A model generated the notes under the pieces. The model ran no database searches. It was given only the letters and a program-made list of their open reading frames with translations, and was not told the DNA's origin. From a bacterium (GTDB taxonomy: Bacteria > Calditrichota > Calditrichia > RBG-13-44-9 > J042): a stretch of 49,146 bases of DNA. The position numbers and the translations under genes are program-made. Of this stretch, positions 1 through 49,146 are shown one piece after another; the stretch's first letter is position 1; the number at the start of each line of letters is the position of its first letter. Location of the stretch: NCBI GenBank assembly GCA_015485355.1, contig WFTQ01000027.1, positions 1-49,146 of the forward strand. The letters run 5' to 3'.

Positions 1-2520
1 GACAAAACCACCTAAGCCAACATATTCCGCACCCGCCAGATCCGTAACCAGACTGTTATTTTCTCCATAAAGCAAACGCACATCCCATTTAAAGTTTTTC
101 AGCTTGATGGGCTGCGCATCAATAGAAATTTCCCAACCCTTGTTTTCAATCACCGCAGCATTCTCCAGCTTACTGGTGAAACCAGAAGATGGCGGCACCG
201 GCAAGGAGAGGATAACGTCTTCGGTACGACTTTCGTAACGCGTAATTTCCAGACCAATACGGTTGTTCAAGAATCCTAAGTCAATGCCATATTCCCATTC
301 TTTATTCCGTTCGGGCTTGATGGCATTGTTACCCTTGGTTCCACTGGTAAAGAAACCTCCAAAGCCAAAGGCGGTGGTGGAGTGAGACACCCCCCAACCC
401 TGGCCAAAGTTACCCGAACCGTATGCCGTGATGGTCTGATACACACCCGGTTCGCGACCCGTCTCACCATAAGCAGCACGAATCTTACCATAGCTCAAAA
501 TGTTCTGTACGGGTTTCAGCATTTCAAAAGAGCTGAATTCCCAGGCACTACTGAACTTGGGGAACCAGTGGCGTTTTTTCGCCCGCCCAAAGGTGGACGA
601 ACCGTCGTTACGCAGCGAAGCAGAGAGATACAATTGATCCCAGAGGTCTAACATCACCTGACCGAAGAAAGACTCCTGGCGAATCTTATATTCAAATTCA
701 TTGGGATCATAAGAGGCCGTGTTGTCCAGTTGATTGTAACCATATGCAGCCATCTTGTCGCCGATGGTCTGAAAAGCATTGTATTCCCGCTGATTGACCT
801 GATGCCCCAGCAAGACATTCACATTGGCATTGGCGGGTTCAAAACGCCGACTGGCGGTGATGGCCAAATAACCATCGGTTTCCCGATAGGTGAATTTTTC
901 ACGAATCACCCGGCCTTCGGGATAAGAAGAACTGCTGGGCGGATACACGGTGCGACGATCATCGGTCGAATAATCGGTACCCAGTGTGTAGCTGATATTC
1001 AACCAATCCAGAGGATCATATTCCAACTTAACGTTCCCGAAAGTCCGACCCACGTCGCTCAGGTTCACATTTTCATATACAATGAAAAAGGGATTGTCAT
1101 ATCCTCGAGAGCGATACAGTTCTGTCGGCCGTTGATACCGGTAGGAACGGTGCAAACCGGTTTCGGGATCCAGATAGGGCAGATTGTTAAAGTTCGGTGG
1201 GGTACGGAACGTACCTAACAAAAGACCACTTACATTGGAACCTTTTTGAATACGATTCACCGTGACATCGGAGTAGTTGAAGTTACCCGTCACACTTAAT
1301 TTTTCGGACAATCGCTGGGTGGCCTTTAAGTGCACGCTGTTGCGCAGGTAGTCCGAATTCCCCTTAATCGCCCCGTCGATGCTGGTGCGTCCCAGGGAGA
1401 GATAATAGGTCGTCCAGGCATTGCCCCCCGATACGATGAATTGATTATCTACATTGTGGCCGGTTTCGAACATTTCCCATTCATGGTCATAAATGTCCAG
1501 ACCATAAAGAGGATTTCCGTTCTCATCGACTAGCGGTTCACCAAACAGGCCAACCATATTTTTCAATTTGTCCACTGTTAAGGTATCCAGTAAAGGTCCC
1601 CAACTGGTAGAAATGATGGTACTGGGGACGCCAAAAAAACCCTGACCGTATTTTTTCTGCAGTGGCACCGTGTTATAAACCTGGTCCCAGGAATAAGACA
1701 CCTTGTAGGTAAATTTGGGTTTACCCGGCTTACCGCTCTTGGTGGTGATCAGGATAACACCGGAAGCGGCTCGGGTTCCGTAAATGGCAGAAGCGGCCGC
1801 CCCTTTCAGAATCTCAATGGATTCGATATCGTCCGGATCGATATCCGAGGCCCGGTTGGTCTGGGTGACACCACCGTGACGGCCTACGGCACCGGCGATA
1901 CTCTGGTTGTTGATAGGCGTACCGTCCACCACAATCAACGGCTGATTGTTCCCCTGAATGGTATTGGCCCCCCGGATCCGGATGTAAGCTTCTGCACCGG
2001 GTTCACCGCTGGCGGCAATAATCTCTACATTGGCCACCTTACCATGCAGCGCCGCCACAATATTTTGTTCTCCACTTTCGACCACTTCCCGAGGCTGCAC
2101 CTTAGGAATGACGACACCGAGCTTTTCCTTGGGGATGCCCACACCCATACCGGTGACCACAATTTCTTGCAATTCCAGTACGTCCGGAACCAGTTCGAAA
2201 TTGTAGGTAAACTCTCCGGCAGCCAGGGTAATTTTCTGTTTGCTAATCTTGTAACCCAAAAAGTTGGCCACCAGCGTCACTTCCTGTCCATTTACCAGCT
2301 CCGCGGGTATTTCAAACATATAATACCCATCCACATCGGCGGAAGCGCCCAATTGCAATTCCTCAATATAAATATTCGCTCCCGGCAATGGGTTACCGGC
2401 GTCGTCGGTCACTACCCCTTTGATGATAGCACCTTCCTGGGCCAGAGCGGCGCCAAAGCATAGCAAGCCTACGGCTATGCTCATCCAAACAATGAAAAAC
2501 GACCGTCTAAAAGACCTCAT
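1..2520 (-). CDS. SusC/RagA-family TonB-linked outer-membrane protein (C-terminus outside window)
   Basis: The frame stays open from an ATG at 2520 to the left edge (840 codons seen). The family is usually about 1000 residues, so the end of the beta-barrel is missing. A Sec signal peptide (hydrophobic core, cleavage near ALAQ-E) is followed by a carboxypeptidase-regulatory-like beta domain (about residues 33-115). A TonB-dependent plug domain comes next, with the SusC signature IYGTRAASGVILITT near residue 245, and then barrel sequence. The protein should import a large substrate, such as an oligosaccharide or peptide, across the outer membrane with TonB energy. A strong GGAGGAGG ribosome site precedes the ATG, and a TATACT candidate -10 lies at 2544-2549. 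The SusD partner would lie downstream, beyond the left edge. The substrate cannot be told. Confidence 0.93.
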   Translation of the reverse strand, partial: MRSFRRSFFIVWMSIAVGLLCFGAALAQEGAIIKGVVTDDAGNPLPGANIYIEELQLGASADVDGYYMFEIPAELVNGQEVTLVANFLGYKISKQKITLAAGEFTYNFELVPDVLELQEIVVTGMGVGIPKEKLGVVIPKVQPREVVESGEQNIVAALHGKVANVEIIAASGEPGAEAYIRIRGANTIQGNNQPLIVVDGTPINNQSIAGAVGRHGGVTQTNRASDIDPDDIESIEILKGAAASAIYGTRAASGVILITTKSGKPGKPKFTYKVSYSWDQVYNTVPLQKKYGQGFFGVPSTIISTSWGPLLDTLTVDKLKNMVGLFGEPLVDENGNPLYGLDIYDHEWEMFETGHNVDNQFIVSGGNAWTTYYLSLGRTSIDGAIKGNSDYLRNSVHLKATQRLSEKLSVTGNFNYSDVTVNRIQKGSNVSGLLLGTFRTPPNFNNLPYLDPETGLHRSYRYQRPTELYRSRGYDNPFFIVYENVNLSDVGRTFGNVKLEYDPLDWLNISYTLGTDYSTDDRRTVYPPSSSSYPEGRVIREKFTYRETDGYLAITASRRFEPANANVNVLLGHQVNQREYNAFQTIGDKMAAYGYNQLDNTASYDPNEFEYKIRQESFFGQVMLDLWDQLYLSASLRNDGSSTFGRAKKRHWFPKFSSAWEFSSFEMLKPVQNILSYGKIRAAYGETGREPGVYQTITAYGSGNFGQGWGVSHSTTAFGFGGFFTSGTKGNNAIKPERNKEWEYGIDLGFLNNRIGLEITRYESRTEDVILSLPVPPSSGFTSKLENAAVIENKGWEISIDAQPIKLKNFKWDVRLLYGENNSLVTDLAGAEYVGLGGFV

Positions 2521-2829
2521 TTGGACCTCCTCCTTTTAATTAGAGTATAACGAATTGGAAAACGATGGCATACGTGTGATAAGGCAGGATTCGAAAAATA
2601 AAGTGGCCTCCTACGTTTTGTTTCAATCACCTGTTCATTTACAACAATCGTACCAACACCCTTACACCCCAGAGATATCTCTTTAAATATCAATAGCTTG
2701 TGTGCGACTGCAGCCGACCGCCGTGATGTGACTCAGGTCAATTTTTTCCCATTGAAGGGGGAAAATTTTTTCCCCTTTGGTTTCAAAGAATCCAATAGGG
2801 TGAAATCGAGGTGTTCACCAGGTGAAGCG
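2521..2829. other. Intergenic region between moxR and the SusC-like gene
   Basis: This 309-base stretch carries no convincing gene. Near 2520 it holds the ribosome site and probable promoter of the SusC-like gene (TATACT on the minus strand at 2544-2549, without a good -35). Around 2754-2777 there is an A/T-centred palindrome (AAGGGG...CCCCTT) downstream of moxR. It is not followed by a T run on the minus strand, so it is at best a weak terminator. Confidence 0.5.
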
Positions 2830-3828
2830 CTAAGCCATCTCATCCAGCAGGCGCCGGATGATGTCCAGAACCGAAACGCCTTCCGCTTCGGCGTTAAAGT
2901 TGGGGATCATTCGATGGCGCAATACGGCAACGGCACAGGCTCGTACGTCCGCCTCTTGTGGGGTGAAACGCCCTTCCAGGGCGGCACGGGTCTTGGCCCC
3001 TAAGATCAAATATTGAGAAGCCCTTGGGCCCGCCCCCCAGTTGATCCATTCCTTTATGAATCGAGGCGCATCCGAGCTTGCGGGACGGGTTCGGTTCACC
3101 AACCGCACGGCATATTCCACCACATGGTCCGCCACGGGAATTTTTCGCAAAAGCTGCTGATACCTCAAAATCTCTTCCCGATTCAACACCTTGTCCAGTT
3201 GTGGCAGGATGTGACTGGTCGTGGCCTTAACAATCGCCACCTCATCGGCGAAAGAGGGATAATCGATCCATAAATTGAACATGAAGCGATCCAATTGGGC
3301 CTCGGGTAACGGATAGGTGCCTTCCTGCTCAATGGGATTTTGGGTGGCCAGCACAAAAAAGGGCTCTTCCAGCCGGAAGGTCTCTCCTGCGGCCGTCACC
3401 CGGTATTCCTGCATGGCTTCCAAGAGTGCCGACTGGGTCTTCGGCGGTGTCCGATTGATCTCATCCGCTAAAACAATGTTAGCAAAAATAGGCCCTTTGA
3501 TAAATCGGAACTGCTTTCTCCCCGTGGAGAGGTCTTCCTCAATGATTTCGGTACCGGTAATGTCCGAAGGCATCAAATCCGGAGTGAACTGAATACGACT
3601 GAATTTTAAATCCAGAACCTCAGCCAAGGTATTGATCAACAGGGTTTTTGCCAGCCCCGGAACTCCGATGATTAGACAATGCCCCTTAGAAAATAAGGCG
3701 ATTAATAACTGATGAATGATCTCATCCTGTCCGATGATCACCTTATGGATTTCCCGAAGTATTTTTTCATAGACTTCCGCCAGCCTTTCCAGCATCTCCA
3801 CCTCTTTGGAAACCACCCGATCGCTCAT
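2830..3828 (-). CDS. MoxR-family AAA+ ATPase
   Basis: A full-length 332-residue MoxR protein. Walker A is GVPGLAKT at residues 55-62 and Walker B is VLADEI at 119-124. The sensor-1 stretch ATQNPIEQEGTYPLPEAQLD and the C-terminal lid domain are present. MoxR ATPases act as chaperones that mature or insert metal cofactors and membrane complexes, usually with VWA-domain and DUF58 partners encoded next to them. No such partner lies beside this copy: a YjiH-like gene is upstream (120-base gap) and the SusC-like gene downstream. The ATG at 3828 has an AGAGGA ribosome site about 9 bases upstream. The family is certain; the client is unknown. Confidence 0.93.
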   Translation of the reverse strand: MSDRVVSKEVEMLERLAEVYEKILREIHKVIIGQDEIIHQLLIALFSKGHCLIIGVPGLAKTLLINTLAEVLDLKFSRIQFTPDLMPSDITGTEIIEEDLSTGRKQFRFIKGPIFANIVLADEINRTPPKTQSALLEAMQEYRVTAAGETFRLEEPFFVLATQNPIEQEGTYPLPEAQLDRFMFNLWIDYPSFADEVAIVKATTSHILPQLDKVLNREEILRYQQLLRKIPVADHVVEYAVRLVNRTRPASSDAPRFIKEWINWGAGPRASQYLILGAKTRAALEGRFTPQEADVRACAVAVLRHRMIPNFNAEAEGVSVLDIIRRLLDEMA

Positions 3829-3948
3829 ACTCGCTGTCCTCTTTCTTTAAAACAATGATTTTACAGAAAATCGATTCCCGAATCAATTATTAAATCAAAA
3901 CATTCATCCCTCACCCTGAATCCGTTCAGATAAACCAGAACGAATCTC

Positions 3949-5349
3949 TCAGCCGCCCTTCAATATCCCCAGGGCCACCAATAACCGAACCACACCCCCC
4001 AGAAACGGTATCAACACCGCAGTCCGGATCCCAAACAATATCAGCAAATCTTTCATACGAATGGGAACATCTCGGAACATGTCCATCATCATGGGGCCCA
4101 AACTGGAGAAGAAAATGAGCTGAGACACCGATAACACCGCCACAAAGAAACGGGCCGCCTCTCCGGAATCCGCCACCAATAACGCCGGAATATACATCTC
4201 GGTAATCCCTATCAGCAGCGCCGGGGCCATCTCGGTGGCTTCCTGAAACCCCAGCAACTTCAGCAAAGGCACCAATGGTTGTCCCAGATAATGAAACATC
4301 GGGGTAAATTCGGCGATCAACAACGCAACGGTACCCACCGCAATCACGGTTCCCAAAATACTGGATGCAAGCACAAGCCCATCTCGAAACGCCTTTAGGC
4401 TGTTCTGGAAAAAGGGGGGAGCCGTTTTTGCTGTATCAAGTGCGGCCCTCCAGGCGCGTCTCCATAACCTTTCGCAGGCTTCGGGAGCCTCTGTACTCGT
4501 GGTCTTAATCCCGGAAAAGTATTCATCGGGTACCCGGTTGATGGGGGGCATCCGCACTAACATGACGGCCAACACCACGACACAGAGGAAATACAAGCAT
4601 ACCACTAATGGAAATATGGGCAACAGGTCGAGGGTCGCCGCCACCACCCCGACAAATCCCATGGAAACGGTTGAAAAACAGGTTGCTATCGTAACCACTT
4701 CCCTTTTTGTATACCCACCTTGCCGATAGACCGATCGGGTCAAGTAGAGTCCCACCGAATACGATCCCACCCAGGAGGCCAGGGCATCCAATGCCGCCCT
4801 CCCGGGTAACCGAAACAAGGGTCGCATTACGGGCTGGGCCAACACTCCAACAAACTCCAGCCCTCCATAAGCCACAAACCATTGCACCACTACCGCCCCA
4901 ATGGGTATGATTAACGCCACCGATACACTCAAGGTCGCCCAGATGAATTGGGGAATGCCCGCATCCGTCCAGGCCACCGGTGTCAAACGGAAACTATACA
5001 ATAATGCGAGCGCTCCTCCCAGTATGCGCCATCCCAGGATCATGCCCGAAGTGCGAAACTCCCGGAGCCAGGGCGGTAAATACAGGCCTTTTCTTTCTCG
5101 ATATCCGCCCAGCAGCGTCAACAGACCACCCAACAGAGCCACCATCAATGTATACCCACGGGAGGCCTCCGGAAAGGTTTGCCGGAGGGAAGAAATCACC
5201 ACATCGAACGGAACGGTAAGTTGACCTCGAAACGGGAGGGGCAATAGAAAAAACGCCCAACCAACAAGAAAGGTGCTTAAAAACAACATCTCTGCACGAA
5301 AGGACGTCGAAGGCTTGCCCGGCATTGGGCCGGTCGGGTTACTCAACAA
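3949..5349 (-). CDS. YjiH-like integral membrane protein with nucleoside-recognition (Gate) domains
   Basis: A 466-residue, highly hydrophobic protein with about ten predicted membrane segments. It resembles the YjiH/spore-maturation SpmA-SpmB (Gate domain) superfamily, with two Gate-like halves near residues 130-260 and 320-430 separated by a charged cytoplasmic stretch (about 275-315). These proteins are thought to transport or gate small molecules, but no substrate is established. The likely start is TTG at 5349, inside the last codons of the DUF2461 gene, with a GAAGGAGAT ribosome site; this gives an 11-base overlap and suggests translational coupling. An ATG at 5325 is the alternative. 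Confidence 0.75.
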   Translation of the reverse strand: MLSNPTGPMPGKPSTSFRAEMLFLSTFLVGWAFFLLPLPFRGQLTVPFDVVISSLRQTFPEASRGYTLMVALLGGLLTLLGGYRERKGLYLPPWLREFRTSGMILGWRILGGALALLYSFRLTPVAWTDAGIPQFIWATLSVSVALIIPIGAVVVQWFVAYGGLEFVGVLAQPVMRPLFRLPGRAALDALASWVGSYSVGLYLTRSVYRQGGYTKREVVTIATCFSTVSMGFVGVVAATLDLLPIFPLVVCLYFLCVVVLAVMLVRMPPINRVPDEYFSGIKTTSTEAPEACERLWRRAWRAALDTAKTAPPFFQNSLKAFRDGLVLASSILGTVIAVGTVALLIAEFTPMFHYLGQPLVPLLKLLGFQEATEMAPALLIGITEMYIPALLVADSGEAARFFVAVLSVSQLIFFSSLGPMMMDMFRDVPIRMKDLLILFGIRTAVLIPFLGGVVRLLVALGILKGG

Positions 5350-6073
5350 TCCGAAACATCTCCTTCTTTTCCCAATATTCCATCAACTCTGCTTCCACAT
5401 TTTTACCTTCCTGAAAAATAAGAAACGGGTAAAGATCCCAAAAATGATGAACCACGGCGTTTAACAACTTACTGCTGTACAACAAATCGTTCTCTCTGGG
5501 ATAGAAAAGCCCCACGCTCAGCTCTGTTTGCTGTCGCCAGAACGGCAAGTCGGGCCGGAGCAAGCGTTCGGACGTTGGGCCTTCCTCATCCCCTTCCAGC
5601 CGATAATAATGGGTAACGATTTGATTTCGTTCCAGAAATTCTCGAAACCATTGAGCGTACCGTCCAATACGGCGCCCCCACCCGGCTTGCCGGCGGCCTG
5701 AAGATGGCTTACCGCTCCAAAATCCCACCCAGACCCCACGCCGCTCGAGAGCCACATAAAGCAAAGGGCCATCGGCCCACCGGCGCCCCTCTCTGGGAAA
5801 CGTCATGAACACGTATCGTTTAAAGGGCAAACGATCCTTCCGAAAGCGCCGATCGTTATGAATTCGACTAATGGTTTTGTGAATTTGCGGTCGGGTTTCC
5901 AGATTTTCATCCAGCATTTTCACAAACGGGGCCAACCCCTGGACGATCGCCTTAGCCGTGGGTTTAATCTGTTTTTCGTAAACCGCCTTGTGCGCCTCAA
6001 ACCATTCCCGGCCGTTATGCTCGTATAACCCCTCCAAAAAGTCAAATATTTCGCCTCGCAATCCCGTAAACAT
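5339..6073 (-). CDS. DUF2461 (TIGR02453) family protein
   Basis: About 244 residues. The family pattern is clear: an N-terminal FLEGLYEHNGREWFEAHK stretch, then a central RIHNDRRFRKDRLPFK motif that matches the conserved RI-RD-RF-KDK-P-K signature. The biochemical function of DUF2461 is unknown; members are cytoplasmic and about 220-240 residues. I prefer the ATG at 6073, which has GAGGAAGG upstream and places the domain at the N-terminus; the frame also allows a GTG at 6106 without a ribosome site. It overlaps the YjiH-like gene downstream, so the two are probably co-transcribed. Confidence 0.85.
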   Translation of the reverse strand: MFTGLRGEIFDFLEGLYEHNGREWFEAHKAVYEKQIKPTAKAIVQGLAPFVKMLDENLETRPQIHKTISRIHNDRRFRKDRLPFKRYVFMTFPREGRRWADGPLLYVALERRGVWVGFWSGKPSSGRRQAGWGRRIGRYAQWFREFLERNQIVTHYYRLEGDEEGPTSERLLRPDLPFWRQQTELSVGLFYPRENDLLYSSKLLNAVVHHFWDLYPFLIFQEGKNVEAELMEYWEKKEMFRIVE

Positions 6074-6106
6074 ACGGCCCGTCCCTTCCTCAGGATCATA
6101 CTTCAC

Positions 6107-6407
6107 ATTGAAAATATTGAAAAGAAAACCCCGTAAAGCAACTCATCCTTCAAGGAAAAGGAAAGGGAAAAAATGCACAGGGGTGTTGCCATGCGAATCA
6201 ATGAGGAGGCACTGCATTGGGAACATTCCGTTCCCTTTGATCTCGCAGGCAACACCCCTTTTTCACTTTCTATATACTGAATTCCAATTCATTCAGTTCC
6301 AGGTGGGCAACCGCCCTCCACACCCGATTGCCATACCCGGGGCCACGGGGGGCTGAAACGCTGGACCAAACTTCTCGGCAGGCATGGCAGGGTAGACCGG
6401 ACAGGTT
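6107..6407. other. Intergenic region holding a long hairpin
   Basis: This roughly 300-base gap lies between two minus-strand genes and has no credible ORF. Its main content is the long hairpin described at 6179-6263. The rest, including 6264-6407, shows nothing I can identify. Confidence 0.5.
6179..6263. other. Long near-perfect hairpin with T runs on both strands (terminator or small RNA)
   Basis: The arms GGGGTGTTGCC (6180-6190) and GGCAACACCCC (6248-6258) are exact inverse complements. The stem continues inward through TGCGA/TCGCA and ATCAA/TTGAT with single bulges, so about 21 base pairs form. A second hairpin, GGGAAC-ATTCC-GTTCCC, lies at 6219-6235. Five T residues follow on the plus strand, and six A residues precede at about 6170, giving a T run on the minus strand as well. 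It could be a bidirectional terminator for the minus-strand Cys4 gene, or a small stable RNA. The structure is seen directly; the role is inferred. Confidence 0.6.
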
Positions 6408-6770
6408 TCAATCCAGATACAACTCGTCGACTTCAAACCGTTCACAACTATCGCTTAGGCTCACATGAATATTCCGCAGCCCACATTTGTAGTAGATATC
6501 CTCCACCTGTGCTTCGTTTTTATTAGAATAAATATAGGCCAATCGATGTTTGCAAAACTGACAGATGGGAGGAATGTCTTTTCGCCGGAACTCTTTACGT
6601 TCTCCCTGGAGGGATTTGCGGAACAGGCCGGAGATGGTTTCTAAATTCCGGGCAATGACACGGAGAATGGCTCGTATGCGGATGAGAATATAGATCTGAA
6701 CCCCAAGCAACAACACCAGAATGCCGAAGAATAAATCGGGCACACGATTAAGGCTGAAAAACTCCAACAT
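6408..6770 (-). CDS. Small membrane-anchored protein with a Cys4 (zinc-ribbon-like) domain, unknown function
   Basis: 120 residues. One hydrophobic segment at about residues 11-35 (VPDLFFGILVLLLGVQIYIL) should anchor it to the inner membrane. A basic linker follows, then a domain with four cysteines (CQFC, then single Cys in YKCG and DSCE), suggesting one bound metal ion. I do not recognise a named family. It is divergent from etfB across a 256-base gap, and its downstream side carries the long hairpin at 6179-6263. Start chosen at ATG 6770; the ribosome site (GGTCAGGG) is weak. Confidence 0.7.
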   Translation of the reverse strand: MLEFFSLNRVPDLFFGILVLLLGVQIYILIRIRAILRVIARNLETISGLFRKSLQGERKEFRRKDIPPICQFCKHRLAYIYSNKNEAQVEDIYYKCGLRNIHVSLSDSCERFEVDELYLD

Positions 6771-6874
6771 CCCTGACCCAACCTTTTTTAAGGTTATACC
6801 ATTCTACTTTCTTAATGTTCTTAATTCAATAGACATTTTCGGGAAAAGGGGAATCAAAGTTTAACAGATAATCC

Positions 6875-6903
6875 GGAATTCCCTTCCCCGGCGAAGGGAT
6901 TCC
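6875..6903. other. Inverted repeat in the divergent etfB upstream region
   Basis: GGAATTCCCTTC (6875-6886) pairs with GAAGGGATTCC (6893-6903), with one mismatch position and a short loop. It lies between the divergent Cys4 gene and etfB. There is no T run behind it on either strand, so a regulatory site or mRNA leader structure is as likely as a terminator. Confidence 0.4.
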
Positions 6904-6942
6904 TTGTTGCCAGCCCCCGGTGCCAGGAATTTACAAAAATTA

Positions 6943-6972
6943 TTGCAATTACAGGGATTATTTATATTTTTG
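6943..6972 (+). promoter_or_regulatory. Candidate Bacteroidetes-type promoter of etfBA
   Basis: TTG (6943-6945), a 19-base spacer, then TATTTTTG (6965-6972). This matches the -33 TTG / -7 TAnnTTTG pattern of Bacteroidetes primary-sigma promoters. It would start transcription about 45-50 bases before the etfB start codon. The region is A/T-rich, so chance matches are possible. Confidence 0.3.
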
Positions 6973-7026
6973 AGATGTTCCGGATTAATCTTGAATAAAA
7001 TTTAATCGAAAAAAGGAGGGTGAACG

Positions 7027-7776
7027 GTGAACGTTGCAGTTTGCATGAAACAAACTCCGGATACGGAGGCGCAAATCAAGATCAGCGATGAGGGAACCTC
7101 GATCGTTCCGGAAGGAATTAAATGGATTGTCAACCCTTATGATGAGTTTGCCATTGAAGAAGGCTTACGGATCACCGAAAAGCATGGGGGTGAAGTCACC
7201 TTGATTTCTCTGGGCCCCCCCAGTGTGGAAAAAACCATACGGGAAGGGTTGGCCATGGGAGCCCACAAGGCCATTCGCATCGATGCCCCGGCGGTTCCCT
7301 CCGATCCCATGGTTACCGGCCGGGCCCTGGCGGAAGTGCTCCAGGAGGGCCATTACGACATCATTCTCTTCGGGAAGCAGGCCATCGATGATGATCATAC
7401 GCAGATCGCTTCCATTGTCGGCGGCTTCCTCAATCTTCCGGTGGTCACTGTCGTGGTGGAGCTTCATCTCGATGGGAATCGGGGCACAGCGGTTCGCGAA
7501 GTTGAAGGCGGGCACGAAACGGTATCCTTTCCGCTGCCTGCGATTATTTCGGCACAAAGAGGCCTGAACGAACCCCGATACCGCTCTTTAAAGGGCATTA
7601 TGGCCGCTAAAAAGAAACCCATTGCGGTCAAAACCGTGAACCTGGAGAAGGAGCACCTGGTGATTGAAAAGTTGTCTTATCCTCCGCCCAAAAAACCGGG
7701 CCGGATCGTAGGAGAAGGACCCAAGGCCGTACCGGAGCTGGTACGTTTATTACACGAGGAAGCAAAAGTCATCTAA
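7027..7776 (+). CDS. etfB: Electron transfer flavoprotein beta subunit
   Basis: 249 residues, the usual length. The N-terminus MNVAVCMKQTPDTEAQIKI and the NPYDEFAIEEGLRI stretch are typical of EtfB, as is the AMP/nucleotide-binding region GKQAIDDDHTQ. It pairs with EtfA to carry electrons from acyl-CoA and similar dehydrogenases to the quinone pool. The start is GTG at 7027, with AAAAGGAGGG six bases upstream. etfA follows after 38 bases. No acyl-CoA dehydrogenase or ETF-quinone oxidoreductase is adjacent, so the electron donor and acceptor are encoded elsewhere. Confidence 0.96.
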   Translation: MNVAVCMKQTPDTEAQIKISDEGTSIVPEGIKWIVNPYDEFAIEEGLRITEKHGGEVTLISLGPPSVEKTIREGLAMGAHKAIRIDAPAVPSDPMVTGRALAEVLQEGHYDIILFGKQAIDDDHTQIASIVGGFLNLPVVTVVVELHLDGNRGTAVREVEGGHETVSFPLPAIISAQRGLNEPRYRSLKGIMAAKKKPIAVKTVNLEKEHLVIEKLSYPPPKKPGRIVGEGPKAVPELVRLLHEEAKVI

Positions 7777-7814
7777 AGGCCAACCGAAAACAGTAAGTCG
7801 ATGGAGGATTCACC

Positions 7815-8786
7815 ATGTCTATGGTACTGGTTGTCTCGGAAATTCGAGAAGGGCAATTGAAAAAAGTTAATCAGGAAGTCTATACCGCGGCCAGACAATT
7901 GGCGGATTCACTAAACCTTTCGGCTGCCACTGTTTTAGTGGGATCCGGGCTGGACTCCTTTGCCGAGGCACCTGCTCAATTCGGGATCGAAGCGATTTAT
8001 TTGGTGGAAGATGCCCAATTCGAAAAATTCAGTCCCGATGCCTTTGCCGCCACTGTTGCGGAGGTTATCCAGCAAAAAAGCCCTTCTGTGGTCCTGATGG
8101 GAGCCACCGCCATGGGAAAAGATGTGATGCCCCGTGTGGCTCAAAAAGTCGGTTCCACCTTGGCGCAGGATGTCATCCGGTTCCGGGTGGAAAACGGCGA
8201 TATCGTCTTCACCCGCCCCATGTTCGCAGGGAAAATCTGGGCCGATGTTAAAATTCAGTCTTCCCCCAAAATGGCGACCCTTCGTCCCAAAGCCGTAAGA
8301 CCGGAAGAAAAAGCGGTTCAGGCTAAGGTGGAGAACCTATCCATTTCCGTTCCGAAACCCCTGGCGGTGGTTGAAGAAGTTCGCACCAGTGGAGGGGGCA
8401 AGCTGGATGTAACCGAAGCCGACATTATCGTGGCAGGGGGACGGGGAATGAAAGCCCCCGAAAACTGGCATCTAATCGAGGGACTGGCGGAGGTACTGGG
8501 CGCCGCAGTCGGCGCTTCTCGGGCCGTGGTGGATGCCGGTTGGCGACCCCACGGCGAACAGGTGGGCCAAACCGGTAAAACGGTTTCCCCGACCCTCTAT
8601 ATTGCGTGCGGAATTTCGGGCGCCATTCAGCACCTGGCCGGTATGCTTTCCTCAAAATATATCGTCGCCATAAATAAAGACCCCGATGCCCCCATTTTCA
8701 AAGTGGCCGATTATGGGATTGTGGGGGACGTGTTTGAAGTACTGCCCAAACTGACCGAGGAAATAAAAAAGCTGAAAAGCGAATGA
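7815..8786 (+). CDS. etfA: Electron transfer flavoprotein alpha subunit
   Basis: 323 residues. The N-terminal Rossmann-like domain is followed by the C-terminal FAD domain, with GGRGMKAPENWHLIEGLA, the GQTGKTVSP loop and ACGISGAIQH, all hallmarks of EtfA that hold the FAD. The ending IVGDVFEVLPKL is also typical. It forms the ETF heterodimer with the upstream etfB product. The ATG at 7815 has a GGAGG ribosome site. The sequence looks like the ordinary ETF of the respiratory type; bifurcating character cannot be ruled in from motifs alone. A strong terminator closes the operon 14 bases after the stop. Confidence 0.96.
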   Translation: MSMVLVVSEIREGQLKKVNQEVYTAARQLADSLNLSAATVLVGSGLDSFAEAPAQFGIEAIYLVEDAQFEKFSPDAFAATVAEVIQQKSPSVVLMGATAMGKDVMPRVAQKVGSTLAQDVIRFRVENGDIVFTRPMFAGKIWADVKIQSSPKMATLRPKAVRPEEKAVQAKVENLSISVPKPLAVVEEVRTSGGGKLDVTEADIIVAGGRGMKAPENWHLIEGLAEVLGAAVGASRAVVDAGWRPHGEQVGQTGKTVSPTLYIACGISGAIQHLAGMLSSKYIVAINKDPDAPIFKVADYGIVGDVFEVLPKLTEEIKKLKSE

Positions 8787-8800
8787 TCCGAAAACTATTC

Positions 8801-8837
8801 GTCCCCGGAGGAACCCTCTTCCGGGGACTCTTTTTTC
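8801..8837 (+). terminator. Intrinsic terminator of etfBA
   Basis: GTCCCCGGA pairs with TCCGGGGAC across a short loop (GGAACCCTCT region). The stem is followed by a run of T residues at 8831-8836. It sits directly behind etfA. Confidence 0.85.
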
Positions 8838-8976
8838 TCAGCTCTCCCGTTGTCAACGAAAACCGGTGGAATGAAAACCGCATAAAGTTTTCAGGGACTC
8901 CCGACTTGCATGCCTTTGATCGTAGGTAAACCTTTCCGGAGTCATAATACAAGGGAAGACCCGTCCGGCAGGCTGT

Positions 8977-9582
8977 TCAAGGCTCCCGGTCGAGCCCCTC
9001 TCTTGCAAAAGGATCGTAGGAGTATACTCGAGTGCCCGTCCATCGATCATACCAGGTGTACCCTTTGCCTTTGAAAAACCCCCACCAGAAACCCAAACCC
9101 AGGGGCAACAGCGAAATGAGGTATCCCAACCAACGATACAGGGCCGTCTTCCCGTTAACGGGACCGCCCCGTTCCGTCAATACCACCACTTTCTTCAGCA
9201 CCTTGCCCGGAGTTTGACCCCAGAAAAACGTAAAAAGGGTGTAGTACAGGATGTATATCAGCCAGAATACCGGCACCGGATATTGGATACAGATACTCTT
9301 TCCATATGGTAGGTCAAGGGTGAAAAACCATCCACCCCACCAGAAATCCTGGCTCTTGGGGAGATAGTAATCGGGAACCTGGAGAATAAATTGGGGGATC
9401 ATGGGGGAAACCCACAAGAAAAATAGTTCCCCGTCACTTACTTCATACAACCACAGTCCACAGATCAGCGCCAGGAAGATTCCGTCCAGAAGTTGGGCGT
9501 AAATTCGATCGTGAAGTGATGCCGGATGAAGATATCGCCGGGCTTCCGGCCAGCAATAATAGCGTTGAAAAACAGGCCGCAT
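8977..9582 (-). CDS. RDD-family membrane protein
   Basis: 201 residues with about four membrane segments. The RDD family landmarks are visible: an Arg and Asp in HDRIYAQLLDGIFL near the first membrane helix, the FFWGQTPGKVLKKVVVL stretch in the middle, and WYDRWTGTRVY near the C-terminus. RDD proteins are poorly understood; some affect ion homeostasis or serve as membrane anchors. It stands alone, divergent from the hybrid histidine kinase across 213 bases, and its 3' end faces etfA. Start taken as ATG 9582. Confidence 0.82.
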   Translation of the reverse strand: MRPVFQRYYCWPEARRYLHPASLHDRIYAQLLDGIFLALICGLWLYEVSDGELFFLWVSPMIPQFILQVPDYYLPKSQDFWWGGWFFTLDLPYGKSICIQYPVPVFWLIYILYYTLFTFFWGQTPGKVLKKVVVLTERGGPVNGKTALYRWLGYLISLLPLGLGFWWGFFKGKGYTWYDRWTGTRVYSYDPFAREGLDREP

Positions 9583-9795
9583 AGCTCAACCACCCTGCTA
9601 TCGTTCGCAAAAATGAAGCCTCCCCCTCATTCCCGGGCGGGATCCGGTGAATTTTCCACCCTTCATTTCCAGTATCTTCCATCCGTGGCCGTCGTTTCCC
9701 CCATCGTTAATCCAATTTTTTCCGAAAAAGCAAATACACCATCAAGGCTTTGGGGGCATTTCCGATTATACAAAACTAATAAAACGAAAGAAATC

Positions 9796-12711
9796 ATGTT
9801 TACTCAACTGTTACAGGCCTGGAATCAGTACCTTATTCAGCAGCCGTACTACCAGGACCACTTCATCGTCCAAAAACCCGAACTGGCCGAAAATCTGCTG
9901 ATTGCCTTGAATAAAGACTGGTCCGAAACCATCAGCGTGGTTCCCTTTATTACCGAATTTGCCGAAAGCACCCGTCTGAGTTCGGCCCATCTCATGGATT
10001 CCCTGTTTGCTCTGCTGAGACTGGTCAATCAGATAGAACTTCCTCACCCCCGCCTCCAGGTGCGGGAGATGGAATATAATTTACAAAACTTGATCATCAA
10101 ATTAAGCAGCTTTTTTACTTTTACCCGTATAGACATGAACCTGCCGGCTCATCCGAAATCTTTCATCCGCATGGTTCAAAACTCCACGCCTCAATTCGAG
10201 CTGGATGCGAATTTTCGTTTGTGTCGGATAAACGAGGCCCTTTTGCAAAAGTTTGGTTATCCCAAAGACGAGTTGCTCCAACAACCCATTCGGATATTAT
10301 TTTCCGAATCCAGCCAAACGTTGCTTCAATTTGCTCAGAAGCAACTGCAACGGGGACTCCGCTACATGATTCGGCTGGAGGTGGAGGCCCGGAGTTCCCG
10401 GCATCGAAAATTCCGGGCCATAGTTCAAATCATGCGCGCCGAAACCGAGGACCCCGATATCGCCTTTACCGGCTTGATCCAGGACGTCAGCGAGAGCAAA
10501 GAAACCCGGGAGCTGGTCTCTCTACTCTCTTTGGCCCTGGAAAATGTAGGGGATGGAATTGTGGTCCTGGAACCCCAGCCCGATGGTAAAATCCTGTACC
10601 TCAACTCGGCCATGGAGAAATTGAGCGGCCACGAACGTTATCAGCTGTTCGGGAAGCCTTTTTCCACCTTGTTAGGAAAACGAGTACGCAAACGCATTCT
10701 AAAAGAAATTTTTGAAGCATCCCTGAAACGGGGCTGGAAAGGGGAACTGGTTCAGCACCACCGGGATGGGCATCCTTACGTGGTAGAGATTCATACCAAA
10801 CCGGTAAAAGACGAAAACGGCAATATTGTAGCGATCGTGGGCATAGAACGGGACATCACCGACTTTAAAGCCGCCCATTTAAAAATTTTGGATCTGGGAC
10901 GCTTCATTCAGCAAATTATTAACAATCTTCACCACTTCATTATTGTGACCGACGAGCATTTCCGCATTCAATTCTGGAACGAATCTCTGGCAAAAAAAAC
11001 CGGCCGACAAGGCACCAGCGTTATCGACCGTTCCTTAAACGAAGTGCTCCCTCAGCTCCTGGACAAGATTCCGGATAAAATCTTCCGCCGGTCCAAAAAA
11101 ACCGCTCTGCTGTTCAACGAACGGTTGTCCTTAAACCTTTTTTCCGAAGAAGACCGCTATTTCCAGATATCCATTTCTCACTTCGTGAGCGCCACCCGTG
11201 CCGAAAACCTGTATCTTTGGGTGCTGGAAGACATCACCGATGCTTTCAAGAAAGATCAGCACATTCGATTTTTATCCAAGATCCCGGAAAACAGCCCGAT
11301 CTTGATCTTCTCGATCGACTTGGAGGGGAAGATTGTATACTCCAACCCTACCGCCTACACCACCTGTCGGGAATTGAACGGCGGAAAATCCTGTCCTCAA
11401 AAATTGTTGCCCGGAACGTTAATGTATGACATTGCGATGGGAGACTTTCCCGCGGGGGAGAGCCGGGAGTACCTGCATCGGATTGGGAATCGTGTTTTTC
11501 AGTACATTGCTTTTCGTCCAGAGGATCTGGATTTTGTTTTTCTTTACGGCATCGACATAACCGATCGTCTGGAGTTGCAGAATCGTTTAATTCAGACCGA
11601 ACGCATCCGTGCCATGGGTGAAATGGCCGCCGGTGTGGCCCACGATTTTAACAATCTATTGGCAATCATTTTGGGACGAGTACAATTACTAAAGATGAAG
11701 ACGGCGGATTCGGAATGGACCCAGGAACTTCAGGTGATTGAGAAGGCGGCCCAGCAGGGGAGTGAAATCGTACAGAAACTGCATGAGACCACCCGGCAAA
11801 AACGGGAACGACACTTCCAGCCGGTGTCGCTCAGCGAAATCATTCGCGAAAGTCTGATGTTTTCGATTCAAAAAGTAAAACCGGCGGCTCAAATCAAAGG
11901 CACGGATGTTCGCATTCACACCCAGCTGAACGATGAACTGGTGGTATTTGGCAACCCCATCGAGTTAAAGGAGCTATTCACCAATTTAATCTTCAATGCT
12001 TTTGATGCCATGCCTGGCGGTGGAGACCTCTACATTCGCTCCCGCCTGAAGGATGAAGATACCGTGGTAATTCAGGTGCGAGACACCGGTATGGGAATTC
12101 CCGAGGAAATCATTCACCGCATTTTCGACCCCTTCTTCACCACAAAAGGCGAAAAGGGTACCGGTTTAGGTTTGAGTTTAGTTTACAACATTGTAACGGC
12201 TCATCATGGTAAAATCAATGTGAACAGCCGGATTCAACAAGGGACGGAATTTCTCATTGAGCTTCCCTTATCCAAAGAAGTGGTTGAACAGAAGCCTGAA
12301 CCGTCCCCCTGCCGGTGTGGAGAAAATGACCGGCTTCGCATCCTGGTGGTGGACGATGAGGTAGAACTTCTGGAAACCACGGTGGAGATTCTGCGCCTCC
12401 AATTTAAGGAGGTCGATATGGCCCGCAACGGGGAAGAAGCCATCCAAAAATTCAAGCAAAAAAATTACGATGTGGTGATTACCGACCTGGGAATGCCCCG
12501 CATTTCCGGGTGGGAAGTGGCACGGGAAGTCAAAAAGCACAATCCTTCGGTGCGCACCATTTTGATGACGGGATGGGGACAGCAGGCCGAGGCGGAACTC
12601 AAACACCATCATTACGTGGACCTGGTATTATCCAAGCCCTACGACATTCAAAAACTAATGGAAAACATCCAGAACCTATGGCACCAGGACCACGCCTTTT
12701 CCGGATCGTAA
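9796..12711 (+). CDS. Hybrid sensor histidine kinase with four PAS domains and a receiver domain
   Basis: 971 residues from the ATG at 9796; the open frame runs up to 90 codons further upstream, but that part is not protein-like. An N-terminal helical region (1-125) precedes four PAS-like domains, at about residues 130-245, 248-365, 375-490 and 495-600. The HisKA motif GVAHDFNNLL contains the phospho-acceptor His616. The ATPase domain has NLIFNAFDAM (N box), DTGMGIP, FFTTK and GTGLGLS. The C-terminal receiver has acidic VVDDE, phospho-acceptor Asp897 (VVITDLGMP) and SKPY lysine. No membrane segment is evident, so it should sense a cytoplasmic signal. No response regulator with an output domain is adjacent. 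Confidence 0.93.
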   Translation: MFTQLLQAWNQYLIQQPYYQDHFIVQKPELAENLLIALNKDWSETISVVPFITEFAESTRLSSAHLMDSLFALLRLVNQIELPHPRLQVREMEYNLQNLIIKLSSFFTFTRIDMNLPAHPKSFIRMVQNSTPQFELDANFRLCRINEALLQKFGYPKDELLQQPIRILFSESSQTLLQFAQKQLQRGLRYMIRLEVEARSSRHRKFRAIVQIMRAETEDPDIAFTGLIQDVSESKETRELVSLLSLALENVGDGIVVLEPQPDGKILYLNSAMEKLSGHERYQLFGKPFSTLLGKRVRKRILKEIFEASLKRGWKGELVQHHRDGHPYVVEIHTKPVKDENGNIVAIVGIERDITDFKAAHLKILDLGRFIQQIINNLHHFIIVTDEHFRIQFWNESLAKKTGRQGTSVIDRSLNEVLPQLLDKIPDKIFRRSKKTALLFNERLSLNLFSEEDRYFQISISHFVSATRAENLYLWVLEDITDAFKKDQHIRFLSKIPENSPILIFSIDLEGKIVYSNPTAYTTCRELNGGKSCPQKLLPGTLMYDIAMGDFPAGESREYLHRIGNRVFQYIAFRPEDLDFVFLYGIDITDRLELQNRLIQTERIRAMGEMAAGVAHDFNNLLAIILGRVQLLKMKTADSEWTQELQVIEKAAQQGSEIVQKLHETTRQKRERHFQPVSLSEIIRESLMFSIQKVKPAAQIKGTDVRIHTQLNDELVVFGNPIELKELFTNLIFNAFDAMPGGGDLYIRSRLKDEDTVVIQVRDTGMGIPEEIIHRIFDPFFTTKGEKGTGLGLSLVYNIVTAHHGKINVNSRIQQGTEFLIELPLSKEVVEQKPEPSPCRCGENDRLRILVVDDEVELLETTVEILRLQFKEVDMARNGEEAIQKFKQKNYDVVITDLGMPRISGWEVAREVKKHNPSVRTILMTGWGQQAEAELKHHHYVDLVLSKPYDIQKLMENIQNLWHQDHAFSGS

Positions 12712-12747
12712 GACGCCGGGATAACGCTCTTTTCCCGCCGCTTACCT

Positions 12748-12939
12748 TTATTGCTGTTCTTCCAGGGGCAATGCCTCTTCAATGATCATGTTGGGTATAT
12801 CATCTTCCACCAGATACACCAGTTTACAATTCCGGCAAATCAATTGCCCGCGGGTATCGTCCCGGGCGTCGGGCCGATAATCCAGCTCCCCCTTACACTT
12901 AGGGCACACCAGGATTTCTAATAATCGGGAATCCAGCAT
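12748..12939 (-). CDS. Trm112/UPF0434-family small zinc-ribbon protein
   Basis: 63 residues starting [19 protein letters not shown], with a second pair CRNCKLVY; the two CxxC motifs and the following IPNM stretch match the Trm112p-like (UPF0434/YcaR) family. Eukaryotic Trm112 activates methyltransferases; the bacterial role is not settled. The frame extends to 12963, but the ATG at 12939 has GGGGAGGTG just upstream and gives the family N-terminus. It is convergent with the histidine kinase and downstream of accA on the same strand. Confidence 0.85.
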
Positions 12940-13052
12940 ATTCACCTCCCCGTTAAATGCCACCTCACGTGGTTTTCCCGGGCGATGACGCCTCGGTTAT
13001 CGTTCCCCCGAGGGGGGCACCGATCCTCAAACACCTGTCTTTCCACCTACCG

Positions 13053-13102
13053 CACCGGCGGCCCCTGGGCGGTCATAGGGATGCCCACATCAGCCGCCGG
13101 TG
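13053..13102 (-). terminator. Stem-loop directly behind accA (terminator-like, no T run)
   Basis: CACCGGCGGC (13053-13062) and GCCGCCGGTG (13093-13102) are exact inverse complements, with an inner TGGGC/GCCCA pair. The structure begins at the base next to the accA stop codon. No T run follows, so it may protect the mRNA 3' end or act as an incomplete terminator. Confidence 0.4.
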
Positions 13103-14071
13103 TTATTCTTTCCAATAGCCCATCCGGGCAAATTTCTCCACCCGTTTTTCAATCAGTTCCTGGGGTGGAATGGTCACCAAACGCCGGAGTTCTTCCAGGA
13201 TGAAGGTTTTTAACGTGGCGGCGGCCTGGTCGTAATCCCAGTGGGCGCCACCGGGTGGTTCGGGAACAATGCGATCAATAATGCCCATTTCCAATAAATC
13301 GGGTGCCGTCAGCTTCATGGCTTCGGCAGCCTGCGGGGCCTTGGCATTGTCTCGCCACAAAATAGCGGCACACCCCTCGGGAGAAATCACCGAATACCAG
13401 CAATTTTCCATCATCAGAATGACGTCTCCCACACCGATTCCCAATGCTCCACCCGATGCTCCCTCTCCGATGATGGCGATCACGATAGGAACCGGAAGGT
13501 GAGACATTTCCAGCAGATTGCGGGCGATGGCTTCCGCCTGCCCTCGTTCTTCCGCCCCGACACCGGGATAGGCGCCGGGGGTATCGATCAAGGAGATCAC
13601 CGGCATACGGAATTTGGCCCCCATCTTCATCACCCGCAGGGCCTTGCGATACCCTTCCGGATTGGACATACCAAAGTTGCGGTACAGGTTTTCTTTCACA
13701 TCCCGTCCCTTTTGCTGGCCGATGATGACCACGCGAAATTCCTCAATCCGGGCGATACCCGCCACAACGGCCGGATCGTCGGCAAAATACCGGTCTCCAT
13801 GCAATTCGATGAAATCGCCGGCCATTCGCTGAATATAATCCAGGGTGTAAGGCCGATCGGGATGGCGAGCCAGCTGCACCCGCTGCCAGGGCGTCAGTTT
13901 CGAATAAACATCCTTGCGCAAGGTCTCCACCTTTTTGGTCAGGCGGGCGATATCCTCGGTCAGATCCATCCCGGTCTCCCGGGCATATTCTTCCATCTCG
14001 GCGATCTTCTTTTCCAGTTCCACAATCGGCTTCTCGAAATCGAGAATCATGCGAAAGTTTTTCTTCAGCAT
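13103..14071 (-). CDS. accA: Acetyl-CoA carboxylase carboxyltransferase subunit alpha
   Basis: 322 residues, the normal length. The N-terminal helical region ([17 protein letters not shown]) and the crotonase-like core are complete. Visible hallmarks are [12 protein letters not shown], the [18 protein letters not shown] active-site stretch and [16 protein letters not shown] oxyanion region. With AccD it transfers the carboxyl group from biotin to acetyl-CoA, the first step of fatty-acid synthesis. accD and the biotin genes are not in the window. The start ATG at 14071 has GAGGGTGGG upstream. A stem-loop follows the stop directly. Confidence 0.96.
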
Positions 14072-14136
14072 CCCACCCTCGGTATTTTATCCCCCACACA
14101 TTCAACCGATAAAGCTAAAACCAGAATCCCACGTTG

Positions 14137-14856
14137 TCAATACTTACCGAAAAGACTCAAAATTTTTAATTTCCACACCATCAAGGCCGCTTCAAACATG
14201 ATTTTTTTCGACATTTTGGATTTCCCAACGGTGCGATCGTAAAAAATAATCTGTATTTCCTTGATGCGAAACCCTCGCTTCCAGGCCTTGAAATTCATTT
14301 CAATCTGAAAAGAATAGCCATTGGACTTCACCTGGTCCAGGGGAACGGCCTCCAGCACCCGTCTGCGAAAGCATTTGAATCCGCTGGTGCTGTCCTCCAA
14401 AGGAAGGCCGGTAATGTACTTGGTGTACTTGTTGGCCATAACGCTGAGCGCCAGGCGCCGTAAAGGCCAGTTAATGACGTTGACCCCCCTTAAATAGCGG
14501 GAACCAATTACCAGATCGGCATCCTTAACGGCTTCCAAAAAATTGGGAATTTCCCGAGGATCGTGGGACAGATCGGCATCCATTTCAAAGATATATTCAT
14601 AGTCCCGTTCCAGGGCAAACTTGAAGCCCTGGATATAGGCCGTTCCCAGTCCCAATTTTCCCGCACGCTCGATCAAAAATACATGGGGATTTTTTTTCTG
14701 ATAGGCCTTTACAATGTCGGCCGTGTGATCCGGGGAATTATCATCGATCACCAGCACATCCAGACCCGGAATGTTCAGATCAAAAAGAATGTCCAGCACT
14801 TTGCCAATGTTTTCCCGCTCGTTATAGGTCGGAACAATAACCAGTATTTTTTCCAT
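14137..14856 (-). CDS. Polyprenol-phosphate sugar (mannose/glucose) synthase, GT2
   Basis: 239 residues. A GT-A fold glycosyltransferase of the dolichol-phosphate mannose synthase type: VIVPTYNERENIGKVL, DDNSPDHTADIV, the EMDADLSHDP metal-binding region, SRYLRG and the SGFKCFRR stretch. It should move a hexose from a nucleotide sugar to polyprenyl phosphate on the cytoplasmic face. There is no C-terminal membrane segment, as in the single-domain Dpm1 type. It is the last gene of a minus-strand unit that also encodes a GT117 enzyme and a flippase-like protein, both logical users of a lipid-linked sugar. The sugar itself cannot be read from sequence. Confidence 0.9.
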   Translation of the reverse strand: MEKILVIVPTYNERENIGKVLDILFDLNIPGLDVLVIDDNSPDHTADIVKAYQKKNPHVFLIERAGKLGLGTAYIQGFKFALERDYEYIFEMDADLSHDPREIPNFLEAVKDADLVIGSRYLRGVNVINWPLRRLALSVMANKYTKYITGLPLEDSTSGFKCFRRRVLEAVPLDQVKSNGYSFQIEMNFKAWKRGFRIKEIQIIFYDRTVGKSKMSKKIMFEAALMVWKLKILSLFGKY

Positions 14857-14872
14857 TAGCGTTGAACCGTCC

Positions 14873-15766
14873 TCACTTGCTTAGCGATGCTTTGAGAAAT
14901 TCGAAACTTTCCTTTAACGTTTTCGGGCGAAAGCCCAATTCCTGAATCGCTTTTTCGATTTTTAACCCCGCTTTCAGGGGACGGGAGGCCCGTTGTTGCA
15001 ATTGATCGGTAGTGATGGGGATAATCCGGGAAGGATCGAAATGAAACGTCTGGGCGATCTGGACGGCCATGCGGTAGCGATCGATGAAATCGGGGCCGGA
15101 GATGTGAATAACCCCTAAAAAAGGCCGGTTTAGAATCAAGTGAATCCCTCCCGCCAGATCATCGACCCAGGTTGGCGTATTGTATTGATCGGTTACCACA
15201 CGGATCGGTTTATCCTGCCGCAAACGTTGATATACCCAGAGGAAGAAATTTGACTTCACTGCCACCCCCACCCCATACACCACTGAAGTTCTTACTATGG
15301 TGTAGGGAAGGCCCGCGGCTTTGATGACATTTTCTGAAGCCAGTTTCGCCTTTCCGTAATAACACAGGGGATTCGGACGCTGTTCTTCTGCATAGGGGCC
15401 GTTTGTGCCATCAAAAATATAATCGGTGGAGATATGGATGATTTGAATCATCCGGTTGCGGGCCGCGCGCACCAGGTTTTCCACCCCTTTCACATTGGCC
15501 CTCCAGCAGGCTTCCCTTTCCACTTCGCAGCCGTCGACATTGGTATAGGCCGCCGCATTGATAATGACCTCCGGACGGAAATCTTCGATGACGGCCTTGC
15601 AGGCCCGATAATTTTCGATGTCCAGCCGGCGATAGAGAAACGTGGGGGATTGAAGCACCGGTTGGGGCGCCCTGGCCGTCGCCAGCAGTTCATAATCCTC
15701 AATCAGTTCGGTAATCAACTTCTGTCCCAGCAAACCATTAGCACCGGTTATCAGCACCCGTTTCAT
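14873..15766 (-). CDS. NAD(P)-dependent sugar-nucleotide reductase, RmlD-like (dTDP-4-dehydrorhamnose reductase family)
   Basis: 297 residues from the ATG at 15766 (MKRVLITGANGLLGQ); a GTG at 15802 is possible but adds residues unlike the family. The Rossmann glycine motif TGANGLLGQ, the STDYIFDG stretch and the catalytic YYGKAK (Tyr-x3-Lys) are in place. RmlD reduces dTDP-4-keto-L-rhamnose to dTDP-L-rhamnose. No rmlA, rmlB or rmlC is near, so the exact substrate is uncertain. It lies 17 bases before the polyprenol-phosphate sugar synthase and probably supplies the same glycan pathway. A related reading is a methionine adenosyltransferase-regulatory-type SDR. Confidence 0.8.
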   Translation of the reverse strand: MKRVLITGANGLLGQKLITELIEDYELLATARAPQPVLQSPTFLYRRLDIENYRACKAVIEDFRPEVIINAAAYTNVDGCEVEREACWRANVKGVENLVRAARNRMIQIIHISTDYIFDGTNGPYAEEQRPNPLCYYGKAKLASENVIKAAGLPYTIVRTSVVYGVGVAVKSNFFLWVYQRLRQDKPIRVVTDQYNTPTWVDDLAGGIHLILNRPFLGVIHISGPDFIDRYRMAVQIAQTFHFDPSRIIPITTDQLQQRASRPLKAGLKIEKAIQELGFRPKTLKESFEFLKASLSK

Positions 15767-15859
15767 ACGCCGTATCCGATTTGTAGTGACCAAATGTTTC
15801 ACCCATTTTTGGATATAGAAGGCTCTTCTTCATTGAACCGCTTTCCATCCTTGCCCGTC

Positions 15860-16777
15860 TCATGGCCGAGAACGGCGCAACTGTTCCATCACTTCCCTGA
15901 TTCGGTACACTTCGGTCGTACCCGGCAGGGCGGCGTTGGCTCCTGCTACCAGATTGGCATATTCCATCGCCCGGGGAATATCTCCGTGCTCCAGATACGC
16001 CGCCACAAATCCGGCCCCGAAGGCATCGCCGCATCCGGTGGTATCCACTATCCGCGGCACTCGAAAGGCAGGAAAGGCCCGGCTGCCGATAATGCCGTGG
16101 CTTTCGTACACCACCACGGCCCCTTCCCGACCCCGAGTCACCACCAGAATCTGATCCCGACGTAAAAACGTTTTATGGAATTCCACCTCGCTTAAGGTGT
16201 CCGGCGAGATGATACGGAATTCCCGTTCATTCATCTGTAGAAATCGGGGCAGACGCAACCATTCTTCCACGTTATCGGGACGCCGGGGAAAACGGCGCCC
16301 CAGCTTATCTATGCCCATCAAAAGAAAATGGATATCCAGATAAAGGCGCTCGGCCACCCGCGTACCCATTCTCCGAAATACTTCCAGGGTCAGGTCCCAT
16401 CCGGTAATCATATTGACCACAACCATATCGGCATCCAGGAACGGTTCCACGTGACCCCATTCCAGCGGGGGAAAGTTGAACAGCGCTTTTTCCCGCCGCT
16501 CTTCCGGAGAAATATATTCCAGGATGACCTTTTGATTTTTCTGATCGATATCGACCAACCCTGTCGGAGCAATGTTGTGCCGTTTGGACAGAATCGCCCG
16601 TACCTGTTCGCGGATATCGTGCCCCACATAAGAGACGGGATAAATGCAATCCCCGGGGCCCAATAATTCGGACAGGATCATGATGTTGTAGAAAATCCCC
16701 CCCAGGCTTTCAATGGCCACCCCTTTGAAAGGCAGAATCAGATCTTTGTTGATGGTGCCGATGACGGTGACCTTCAT
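15860..16777 (-). CDS. PfkB-family carbohydrate or nucleoside kinase
   Basis: 305 residues. The PfkB signature DTTGCGDAFGAGF near the C-terminus supplies the anion hole and catalytic Asp. The N-terminus MKVTVIGTINKDLI and the GGIFYNI stretch replace the usual N-terminal GG motif. Substrates in this family include ribose, fructose, adenosine and ADP-heptose precursors; none can be assigned here. The ATG overlaps the purE stop by four bases (ATGA), so translation is likely coupled to purE. This placement makes a purine or ribose substrate worth considering, but that is only inference. Confidence 0.85.
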   Translation of the reverse strand: MKVTVIGTINKDLILPFKGVAIESLGGIFYNIMILSELLGPGDCIYPVSYVGHDIREQVRAILSKRHNIAPTGLVDIDQKNQKVILEYISPEERREKALFNFPPLEWGHVEPFLDADMVVVNMITGWDLTLEVFRRMGTRVAERLYLDIHFLLMGIDKLGRRFPRRPDNVEEWLRLPRFLQMNEREFRIISPDTLSEVEFHKTFLRRDQILVVTRGREGAVVVYESHGIIGSRAFPAFRVPRIVDTTGCGDAFGAGFVAAYLEHGDIPRAMEYANLVAGANAALPGTTEVYRIREVMEQLRRSRP

Positions 16778-17241
16778 TCAGGCAACCTGCATTGATTGTT
16801 TTTAAACACGGTTAGTTTTTCCGCCACCGAGGCATCGGTGTGTGCCAGGATCTGCGCGGCGAAAATGGCGGCATTGCGCACCCCGGCCTTTCCAATGGCC
16901 ATGGTGGCCACCGGCACGCCCGCGGGCATCTGCACGATGGCGTATAGGGCATCCACCCCCTTCAAATCGCTGCCCGCCAGCGGCACCCCGATAACCGGCA
17001 ACGATGTATAGGCGGCAATCACCCCGGGTAAATGCGCGGCCATCCCCGCGCAGGCAATGATAACGCCATAGCCCTCCGCCTCCGCCCGGCAGGCAAATTG
17101 GTGCACGGCTTCCGGTGTCCGATGGGCCGACAAAACCCGCACGTCCACCGGAATCCCAAAATATTCCAGGTAAGGCAGCGCCTCCTCCACCACCGGGCGA
17201 TCCGATTCACTGCCCATAATGAGTGCGACCTTTCGCTTCAT
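16774..17241 (-). CDS. purE: N5-carboxyaminoimidazole ribonucleotide mutase
   Basis: 155 residues, a standard single-domain PurE. MGSESD (residues 9-14), SAHRTP (38-43) and AGMAAHLPG (65-73) are the substrate phosphate and carboxylate sites. The enzyme converts N5-CAIR to CAIR in purine synthesis. purK, which makes N5-CAIR, is not adjacent, unlike in many genomes. The ATG overlaps the stop of the DUF4837 gene by four bases, and its own stop overlaps the PfkB start, so it sits inside a tightly coupled unit otherwise made of envelope genes. Confidence 0.93.
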   Translation of the reverse strand: MKRKVALIMGSESDRPVVEEALPYLEYFGIPVDVRVLSAHRTPEAVHQFACRAEAEGYGVIIACAGMAAHLPGVIAAYTSLPVIGVPLAGSDLKGVDALYAIVQMPAGVPVATMAIGKAGVRNAAIFAAQILAHTDASVAEKLTVFKNNQCRLPE

Positions 17242-18281
17242 TCAGCGGCCTCCTCCATGGTGTTTGGTTTGTTCCTCAGATTCTCCTGAAACGTGTAGGC
17301 CATTATCTCCAGTTGATCCAGAAACACTTTTTTGCGTTTTCCAATGGCCTGAACATAATAGTCGATCATAAAAACGAGTCCGTTGCCTTTATCGATAAAG
17401 GTGATGTTGCGGAAGGGCCCTCCGATGACGTATTTGGGATTTTTCCAGGTACCTTCCAGACGATAGGCGGGAAATCCCTTAAAAGTAATTCGGCGGCCGA
17501 AGGTTTCCTCTTCCACAATCACATCACCCTCGTAAATCTTGGCGGCCAGCCGATTGCGTTGGTCGATGATCCAACGAGGAGTAATCTCCTGGCCCTCGGT
17601 ATAGGGTAACCAGTGGACGAACAGGGAACGGTCGGGGTTCAATCGTCGGAGCCAGACATACCCCTCTTCCAGATTTTCGTCCGCCAAGAAATAATCGTGC
17701 TGCACCCTTATGGTAAACGGGAAATGGGTGCGAAGATATTCTTCCAGTTCTTTATTCTCGTAGCGGGCATAAACAAAGCGCTTGAGTCGCTGATAATAAG
17801 ACCGTTCAAAATCCTGATAAATGGCTTCGCCATAATCGTAGATGCGCTGAATCATGCCTTCTCGGGTAGGGGCTACCAGGAAGAGCACGTACTGATCCAG
17901 GGCCCACACGTCTTTTTTGGGAATGTAAAAATAGTCGCCTTTTTGAATTCCCTCGATAATTGCTTCGGAAAGTAAGGCCTTCACATTTGCCGAGACGGGT
18001 TCTTCGCTATTGAGTCGGGCCAAAAAGAAAATGTTACGAAATTTTTTATACGTATCGAAACGGTCGAAAGGGCGCCATTTGACCAGATATTCCGGTTCCA
18101 GCACCGGGGTTCGATATTCTTTGGCAAAAATATCCCGGATGGCCTCTTCATACACCAACCAATCCAGAGAATCTGCAAAGACATAAATTTCATCAAATTC
18201 CCCCTGGCTATCGGGTTTCACACCACACTGGCCGAACCATAGGGCCAACCCCAAAAGCAGTATTCTTTGAACCCATTTCAT
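17238..18281 (-). CDS. DUF4837-family lipoprotein
   Basis: 347 residues. The N-terminal hydrophobic segment ends in a lipobox-like FGQC (Cys19), giving a lipoprotein signal. The body matches the DUF4837 family known mainly from Bacteroidetes: an early IYVFADSLDW segment, the EPEYLVKW region, FRNIFFLARL, and a C-terminal GFPAYRLEGTWKNPKY stretch. The function is unknown; it should be anchored in the envelope. It overlaps the flippase-like gene and purE by four bases each. Confidence 0.8.
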   Translation of the reverse strand: MKWVQRILLLGLALWFGQCGVKPDSQGEFDEIYVFADSLDWLVYEEAIRDIFAKEYRTPVLEPEYLVKWRPFDRFDTYKKFRNIFFLARLNSEEPVSANVKALLSEAIIEGIQKGDYFYIPKKDVWALDQYVLFLVAPTREGMIQRIYDYGEAIYQDFERSYYQRLKRFVYARYENKELEEYLRTHFPFTIRVQHDYFLADENLEEGYVWLRRLNPDRSLFVHWLPYTEGQEITPRWIIDQRNRLAAKIYEGDVIVEEETFGRRITFKGFPAYRLEGTWKNPKYVIGGPFRNITFIDKGNGLVFMIDYYVQAIGKRKKVFLDQLEIMAYTFQENLRNKPNTMEEAAE

Positions 18282-19246
18282 GAGCGATCTTCCTTCAACG
18301 GTTCATTTTTGGGAGTCCGATAAAAAACCAGGAAAACTCCCCCGAGGCCACTCATCAGCATGGGGACCAGCGTGTTTAAGAACGAAAGGGAGAGCGCCTC
18401 CGCCGGTGTTAACCCCACGCGGGTCAACAAAAACACATATCCCGAATCCCGCACCCCCAATCCGTTAATGGAAGGCAAAAGTCCCAACAGGAATGCCACC
18501 GGAATGACCAGAAACAGGAATTGAAAACTGACCTGCTCCAGGTTCAGGGATCGTGCCAGCAGATAATTCATGAAAATAAAAACAATCTGACTACACAGGG
18601 AAAACAGATAGGTGATGCCGATGCGGGCCTTATGCGCCCGAAACACATGGATGCTGTTGAGCACCCGATTGAGCCGATTTCCCAGGTCAAAAAACTCAAT
18701 TTTTTCAAAGACCTGCACAATCCTGCGAAAGAATCGGGGATTCAGCACCAGCCCAAAACCCAGGCCCACTAAAATTAACATCGTGACGGTCACATAAACA
18801 ATACGCAGGGTATGGAAATGTTGCAATACCCAGAACAGAGAAAAAGCGGCCAGACTGAGGGTGGCGATTAACCCCAACATGCGCTCAAACAAGACAATGC
18901 CCACACTTTCGGCCCGGCGGTCGCATAAACGGGCCACATTGTAAGCCCGACTGATGTCCCCACCAATGGTGGTCGGCAAAAAATTGTTAAAAAAGTAACC
19001 GATGAAATAAAACACCAGCAATTTGGGATAACCGGGTCGGATATCGAGCGTTTGCAGCAGCAACTTCCAGCGCCAGGTTAACAATAGAAGTCCCACCAAA
19101 AAAGCACATAGGGCCGACCCGAAGTACAATCCGTTCACCCGACGGAGGATTGAATAGATGGTGGAAATATCGGCCAGATAAATGAGATACCCCAGCAGGC
19201 CAATACTGACCGCAAAACGGACGATTTGCACAATAATTTTTCTCAT
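18278..19246 (-). CDS. Lysylphosphatidylglycerol synthase TM / UPF0104 flippase-like membrane protein
   Basis: 322 residues with about eight membrane segments. The family pattern is visible: LLTWRWKLLLQTL after the second helix, FFNNFLPTTIGGDISRAY, the LFERMLGLIATL stretch, and LPSINGLGVRDSGYVFLL near the C-terminus. Members flip or transfer lipids (MprF N-terminal domain) or act in lipid-linked glycan routes (AglD-like). Next to a polyprenol-phosphate sugar synthase and GT117, a role in moving a lipid-linked sugar across the inner membrane is plausible but unproven. It starts 13 bases after the GT117 gene and overlaps DUF4837 by four bases. Confidence 0.82.
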   Translation of the reverse strand: MRKIIVQIVRFAVSIGLLGYLIYLADISTIYSILRRVNGLYFGSALCAFLVGLLLLTWRWKLLLQTLDIRPGYPKLLVFYFIGYFFNNFLPTTIGGDISRAYNVARLCDRRAESVGIVLFERMLGLIATLSLAAFSLFWVLQHFHTLRIVYVTVTMLILVGLGFGLVLNPRFFRRIVQVFEKIEFFDLGNRLNRVLNSIHVFRAHKARIGITYLFSLCSQIVFIFMNYLLARSLNLEQVSFQFLFLVIPVAFLLGLLPSINGLGVRDSGYVFLLTRVGLTPAEALSLSFLNTLVPMLMSGLGGVFLVFYRTPKNEPLKEDRS

Positions 19247-19258
19247 CCAGCATCAACT

Positions 19259-22078
19259 TCAGGATCGTTTCTTCTGCTCGCGCTTTAATTTCTGGTATTT
19301 CTCCAACCGTTTTCTGGCTGTTTTATCGTTGGGATTCTTTTCCAACCATTCTTCCAGAATCCGAATCGATTTATCGATTTCTCCCAACTCTTTGTAGACA
19401 TCGACCAGATATCCCTTAATGCGTGGATTTTCCGGCATCCGATTCAAAACCGCCTCGAAGGCCACCCGAGCAATCTGCCAGCGCCGATTCTGTGCGGCCA
19501 GCTCTCCGATGGCCTGCAGCTCCGGTGGAGAATAGTTCTTTATCGTCAATGAATCCAAAGGCTTCTCTCCACTCAGATAGGCAATGCCATCCAGGTAAGA
19601 ACGGATCCGGGGATAACGCGGATTGTCGTCCAGTATGCGTTCAAAGGCCAGCCGGGCCACCGACCACTTTTCCGACTGCATGGCTATCTCCCCGATGCTC
19701 CGCAACTCCTCGTGGGTAAAGTTATCCAGATTCAACCTCTCCAGAGGACGTACCCCGGCAATAAAACCATATCCTTCCAGTATTTTCTTCATTAGCGGCG
19801 TATTATAAGGGATAACTTCCGGAGGCATCACCTTAAACACTTTCCGGACAACCTCTTTAAACCGTACCGTGTCCTTATGGGTTATGTAATAGGACGCCAG
19901 TTGAGAGAAGGCCGCCCGATAGTTCTGGATCAATCCCCGATGAATGTAATCGTAATACACGTTGGGATTATCCAGATTCCGATATTTGAACTTATTCATT
20001 AGCATATCGTAAAGAATTTCCGGATGAATCGACCAGTTGGGCAGGGAGGTGATCTTCATGACCAGCCCATCCATTCGCAAATACCGGCGCAGACCATCCA
20101 GCATGTTGTCCTGAGAGACGGTGACACCGAAATACAACGGTTTCTGAAATCGATTACTGAAGAGAATGTTCAACACCATAAAGTCCTGCACGCGGAGGAA
20201 CTGATTCGCAAACTTGGGGCCCAGATCGAAGCGCAGGGGACCCTTGGGTTGGCCCCGATATTCCGGAAAGACTCTTTTCACTTCTTCAAACTCTTTTTTC
20301 CGATAGCTCTCCGGCACCTCGATGCGTATGGTCTTCTTTTCGGGCCAATACACCGGCATGATATTTTGAATCTGATCATCCGGCAGACTGATGGGCACTT
20401 TGGGCTCTTTGTTTTTCAACTGCAGAATGTACCAGTCGGTATTCAACAGACTCAGGTTGGCCACCCGCACATCGGTACGAATTTTTTCCACCTCCTGTAA
20501 ATACCAGAGCGGAAAGGTATCGTTGTCCCCATTGGTATACAAAATGCCGTTCTGTTCGACGTTAATCAACATATTATAGGAATAGTCCCACGGCAGGTAA
20601 TTGCCGGTGCGATTTTGCTCTCGGAAATTCTTTGCCAGCACCTGCAACGGAAGTAAGACAAACAGCAGGAGGGCGATCAATGCAGGAGCAAAGGCGTTTC
20701 TTTGACCGAGTTTTTGATGCAACCATTCCAGAACGGCCGCGACCCCCACGCCGATCCAGATGGAGAAGGCAAAAAAGGAGCCCACATAACTGTAGTCGCG
20801 TTCCCGCGGCTGGGGATCGGGTTGATTTAAATATAACACAATGGCCAGACCGGTCATAAAAAAGAGGGCAAATACCGCCAGTCCGTGCTTCCAATCCCGC
20901 CGAAAATGATAATAGGCCCCCAGCAATCCCACCAGCAACGGTAAGCCCAGAAATTTAGAAGGGTCCACATCATGCTCGTTAGCCGATTTCCCTAAAAAGT
21001 TCCACAGAAAGTAGCGCACATACATTTTATTAATCTGATACCGCCAGAAAAAGTCCCAAGCGCTGCTATAGCGCTTTCCGTTGGGCGATTCCCGCCAAAC
21101 TTTTTCCCGATCCAGGGTGTGCTCTCCGTACTGCTCCCGTTTCAGATAGCTGATAAACCGTTCGATGGTTTCGGGATCATTTTCATCGATATTGGGATCC
21201 AGCCCGGAACGGATATAAATGGTGAGATAGCTGGAGTATCCAATGATGATCAACAGCAACGAAGAGATGAGCAGCGAGCTCACCGCATGGCGTCCCTGAA
21301 GGGAAAGAATCAACACCACCAGGAGCAGCAAAATGGCAAACACCAGGGCCACAAATCCACCCCATTCGGCAATTTTGGGCACGCCCATGATGGTCACCGG
21401 ATACACCAGGCCGGTAAGCGCCGCACCCACCGCCACCATCAGGATAAAATTTTTCCAGTTAAATTCGTAGCGCCGATAGAACACAATCATCACCACCATG
21501 GGGAGGGTCAACACGTTCAGGAGATGCACCCCGGTAGCCAGACCGATGATGTAGGCAATCAGCAATAAATACTTTTCGTTACCCATTTCTTGATGGCGGG
21601 TACCCCAGCGGAGAATCATCCACACCACCAGACTGGTAAAAAACATGGAGGGCGCATAGACTTCGGCCTCCACCGCATTAAACCAGAAGCTGTTGGTAAA
21701 GGCGAAGGTTAAGGCACCTATCAATGCCCCGAGATAGGGAATGAAAGCGTTAAAGCCATCGGTTCGTTTGTAAAACTCTTTCATCACCTGAACAATGATC
21801 AAATACAGGAAGAATACCGAAGCGGCCGAGGAAAGCACCGAAATGAAATTCACCCGCATGGCGATGTCTTCGAACAGGGGCAACAGGGTAAAAATCCGCC
21901 CCACCAGTAAATAAAGGGGAGCCCCGGGGGGATGCGGTATGCCCATTGTATAGGAACAGGCAATGAATTCTCCACAGTCCCAGAACGATACCGTGGGAGC
22001 CATAGTCATCAAATATACAACCATACTGAAAACAAACGCCAATCCGCCAAACAGCTTATGAACCCAATCGCTCTTCAT
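19259..22078 (-). CDS. GT117 (DUF2723) membrane glycosyltransferase with C-terminal TPR-like repeats
   Basis: 939 residues. The N-terminal half (about 1-500) has ten or more membrane helices. It carries the DUF2723 signature TVSFWDCGEFIA near residue 30, with acidic residues in the first external loop as in GT-C enzymes, followed by GIPHPPGAPLYLLVGR. The second half is soluble, probably periplasmic, and ends in TPR-like repeats (WSVARLAFERILDDNPRYPRI and WQIARVAFEAVLNRMPENPRI are two related copies). GT-C enzymes take sugar from a polyprenyl phosphate donor. The repeats could bind a protein acceptor. It starts inside the end of the GT2 gene (23-base overlap). Confidence 0.88.
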   Translation of the reverse strand: MKSDWVHKLFGGLAFVFSMVVYLMTMAPTVSFWDCGEFIACSYTMGIPHPPGAPLYLLVGRIFTLLPLFEDIAMRVNFISVLSSAASVFFLYLIIVQVMKEFYKRTDGFNAFIPYLGALIGALTFAFTNSFWFNAVEAEVYAPSMFFTSLVVWMILRWGTRHQEMGNEKYLLLIAYIIGLATGVHLLNVLTLPMVVMIVFYRRYEFNWKNFILMVAVGAALTGLVYPVTIMGVPKIAEWGGFVALVFAILLLLVVLILSLQGRHAVSSLLISSLLLIIIGYSSYLTIYIRSGLDPNIDENDPETIERFISYLKREQYGEHTLDREKVWRESPNGKRYSSAWDFFWRYQINKMYVRYFLWNFLGKSANEHDVDPSKFLGLPLLVGLLGAYYHFRRDWKHGLAVFALFFMTGLAIVLYLNQPDPQPRERDYSYVGSFFAFSIWIGVGVAAVLEWLHQKLGQRNAFAPALIALLLFVLLPLQVLAKNFREQNRTGNYLPWDYSYNMLINVEQNGILYTNGDNDTFPLWYLQEVEKIRTDVRVANLSLLNTDWYILQLKNKEPKVPISLPDDQIQNIMPVYWPEKKTIRIEVPESYRKKEFEEVKRVFPEYRGQPKGPLRFDLGPKFANQFLRVQDFMVLNILFSNRFQKPLYFGVTVSQDNMLDGLRRYLRMDGLVMKITSLPNWSIHPEILYDMLMNKFKYRNLDNPNVYYDYIHRGLIQNYRAAFSQLASYYITHKDTVRFKEVVRKVFKVMPPEVIPYNTPLMKKILEGYGFIAGVRPLERLNLDNFTHEELRSIGEIAMQSEKWSVARLAFERILDDNPRYPRIRSYLDGIAYLSGEKPLDSLTIKNYSPPELQAIGELAAQNRRWQIARVAFEAVLNRMPENPRIKGYLVDVYKELGEIDKSIRILEEWLEKNPNDKTARKRLEKYQKLKREQKKRS

Positions 22079-23201
22079 AGACCTTTTCCACTCCTGTTTT
22101 TTTCCTCCAATGAACCGGGATGTCGACCCTGCCGATGCGTTTCAAGAATGTGTGAATAAACAACAAGTCCTGAAACCGTTTGCGTTTGAAAAGAAAATAC
22201 TCCAGAACGACGCTTCCGGGATACATTCGTTTCAACACTTCCGTATCGCTGACCTTGCGAAGACGCTGGGTACGCGTTCGATTCCGTAAGATGATACGGA
22301 TGTGGCGGAAAACCCAGTAATATGCCCGCAGAATGGCGCCGGCGTTGCGCCAGTGGCCTTTGACGAATTCGCTCAGGAAAGCGGTGCTGTCCATCAGGAT
22401 GCGCAGCGGGAGCCGGACCAGGAGACGCCGCTTGGAAAGATTTTTGATCAACAAAAAGATGTTGTTGCGGAAATTCCAGTAGGTTTTCCGGGGATTGGCC
22501 TGATCCAGCGTACCTCCCACAAAATGCCAGACGCGCGACTGGGGAATGGAGACGACCTCCCAACCGGCCAGACGCAAGCGCCAGCACAAATCGATTTCCT
22601 CCATGTGAATAACAAAATCCTCATCCAGCCCGCCCACGGCGTCCAGGGCGCTTTTACGCAAAAATAAACAGGCCCCCGAGGCCCAGAACAATCCCATGGG
22701 ATCATCATATTGGCCCTCATCTTTCTCGGTGGTAAAAAATATCCGCCCTCGTAAAAACGGATACCCCAGCCAATCGATGAAACCGCCGCAAGCCCCGGCA
22801 TACTCCAGTTGATCCCGCTGCTGGAGCCCCAAAATCTTGGGCTGAACGGCCGCAATGTTGGGATTGCCCTCGAAAGCCGCCACCACGGGCTCGATAAACC
22901 CCGGCTCCACCTCGGTATCGTTGTTCAACAAACACACGTATTTTCCTCGGGCGACTTTTAAGCCCACATTGTTGCCCCGGGCATACATATAATTTTCCGG
23001 ATTACGAACCACTTTCACTTCGGGGAAATGACGAGCCACATAGCGAACACTCTCGTCATCGGAGAAATTGTCCACCATGATAATTTCCAGATTCGGATAG
23101 GTCACCTGGCGCAACGAGGTAAACAAATCGGGAAGAAACTTGATCCCATTAAAATTTAAGGTGACAATGGAAACCAATGGATATTCGCCGTTCGGGTACA
23201 T
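22056..23201 (-). CDS. Glycosyltransferase family 2 (rhamnosyltransferase-like)
   Basis: 381 residues. The GT-A core shows VSIVTLNFNG, the DNFSDDESV nucleotide site, LLNNDTEVEPG metal-binding stretch and EEIDLCWRLRLAGW acceptor region, the pattern of WbbL/rhamnosyltransferase-like GT2 enzymes. The C-terminal 120 residues are basic and probably membrane-associated. It is the first gene of the minus-strand glycosylation unit. The ATG at 23201 has only a weak ribosome site (GGAAAATAA). The GT117 start lies within its 3' end. Confidence 0.88.
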   Translation of the reverse strand: MYPNGEYPLVSIVTLNFNGIKFLPDLFTSLRQVTYPNLEIIMVDNFSDDESVRYVARHFPEVKVVRNPENYMYARGNNVGLKVARGKYVCLLNNDTEVEPGFIEPVVAAFEGNPNIAAVQPKILGLQQRDQLEYAGACGGFIDWLGYPFLRGRIFFTTEKDEGQYDDPMGLFWASGACLFLRKSALDAVGGLDEDFVIHMEEIDLCWRLRLAGWEVVSIPQSRVWHFVGGTLDQANPRKTYWNFRNNIFLLIKNLSKRRLLVRLPLRILMDSTAFLSEFVKGHWRNAGAILRAYYWVFRHIRIILRNRTRTQRLRKVSDTEVLKRMYPGSVVLEYFLFKRKRFQDLLFIHTFLKRIGRVDIPVHWRKKTGVEKVYEERLGS

Positions 23202-23270
23202 ATAGCTTGTTATTTTCCAATTTTTTAAAGGATTTCAGTTTAAGAAAAATACAAAATCAACGCAAGCAAT

Positions 23271-23324
23271 AAAAAACGGGTGCTCCACCCGCCGATAAAC
23301 AGCGACCCACCCGAACGGTGGGTC
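23271..23324 (-). terminator. Intrinsic terminator behind the DUF1844 gene
   Basis: On the minus strand a perfect hairpin GACCCACC-loop-GGTGGGTC (23304-23324) is followed by a second hairpin CGGGTG-GAG-CACCCG and six T residues (23271-23291). It separates the DUF1844 gene from the glycosylation unit. Confidence 0.85.
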
Positions 23325-23360
23325 AAAGAAGCGGCTCCGGCTACGGTTGTGATTTAACCC

Positions 23361-23801
23361 TTATCCCTTTTGGGGTTCCTCCGTTGTTTTTGTGGGTGCG
23401 GCCGGGTTCTTCGACGATTGCCGGGGGGGTGCCTTGGCTTCCCCACGCCTCGTCTCCTTTGCCTGCTCTTGTTGCCCCGCGGAGGGTGCGGTTCCGGGAG
23501 ACTCCGCCTGCCGGGTTTTTTCCCGCTTTTCCCGCTCGTATTCGTCCACGTAATTCAACTTCAAATCCGCCAGCGTCTGGGTTAACAACCGTTCCTCATT
23601 CTCGGTTAAATTGCCACTGGTTTTTTCTTTCAACATATCCAGCATATCGATGGCCACCTTAGCCAGTTCCAGATTGCGTTCAATCTTATCCGTGGCCGGA
23701 TTCTTCACTTTTCCTAAACTGACCCAGGCCTGAAAACGCCACTGCTCAACCAGGGAAAAAAACAGCATTTCATTCTTTTGTTCGTGAGAAAGCTTTTCCA
23801 T
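23361..23801 (-). CDS. DUF1844-family protein
   Basis: 146 residues. The first 95 match DUF1844: FFSLVEQWRFQAWVSLGKVKNP, then AKVAIDMLDMLKEKT-GNLTENEERLL and LADLKLNYVDEY. The last 45 residues are a low-complexity tail rich in Lys, Glu, Ala and Pro. The family is cytoplasmic, widespread in FCB and related bacteria, and of unknown function. It is divergent from rlmN across 159 bases and is closed by a terminator. Confidence 0.85.
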   Translation of the reverse strand: MEKLSHEQKNEMLFFSLVEQWRFQAWVSLGKVKNPATDKIERNLELAKVAIDMLDMLKEKTSGNLTENEERLLTQTLADLKLNYVDEYEREKREKTRQAESPGTAPSAGQQEQAKETRRGEAKAPPRQSSKNPAAPTKTTEEPQKG

Positions 23802-23960
23802 TCATCCGCCTCCTCATTTTGATGTTTTCCATTTTTATAATTTTTTTCACAATCTTTGTTTCCCCCGGCACCGGAAAATTTTAAATTATTGGCGTTTTTT
23901 TTAAGCGATTAATGTAAATTGGATGGTGAAATTTAACAACAACATTTTTAACGAAGACCA

Positions 23961-25040
23961 ATGAAGCCCATCTGCGATACACGTCCCTCACTGCTGGGGC
24001 AGACACCGGAACAAATTCAAGCCCAGCTGGCTTCCTTTGGGCAGCCACCCTACCGGGGGAGACAGATTTACAAATGGCTGCATCTTAAAAATGCCGATTC
24101 TTTTCTGGAAATGAGTGACCTGCCCCTGTCCCTCCGCCGGAAGTTGGAAGACCACTTCCGGATTAAAACATTGCACTTAGTATCCCGGGAAGTTTCGCGG
24201 GACGGCACCGAAAAATATTTGTGGGAACTGGTGGATGGCTTGCGCCTGGAAAGTGTGCTCATCCCGGATCCCCCGCGGGTGACCCTATGCCTTTCTACCC
24301 AGGTGGGATGTGCCTTGAATTGCCGATTTTGTGCCACCGGCCGCATGGGATTCAGTCGCAACCTGAGCACCGGAGAAATGGTGGAGCAAGTGCTGCAAGC
24401 GCAACGATTGTCCGGGCGGCGCATCACCAACATCGTGTTTATGGGCATGGGCGAGCCGTTCTTGAACTATTCCCGGGTGATTCAAGCCGCTAAAATTCTG
24501 GGCGATCCCGAAGGACTGGCCGTCGCCAACAAACGCATTACCATATCGACCAGCGGAATCGTCCCCAAAATTTATCAATACGCCGATGAGCGCCATCCCT
24601 ACGGTCTAGCCATTTCCCTGCACGCCCCCAACCAAGAGGTCCGGGAGCGGATCATGCCGCTGGCCGAAAAATTTCCCCTGGATCAGTTGATGGCCGGTGC
24701 CGCTTATTACGTGGGTCAACACAAGCGCCGGCGCATTACCTTCGAATACGTGTTGCTGGAGGGAATCAACGATGAACCGGTTCATGCCCATCAGCTGCTG
24801 CGTATTCTCTCTCCCATCCGTTGCAAATTGAACCTGATTCCCTATAACGATGCGGGGCTGGGATTTCGGGCCCCTTCGGAAACGCGAGTCCAGCGGTTCC
24901 TGGATGCGCTGTTGCAGGCCCCTTTTACCGTAACGGTGCGACGGAATCGCGGCAACGACATCAGTGCCGCCTGCGGCCAGCTATACGTGAAAATGGGAAA
25001 ACGGCAACGGTTGTGCCTGCAACCCCTGTCACCGGAATAA
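23961..25040 (+). CDS. rlmN: 23S rRNA (adenine-2503 C2)-methyltransferase, radical SAM
   Basis: 359 residues. The radical-SAM cluster ligands are Cys117, Cys121 and Cys124 (CALNCRFC). GMGEPFLNY, the STSGIVPKI stretch, and the C-terminal CGQLYVKMG with the second catalytic Cys are present. RlmN methylates A2503 of 23S rRNA and A37 of some tRNAs. RlmN and Cfr share these motifs; the chromosomal setting and ordinary sequence favour RlmN. Start taken at ATG 23961, with only a weak ribosome site. Confidence 0.93.
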   Translation: MKPICDTRPSLLGQTPEQIQAQLASFGQPPYRGRQIYKWLHLKNADSFLEMSDLPLSLRRKLEDHFRIKTLHLVSREVSRDGTEKYLWELVDGLRLESVLIPDPPRVTLCLSTQVGCALNCRFCATGRMGFSRNLSTGEMVEQVLQAQRLSGRRITNIVFMGMGEPFLNYSRVIQAAKILGDPEGLAVANKRITISTSGIVPKIYQYADERHPYGLAISLHAPNQEVRERIMPLAEKFPLDQLMAGAAYYVGQHKRRRITFEYVLLEGINDEPVHAHQLLRILSPIRCKLNLIPYNDAGLGFRAPSETRVQRFLDALLQAPFTVTVRRNRGNDISAACGQLYVKMGKRQRLCLQPLSPE

Positions 25041-25182
25041 AACTCGCGAGAAGTCATGGAATGGATTTATGGGTAGTCATTATGTTATTTTTATCACAAT
25101 ATTGGAACCGAAGCAACGTATTTTGGGCACCCGGGGCAAGGGCACCATAGACCCCGGGCATCGGTACACGACAGTTAAATAC

Positions 25183-25197
25183 ATGGTCATCAAGTGA
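25183..25197 (+). other. Possible four-codon leader reading frame before adk
   Basis: ATG GTC ATC AAG TGA reads M-V-I-K-stop. It repeats the first bases of adk: ACATGGTCATCA occurs at 25181-25192 and again at 25210-25221. No ribosome site precedes the first copy. It may be a small duplication of the start region rather than a functional leader. Confidence 0.25.
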
Positions 25198-25211
25198 AGC
25201 GAGGAGTCGAC

Positions 25212-25865
25212 ATGGTCATCATTCTCCTTGGAGCACCCGGCGCCGGCAAAGGGACACAGGCCAAACGCATTATGCAAGAGTACCGTATCCCGCAAATCTC
25301 TACCGGAGACATTCTGCGGGCCGAAGTCGAAGCACAATCGGACCTGGGAAAACTGGTGAAGAGCATCATGGAACAGGGTCAACTGGTGTCCGACGATATC
25401 ATGATCCAGATCATCGAAAAACGCATTCAGCAACCCGATTGCCGCAAGGGTTTCATTCTGGATGGGTTTCCCCGCACCATTCCCCAGGCGCAAGCTTTAG
25501 AAGAACTGATTCAAAAACGGGATTCCGGTCGATTAAAAGTGATTGAAATCAGCGTACCGGACGAAGAAATTATCAAACGCATCAGCAACCGGCGGGTATG
25601 CCGGGTTTGCGGCAAGGACTATAATCGGCTGTTTCATCCGCCCCCGCCGGACAACCGATGCGAGGTCTGTGGGGGCGATGTTATCCAGCGCAGCGACGAT
25701 ACCGAAGAAACCGTCCGTAAACGCCTGGCGGAATACCGCAATAAAACGGCCGCCCTGGTGGACTATTACGAAAAAAAGAACCGACTCTATCGGGTAAACG
25801 GACTCCAGAGCATTGATCAGGTGTTCCGGGACATTCAAACCATTTTGGAACGGAATGGTCCGTGA
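25212..25865 (+). CDS. adk: Adenylate kinase (zinc-binding, long LID)
   Basis: 217 residues from the ATG at 25212, which has GAGGAG upstream; the frame also allows 25194. The P-loop GAPGAGKGTQ, the AMP-site STGDILRAE and the GFPRTIPQAQ motif are clear. The LID contains CRVCGKDYNRLFHPP and CEVCGG, two CxxC pairs that should bind structural zinc. The enzyme balances ATP, ADP and AMP. It stands apart from the secY-infB type ribosomal cluster where adk is often found. Confidence 0.96.
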   Translation: MVIILLGAPGAGKGTQAKRIMQEYRIPQISTGDILRAEVEAQSDLGKLVKSIMEQGQLVSDDIMIQIIEKRIQQPDCRKGFILDGFPRTIPQAQALEELIQKRDSGRLKVIEISVPDEEIIKRISNRRVCRVCGKDYNRLFHPPPPDNRCEVCGGDVIQRSDDTEETVRKRLAEYRNKTAALVDYYEKKNRLYRVNGLQSIDQVFRDIQTILERNGP

Positions 25866-26280
25866 TGGCCCCTGGATACGGGAACCGCCACCGTTTTCCT
25901 TTGGGATTTCTTTTACCGCCGGGATAAGCCGGCCGCAACACACCGTTGGTCTTCCATGACTTTTCTGGTTGCCCGGGACAAAAGTCCCGGGAAAATATGT
26001 TTACCGGGCCGCTGGGTCATCCCAACCTCACCGGCCCAAACCCAAGTGTCTGCCACAGTGGGCGGCCATTACTTTGAGTGAAATGCCAAGAATGCAATCG
26101 CATTTTTTTCCACGCCCCGGGGTGCTCCCTCACTCGGGAAAGGGAATCCGTTCCCGGAAGGATACCCGGAACGCCCCTTCCGATACGACCGCCCGGCCAC
26201 CGAGGGAACCGGCGGGTTTGCGGCGCCGGACGTAAACAAAAATCAAAGGTAAACATTGCTTCATTTTCATCTTAAATTTA
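25866..26280. other. 415-base intergenic region after adk
   Basis: No convincing gene on either strand. It holds a perfect 8-base-pair hairpin, CCCGGGAC-AAAA-GTCCCGGG (25972-25991), without a T run. Near 26091-26109 there is a short AATGC/GCATT stem followed by seven T residues, which could be a weak terminator of adk. The promoter of the downstream lipoprotein operon must also lie here, but I cannot place it. Confidence 0.4.
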
Positions 26281-27621
26281 ATGGCCGTAAGGTCGTTCAA
26301 TATAACCATGGATAATATGGTTCCAAAGGTACAGAAAGCCCTTCTCCAACAGACCATGACGGTGGTGCTTTTGGTTGTCGGAACGGGTTCGATCATTTTG
26401 TCCGGCTGTGCCGAGCGAGAGCGGAAAAACCCTTTCGATCCCGAAGCAAGCCAGGAAAGTCCCGTAAGCCTTTCTTTAAAACCCACTCCATCGGCGGTGA
26501 TCCTGGAATGGACGGTGGCCCCCATTTCCCAGGTGGTGGGCTATCGCATCTATCGATCGGTCAACGATGAGCGTCACTTTGTGTTGTATCAGGAATTGAA
26601 CACCGACAATCGGGTCTTTCTGGACACCGATGTGGAGCGATTCCGCTGGTATTACTATCGGGTAACGGCACTGGGGCCGGCCACAGAGAGTTTGCCTTCC
26701 AACACCGAACGCACGTACCTGGGCCCGGGAACCATTTATCTGGTTTCCAATTCCGGTTTCTGGATCCGCCAATTGAGTTACGATCTGTTGCACGAGCTGG
26801 ACAGCTATGACACCCGGTTTCCCCCGGTGGAATGGGCCCCTGCCATCGAGGACCATATGATCTGGCTGGCGTATGGTCCCTATCAACACCTGGGACGCCT
26901 GAACCTGGTTCTGGGACGCGAGGACAACTTTTTTGAAGAAGACCTTCGCAATCCCGTCGATGTGGAAATTGACGATCGAACCCGACGGTTATTTGTTCTG
27001 GACGACGGCAACAATGAATTGATAGTAATAGACGACCTGAAGGTTATCCACCGGGTTCAACTACCCAAAGGGGTTTATCTTCGATGTCAGATTCATTCCG
27101 GTACCCGGAGGCTGGGAATACTGAGTGAAACCCGATTCTTGCTGTTTTCCCTGGACAGCCGAGCGATTGTGCATCAACGGAATGCAGACTCGAACTTTCG
27201 CTACCAGGATCTGGAGGTCACCGACAAGGCCGTTTACCTGCTGGCTTCAGATGTCCAGGAACAGCAAACCCAGCTCATCACCCTGACCCCACCGTTGTGG
27301 GAAGCCGCTAAAAGGCCGTTAAACGGGATTTTCTTCGAAATGGCGGTCGATGTTTCCAACCAGGTGTTTTATCTGGCGCAGATCACCGACATCCGCCGCC
27401 CCGACGAAAATCAGCGGCTGGTGAAACTTTCTTTCTCCGGCAGTCGTCTTCTGGAAGTGGATAATTTCAATTTTATTGCAGATATTAAAATTAATCCGTA
27501 TGATCATTCTGTTGTGGTGGTGGACCGGCTGCGAGATCGCTTGAGCCTGATCAATGAAGAAGGGAAATTAATTTCGGAATCCATCAAACTTTACGATCCC
27601 ATTCGTGTACATATTGAATAA
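26281..27621 (+). CDS. Lipoprotein with a fibronectin type III domain and a beta-propeller-like region
   Basis: 446 residues from the first ATG; ATG codons at 26308 and 26317 are credible alternatives because no clear ribosome site is seen. A hydrophobic segment ends in lipobox LSGC (Cys43 in the long numbering), so the mature protein is probably lipid-anchored. An FN3-like domain follows (about 60-145: VILEW, VVGYRIYR, YYYRVTALG). The remaining 300 residues look like beta-propeller repeats of the NHL or WD type (LFVLDDGNNELIVIDD). Its stop overlaps the ATG of the membrane phosphatase, so it may be the envelope sensor of the partner-switching operon. That role is inferred. Confidence 0.8.
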   Translation: MAVRSFNITMDNMVPKVQKALLQQTMTVVLLVVGTGSIILSGCAERERKNPFDPEASQESPVSLSLKPTPSAVILEWTVAPISQVVGYRIYRSVNDERHFVLYQELNTDNRVFLDTDVERFRWYYYRVTALGPATESLPSNTERTYLGPGTIYLVSNSGFWIRQLSYDLLHELDSYDTRFPPVEWAPAIEDHMIWLAYGPYQHLGRLNLVLGREDNFFEEDLRNPVDVEIDDRTRRLFVLDDGNNELIVIDDLKVIHRVQLPKGVYLRCQIHSGTRRLGILSETRFLLFSLDSRAIVHQRNADSNFRYQDLEVTDKAVYLLASDVQEQQTQLITLTPPLWEAAKRPLNGIFFEMAVDVSNQVFYLAQITDIRRPDENQRLVKLSFSGSRLLEVDNFNFIADIKINPYDHSVVVVDRLRDRLSLINEEGKLISESIKLYDPIRVHIE

Positions 27622-29684
27622 TGTTTAGAATTCCCAAAAACATTTTGCTCATTTTCATCCTCTTCTTGTCAATGGCCATCCTTTTCATCGATATTTTCAC
27701 CTTCTACTCTCAGTTGCAAATTACTTTCCTGGAAAATTTACGGGAGTTCTTCATCCTGCTCATGGCTCTTTTCTGGTTTTTACTGATCAAAAGGCAACAG
27801 CTTACCAAACTTTCCCTGAAAAGGCAATTACTCTACCTGGCCCTGCTCATATCGGCAAACTATCTGGCGGCCACATTTTTGTCCCTGGTTTTAAACCCGG
27901 TTTACAGCCGCCCGTTTCCGCCGACCTACCAATCGCTAAGCGCCATTGTTTACGCCACGCTGATCAGTATGGTCGCTATCATCACTTTGATTCCCTCATT
28001 TCTCATTTTAAAAGAGCTGTTTTTTTATAAACCCCGCCGACGGACGCGGCTGTACCTGAATGGGTTTATCACCCTTTTGCTGGTGGCCTCTGTGGGGGCC
28101 TTCATTCAAAAAAGTTCGGTGTTGCAATTTTCCTTTCAGCCGGAGGTGATGGCCTTTTATCTGGCTCTACTGGCGGCAGTCCCTTTGCTTTTTCATAACG
28201 ACTGGCTCACTTATCTGCCGCGAAAAGAAAAATTGCTTTATTTCTTTCTGGGAGGCGTGGTCTTTCTCGAAACATCGTTTTTATTCGATGCCGCATTCGA
28301 CCCCCATTTGGCCGCCTATAGCATTTCCCTGGCCACGTTCACTTTCGGGCTCTGGCTGGTGCTTCTGTTTTACCTGATGTTTGCCGAATTTAAATTGATG
28401 TTATTTCTGCCCACGGCCAAAGCATTCGATCGGAAAATCAAAGAGGTTAATTCCCTGTACAATCTGGCCCGCACTTTGAACACCGAGCTGGAACCGGAAC
28501 GCCTGCATCAACTCATTACACAGCTGACCGCCCGGGTACTGGAGAGCCAGAGCACCTGGTTGGAAATTTACGACGATTCCCGCCAAAACCTGAAAGTGGT
28601 TTCTTCCATCAATCTCACCCGGGAACAATTGGCACACAACCCTTTTCATGAAAAGGGAGGGTTGAATCAGATACTCATACGAGAGGGACGTCCGCTTTTA
28701 ATAAACGACCTTGCCCAGCACCGGGAATTTCGCCGTATTCTACACTGGAAGCGGGACGCCCGGGCACTGATTGCGGCTCCCCTGTTCTCCAATCGGGGGC
28801 AATTGATGGGCATCCTGTACGCCACCAAGCCCCGTCCCTTCGGCTTCGATGTGGACGATGTATCTCTGATCGAAGGTTTTGCCAATCAAGCCGCCATTGC
28901 CCTGGAGAACGCCCAGCTATTACAGGAATCCATTCAGCGGGAACGCCTGGAGCAAGAGCTCAAGATCGCCCGGGAGGTACAGCTTAAGCTCCTGCCCCAA
29001 ACCATGCCCCAGGTGAAAGGGCTTCAGGTAGTCAGCTATTCCCTGACCGCTTATGAAGTGGGGGGAGATTTCTACGATTTCTTCCAATTCAATGATGGGG
29101 ACTTCGGTCTGGTCATCGGGGATGTTTCCGGCAAGGGCACTTCGGCCGCCTTTTACATGGCGGAGTTCAAAGGGGTGATTCAAACGCTGGCCCGTACCCT
29201 CAACAACCCCCTGGAACTGGCCATTCACGCCAATGCCATCATCTATCGCAACATGGAACGCCGTTCTTTCGTCAGCGCCGTTTTTGGAAAATACGATCCC
29301 CGGCGGGGTCTGTTTCAGTTTGTTCGGGCAGGGCATACGCCGGTCATCTACTGCCAGGCGGCAACCTCCAACATCCAGTGCCTGCAACCCGCGGGCTTGG
29401 GCATCGGGCTGGACAAGGGGACCATCTTTAACCGGATCACCCAAGTGTATACCATCCCGCTTCTGCCTCAGGACGTGTTATTCCTCTACACCGACGGTTT
29501 GACCGAAGCACGCAACCCTCAAGGAGAAGAATTCGGAGAAAAGCGCCTGCAGCAATTGCTGGCCTCCTCCGGAAACGATTCGGTCCATCGATTAAAAGAA
29601 AAAATCTTCGACACGGTGATGGATTTCATTCAAAATACCCCCTTACATGATGATCTCACTTACGTCATTTTAAAAAAACAGTGA
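27621..29684 (+). CDS. Membrane-bound GAF-PP2C serine phosphatase (RsbU/SpoIIE type)
   Basis: 687 residues. About eight membrane helices occupy residues 1-265, a GAF domain about 280-430, and a SpoIIE-type PP2C domain the last 240. Metal-binding and catalytic motifs are EVGGDFYDFF (Asp483), IGDVSGKG, YTDGLTEARN and HDDLTY. Such enzymes dephosphorylate a STAS-domain antagonist and so release the partner-switching brake. The STAS gene follows 85 bases downstream. The start overlaps the lipoprotein stop (TAATG), which suggests coupled synthesis with it. The signal that it senses is unknown. Confidence 0.92.
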   Translation: MFRIPKNILLIFILFLSMAILFIDIFTFYSQLQITFLENLREFFILLMALFWFLLIKRQQLTKLSLKRQLLYLALLISANYLAATFLSLVLNPVYSRPFPPTYQSLSAIVYATLISMVAIITLIPSFLILKELFFYKPRRRTRLYLNGFITLLLVASVGAFIQKSSVLQFSFQPEVMAFYLALLAAVPLLFHNDWLTYLPRKEKLLYFFLGGVVFLETSFLFDAAFDPHLAAYSISLATFTFGLWLVLLFYLMFAEFKLMLFLPTAKAFDRKIKEVNSLYNLARTLNTELEPERLHQLITQLTARVLESQSTWLEIYDDSRQNLKVVSSINLTREQLAHNPFHEKGGLNQILIREGRPLLINDLAQHREFRRILHWKRDARALIAAPLFSNRGQLMGILYATKPRPFGFDVDDVSLIEGFANQAAIALENAQLLQESIQRERLEQELKIAREVQLKLLPQTMPQVKGLQVVSYSLTAYEVGGDFYDFFQFNDGDFGLVIGDVSGKGTSAAFYMAEFKGVIQTLARTLNNPLELAIHANAIIYRNMERRSFVSAVFGKYDPRRGLFQFVRAGHTPVIYCQAATSNIQCLQPAGLGIGLDKGTIFNRITQVYTIPLLPQDVLFLYTDGLTEARNPQGEEFGEKRLQQLLASSGNDSVHRLKEKIFDTVMDFIQNTPLHDDLTYVILKKQ

Positions 29685-29769
29685 GGGGAAAACGCCCGGG
29701 AAAAAGAAAAATTTAACCCTATAACGAAAGGCCGTTGGCAACCGTATAGAAAAACGTTGGAGGAATGCA

Positions 29770-30132
29770 ATGGAAAAATTTTCTGTGACCCGAACCGATG
29801 AAGGGGATGTTACGGTTTTGAATTTACAGGGCTTTCTGGATGCTCATACCGCTCAGAAGTTTGAGCAAGCCTTAAAAGCGTTGATGAACGAACACCGCTA
29901 CGCTATTGTGGTGGACATGAGTCAGCTGGATTATATAAGCTCTGCGGGAATGGGCATTTTTATGGGGTTTATTGAAGAGGTACGGGAAAATCGGGGGGAT
30001 ATCAAGTTCTGTTGTGTCAATCCACGGGTGTTTAAGGTGTTTGATTTGTTGGGATTCCCCAACATCTTCGAATTTTACGCCTCCCGGAGCGAGGCATTGG
30101 GTCAATTTCAAAAAACCAGGGACAATTTATGA
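29770..30132 (+). CDS. STAS-domain anti-sigma factor antagonist
   Basis: 120 residues, the standard length of the SpoIIAA/RsbV family. The core DMSQLDYISSAGMG holds the phosphorylatable serine (Ser57 or Ser58). The phosphorylated form is inactive; the PP2C phosphatase restores it, and the bare form captures the RsbW-like kinase encoded next. The ATG at 29770 has GGAGGAATGCA upstream. The gene overlaps the kinase by four bases (ATGA), a strong sign of coupled expression of the two partners. Confidence 0.92.
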   Translation: MEKFSVTRTDEGDVTVLNLQGFLDAHTAQKFEQALKALMNEHRYAIVVDMSQLDYISSAGMGIFMGFIEEVRENRGDIKFCCVNPRVFKVFDLLGFPNIFEFYASRSEALGQFQKTRDNL

Positions 30133-30596
30133 AAATCCGTAAACCCCATACCTCTTCGCATAAAAAGAAGGTTTATCGTTTGCGGTTGCCGGCGGAATCC
30201 TGCAATCTAGAAATTATCCGCAAATTTGTGGTGGGTATTGCGGAACGGTTCGGTTTTTCCGAGGAAGAAATCTACAACATCGAACTGGCCGTGGACGAAG
30301 CCGCCTCCAATGTGATCAAACATGCCTACCCGCACCAGACGTCCAACGAAAAGATCATCGATGTGTCTGTACGGGAACGACCCGATGGGTTGGAGATTGT
30401 GATCGGCGATAAAGGCTGCGGTTTCGATCCTCAGGCGGTGCACCCCCCGGACATGAATGAATATAAAAAGAGGCTTAAGAGCGGGGGACTGGGGCTGTAT
30501 CTCATCCGACAACTGATGGACAAAGTCTCCTTCCGCATGCAACCCGGAGTACGTAACGAAATCCGAATGATTAAGTTCGTCAAGCAAGGGGCTTAG
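30129..30596 (+). CDS. RsbW/SpoIIAB-like anti-sigma factor serine kinase
   Basis: 155 residues. A GHKL ATPase domain: ELAVDEAASNVIKHAYP (N box), GDKGCGFDP (G1) and GGLGLYLIRQLMD (G2). These kinases phosphorylate their STAS antagonist and bind a sigma factor or another target when the antagonist is phosphorylated. It overlaps the STAS gene by four bases, and the second phosphatase follows after three bases. No sigma factor gene is in the operon or window, so the target is unknown; a non-sigma target is possible. Confidence 0.9.
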   Translation: MKIRKPHTSSHKKKVYRLRLPAESCNLEIIRKFVVGIAERFGFSEEEIYNIELAVDEAASNVIKHAYPHQTSNEKIIDVSVRERPDGLEIVIGDKGCGFDPQAVHPPDMNEYKKRLKSGGLGLYLIRQLMDKVSFRMQPGVRNEIRMIKFVKQGA

Positions 30597-30599
30597 CTC

Positions 30600-32378
30600 A
30601 TGCCTTCCTATTACGACTATTTACTGGAAAAATTTCGGGGAGACAGCGACGCGGACGAGATCCATCGCCGACTGCTGGAGCTTTCTTCCCTTTTCGAAAT
30701 CAGCCGCACGCTCAACGCATCGCTGGAACTTTCCCATATTCTGAACAACATCCTGCTCATCCCCATGGGCCGCCTATTGGTAGCCCGGGGTGTCATTCTG
30801 TTGATCCGGAATGATCACTGTCGGGTGGAAACGGCCAAGGGGATCCGTGAAACCCGGCATTCCCTTACTTTTCCAGCCGTTTCTTTACCGGACCGCACCT
30901 TTGCGGTATCCCAGCTGCATCCGCTGGATACTTCTTCATCCCCATTAATGGATTTTTTGAAGCGCAACCGGTTGCAAATCGGTGTTCCCTTCATTTCGCA
31001 AAACCGAATTCTGGGTTACGCGTTTTTTGGGGGCAAGCTCTCGGGTCAACCCTTTTCGGAGGCCGAATTAAATTTTCTTACCTCCCTGGCCAACATCGGC
31101 GCCACCGCCATTCATAACGCCCTGCAGCTGGAGGAAATCCGCCAGGTCAACCGGGAACTGGACGAAAAAATCCAACAGCTCAAAACCATCTTCGAGATCG
31201 GGGAAGGGTTGCTTTCCACCCTGGAAGAACAGGAAATTTTAAAAATTTTGTGTTACTCCCTGGCCGGTCAAATGACCCTGTCCCGCTACGCCATCCTTTT
31301 AAACCGTCCGCAGGCATCTGCCCGGGTGGCGCTTCAGAAGGGATTTTCCCCAGAGGTGTTTCGCCGCCTCCAGCCGGTGATTGGGGAACTCTTTCGCCTT
31401 CCGGAGGCCACCCGGTGTCCCCAGATCGCTCATCCGGCGTTGCGCACCCTGCTGGAAGATGCCGGCGTGGCCGTGATCATCCCCATGCACAGCCAGGGCC
31501 GATGTCTGGGGGTCGTGTTGCTGGGGGCCAAGGTCTCCGGACAACCTTTCCGGACCGTGGATCTGGAATTTCTCACCACCCTGGTGAATCAAGCGGCCGT
31601 CTCTCTGGAAAACGCCCGACTTTTTCGAGAAGCCCTGGAGAAACAACGGATCGAAGAAGAACTCAATGTGGCCCGGACTATCCAAACCCGATTGCTCCCC
31701 AAGCAATTTCCCCGGATTGCGGGATATCAAATCTTCGGACGCAATCTCCCCAGTCGGCAGGTGGGGGGCGACTATTTTGATGTCATCCAGATCAACCGGG
31801 AACAGATCGCCGTTGCCATCGGGGATGTCACCGGAAAAAGCGTACCCGCCGCCCTGCTGATGGCTAACCTACAATCGGCCCTGCGAATCATGATCGGAGA
31901 AACCCTCCCTCTGACGCACATCGTGGCACGCCTTAACCGACTGATTTACCAGAACACCGAAGCAGATAAATTTATTACCTTTTTTCTGGGCGTACTGAAC
32001 ACCCGCTCCCACGCATTCACCTACGTCAATGCCGGACATAATTACCCTATCCTATATCGGGAGGGTCGCGTAGACAGGCACCTGCAGGTGGGAGGCATTA
32101 TACTGGGGGTTTTGGAAGACGCCGTGTACGAGCAGGAAACCCTGGTCCTGCAACCGGGAGATATTCTCCTGGCTTACACCGACGGTGTTACCGAGGCCAC
32201 TGACGCTGCAGGAAAAGAAGTGGGAGAAACCCTGCTGGAAACGTTTCTGAAAAAACACGCCGCGCTGGCGCTTCCCGCGCTGCTGGACGCGATCATCCAG
32301 GAGGTCCAACAATTCTCCGGCGGTGTCCATCAACAGGACGATATTACCCTGATCGGCATCAAGCGATTGCCCCGGTGA
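30600..32378 (+). CDS. Cytosolic GAF-GAF-PP2C serine phosphatase (RsbU type)
   Basis: 592 residues without membrane segments. Two GAF-like domains lie at about residues 25-180 and 195-345. A helical linker (RIEEELNVARTIQTRLLP) leads to the PP2C domain with VGGDYFDVI (Asp391), IGDVTGKS, YTDGVTEATD and QDDITLI. The linker pattern is typical of RsbU/SpoIIE phosphatases. It is the second phosphatase in the operon, so the antagonist may be dephosphorylated in response to two different inputs: one membrane-bound, one cytosolic. GAF domains could bind a small molecule or haem; no ligand is evident. Confidence 0.92.
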   Translation: MPSYYDYLLEKFRGDSDADEIHRRLLELSSLFEISRTLNASLELSHILNNILLIPMGRLLVARGVILLIRNDHCRVETAKGIRETRHSLTFPAVSLPDRTFAVSQLHPLDTSSSPLMDFLKRNRLQIGVPFISQNRILGYAFFGGKLSGQPFSEAELNFLTSLANIGATAIHNALQLEEIRQVNRELDEKIQQLKTIFEIGEGLLSTLEEQEILKILCYSLAGQMTLSRYAILLNRPQASARVALQKGFSPEVFRRLQPVIGELFRLPEATRCPQIAHPALRTLLEDAGVAVIIPMHSQGRCLGVVLLGAKVSGQPFRTVDLEFLTTLVNQAAVSLENARLFREALEKQRIEEELNVARTIQTRLLPKQFPRIAGYQIFGRNLPSRQVGGDYFDVIQINREQIAVAIGDVTGKSVPAALLMANLQSALRIMIGETLPLTHIVARLNRLIYQNTEADKFITFFLGVLNTRSHAFTYVNAGHNYPILYREGRVDRHLQVGGIILGVLEDAVYEQETLVLQPGDILLAYTDGVTEATDAAGKEVGETLLETFLKKHAALALPALLDAIIQEVQQFSGGVHQQDDITLIGIKRLPR

Positions 32379-32436
32379 TCCCGAATCCCATCGCCGCCGG
32401 AACCGATGATTGACCGGTCGAACCCACGGAGTCCAC

Positions 32437-33294
32437 ATGTCGCTACAAGACCGCTATATTCACGTCGAGGGGCACCGGATTCACTATATCGAGGCGGGTA
32501 AGGCCTCTCCCCCTCTGATTTTATTGCACGGCGGCGGTAGTGATTGTGCCCGTCTGTCCTGGGCTCCCATTCTCCCGGAACTGGCAGGTTCGTTTCGGGT
32601 ATTGGCACCGGATTTACCCGGTTTTGGAGAGAGCGATACTATTCCCGTAAACCGGCCCATTGAGGATACGGCCCGGTATCTGAATCACTTTCTGGAACGG
32701 GTCGGTGTAAGGGTTTGTCATCTGGCCGGTCTATCCATGGGAGGTGCCATCGCCCTGAGTCTATATTTCCGACGGCCCTCACGGGTGCAATCGCTCACTT
32801 TACTCGCCAGCTACGGTCTGGGCAACTACTTGCCCGGAGGATGGGCCGCCTACCTGGCCGCCCATTGGCCTCTGTTACAAAAGGTAGTGCGCCGGTGGTT
32901 AACAACCAGTCCTGCTTTTTTGCGCCGATCACTGACAAACGTGCTGTTTGATCCACGCCATATCACTCCCCAGCTGATAAACGATCTGCGCCGCCACTTG
33001 AAAGATCACCCCACCGGAACCGCATGGCACCGGTTCGTTCGGTACGAAGTCACCCGTCGGGGATTGCACACCGTCTTTACCCTGGAAGCATTGTCCCGAA
33101 TTCGGGTACCGACATTGCTGATCCACGGGCGGGAGGACAGACTCATCCCCCACACGTTCTCCGACACCGCCGCCCGACACATCCCCGGCGCCCAATACCG
33201 CTTGTTGCCCCGGTGTGGACACTGGATTCCGCGGGAACAGCCCCAAATGCTCGCGCGAACACTCAAAACCTTCCTGGAGACGATCAGCAGGTAA
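32437..33294 (+). CDS. Alpha/beta-hydrolase fold protein
   Basis: 285 residues from the ATG at 32437, which has ACGGAG upstream (a TTG at 32410 is in frame but unlikely). The oxyanion HGGGSD, the nucleophile elbow GLSMGG, an acid in GREDRLIP and the catalytic His in CGHWIPREQP form the full triad. A cap region rich in Trp, Arg and Leu lies between strands 6 and 7. The substrate cannot be told; esterase, lactonase and C-C hydrolase are all possible. It follows the partner-switching operon after 58 bases and may be co-transcribed. Its 3' end faces the DUF1572 gene. Confidence 0.88.
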   Translation: MSLQDRYIHVEGHRIHYIEAGKASPPLILLHGGGSDCARLSWAPILPELAGSFRVLAPDLPGFGESDTIPVNRPIEDTARYLNHFLERVGVRVCHLAGLSMGGAIALSLYFRRPSRVQSLTLLASYGLGNYLPGGWAAYLAAHWPLLQKVVRRWLTTSPAFLRRSLTNVLFDPRHITPQLINDLRRHLKDHPTGTAWHRFVRYEVTRRGLHTVFTLEALSRIRVPTLLIHGREDRLIPHTFSDTAARHIPGAQYRLLPRCGHWIPREQPQMLARTLKTFLETISR

Positions 33295-33468
33295 AACCTG
33301 AAACCGACGCCCTCAATTGCCTTCACTTACTACTGCATCGGAAACCCGATCCTGCAGCAACCGTGGGAGAAGGAAAAAAGGCATTGCAAGCCACGCCGGG
33401 CATTTCTTTCCGCCACTACGGTCGGTACGCAATACCCGTTCGTAAAAATAAACCGGCCCAAGTGGGAA

Positions 33469-33984
33469 TCATCCGCCCCGTTCGCGGTCGGGATTCCGGT
33501 TATACGCCTTGCTGCGTCCCGGAGGGATCGACAGATATTCCCATCGTTCACCAGCGAAGTGTTTGGCTAAATACGTAATTTGCCCCACATGATAACTAAA
33601 ATGGGCCAAGGAGCGGGCCAATGCTTCTTCCACCGTAAAAGCAACTCCCCGGATAGTTACCTGTTTATATCGATCTTCCGAAGACAGGGCGGCCATGGTT
33701 TCTTCCCATATTTGCCAGGCTTCCTGCCACTGTTGCATGATCCGAGCCCGGGTTTGTTGAGGAGGGGAAAATTCGTCTTCCCGATTTCGCCAGGGTTTTT
33801 CCCCATCCGAAGTCAAAAACTCCGTAAATCGGGAACGAAAATTCCCCGACAAATGCTGAACAATCACTGCAATGGAATTATCGCTCTTCCCTATCTTTCG
33901 GAAAAAGTCCGGTTCAGATACCTGCCGGACGGCCCCTTCCAGCAGTTTTCGATACCGCAGAAATTCTTCCAAAAACGGAACCAT
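33469..33984 (-). CDS. DUF1572 / DinB-superfamily protein
   Basis: 171 residues from the ATG at 33984, which has GGAGG five bases upstream. The family motif around QHLSGNFRSRFTEFLTSDGEKPWRNR is characteristic of DUF1572. His44 and the HFSYH pair (His-x3-His) form the metal-binding triad of the DinB four-helix bundle. Several DinB-superfamily members are bacillithiol or mycothiol S-transferases or metal-dependent hydrolases. A YpdA-type bacillithiol reductase is encoded less than 1 kb away on the other strand, so a thiol-linked role is possible. The promoter region carries a perfect palindrome. Confidence 0.88.
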   Translation of the reverse strand: MVPFLEEFLRYRKLLEGAVRQVSEPDFFRKIGKSDNSIAVIVQHLSGNFRSRFTEFLTSDGEKPWRNREDEFSPPQQTRARIMQQWQEAWQIWEETMAALSSEDRYKQVTIRGVAFTVEEALARSLAHFSYHVGQITYLAKHFAGERWEYLSIPPGRSKAYNRNPDRERGG

Positions 33985-34330
33985 GGACACCTCCGAAAAT
34001 CATTGGATACGCCTACCACCATCGTGCCATACTTCAGTGAAGTATACGGCATTAGGGTCGGAATAAAAAGGATTATCTAAGAGAAACGTCCTCCCGCCTG
34101 CCTGTACCATAGGCAAGGAAACCCGGATAAGGCTCTCTTTTTATTTTCCGGCGTGTCGGTCAAGAAAGAGATGGTAAATCCTGAAGAACGGTTTTCCATA
34201 GTTCCGGAGGCCGGCGGTTCCACGTTCCGCTCCGGCATGGTGCCTCCGGACGTGCCTCTATGCGAAAAACCTAAAAGCCCAAAAGCGCCTTCCCGCCGGA
34301 CTCCACCCGATCATCCCCAACCATTGGATA
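33985..34330. other. Intergenic region between DUF1572 and the tRNA-Lys unit
   Basis: Next to DUF1572 it holds that gene's promoter with the palindrome at 34029-34045. The remainder to 34330 has a short plus-strand frame (34153-34347) with no ribosome site or recognisable protein features. I see nothing else. Confidence 0.45.
34029..34046 (-). promoter_or_regulatory. Palindromic operator-like site over the DUF1572 -10 element
   Basis: ATACTTCA-G-TGAAGTAT (34029-34045) is a perfect inverted repeat with 8-base arms, flanked by GCC and GGC. On the minus strand it overlaps the best -10 candidate, TATACT (34041-34046), about 60 bases before the DUF1572 start. The layout suits a repressor that blocks the polymerase. 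The core TACTT-N5-AAGTA resembles sites of MarR/HxlR-type regulators; the regulator is not in the window. Confidence 0.5.
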
Positions 34331-34380
34331 AAAAGAAAAGCTCCTGACTCCCGGTTGGGTTACCCGTTCGTCAGGAGCTA
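34331..34380 (-). terminator. Intrinsic terminator of the tRNA-Lys transcript
   Basis: AGCTCCTGAC (34339-34348) pairs with GTCAGGAGCT (34370-34379), ten perfect pairs, around an inner GGGT/ACCC region. On the minus strand it is followed by TTTTCTTTTT. No protein gene lies between it and the tRNA. Confidence 0.75.
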
Positions 34381-34508
34381 ATACTGACAGCGGTGACTCG
34401 CCGATCAGACAAGTTGGGGGAAACTCTCTGACCAGCTCAAGCGCCACCGTCTGCCGCTTTCAGATCGATGGGTGGGGGGAACACCCGATGAGTGATCTGA
34501 AAGCTGAG
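34381..34508 (-). ncRNA. Highly structured transcribed segment downstream of tRNA-Lys (candidate small RNA)
   Basis: Between the tRNA 3' end and the terminator, the minus strand folds into strong elements. Hairpin A (34456-34504) has an 11-pair stem GCTTTCAGATC/GATCTGAAAGC with an inner GGGTG/CACCC. Hairpin B (34401-34435) has a 9-pair stem CTGGTCAGA/TCTGATCGG (two G-U) capped by AGTT/AACT and a C-rich loop. GGTG and CACC can close an outer stem around B. No ORF is present. It could be a stable small RNA released by tRNA 3' processing, or just trailer sequence. I do not recognise a known RNA family. Confidence 0.4.
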
Positions 34509-34581
34509 TGCCCCCGCAGGGACTCGAACCCCGAACCAACGGATTAAGAGTCCGCTGCTCTACCAATTGAGCTACGGAGGC
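34509..34581 (-). tRNA. tRNA-Lys (anticodon CTT)
   Basis: 73 bases forming a full cloverleaf. The acceptor stem is GCCTCCG/CGGGGGC with discriminator A. The D-arm sequence is AGCTCAATTGGTAGAGC, the anticodon loop CTCTTAA with anticodon CTT, and the T arm GGTTCGAGTCC type. The CCA end is not encoded. It stands alone, with no other tRNA nearby, and its transcript appears to continue through about 170 bases of structured sequence to a terminator. Confidence 0.96.
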
Positions 34582-34870
34582 TTATCTTTAAGATCAAAAT
34601 TTAGAATGTTTCAAAAATTATTACAACTGTTTTTTAAAAATAGTATCCCGGTTTTTTCCCCATTGTACCCGATACGCTTATACAAAGGGTTGCTTCCATT
34701 GGTTTTCTGCCGCCTCTTTTTCCCATCGTTTATCCGACGATCCCGATTTTCACGTCCAAGTCCGAACAATCCGGCGATGCACCCCGCCATCCATTTTATT
34801 TTCCCTTGCTTTCACCAAGCAGATCTTCTTTATTCAGAGCGTTTTCATAGAAATGTAACAGGATGGTTCC

Positions 34871-35839
34871 ATGAAACCGTACGACATCATCATCATCGGT
34901 GCCGGTCCCATCGGATTGGCCTGCGGCATCGAGGCCCAGCGTAGGGGGATGACTCATCTTATCCTCGAGAAGGGGTGCTTGGTGAATTCGATTTTTCATT
35001 TCCCCACAAATATGACCTTTTTTTCCACCTCGGAACATCTGGAAATCGGGGGGGTGCCGTTTATCTCCCTGGGGGACAAACCCACCCGCCGGGAGGCCCT
35101 GGAATATTATCGGCGCGTGGTATTGCACTGGCAACTGAATCTGCATACTTATGAATGCGTGCACAATGTGACCGGCAGTTTTCCAGACTTCCAGGTTCAT
35201 ACCAATCGGGCCTTATACCAATGTCGAGCCGTGATTGTAGCCACCGGCTATTATGATCAGCCCAATCGATTGCATGTTCCGGGAGAGGATTTGCCCAAAG
35301 TCAGGCACTATTACGATGAACCCCACCCTTATGCCTTTCAGAAAATCGCCGTCATCGGGGCGGGCAATTCGGCCGTGGATGTGGCTTTGGAGACATACCG
35401 ACGCGGGGCCCAAGTGACCATGATAGTCCGGGAGCCGACGCTGAAATCCTCGATCAAATACTGGGTGAAACCGGATATCGAAAACCGGATTCGGGAAGGT
35501 TGCATCCGGGCTTATTTTAACAGCAAGGTGGTCGAGATACGCGAACGGGACATTCTCATCCAAACACCGGAGGGCATGTTGACTCTGGAAAACGATTTCG
35601 TACTGGCCATGACGGGTTATCACCCCGATTACACGTTTCTGGGAAAGCTGGGAATCGCCTTTACAGAGGATGCCGGTCGGGAGCCGGTCTATTGTCCGCG
35701 AACCATGGAAAGCAACCGAGCGGGGATTTTTCTGGCGGGGGTGGTTTGCGGCGGGATGGAAACCCACAAATGGACCATCGAAAACGCCCGCCATCATGCC
35801 CCTAAAATTTTCGATTATCTGCAAAGCATCCTCCAATAA
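34871..35839 (+). CDS. ypdA: YpdA-family bacillithiol disulfide reductase
   Basis: 322 residues. A two-dinucleotide-fold flavoprotein: FAD motif IIGAGPIGLACG at the N-terminus and NADPH motif VIGAGNSAVDVALE at about 160. It lacks the CxxC of thioredoxin reductases. The LEKGCLVNSI-FP stretch, the central ATGYYDQPN and the C-terminal GMETHKWTIENARHHA match YpdA. YpdA reduces oxidised bacillithiol with NADPH in Firmicutes. Here the position of the Cys14 reported in the Staphylococcus enzyme is Ile14, while Cys18 lies nearby. Start ATG 34871. No bshA, bshB or bshC is in the window. Confidence 0.87.
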   Translation: MKPYDIIIIGAGPIGLACGIEAQRRGMTHLILEKGCLVNSIFHFPTNMTFFSTSEHLEIGGVPFISLGDKPTRREALEYYRRVVLHWQLNLHTYECVHNVTGSFPDFQVHTNRALYQCRAVIVATGYYDQPNRLHVPGEDLPKVRHYYDEPHPYAFQKIAVIGAGNSAVDVALETYRRGAQVTMIVREPTLKSSIKYWVKPDIENRIREGCIRAYFNSKVVEIRERDILIQTPEGMLTLENDFVLAMTGYHPDYTFLGKLGIAFTEDAGREPVYCPRTMESNRAGIFLAGVVCGGMETHKWTIENARHHAPKIFDYLQSILQ

Positions 35840-36101
35840 CCGGGCCCTGAACATCGCACCGATACGATAGGAAGAGTCAAACCATCCCCCAACTTTCCGT
35901 GAGAACGCCCCCCGGCTTCCCGACCGGTGTTTTAATCCGGGGTTTGATTTCTCTTTAACATTTCATACATTCCAAGAACCGATTTCACTCTGCTTCTCCT
36001 TCTTTGCGGCAGAGGAAAAGGAAATATTCGTGTTCATTCACATAATGCTCCGTCAATCCCCTCAAACCGTGTATCATCCAATAGACAAAAGGAGGATTCC
36101 G

Positions 36102-36959
36102 ATGAAACCATTGATTGTATCCATGTTGTCGGTAGTGCTGGCAGGAGCCATTATTTCAATCGCCGCAAAAGAACCCCCCGATCCTCAACAACCATTGGGC
36201 TGGAACAATCAGCTGATCAGTTCTTTGAATTTCAGTCAAACGAACTTCGATAATTGGACCAAAGGCGGGGAAACCAATGTCAGCTGGCTGCTGAACATCG
36301 AGGCTCAATTCGAATACAAGCACAAAAAATATGTATGGAACAATTCGGGGAAATTTTCCTACGGAAAAAACAAAGTGGGCAGGAATGCCTTCCGCAAATC
36401 GGTGGACGAAATAAAAATCAGTTCGGTGTTTAAATACCGATCGGGGATATTTATTGATCCCTACGCATCCTTTTCCTTCGAAACCCAGTTTGTCAAGGGA
36501 TATGACTATCAAACCGATCCGCCAAAGCCGGTTTCCAACTTCCTTGATCCAGGCTATTTATTTTTCAGCGCAGGTACCGGTATGCAACCGGTAAAAATGC
36601 TGAAAATACGAACCGGTTTTGCCCTAAAGACCACCATTACCGATCAATATCCCCTGTACGCCGATGATCCCAGAACAGAAAGCATCGAAACGATTCGGTA
36701 TGAACCGGGCGGTGAAGCCATTCTGGAACTCAATCGGAAAATCAGCGCCAATATTTTGCTCACCTCCAAAGCGGAAGTTTTTTCCAATATGCGAGCTTTT
36801 CGAGAAATCGATGTCCGCTGGGACACCACTTTTTCCTCGAAAATCTCCCGTTTCCTGACGGTGATTTACAACATCCAGTTGTTTTACGATTCGGATGTTT
36901 CTCCCAAGCGGCAAATTAAGCAGGTCCTGGCCGTTGGGTTTACCTACGAATTGCTCTAA
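36102..36959 (+). CDS. DUF3078-family outer-membrane-type protein
   Basis: 285 residues from the ATG at 36102, which has a near-perfect AAAGGAGG ribosome site; the frame extends to 36030. A Sec signal peptide (SMLSVVLAGAIISIAA) is followed by alternating beta-strand sequence rich in aromatic and charged residues. Typical DUF3078 features are GWNNQLISSLNFSQTNFDNWTKGG near the N-terminus and a C-terminal strand ending in FTYELL. The family is thought to form a small outer-membrane barrel of unknown role. It is monocistronic: ypdA ends 262 bases upstream and larB begins 385 bases downstream. Confidence 0.82.
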   Translation: MKPLIVSMLSVVLAGAIISIAAKEPPDPQQPLGWNNQLISSLNFSQTNFDNWTKGGETNVSWLLNIEAQFEYKHKKYVWNNSGKFSYGKNKVGRNAFRKSVDEIKISSVFKYRSGIFIDPYASFSFETQFVKGYDYQTDPPKPVSNFLDPGYLFFSAGTGMQPVKMLKIRTGFALKTTITDQYPLYADDPRTESIETIRYEPGGEAILELNRKISANILLTSKAEVFSNMRAFREIDVRWDTTFSSKISRFLTVIYNIQLFYDSDVSPKRQIKQVLAVGFTYELL

Positions 36960-37344
36960 TGGTTCGGGGTGGGCAAAATCGGTACCATGGGATGCCTTTC
37001 CAAACATTTCAAGCCGACAAGGCTTGCCTTACAAAGCAAGGATTAGAAGGGGCGCAGATGGAAACAGAACCGAGGAGGGCTCAACCAGGGTTTTCCCAAA
37101 CGCCGTCGAACAGAAAAGCGCTGTTTTCATCGTTCGTCGGACCGTCCCGTTGAAACCGGTGGTGGGGCGGATGGGGCTCCAATACAATTTCTGGAATTTG
37201 CCCGGGCGTTGTTCGTCCGACCGATGGGGACGCAGAGGCAGAAAAAATTTCCGATTTCATAAAATTATTGACAGCCGAATATTTAAATGCTAAAGTTTGA
37301 TATTCGATTTATGAAAATGGAATTGGAGTTTTAACAAGGCAACC
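36960..37344. other. 385-base intergenic region before larB
   Basis: No credible gene. A weak stem, AACAG/CTGTT followed by TTTTC (37109-37128), might terminate the DUF3078 transcript. The larB promoter lies at the right end (37268-37296). Confidence 0.45.
37268..37296 (+). promoter_or_regulatory. Sigma70-type promoter of larB-hsp20-lon
   Basis: A perfect TTGACA (37268-37273), a 17-base spacer and TAAAGT (37291-37296; four of six match TATAAT). Transcription would start near 37303, about 40 bases before the larB ATG. There is no CIRCE element or sigma32-like sequence despite the downstream stress genes. Confidence 0.6.
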
Positions 37345-38136
37345 ATGAATCCGCAGCAATTGAAAAAATTGTTGGAACAGTTTCGTCAAGGGCGGCTGGA
37401 ACTGGATGTGGTGGTGCAGAAACTTCGGCAGCAGGCCGTGGGGGTGCTCCCTTTTGCGACGGTGGATTTTCACCGGGAAGCCCGCCAGGGGTTTCCGGAA
37501 GTCATTTTCTGTCGAGGCAAATCGGTGGAAGAAGTGGTGGAAATCGCGCGGAATCTTTACCACCGCCACGGGCGGTTTCTGGCCACCCATGCCGATGAAG
37601 CCGTTTACCGGGCTTTATCGGAACACATTTCTGTTCTGGAATATAACCCCCGGGCGCGCTGTGTATACACCCCTCCGCCAAAGCCGCATCCCCTGGGCAG
37701 GGAACGGGCGGCCGTTTTAACCGCCGGTACGGCGGACGTTCCCGTAGCAGAAGAGGCTGTGGTGGTTTTATCACTGTTTGGTTACCCACCCCTCAAAATA
37801 TACGACGTGGGCGTGGCCGGGCTGCACCGGCTCGACTACCACTGGAAAAAAGTGCAAGCAGCCAGCGTTTTGATTGTGGTGGCGGGAATGGAGGGGGCTC
37901 TTCCCAGCATTGTGGGCGGACTGGTCGACAAACCGATCATTGCCGTGCCCACCTCCATCGGATACGGGACTCAGTTTCAGGGAATCAGCGCCCTTTTAGC
38001 CATGCTGAACAGTTGCGCCAACAATATTTCCGTGGTGAATATTGATAATGGCTTTGGGGCGGGGTACAGCGCCGCACTGATGATTCGACAAATGATTCGT
38101 CTGGTCCAACAAAACCAGGAGCAACCCCATGGATGA
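37345..38136 (+). CDS. larB: Nickel-pincer cofactor biosynthesis protein LarB
   Basis: 263 residues. An N-terminal helical domain (1-120) precedes a PurE-like C-terminal domain: VLTAGTADVPVAEEA, YDVGVAGLHR, VVAGMEGALPSIVGGL and PTSIGYG. LarB carboxylates nicotinic acid adenine dinucleotide at C5 and splits its phosphoanhydride, the first step to the nickel-pincer nucleotide of lactate racemase and relatives. larC, larE and larA are not in the window. The gene overlaps hsp20 by eight bases. A nickel hydrogenase maturation cluster lies about 3 kb downstream. Confidence 0.93.
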   Translation: MNPQQLKKLLEQFRQGRLELDVVVQKLRQQAVGVLPFATVDFHREARQGFPEVIFCRGKSVEEVVEIARNLYHRHGRFLATHADEAVYRALSEHISVLEYNPRARCVYTPPPKPHPLGRERAAVLTAGTADVPVAEEAVVVLSLFGYPPLKIYDVGVAGLHRLDYHWKKVQAASVLIVVAGMEGALPSIVGGLVDKPIIAVPTSIGYGTQFQGISALLAMLNSCANNISVVNIDNGFGAGYSAALMIRQMIRLVQQNQEQPHG

Positions 38137-38578
38137 CGCCCGCAGGAAGATTTATCGGGATTTTCTGAGCGGTCTTGACCCGAATGCTCCGGAAGGGGGA
38201 CGCAGCCGTTCTCCCATGTTTGTATTGGGGGACGAAACCTGGGCCCCACCAACCGATATTCTGGAAACCCAAACCGAATTGCTCGTCATCATGGAAATTG
38301 CCGGCATCCATCCGCAGGATATCAATATTCAGTATGCCGGGGGAGTCCTCACCATCGAAGGTTGCCGGCAAGAGCTGCCCATGATCCGGGAAGCCAAGAT
38401 CACTTACTTCCATAAAAAGGAAATTGATTACGGGCATTTTCGCGTTCGGGTGAAAATCACCTCCCGGATTATCAGCGAGGCCATCGAGGCCGGCTACGAT
38501 TCGGGATTTCTGACCATTCATTTGCCCAAAGATACCGGTAAGCGCCGATCCGGTCGTGTGAAAATTCCGGTCAAATAA
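38129..38578 (+). CDS. Small heat-shock protein (Hsp20/alpha-crystallin)
   Basis: 149 residues. The alpha-crystallin domain spans about residues 48-140 (DILETQTELLVIMEIAGIHPQ, GVLTIEG, GFLTIHLPK), with the C-terminal I-x-V type motif VKIPVK for oligomer assembly. It holds unfolded proteins in a folding-competent state. The usual A-x-x-x-G-V-L motif is modified here to GYDSGFLTI. The start overlaps larB by eight bases and lon begins 33 bases downstream, so it is the middle gene of a three-gene unit that pairs a holding chaperone with a protease. Confidence 0.9.
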   Translation: MDDARRKIYRDFLSGLDPNAPEGGRSRSPMFVLGDETWAPPTDILETQTELLVIMEIAGIHPQDINIQYAGGVLTIEGCRQELPMIREAKITYFHKKEIDYGHFRVRVKITSRIISEAIEAGYDSGFLTIHLPKDTGKRRSGRVKIPVK

Positions 38579-38611
38579 CGGGAAGGTTAAGCAGAGGAGA
38601 GCCCGCACACA

Positions 38612-41002
38612 ATGGCCAAGCGAAATCATCAGGAACAACTCTTTATTCTGCCGGTCACCGACGTGGTCATTTTTCCCCATGTGATTTTCCCCATCGTGAT
38701 TGATGATCCCCACTTCGTCGAAATGGTCAACGAGGCCTTAATCAGGCGCCAGTTGGTGGGAATGGTCACCCAAATTCCCGGTTCCGGGAAAGAAGGGAAA
38801 ACCTATTCCACAGGCACGGCCGCTTCGGTTCTAAAGCTCTTTCATATGCAGGACGGAACCACCCGCTTATTGGTGCAGGGGGTATACCGTTTTCGCATCA
38901 TCCGGGTGCTGGAACAACAGCCGATCATTCGGGCGACGGTTGAGCGCATCGAAACCGTCCCGGAGGATCCGATACGGGTGGAAGCCTTGCGACGTACCAT
39001 CCAGGAACTGTTTCTGAAAGTCATTCAAAAATCCCCGTTTTTACCCGATGAGCTGGCCAACGCGGTGAAGGAATCGCCCGATGCGGAACAATTGGTCGAT
39101 CTGATCGCCGCCAACCTCAACATCCGTATCGAAGAACGTCAGGCTTTGCTGGAAGAGAGCCGTCTGGATCGCCGCCTTGAACGGGTGATGGAATATCTGG
39201 ACCGGGAGTTGAAGGTATTGGAAATTACCGGCGAAATTCAGGAGCTGGTCAACGAGGAGATGAGCCGTACCCAGCGGGAATTTTTGTTGCGCGAACAATT
39301 GAAGGCCATCAAGCAGGAACTGGGCGAAGACGAGGAGGAAGAGGAAGACGAATGGGAAAAGGAGATTGAGGATCTGCGGAAACAGATCAAGAAGGCCAAA
39401 ATGCCTCGCGACGTGGAAGAGACCGCCCTGAAAGAGCTGGAACGCATGGCCGAGATGTCCCCTGCCGCCGCGGAATATACCATCTCCCGCACTTACATCG
39501 ACTGGCTGATCGCCCTGCCCTGGAGCAAGGAAACCCGTGATAATATGGATCTGGAAAACGCGAAAAAGATTCTGGATGAAGATCACTACGATCTGACGGA
39601 TGTGAAGAACCGCATTCTGGAGTTTTTAGCGGTACGGAAATTGAAAAAAGAAACCAAAGGCCCCATTCTCTGCTTTGCGGGTCCCCCGGGTGTGGGGAAG
39701 ACCAGCCTGGGTAAGTCCATAGCCCGAGCCATGGGGCGCAAATTCGTGCGCTTTTCGGTCGGCGGCATCCGGGACGAGGCCGAGATCCGGGGACATCGGC
39801 GAACCTATATCGGGGCGCTACCCGGGCGCATTATTCAAATGATCAAAGAAGCGGGAACCCGCAATCCCGTGTTCATGCTGGATGAAATCGACAAAATCGG
39901 TACCGATTTTCGGGGTGATCCCGCCTCCGCCTTGCTGGAAGCCCTGGACCCGGAACAGAATAAGGATTTTGTTGATCACTACCTGGACGTGAAATTTGAT
40001 CTTTCCAGAGTAATGTTTATCTGTACAGCCAACGTGCTCTACAATATCCCTCCGGCCCTGCTGGATCGGATGGAAGTCATCGAAATCCCCGGATACATCA
40101 CCGAAGAAAAGACCGAGATCGCCCGACATTATATCATTCCCCGCCAGATCGAAGAGCATGGGATTCGGAAACGCCACTTAAGATTTACCAAGAAGGCCAT
40201 CGAAAAGATTATCACCAATTATACGAACGAGGCCGGGGTACGTAATCTGGAACGGGAGATCGCCAACATCTGTCGCAAAATTGCCCGGCGGGTCGCCGAG
40301 GGTAATCGCACCCCGGTGAAAATCACCGAGGAAAATGTGTCGCAATATCTGGGACCTCCCAAAAATTTTCCCGAACTGGCGGGCATCAAGGACGAGATCG
40401 GTATTGCCACCGGCTTGGCCTGGACTCCCGTAGGCGGGGAAATTCTATTCATCGAATCGACCCTGATGAAAGGCGGGAAACATCTGGTTCTTACCGGGCA
40501 ACTGGGGGAGGTGATGCGGGAATCGGCACAAGCCGCCCTCAGTTATCTGCGTTCCAACGCGGATGTATACGGTATCGATCCGGACTTCTTCGCCAAATAC
40601 GATATCCATATCCACGTGCCTTCGGGGGCGGTTCCCAAAGACGGTCCCTCCGCCGGAGTCACCATTGCGACTTCTCTGCTGTCCTTGTTGCTGAAGCGTC
40701 CCGTTCGGCACGATGTGGCCATGACGGGAGAAATTTCCCTGCGGGGCCGGATACTGCCCGTGGGCGGCATCAAAGAAAAGGTGATTGCCGCCCGGCGCGC
40801 CGGTATTAAAACCGTTATCCTGCCTACCAAAAACGAAAAAGATCTGCTGGAAGTGCCGGAATACATCCGTAAAAAATTACACTTCATTTTTGTGGATAGG
40901 CTGGACGAAGTGTTCGCCCACGCCCTGCGCAACGGTTTTCCCAAACTCAAGCCCACACCGGTGGTGGCCCCGGCCCAAAAACCGCTGGCGGCGAAGAATT
41001 GA
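38612..41002 (+). CDS. lon: ATP-dependent protease Lon
   Basis: 796 residues, full length LonA. The N-terminal LAN domain (about 1-210) and a coiled coil with an acidic stretch (EDEEEEED) precede the AAA+ module, which has Walker A GPPGVGKTS and Walker B FMLDEIDKIG. The protease domain has the catalytic dyad Ser680 (DGPSAG) and Lys723 (GGIKEK). It degrades damaged and regulatory proteins in the cytoplasm. The ATG at 38612 has AGAGGAG about ten bases upstream. It ends the larB-hsp20-lon unit and faces hypE. Confidence 0.97.
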   Translation: MAKRNHQEQLFILPVTDVVIFPHVIFPIVIDDPHFVEMVNEALIRRQLVGMVTQIPGSGKEGKTYSTGTAASVLKLFHMQDGTTRLLVQGVYRFRIIRVLEQQPIIRATVERIETVPEDPIRVEALRRTIQELFLKVIQKSPFLPDELANAVKESPDAEQLVDLIAANLNIRIEERQALLEESRLDRRLERVMEYLDRELKVLEITGEIQELVNEEMSRTQREFLLREQLKAIKQELGEDEEEEEDEWEKEIEDLRKQIKKAKMPRDVEETALKELERMAEMSPAAAEYTISRTYIDWLIALPWSKETRDNMDLENAKKILDEDHYDLTDVKNRILEFLAVRKLKKETKGPILCFAGPPGVGKTSLGKSIARAMGRKFVRFSVGGIRDEAEIRGHRRTYIGALPGRIIQMIKEAGTRNPVFMLDEIDKIGTDFRGDPASALLEALDPEQNKDFVDHYLDVKFDLSRVMFICTANVLYNIPPALLDRMEVIEIPGYITEEKTEIARHYIIPRQIEEHGIRKRHLRFTKKAIEKIITNYTNEAGVRNLEREIANICRKIARRVAEGNRTPVKITEENVSQYLGPPKNFPELAGIKDEIGIATGLAWTPVGGEILFIESTLMKGGKHLVLTGQLGEVMRESAQAALSYLRSNADVYGIDPDFFAKYDIHIHVPSGAVPKDGPSAGVTIATSLLSLLLKRPVRHDVAMTGEISLRGRILPVGGIKEKVIAARRAGIKTVILPTKNEKDLLEVPEYIRKKLHFIFVDRLDEVFAHALRNGFPKLKPTPVVAPAQKPLAAKN

Positions 41003-41204
41003 GTCTTCCGTGACCCGGAACAGCGGCAACCCCCTGTTTTGAAGCAATGGGCGCCCCGGCGGGCCCAAAACCAACCGAATGGTTCGGAAGTTTGGAGGAG
41101 CGCCGGTCCCGACCACCGGACTGATCCGGCAGCCGCCCCCCGGCCCTGCCCTCACCGGGGAAGACCCGGTGGTCACCGGCATGCTTACCCGGGCACGCGA
41201 TCAT

Positions 41205-42275
41205 TCAGCAAATTCGGGGGAGTTGTTCACCGCTGATCATGTCCAGAATGCGTCGGGTACCGATCTGGCTCTTCAATACCACGACCGGTTGACCGCCCTC
41301 GACCACCCGACCGATCACCGCCGCATGCCGGGATACATCCTGCCGGTGTAGAATTTCTACCGCTCTATCGGCATCTTTATCCGCCACGAAGGCCAAGAAG
41401 CGACCCTCGTTGGCAATATAAAGGGGATCCAATCCCAGAATTTCGCAGGCCGCCCGCACATCATCCCGCACGGGTACCGCCCGCTCATCGATTTCCATTT
41501 TCACACCGGCGGCTTCGGCCAATTCGTTGGCAGCACTGGCCAGCCCCCCGCGGGTCAAATCGCGAAGGCAATGGACGCGGATCCCGGCCTCCAGAAGCGC
41601 CTGGACGGCATCCACCACCGGGGCACTATCACTTTCAATCACGCTCTGAAATTCCAGCCCCTCCCGCACGGCCATAATGGCAATTCCATGACGTCCCAGA
41701 TCACCGCTGACCAGAATCGCATCCCCTGCTGAGATGTTCTCCGGGAGGATGGAAACACCTTCGGGTACCACCCCGACACCGGATGTGTTGATAAAGATTC
41801 CATCGCCCTTGCCCTTATCCACAACTTTGGTGTCCCCGGTCACAATCTGAACGCCGCTCCGTTCGGCAGCGTGTTTGATCGACTGTACGATTCGCCAGAG
41901 GGTCTCCATGGGCAGTCCTTCTTCCAGAATCAACCCGATGCTCAGGTATCGGGGACGGGCGCCACACATGGCCAGATCGTTTACTGTACCATGAACGGCT
42001 AAGGAACCGATATCGCCCCCGGGAAAAAAGATGGGCTGAATGACATACGAATCGGTTGTAAAGGCCAGTCTACCCTCGGTTACCGGAAAGACGGCGCCAT
42101 CGTGTCCTCCATCCAGTAAAGGATTGGAAAAAGCCGGAGCAAACATTTTTTGAATGAGTTGATGCATTAACTTTCCGCCCCCTCCATGGGCCAACAAGAC
42201 CTGCGGGTATTCCTGAATGGGTAGCGGGCACACCGCTCCGCCACGGAAATCGATCTCGTATTTTTTCCTTCTCAT
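41205..42275 (-). CDS. hypE: [NiFe]-hydrogenase maturation protein HypE (carbamoyl dehydratase)
   Basis: 356 residues. An AIR-synthase-like protein: [14 protein letters not shown], the [10 protein letters not shown] stretch, [10 protein letters not shown] nucleotide site and the [15 protein letters not shown] region. The C-terminus ends in PRIC, whose final Cys carries the thiocarboxamide that HypE dehydrates to thiocyanate, the source of the cyanide ligands of the [NiFe] site. HypF, which loads the carbamoyl group, is not in the window. It is the last gene of hypABCDE, 77 bases after hypD, with CAGGAGGG before the ATG. Confidence 0.96.
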
Positions 42276-42352
42276 TCGCCTGTTTACCCTCCTGAAAATG
42301 ATGACTCGCTGACGGGTTCATCCAAGGTCCAAGGCCGATCGCCGGGCGAGTG

Positions 42353-43438
42353 TCAGGCCCGGCGATACCGATAGTAGGCGGCACACGCGCCTTCGGAAGA
42401 AACCATGGGCGCTCCACGGGGCTGTTCCGGGGTACAATCGCCGGCGAACAGAGGACATTCGTTGGGCTTCTTCACTCCCTGAAGCACCAGACCGGCGATG
42501 CATTCGCTGGACTCATCGGCGGTGTAGTCGGCGATCTGGAAACGCTTTTCGGCATCGAAGGCTTCGTAGCGGGGTTGAAAACCCAGACCGCTGGCAGGGA
42601 TTTCCCCCACCCCCCGCCACTTTCGGGGCACCACACGAAACACTTCCTGGATCAGCTGCTGTGCGGGAATATTTCCGGATTTCCGAACGGTTCGAGTATA
42701 TTGATTTTCCACTTCGGCCCGTCCCTCTTCCAGCTGTTTAATGCACATGTACAGCCCCTGTAGAATGTCCAGGGGTTCAAAGCCCGTCACCACAATGGGT
42801 ACGCGATATTTTTCGGCCAGGGGGCCGTATTCGTGATACCCCATGACCGCACACACGTGCCCCGCCGCCAGAAAACCCTGCACCTTATTGTTGGGTGACG
42901 ACAGAATCGCTTCGATGGCCGGGGGCACCAGTACGTGAGAGACCAGAAGCGAGAAGTTTGTCATTCCTTTCTGGGCGGCCTGATAGACGGCCATGGCCGT
43001 GGTGGGTGCGGTGGTTTCGAATCCTACAGCAAAAAAGACCACTTCTCTGTCGGGATTCTTTTCGGCGATCTTCAGGGCATCCAGCGGGGAATAGACCATC
43101 CGCACATCCCCGCCCTGGGCTTTTACGGTAAACAGGTCTTTCTCCGTTCCCGGCACCCGCAGCATGTCCCCGAAGGAACAGAATATGACCTCTGGACGGG
43201 AAGCAATAGAAATGGCCTTATCGATCAGTTCTAAAGGGGTTACACAGACCGGACATCCGGGGCCATGAACCAAGGTGATATCCTGTGGCAGCAGATGATC
43301 AATGCCGAACTTGACAATGGCATGGGTTTGTCCCCCACAAATTTCCATAATGGTCCAGGGGCGGGTGGTTATCTGATGAATGGCGGCAGACCATTTCCGG
43401 GCCGCCTGAGCATCCCGATATTCTTCCATAAACTTCAT
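42353..43438 (-). CDS. hypD: [NiFe]-hydrogenase maturation scaffold HypD
   Basis: 361 residues. An iron-sulfur protein on which Fe(CN)2CO is assembled with HypC. The conserved CGGQTHAI (Cys34) and GPGCPVC (Cys62, Cys65) motifs are present, and the remaining cluster cysteines lie in the C-terminal third (GHVCAVMG, the SECIAGLV and FAGDCTPE regions). The ATG overlaps the hypC stop by four bases, matching the physical HypC-HypD complex. Length and motifs are normal. Confidence 0.96.
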
Positions 43439-43689
43439 TCTTCACCCTCCTCTAATTCGTCCAGGGCGGAAATTTGTTTTAAGTACTCAAACACCTGCCT
43501 GGCTTCCTGCTCATCCACCACACTAATGGCAAATCCCACATGCACCATCACATAATCCCCCACTTTGGCCTCCGGTACATACGCCAGATTGACTTCCTTT
43601 ACAATTCCACCGAAGTTGACCTTTCCGGTGCGGAACACGGGATCATCTCCCATAATGCTTTCAATTTTTCCGGGTACGGCCAGGCACAC
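43435..43689 (-). CDS. hypC: [NiFe]-hydrogenase maturation chaperone HypC
   Basis: 84 residues from a GTG at 43689, giving MCLAVPGK with the essential Cys2. The frame could begin at a TTG two codons earlier, but the GTG has the better spacing from the AAAGGAGGG ribosome site and places Cys at position 2 as the family requires. HypC shuttles the Fe(CN)2CO unit from HypD to the large subunit. The C-terminal tail is acidic (ELEEGEE). It overlaps hypD by four bases. Confidence 0.95.
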
Positions 43690-43718
43690 GGGCAACCCTC
43701 CTTTGTTTTGGATTCCTA

Positions 43719-44420
43719 TTATTGCTGTTTTTCAATTCCCGGCTTTCTGGTGCTCCCGCTATCCGGGGGGTTTTGCCGGATCAGATTTTCCAGCCAGTCG
43801 ATCCAGGCATCCAGTCCCTCTCCGGTTCGGGCGGATAGTTCAAAAAATTGTAGATCGGGCTGGATGCCCCGGGCATACTCTCGCGCCCGGGAAAGATTGA
43901 AATCCACATAAGGAAGCAAATCGATTTTATTGATGACACACACCTGGGCGACTCGAAACATGGGCGGATATTTCAGCGGTTTGTCCTCCCCCTCCGTGGT
44001 GCTGATGATGACGACTTTCCAGGCTTCCCCCAGATCATAATTGGCCGGACAGACCAGGTTCCCGACGTTTTCAATAAACAACAGGTCCAATTCTTCCAGG
44101 TTAAAATTGGCCACCGCATCCTGAACCAGATCGGCCTCCAGGTGGCATCCACCCCGGGTAATGACCTGAACGACGGGAACGTTGTAGCGGGCGATTCTGC
44201 GAGCATCGTTATCGGTTTGCACGTCGCCCTCCACCACGGCCAATCGATACCGTCCCGCCAATTTTTCCAGGGTGCGTTCCAGCAAGGTGGTTTTTCCGGC
44301 TCCCGGGGAGCTTAACAGATTCAAAACCGTCAGGTTCGCCGCAGCAAATCGTGCTCGATTCTCGGCGGCAATGTCATCATTCTTTTTTAAAACCTTACGC
44401 TCCACCGTTAAGACTTTCAT
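43719..44420 (-). CDS. hypB: [NiFe]-hydrogenase nickel-insertion GTPase HypB
   Basis: 233 residues from the ATG at 44420, which overlaps the hypA stop; the frame extends 42 codons further but that part lies inside hypA. The P-loop is SSPGAGKTT, the metal-binding Cys and His of the G domain are in RGGCHLEADL, and NKIDLL is the guanine site. The N-terminal CxxCGC nickel motif and any His-rich stretch are missing, as in short HypB types. It works with HypA to insert nickel into the large subunit. Confidence 0.95.
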   Translation of the reverse strand: MKVLTVERKVLKKNDDIAAENRARFAAANLTVLNLLSSPGAGKTTLLERTLEKLAGRYRLAVVEGDVQTDNDARRIARYNVPVVQVITRGGCHLEADLVQDAVANFNLEELDLLFIENVGNLVCPANYDLGEAWKVVIISTTEGEDKPLKYPPMFRVAQVCVINKIDLLPYVDFNLSRAREYARGIQPDLQFFELSARTGEGLDAWIDWLENLIRQNPPDSGSTRKPGIEKQQ

Positions 44421-44761
44421 TCTTCCACCTCCAGTTGACTGACCTGCAACTCCTGCCCCTGAAGCAATTTCACCCGACCGCCACGGCAATGGGGGCAAAC
44501 CAAAAACGGTACCTCGGGAGAAAAATCGCGCCCGCACTCCAGGCATTGGGCACGAACGGGCACCGGTTCAATCACCAACTCGGAATTCCCCAGCTCTGTG
44601 CCTTCGGTGATGGCACGGTAGCAAAATTGTAAGGATTCCGGCACCACCGCCACCAGTTCCCCAACCTTTACCACCACCTTCAGCACTTTTCGAGCGTTCT
44701 GCTCCTGTAAAACTTCTTCGACAATCTGAACGATACTCTGTGCCACAGACATTTCGTGCAT
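44417..44761 (-). CDS. hypA: [NiFe]-hydrogenase nickel metallochaperone HypA
   Basis: 114 residues from the ATG at 44761, giving the family start MHEMS with nickel-binding His2. The zinc site is two CxxC pairs (CLEC, CPHC). HypA delivers nickel with HypB. The open frame continues 59 codons upstream but the residues there are not family-like. It is the first gene of hypABCDE and is divergent from the maturation protease across 179 bases. A sigma54-like element occurs upstream. Confidence 0.95.
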   Translation of the reverse strand: MHEMSVAQSIVQIVEEVLQEQNARKVLKVVVKVGELVAVVPESLQFCYRAITEGTELGNSELVIEPVPVRAQCLECGRDFSPEVPFLVCPHCRGGRVKLLQGQELQVSQLEVEE

Positions 44762-44854
44762 ATGGACACCGTTTTTACCACTGTGTGCGTACATTTTAAT
44801 CAATCCGAACGTAAAAAAAAAGAGGCTTTTGTCCACAAACATCGTTTTTTGCGG

Positions 44855-44869
44855 GCCCAATGCTTGCCA
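44855..44869 (-). promoter_or_regulatory. Possible sigma54 (-24/-12) element before hypA
   Basis: On the minus strand TGGCAAGCATTGGGC keeps GG and GC 12 bases apart and matches most of the TGGCACG-N4-TTGC consensus, except that the -12 part reads GGGC. hyp genes are under sigma54 control in some bacteria. No sigma54 activator is in the window, so this is a weak candidate. Confidence 0.25.
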
Positions 44870-44887
44870 TCTCCCGGGGAACACCGC

Positions 44888-44916
44888 TTGAATTCCGGCA
44901 GGGATCGTTGTATTTT
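44888..44916 (+). promoter_or_regulatory. Candidate promoter of the hydrogenase maturation protease
   Basis: TTGAAT (44888-44893), a 17-base spacer and TATTTT (44911-44916). Transcription would start about 18 bases before the ATG at 44941, with AGAGGGA as ribosome site. Confidence 0.4.
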
Positions 44917-44940
44917 CCCTGGCAAAAAGAGGGACCACAC

Positions 44941-45417
44941 ATGGCTTCCGGAAAAACCCTGGTTCTGGGCATTGGAAACATTTTGATGGGTGACGAAGGT
45001 ATAGGGGTACATGCTGTCAATTATCTGGAAAAGCATTTTTCCCGTCCCGGGGTCGATTACCTGGACGGTGGCACGGGTGGGTTTCATTTGATGGAATATT
45101 TTCACCAATATCACCACGTGATTATTCTGGATGCGGTGCTGGACGGGCAACCCCCGGGGACGATTCACGTGTTGCGCCCCCGCTTTTCTCGGGATTATCC
45201 CCCCACCCTTACGGCGCACGACATCGGGCTGAAAGACATGCTGGATGCCATCCATTTGCTCCAGCAACAACCGCGCATTACGTTGGTCGCCGTCTCCATC
45301 GGTAAGGTTCCTTCCCTTTCCACCGAGTTAACGGCGGAATTGCAACGGGTTTTACCGGACATCGCCCGGACCGTGTGTCGGATACTGGACGAAGCCGATG
45401 GTTCATCCTCCGGGTGA
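44941..45417 (+). CDS. hyaD: Hydrogenase maturation endopeptidase (HyaD/HybD family)
   Basis: 158 residues from the ATG at 44941; an upstream ATG at 44860 gives an extension unlike the family. The nickel-sensing residues lie in GDEGIG (Glu), LDAV (Asp) and TAHDIG (His). The enzyme checks that nickel is in place and then cuts the C-terminal tail of the large subunit, here 15 residues after His558 of HyaB. It is transcribed alone, on the strand opposite to the rest of the hydrogenase genes, between hypA and hyaC. Confidence 0.93.
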   Translation: MASGKTLVLGIGNILMGDEGIGVHAVNYLEKHFSRPGVDYLDGGTGGFHLMEYFHQYHHVIILDAVLDGQPPGTIHVLRPRFSRDYPPTLTAHDIGLKDMLDAIHLLQQQPRITLVAVSIGKVPSLSTELTAELQRVLPDIARTVCRILDEADGSSSG

Positions 45418-45420
45418 ACA

Positions 45421-45449
45421 AAAAAGCCCCGCCGAAAGACGGGGCTTTT
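45421..45449. terminator. Bidirectional intrinsic terminator between hyaD and hyaC
   Basis: AGCCCCG and CGGGGCT form a strong stem around CCGAAAGA, with five A residues before and four T residues after. It can end both the plus-strand hyaD and the minus-strand hyaABC transcripts. Confidence 0.88.
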
Positions 45450-45469
45450 CTGGAGTGTACAGACGGCCG

Positions 45470-46156
45470 CTATTCCACACTCTCCTTCTCCACAAATTTC
45501 CATCCACCCACCATGGAAGAAGTGGTACCCCGGGCTTCAACGTAATCATGGTAAAAGACCAGGTAGACATGGATCATGGCCACGATGATAAAAAACCACA
45601 TCATGATGTGATGCCACTGGCGCACGGCAAAATCGCCGCCCATAAGCGGTACCACCCAGGCAAACAGACCGGCCAGCCAGCTCTGGCTCATGGCGGCATA
45701 CATTCCAAATCCGGTGAATACCTGAAAGAGAAAGGCTAAAAACAACAGAAAATAGGTAAACCCCGCCAGGGCATTGTGCCCAATGGATGGCAGGGGGCGT
45801 TCTCGAATCTGCAAAATATCGATCCGCAACACATCCAGAATTTCCCGCCACTGTTTGCGGGTATAGGGAATGAAGTTTTTCCAGTTGGCATAATGGTTAC
45901 CCACAAAACCCCAGTAGATTCGGAACAGGAAGTTAAAGAAAAAGATATAGGCGAAAAGGAAGTGCAGGAAGCGTACCGTACCAAACCAGTACTGAAAGGA
46001 GGCTTCCGAAGAGCTGCGAATGGCCAGGGGGCTTCCGATGAGGTAGCCGGTGGTCGCCAGCACCAGAATACTGACAAAGTTAATCCAGTGGTAGATTCGG
46101 ACCGGCATTTCCCAGACGTAAACCCGTTCGACGGTGTTTTTCTTTTTTCGGTTCAT
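45470..46156 (-). CDS. hyaC: [NiFe]-hydrogenase b-type cytochrome subunit
   Basis: 228 residues with four to five membrane helices. The VYVWEMPVRIYHWINF start and later IIMWFFIIVAMIHVYLVFYHDYVE stretch are typical of HyaC/HupC, with His residues for two haem b groups. It anchors the hydrogenase dimer to the inner membrane and passes electrons from H2 to quinone. The ATG at 46156 has AGGAGGAC upstream. It begins 11 bases after hyaB, in the order small-large-cytochrome usual for group 1 uptake enzymes. Confidence 0.95.
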   Translation of the reverse strand: MNRKKKNTVERVYVWEMPVRIYHWINFVSILVLATTGYLIGSPLAIRSSSEASFQYWFGTVRFLHFLFAYIFFFNFLFRIYWGFVGNHYANWKNFIPYTRKQWREILDVLRIDILQIRERPLPSIGHNALAGFTYFLLFLAFLFQVFTGFGMYAAMSQSWLAGLFAWVVPLMGGDFAVRQWHHIMMWFFIIVAMIHVYLVFYHDYVEARGTTSSMVGGWKFVEKESVE

Positions 46157-46167
46157 CGCCAGTCCTC

Positions 46168-47889
46168 CTACATAAAGGTTATTTGATGCCGATGTTGCCC
46201 TTCAGGATCGTAGAGGTGCACGGCGCAAGCGATACAGGGATCGAAGGAATGAATGGTTCGCAAAATTTCCAGCGGCTGTTCGGGATCTGCCATCGGGGTG
46301 CCGACCAATGCGGCCTCGTAAGCCGAGCGCTGCCCCTGGGGATCTCTCGGAGAGGCGTTCCAGGTGCTGGGAACGACCAGCTGGTAATTGGCAATCTTTT
46401 TGTTTTTAATCACGATCCAGTGAGCCAGGGCTCCCCGAGGCGCCTCGGTAAACCCCACCCCTTTGGCTTCTTCGGGCCAGGTCTCGGGGTCCCATTTGTC
46501 GGTATTGGTCATTCGGGTATCCCCGTTTTTAATATTGGTCATCAACTGATCATAAAATTCTTTCATCCAGTAGGCCACCAGCCGGGTCTCCAGGCCCCGG
46601 GCGGCGGTGCGTCCCAGAGTCGAAAACAGTGCGGTAATCGGGGCGTTCAATTGTCCCAGGGCTTCGTGCACCACCTCTTTGACCTCTTCCCTGCCACTGG
46701 CATAGGCGACCAGCATCCGAGCCAGGGGCCCCACCTCCATGGGATGATCCTTCCAGCGCGGCGTTTTCAACCAGCTGTATTTGGCATCCACATTCAAATA
46801 TTTATAAGGCGGTTGGGGACCGGTGTAATTAAACTCGGTTTCTCCATCCCAGGGATGCAGCGATTTATCGTCCCCCACGCTATACTTGTACCAGGAGTGG
46901 GTGACGTATTCCCGCACCTGATCGGGATCATCGCCTTTGACTTCGAACACCTCATTCAGATTGCGGTTGAGAATGGCCCCGCGAGGGAATTTAAAACCGG
47001 CCGGATCGTTATACCCGTTGGTAGGCAAATCGCCGTAAGCGAGGTAATTTTTCAATCCTCCACCGATGGCAAACCATTCCCGATAAAAAGAGGCCACGGC
47101 CAGCAGATCGGGTAAATACACCTGTTCCACAAATTCTATGGCATCGTTGATCAGCGTTCCCACATACGCCAGTCGCTCGGCGTTGATTGCATTGGCATCG
47201 TCCAGATTAATGGCACAGGGGGCTCCACCCACCAAATAGTTGGGATGAGGGTTCTTTCCGCCGAAAATGGTATGCACCTTTACAATTTCTTTCTGCCATT
47301 CCAGGGCTTCCAGGTAGTGGGCTACGGCCAATAAATTCACCTCCGGAGGCAGTTTATAGGCCGGGTGTCCCCAATAAGCATTGGCGAATATGCCCAGCTG
47401 ACCGCTTTCGACAAAGGCCTTCAGCCGATCCTGGACGTCTTTAAAATATTTGGGGGAGCTTTTGGGCCACCGGGATATCTTGCGGGCAATGGCGGCGGTT
47501 TCGTTGGGATCGGCCTTCAGGGCACTGACCACATCCACCCAATCCAGAGCGTGGAGGTGATAAAAATGTACTACATGGTCTTGCAGATACTGGGCACAAA
47601 ACATCAGGTTACGCACCAGCTCGGCGTTGGGAGGTACGGTTATATCCAGCGCATTTTCCACGGTGCGTACAGAGGCCAGGGCATGTACGGTGGTGCAGAC
47701 GCCACAAGCCCGCTCGGTAAAGGCCCAAGCGTCCCGCGGATCGCGACCCCTCAGGATGATTTCAAAGCCCCGGACCATGGTGCCGGAGGAAAAGGCATCG
47801 ACAATTTTGCCATTCTTAAATTCGGCTTCTATGCGTAAATGGCCTTCAATGCGGGTGATGGGATCAACAACGATACGAGTAGCCATCAT
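46168..47889 (-). CDS. hyaB: [NiFe]-hydrogenase large subunit (group 1, membrane-bound uptake type)
   Basis: 573 residues. The four Ni ligands are Cys62 and Cys65 (RACGVCTTVH) and Cys552 and Cys555 (DPCIACAVH). The 15 residues after His558 are the tail removed by the maturation protease. DPITRIEGHLRIE and the AHWIVIKN stretch are further signatures. Two adjacent ATG codons (47889, 47886) overlap the hyaA stop; the second has better spacing from GGAGGTG. The protein is co-exported with the Tat-tagged small subunit and oxidises H2 on the periplasmic side. Confidence 0.97.
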   Translation of the reverse strand: MMATRIVVDPITRIEGHLRIEAEFKNGKIVDAFSSGTMVRGFEIILRGRDPRDAWAFTERACGVCTTVHALASVRTVENALDITVPPNAELVRNLMFCAQYLQDHVVHFYHLHALDWVDVVSALKADPNETAAIARKISRWPKSSPKYFKDVQDRLKAFVESGQLGIFANAYWGHPAYKLPPEVNLLAVAHYLEALEWQKEIVKVHTIFGGKNPHPNYLVGGAPCAINLDDANAINAERLAYVGTLINDAIEFVEQVYLPDLLAVASFYREWFAIGGGLKNYLAYGDLPTNGYNDPAGFKFPRGAILNRNLNEVFEVKGDDPDQVREYVTHSWYKYSVGDDKSLHPWDGETEFNYTGPQPPYKYLNVDAKYSWLKTPRWKDHPMEVGPLARMLVAYASGREEVKEVVHEALGQLNAPITALFSTLGRTAARGLETRLVAYWMKEFYDQLMTNIKNGDTRMTNTDKWDPETWPEEAKGVGFTEAPRGALAHWIVIKNKKIANYQLVVPSTWNASPRDPQGQRSAYEAALVGTPMADPEQPLEILRTIHSFDPCIACAVHLYDPEGQHRHQITFM

Positions 47890-49025
47890 TCACCTCCTTC
47901 CTTTTTTTCGGTCGAGGTGCGGTCCTGCTCGGGCAGGCTGTTTTCGATGTTCGATTTGATCAGCCGACGCTTACGAATGTTGGTGGAGATCGCATGGGCG
48001 GCAATGCCACCCAGCGTGACGGCTCCCACGATGGTTCCTACGCGATCGGCGGTGGTTTCGATTCCGAATCCCGGAAAAGAAGCCAGGTGTCGGTAGAACG
48101 GGCCGTTGTCCCAGAAGCTTTCTTCACTACAACCAATGCAGCCATGCCCGGACTGGATCGGGTAGCTTACCCCATTATTCCATTTAATGATCCCGCAAGC
48201 GTTATAGGTAACCGGCCCCCGGCATCCCATTTTGTACAGACAATATCCCTTCTTGGCACTTTCATCATCCCAGGACTCCACAAACAGGCCGGCGTCGTAA
48301 TAGGGCCGCCGGTAACAGGAATCGTGCACCCGTTTGGAATAGAATGCCTTGGGGCGTCCCAGGCCATCCAGCTGGGGCAATCGGTCGAAAGCCAAGACGT
48401 GAATGATGACGCCGGCCATAACCTCGGCGATCGGCGGACACCCGGGAACCTTAATGATCGGTTTTCCGGAAATCACCTTATGCACCGGGGTGGCCCCCGT
48501 GGGATTAGGACGCGAGGCCTGAATGCACCCATTTGAGGCGCAACTTCCCCAGGCGATGATCGCTTTGGCCCCTTCGGCAGCCTCTTGTACAATATCCAGT
48601 GCCGTTCGTCCGCCGATGGTGCAATAAATTCCCCCATCTTTGGTGGGCACCGAACCCTCCACCGTCATGATGTATTGACCACGGTACGTCTTCATGGTCT
48701 CGTGGAGGGCCTCTTCGGCCTGAAATCCTGCGGCCGCCTGAAGCGTTTCGGTGTAATCCAGCGAAATCCGATCCAGAATAATATCCGCTACAATCGGATG
48801 AGAGGAGCGGATAAACGATTCGCTACAGCAAGTACACTCCTGAAAATGGAACCATACCACCGGGGGCCGTGGCTTGGTCTCCAGCGCCTTTGCTATCGCC
48901 GAAATCCCCGTGGAATGAATCCCCATGGCGGCCGAGATGTAGGCACAAAATTTCAAAAAATCGCGTCGCGAATACCCCCGTTCCTGCATCCTCTCCCAGA
49001 AGGTAGGTAGGGCTTTATCGGGCAT
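47886..49025 (-). CDS. hyaA: [NiFe]-hydrogenase small subunit, oxygen-tolerant (group 1d) type
   Basis: 379 residues including a Tat signal (SRRDFLK at 19-25) and a C-terminal membrane anchor (about 333-350). The proximal cluster region has C64-T-C66-C67 and C162-x4-C167. Cys66 and Cys167 correspond to the two extra cysteines (Cys19 and Cys120 in E. coli Hyd-1) that build a [4Fe-3S] cluster. The distal site (HDSC, GYCLYKMGC) and the medial [3Fe-4S] site (YNAC, GHGCIGC) are complete. The cluster chain carries electrons from the active site to HyaC. GGAGGAGGTG precedes the ATG; the operon promoter should lie in 49026-49146. Confidence 0.97.
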   Translation of the reverse strand: MPDKALPTFWERMQERGYSRRDFLKFCAYISAAMGIHSTGISAIAKALETKPRPPVVWFHFQECTCCSESFIRSSHPIVADIILDRISLDYTETLQAAAGFQAEEALHETMKTYRGQYIMTVEGSVPTKDGGIYCTIGGRTALDIVQEAAEGAKAIIAWGSCASNGCIQASRPNPTGATPVHKVISGKPIIKVPGCPPIAEVMAGVIIHVLAFDRLPQLDGLGRPKAFYSKRVHDSCYRRPYYDAGLFVESWDDESAKKGYCLYKMGCRGPVTYNACGIIKWNNGVSYPIQSGHGCIGCSEESFWDNGPFYRHLASFPGFGIETTADRVGTIVGAVTLGGIAAHAISTNIRKRRLIKSNIENSLPEQDRTSTEKKEGGE

Positions 49026-49146
49026 GCTTCACCTCCTCCTTTAAATGAACATTCCACCGTTTATTAATAATTTCTGAAACTACATTCGCTTAAACCACCG
49101 ACACCAGGATTCAACATGGGCAATCCTTCAGAAAACCGCAGGCGGA

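Follow-up and report, generated by a model that had tools for sequence, protein, structure and literature searches.

Does the dense RNA structure that lies directly behind a tRNA-Lys(CTT) gene of a Calditrichota genome represent a functional RNA in its own right, and if so, how may it be made and how may it act? The question was raised by a first-pass annotation of the window, the whole stretch of 49,146 nucleotides of contig WFTQ01000027.1 (GCA_015485355.1), and is answered below from the anatomy of the locus, its homologues and its covariation.

Anatomy of the tRNA-Lys locus

The tRNA-Lys(CTT) gene was found on the minus strand at 34509..34581, where ARAGORN and Rfam RF00005 agreed with the first-pass reading; the ARAGORN call extended one base further, to 34508. 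The gene was found to encode no CCA, and it is proposed to serve as a 5′-processing element for the RNA behind it. It was followed by the presence of a structured small RNA of ~180 nt including its terminator (34330..34508, minus strand), delimited by fold, homologues and covariation, with the predicted 5′ end CUCAGC, which corresponds to an RNase Z site after the discriminator A34509. Hairpin 1 (34456..34504, minus strand) was found to contain an 11-pair lower stem and an inner stem GGGU/ACCC, closed by the loop UUCCCCCC with C6 at 34474-34479, and covariation was found in helices 1-3. Hairpin 2 (34386..34455, minus strand) contained an outer stem, an asymmetric internal loop (GGCG, GCGAGUC), an upper stem and the loop UUUCCCCCA with C5 at 34416-34420, with covariation in helices 4-5. 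The intrinsic terminator (34330..34379, minus strand), recognised from sequence and fold, contained the stem AGCUCCUGAC...GUCAGGAGCU with an internal loop, followed by the presence of UUUUCUUUUU; it was missed by the consensus terminator scanner, probably because the internal loop interrupts its stem. The 11-pair hairpin, the C-loop hairpin within a longer-range stem and the U-tract terminator of the first-pass annotation were thus all present in the fold, and the loop of hairpin 1 was additionally found to be C-rich, so that both hairpins carry C-rich apical loops. The 183 nt behind the tRNA were found to fold at -83.5 kcal/mol against -54.2 ± 4.3 kcal/mol for dinucleotide shuffles (z = -6.8; 0 of 200). 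A DinB-like DUF1572 protein (Pfam PF07609) was found to be encoded downstream of the unit at 33469-33990, likewise on the minus strand.

The conserved upstream region, a presumed promoter containing TTG-N20-TAAATTTTG, was placed at 34582..34640 (minus strand) from the upstream sequences and from a block of identity with the sister genome (G001) that ends at 34640. A sigma-70 consensus was not found upstream of the tRNA-Lys of the window in a promoter scan; the TTG-N20-TAAATTTTG arrangement presumably corresponds to the Bacteroidota-type TTTG / TAnnTTTG arrangement, which it resembles. The elements TAAATTTTG before tRNA-Lys (window 34590-34640) and CTTTGACATGGGGAC before tmRNA were found to recur among relatives, and we take both to resemble Bacteroidota-type -7 promoter elements (TAnnTTTG). 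Positions 34329-34640 of the window were 95.8% identical to the sister genome with sharp edges, whereas the next gene (34880-35832) was 72.6% identical, and the sharp block points to a conserved unit made up of ~58 bp of presumed promoter, the tRNA, the RNA and the terminator. The distance from the end of the tRNA to the start of hairpin 1 was 4 nt in the window and the same junction was found in relatives; any promoter of the RNA's own would therefore have to sit inside the tRNA gene.

Distribution of the small RNA

Homologues of the small RNA were found in 13 of 40 Calditrichota genomes, belonging to four families, with one copy per genome. A nucleotide search among these 40 related genomes, in which G000 is the genome of the window, returned a stretch ~97% identical in the sister species and matches with E values of about 1e-5 or lower in eight more genomes; two further matches (L012 and L011) were judged to be chance matches. 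The copy of G004 was a weak nucleotide match (E = 0.39) and was confirmed by its structure and setting. A first covariance model, built from 11 sequences (homologues from the nucleotide search including the window), detected the RNA in 12 of the order's 16 genomes and, outside the order, in G016, a member of another family, and a second covariance model recovered the same 13 genomes. Weak model matches at L041, L042 and L044 were left out, as they contained neither a tRNA neighbour nor C-loop hairpins. A strict-pattern scan of the whole GTDB collection returned 24 loci, among which convincing model scores were confined to ten loci of the Calditrichota group; this pattern would overlook forms as diverged as those of G016 and G006, and absence elsewhere is thus not proven.

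No RNA was found by the model in the f5 family (Caldithrix-like genomes), in which tRNA-Lys(CTT) was followed by short terminator-like hairpins or by nothing; in f5 and f6 genomes tmRNA was present and the small RNA was not detected. In most homologues the RNA was followed by a comparable hairpin and U-tract of differing sequence, except for G016 and G006. In L034 (G012), L032 (G015) and L033 (G008), one shared asymmetric bulge of hairpin 2 was found to carry extra hairpins of 20-45 nt, and G007 was found to contain an extra hairpin inserted in the loop of hairpin 2; these positions of hairpin 2 therefore tolerate insertions. Near the RNA locus of G016, a sub-threshold match to Acido-Lenti-1 RNA was observed at L043:154-200 (plus strand; 31.0 bits against a cut-off of 37).

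Covariation and conserved segments

In a MAFFT alignment not fitted to the model, two-sided changes that keep the pairing were found in 14 of 31 pairs (27 cells against 8.8 after shuffling; 0 of 500), and pairing fell from 89% to 36-50% when the partner was slid by 1-3 columns. The model-fitted alignment of the 13 sequences contained two-sided compensating changes in 20 of the 31 pairs (49 cells against 12.9 after shuffling; 0 of 500). G-U cells numbered 40 in the small-RNA alignment and A-C cells 4, an excess which places the structure on the strand of the tRNA. The loops UUCCCCCC and UCCCCC were found to be near-invariant across the 13 homologues while the stems around them vary, and the segments GGCG and GCGAGUC in the internal loop of hairpin 2 were nearly invariant as well. 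A kink-turn in this internal loop was rejected because the GA on its 5′ side was not conserved.

A coding sequence was likewise rejected: the first-pass annotation had seen no ORF behind the tRNA, and no reading frame was found to be open in all 13 homologues. An Rfam search of the window locus returned tRNA (RF00005) only, and neither there nor in ten related loci did any family match the small RNA, in keeping with the first-pass view of an RNA of no recognised family. The 6S RNA (RF00013) was found as a separate gene at G000:C22:16987-17168 and gave no match at the tRNA-Lys locus, and the tmRNA model (RF00023) did not match the RNA either, tmRNA being a separate gene that is a neighbour in relatives and lies on contig C38 in the genome of the window. 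The first-pass annotation had named a lack of conservation and of compensatory changes in relatives as the result that would speak against it; both were present. The locus thus almost certainly encodes a structured non-coding RNA under selection, and this RNA is a family previously uncatalogued and missing from Rfam.

Decayed tRNAs and the proposed 5′ processing

In three of the RNA-bearing genomes the tRNA before the RNA was found to be decayed, its D and anticodon arms having disappeared or been replaced. The element of G014 (L003:300-420, plus strand) contained a T-arm and a nearly full acceptor stem, that of G004 (L017:1614-1690, minus strand) a T-arm and ~4 outer acceptor pairs, and that of G006 (L040:1430-1501, plus strand) a T-arm and a full acceptor stem. 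No tRNA was found before the RNA in these three genomes by ARAGORN or by the Rfam tRNA model. The T-arm-like element of G014 was found to be CAGGG-UUCGACU-CCCUG, and the acceptor stem of G006 (GUCUUUG/CAAAGAC) was altered in sequence with its pairing kept. A tRNA-Lys(CTT) was not detected elsewhere in G004, G006 and G014 at a similarity cut-off of 1e-8 in assemblies 94-100% complete, the nearest lysine tRNA matches containing the anticodon TTT, and it has likely been lost from these genomes.

RNase Z and RNase P recognise the acceptor stem and the T-arm. That these parts were kept while those for decoding were lost is most readily explained by a need to process the RNA behind them, which argues that the tRNA moiety may serve as a 5′-processing tag. 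Homologues of RNase Z were found in all 13 RNA-bearing genomes; all scored under the curated threshold of the RNase Z model, and they are probably RNase Z. This enzyme is the most likely cutter because tRNA-Lys(CTT) has no encoded CCA. The first-pass proposal of a small stable RNA made by tRNA 3′ processing gains indirect support from the junction of 4 nt, the shared block beginning 58 bp upstream and the tRNA remnants, and on these sequence grounds co-transcription with the tRNA and processing from it are considered probable.

Neighbourhood and tmRNA

The order tRNA-Lys - RNA - tmRNA was found in most relatives with contigs long enough, being present on one strand in G001, G002, G007, G008 and G016, and the order tRNA remnant - RNA - tmRNA was found on one strand in G014, G004 and G006. 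In G015 the tRNA was cut by a contig edge. The tmRNA of the genome of the window was found on another contig (G000:C38:1969-2357) and was 84% identical to the linked copy of the sister species; its placement apart from the RNA, unlike that of the sister species, is a rearrangement. The RNA was also found without an adjacent tmRNA in G012 and G005, and hence, in these two genomes and in that of the window, it does not depend on a neighbouring tmRNA.

Comparison with known systems

No bacterial family of such a structure was found in the literature searched, and a literature search for work on non-coding RNA in Calditrichota returned none. The closest likeness in the loops was to the 6C RNA (B11, RF01066) of Actinobacteria, which contains two hairpins with C-runs in their loops, here C6 and C5 and nearly invariant in the 13 homologues. 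The C-rich loops of 6C RNA are reported to base-pair with G-tracts of ribosome-binding sites, and 6C RNA to act independently of a chaperone (PMC10470900 and its reference 42); the RNA-bearing Calditrichota genomes are likewise without detectable Hfq. Membership in the 6C family was ruled out by its covariance model, which gave no match at E <= 10 in window 34200-34700 and none at E <= 1 in ten related loci. The Calditrichota RNA differs from 6C RNA in that it adjoins tRNA-Lys and contains the additional asymmetric internal loop GGCG/GCGAGUC, and in that, in contrast to the actinobacterial family, its convincing loci were found in Calditrichota only in the strict-pattern GTDB scan, from which distant forms could escape. 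The two families are likely unrelated, and the likeness, taken as an analogy, would be one of working and not of membership.

The position behind a tRNA has parallels elsewhere. Immediately after tRNA-Val, Nanoarchaeum equitans carries a C/D box RNA whose 5′ end RNase Z has been proposed to generate (PMC3491384); tRNA-snoRNA genes of plants are cited from Kruszka et al. 2003 in the same source. These dicistronic genes resemble the present unit in that a small RNA follows a tRNA too closely to have a promoter of its own, and in that its 5′ end would be expected to arise by RNase Z cleavage. They encode C/D box guides, whereas the Calditrichota RNA is bacterial, carries C-loops and has its own terminator, and its tRNA has lost its body in three species. 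In mascRNA-menRNA (MALAT1), processing of a neighbouring RNA is directed by a tRNA-like element which has ceased to be a tRNA. The decayed tRNA of G014 gave a weak match to this family (RF01684; 24.8 bits, E = 0.47, below the cut-off of 42.5). The similarity is convergent at most, as the metazoan element lies 3′ of a long RNA whereas that of Calditrichota lies 5′ of a small RNA.

Proposed mode of action and alternatives

The best overall explanation, whose chances we place at about even, is that of a trans-acting small RNA released from a tRNA-Lys(CTT)-sRNA precursor, the C-loops of which lower the translation of a set of mRNAs. As inferred from the anatomy, the unit would be transcribed from the promoter upstream of the tRNA to the terminator, and tRNA 3′ processing, most likely by RNase Z, would cut after the discriminator base and leave an RNA with the 5′ end CUCAGC. 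The mature RNA would display the two C-runs in its hairpin loops, and by analogy with 6C RNA these could pair, without Hfq, with stretches rich in G, above all Shine-Dalgarno regions of that kind, and so lower the translation of several mRNAs. Hfq was not detected in the RNA-bearing genomes, and an Hfq-dependent sRNA was rejected on this ground. Antisense action through the C-loops, as borrowed from 6C RNA, falls just short of an even chance. The motif GGGGGAA-N(2-9)-ATG was 3.3-fold over a mirrored control in genomes with the RNA and 2.4-fold in those without it, a comparison in which base composition and ordinary purine-rich Shine-Dalgarno sequences act as confounders, and GGGGGA was found upstream of just 8 of 246 sampled genes of the genome of the window (~350 kb sampled). 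More tentatively, the tRNA may have been captured as a dedicated processing tag, its decoding role being lost in some lineages, with the RNA regulating many mRNAs through its C-run loops in a phylum without Hfq.

Antisense pairing does not account for the internal loop GGCG/GCGAGUC, which points to contact with a protein or to a tertiary interaction. The near-invariance of this loop in 13 genomes, together with the single copy per genome and the frequent presence of tmRNA next after the locus, would also suit a housekeeping ribonucleoprotein RNA whose internal loop and C-loops have a protein or the ribosome as their partner, perhaps in connection with trans-translation, and not a set of mRNAs. 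Such a role is considered rather unlikely: the RNA was kept where tmRNA lies elsewhere (G000, G012 and G005), and the f5 and f6 genomes contain tmRNA without a detectable small RNA.

A precedent for a tRNA precursor whose 3′ trailer is a functional RNA is the 3′ETS of E. coli glyW-cysT-leuZ, which acts as a sponge (PMC8383071). The Calditrichota RNA, being a tRNA 3′ trailer as well, might similarly bind other small RNAs or G-rich transcripts as a decoy; this is improbable, as descriptions of the 3′ETS of leuZ do not include a pair of conserved C-loop hairpins and a terminator.

A cis-acting role, in which a structured leader or attenuator would govern read-through from tRNA-Lys into tmRNA, would fit the five genomes with the same-strand order tRNA-Lys - RNA - tmRNA, and G016 in particular, where no clear terminator was found between the RNA and tmRNA. 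Such a terminator was found in most genomes, and the RNA of the window, with no tmRNA behind it, was ~97% identical to that of the sister species, where tmRNA does follow; conservation of the RNA where tmRNA lies elsewhere weakens cis control of tmRNA, which is regarded as very improbable. That the stretch is a mere tRNA trailer and terminator, functionless and structured by chance, as its position directly behind the tRNA and the short terminator alone in related f5 genomes might suggest, is scarcely credible. This reading is counted as already refuted by the covariation, which like the invariance of the loops extends across genera, and the retention of the RNA after decay of the tRNA also speaks against it.

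Significance

The small RNA adds to the phylum Calditrichota a well-supported RNA family that is absent from Rfam. The lineages with decayed tRNAs catch a tRNA gene in the course of becoming a processing signal, and provide a natural experiment on the requirements of the processing enzymes. If the C-loops of the trans-acting small RNA proposed here do pair with ribosome-binding sites, the family would represent a second origin of chaperone-free translation control of the 6C type.
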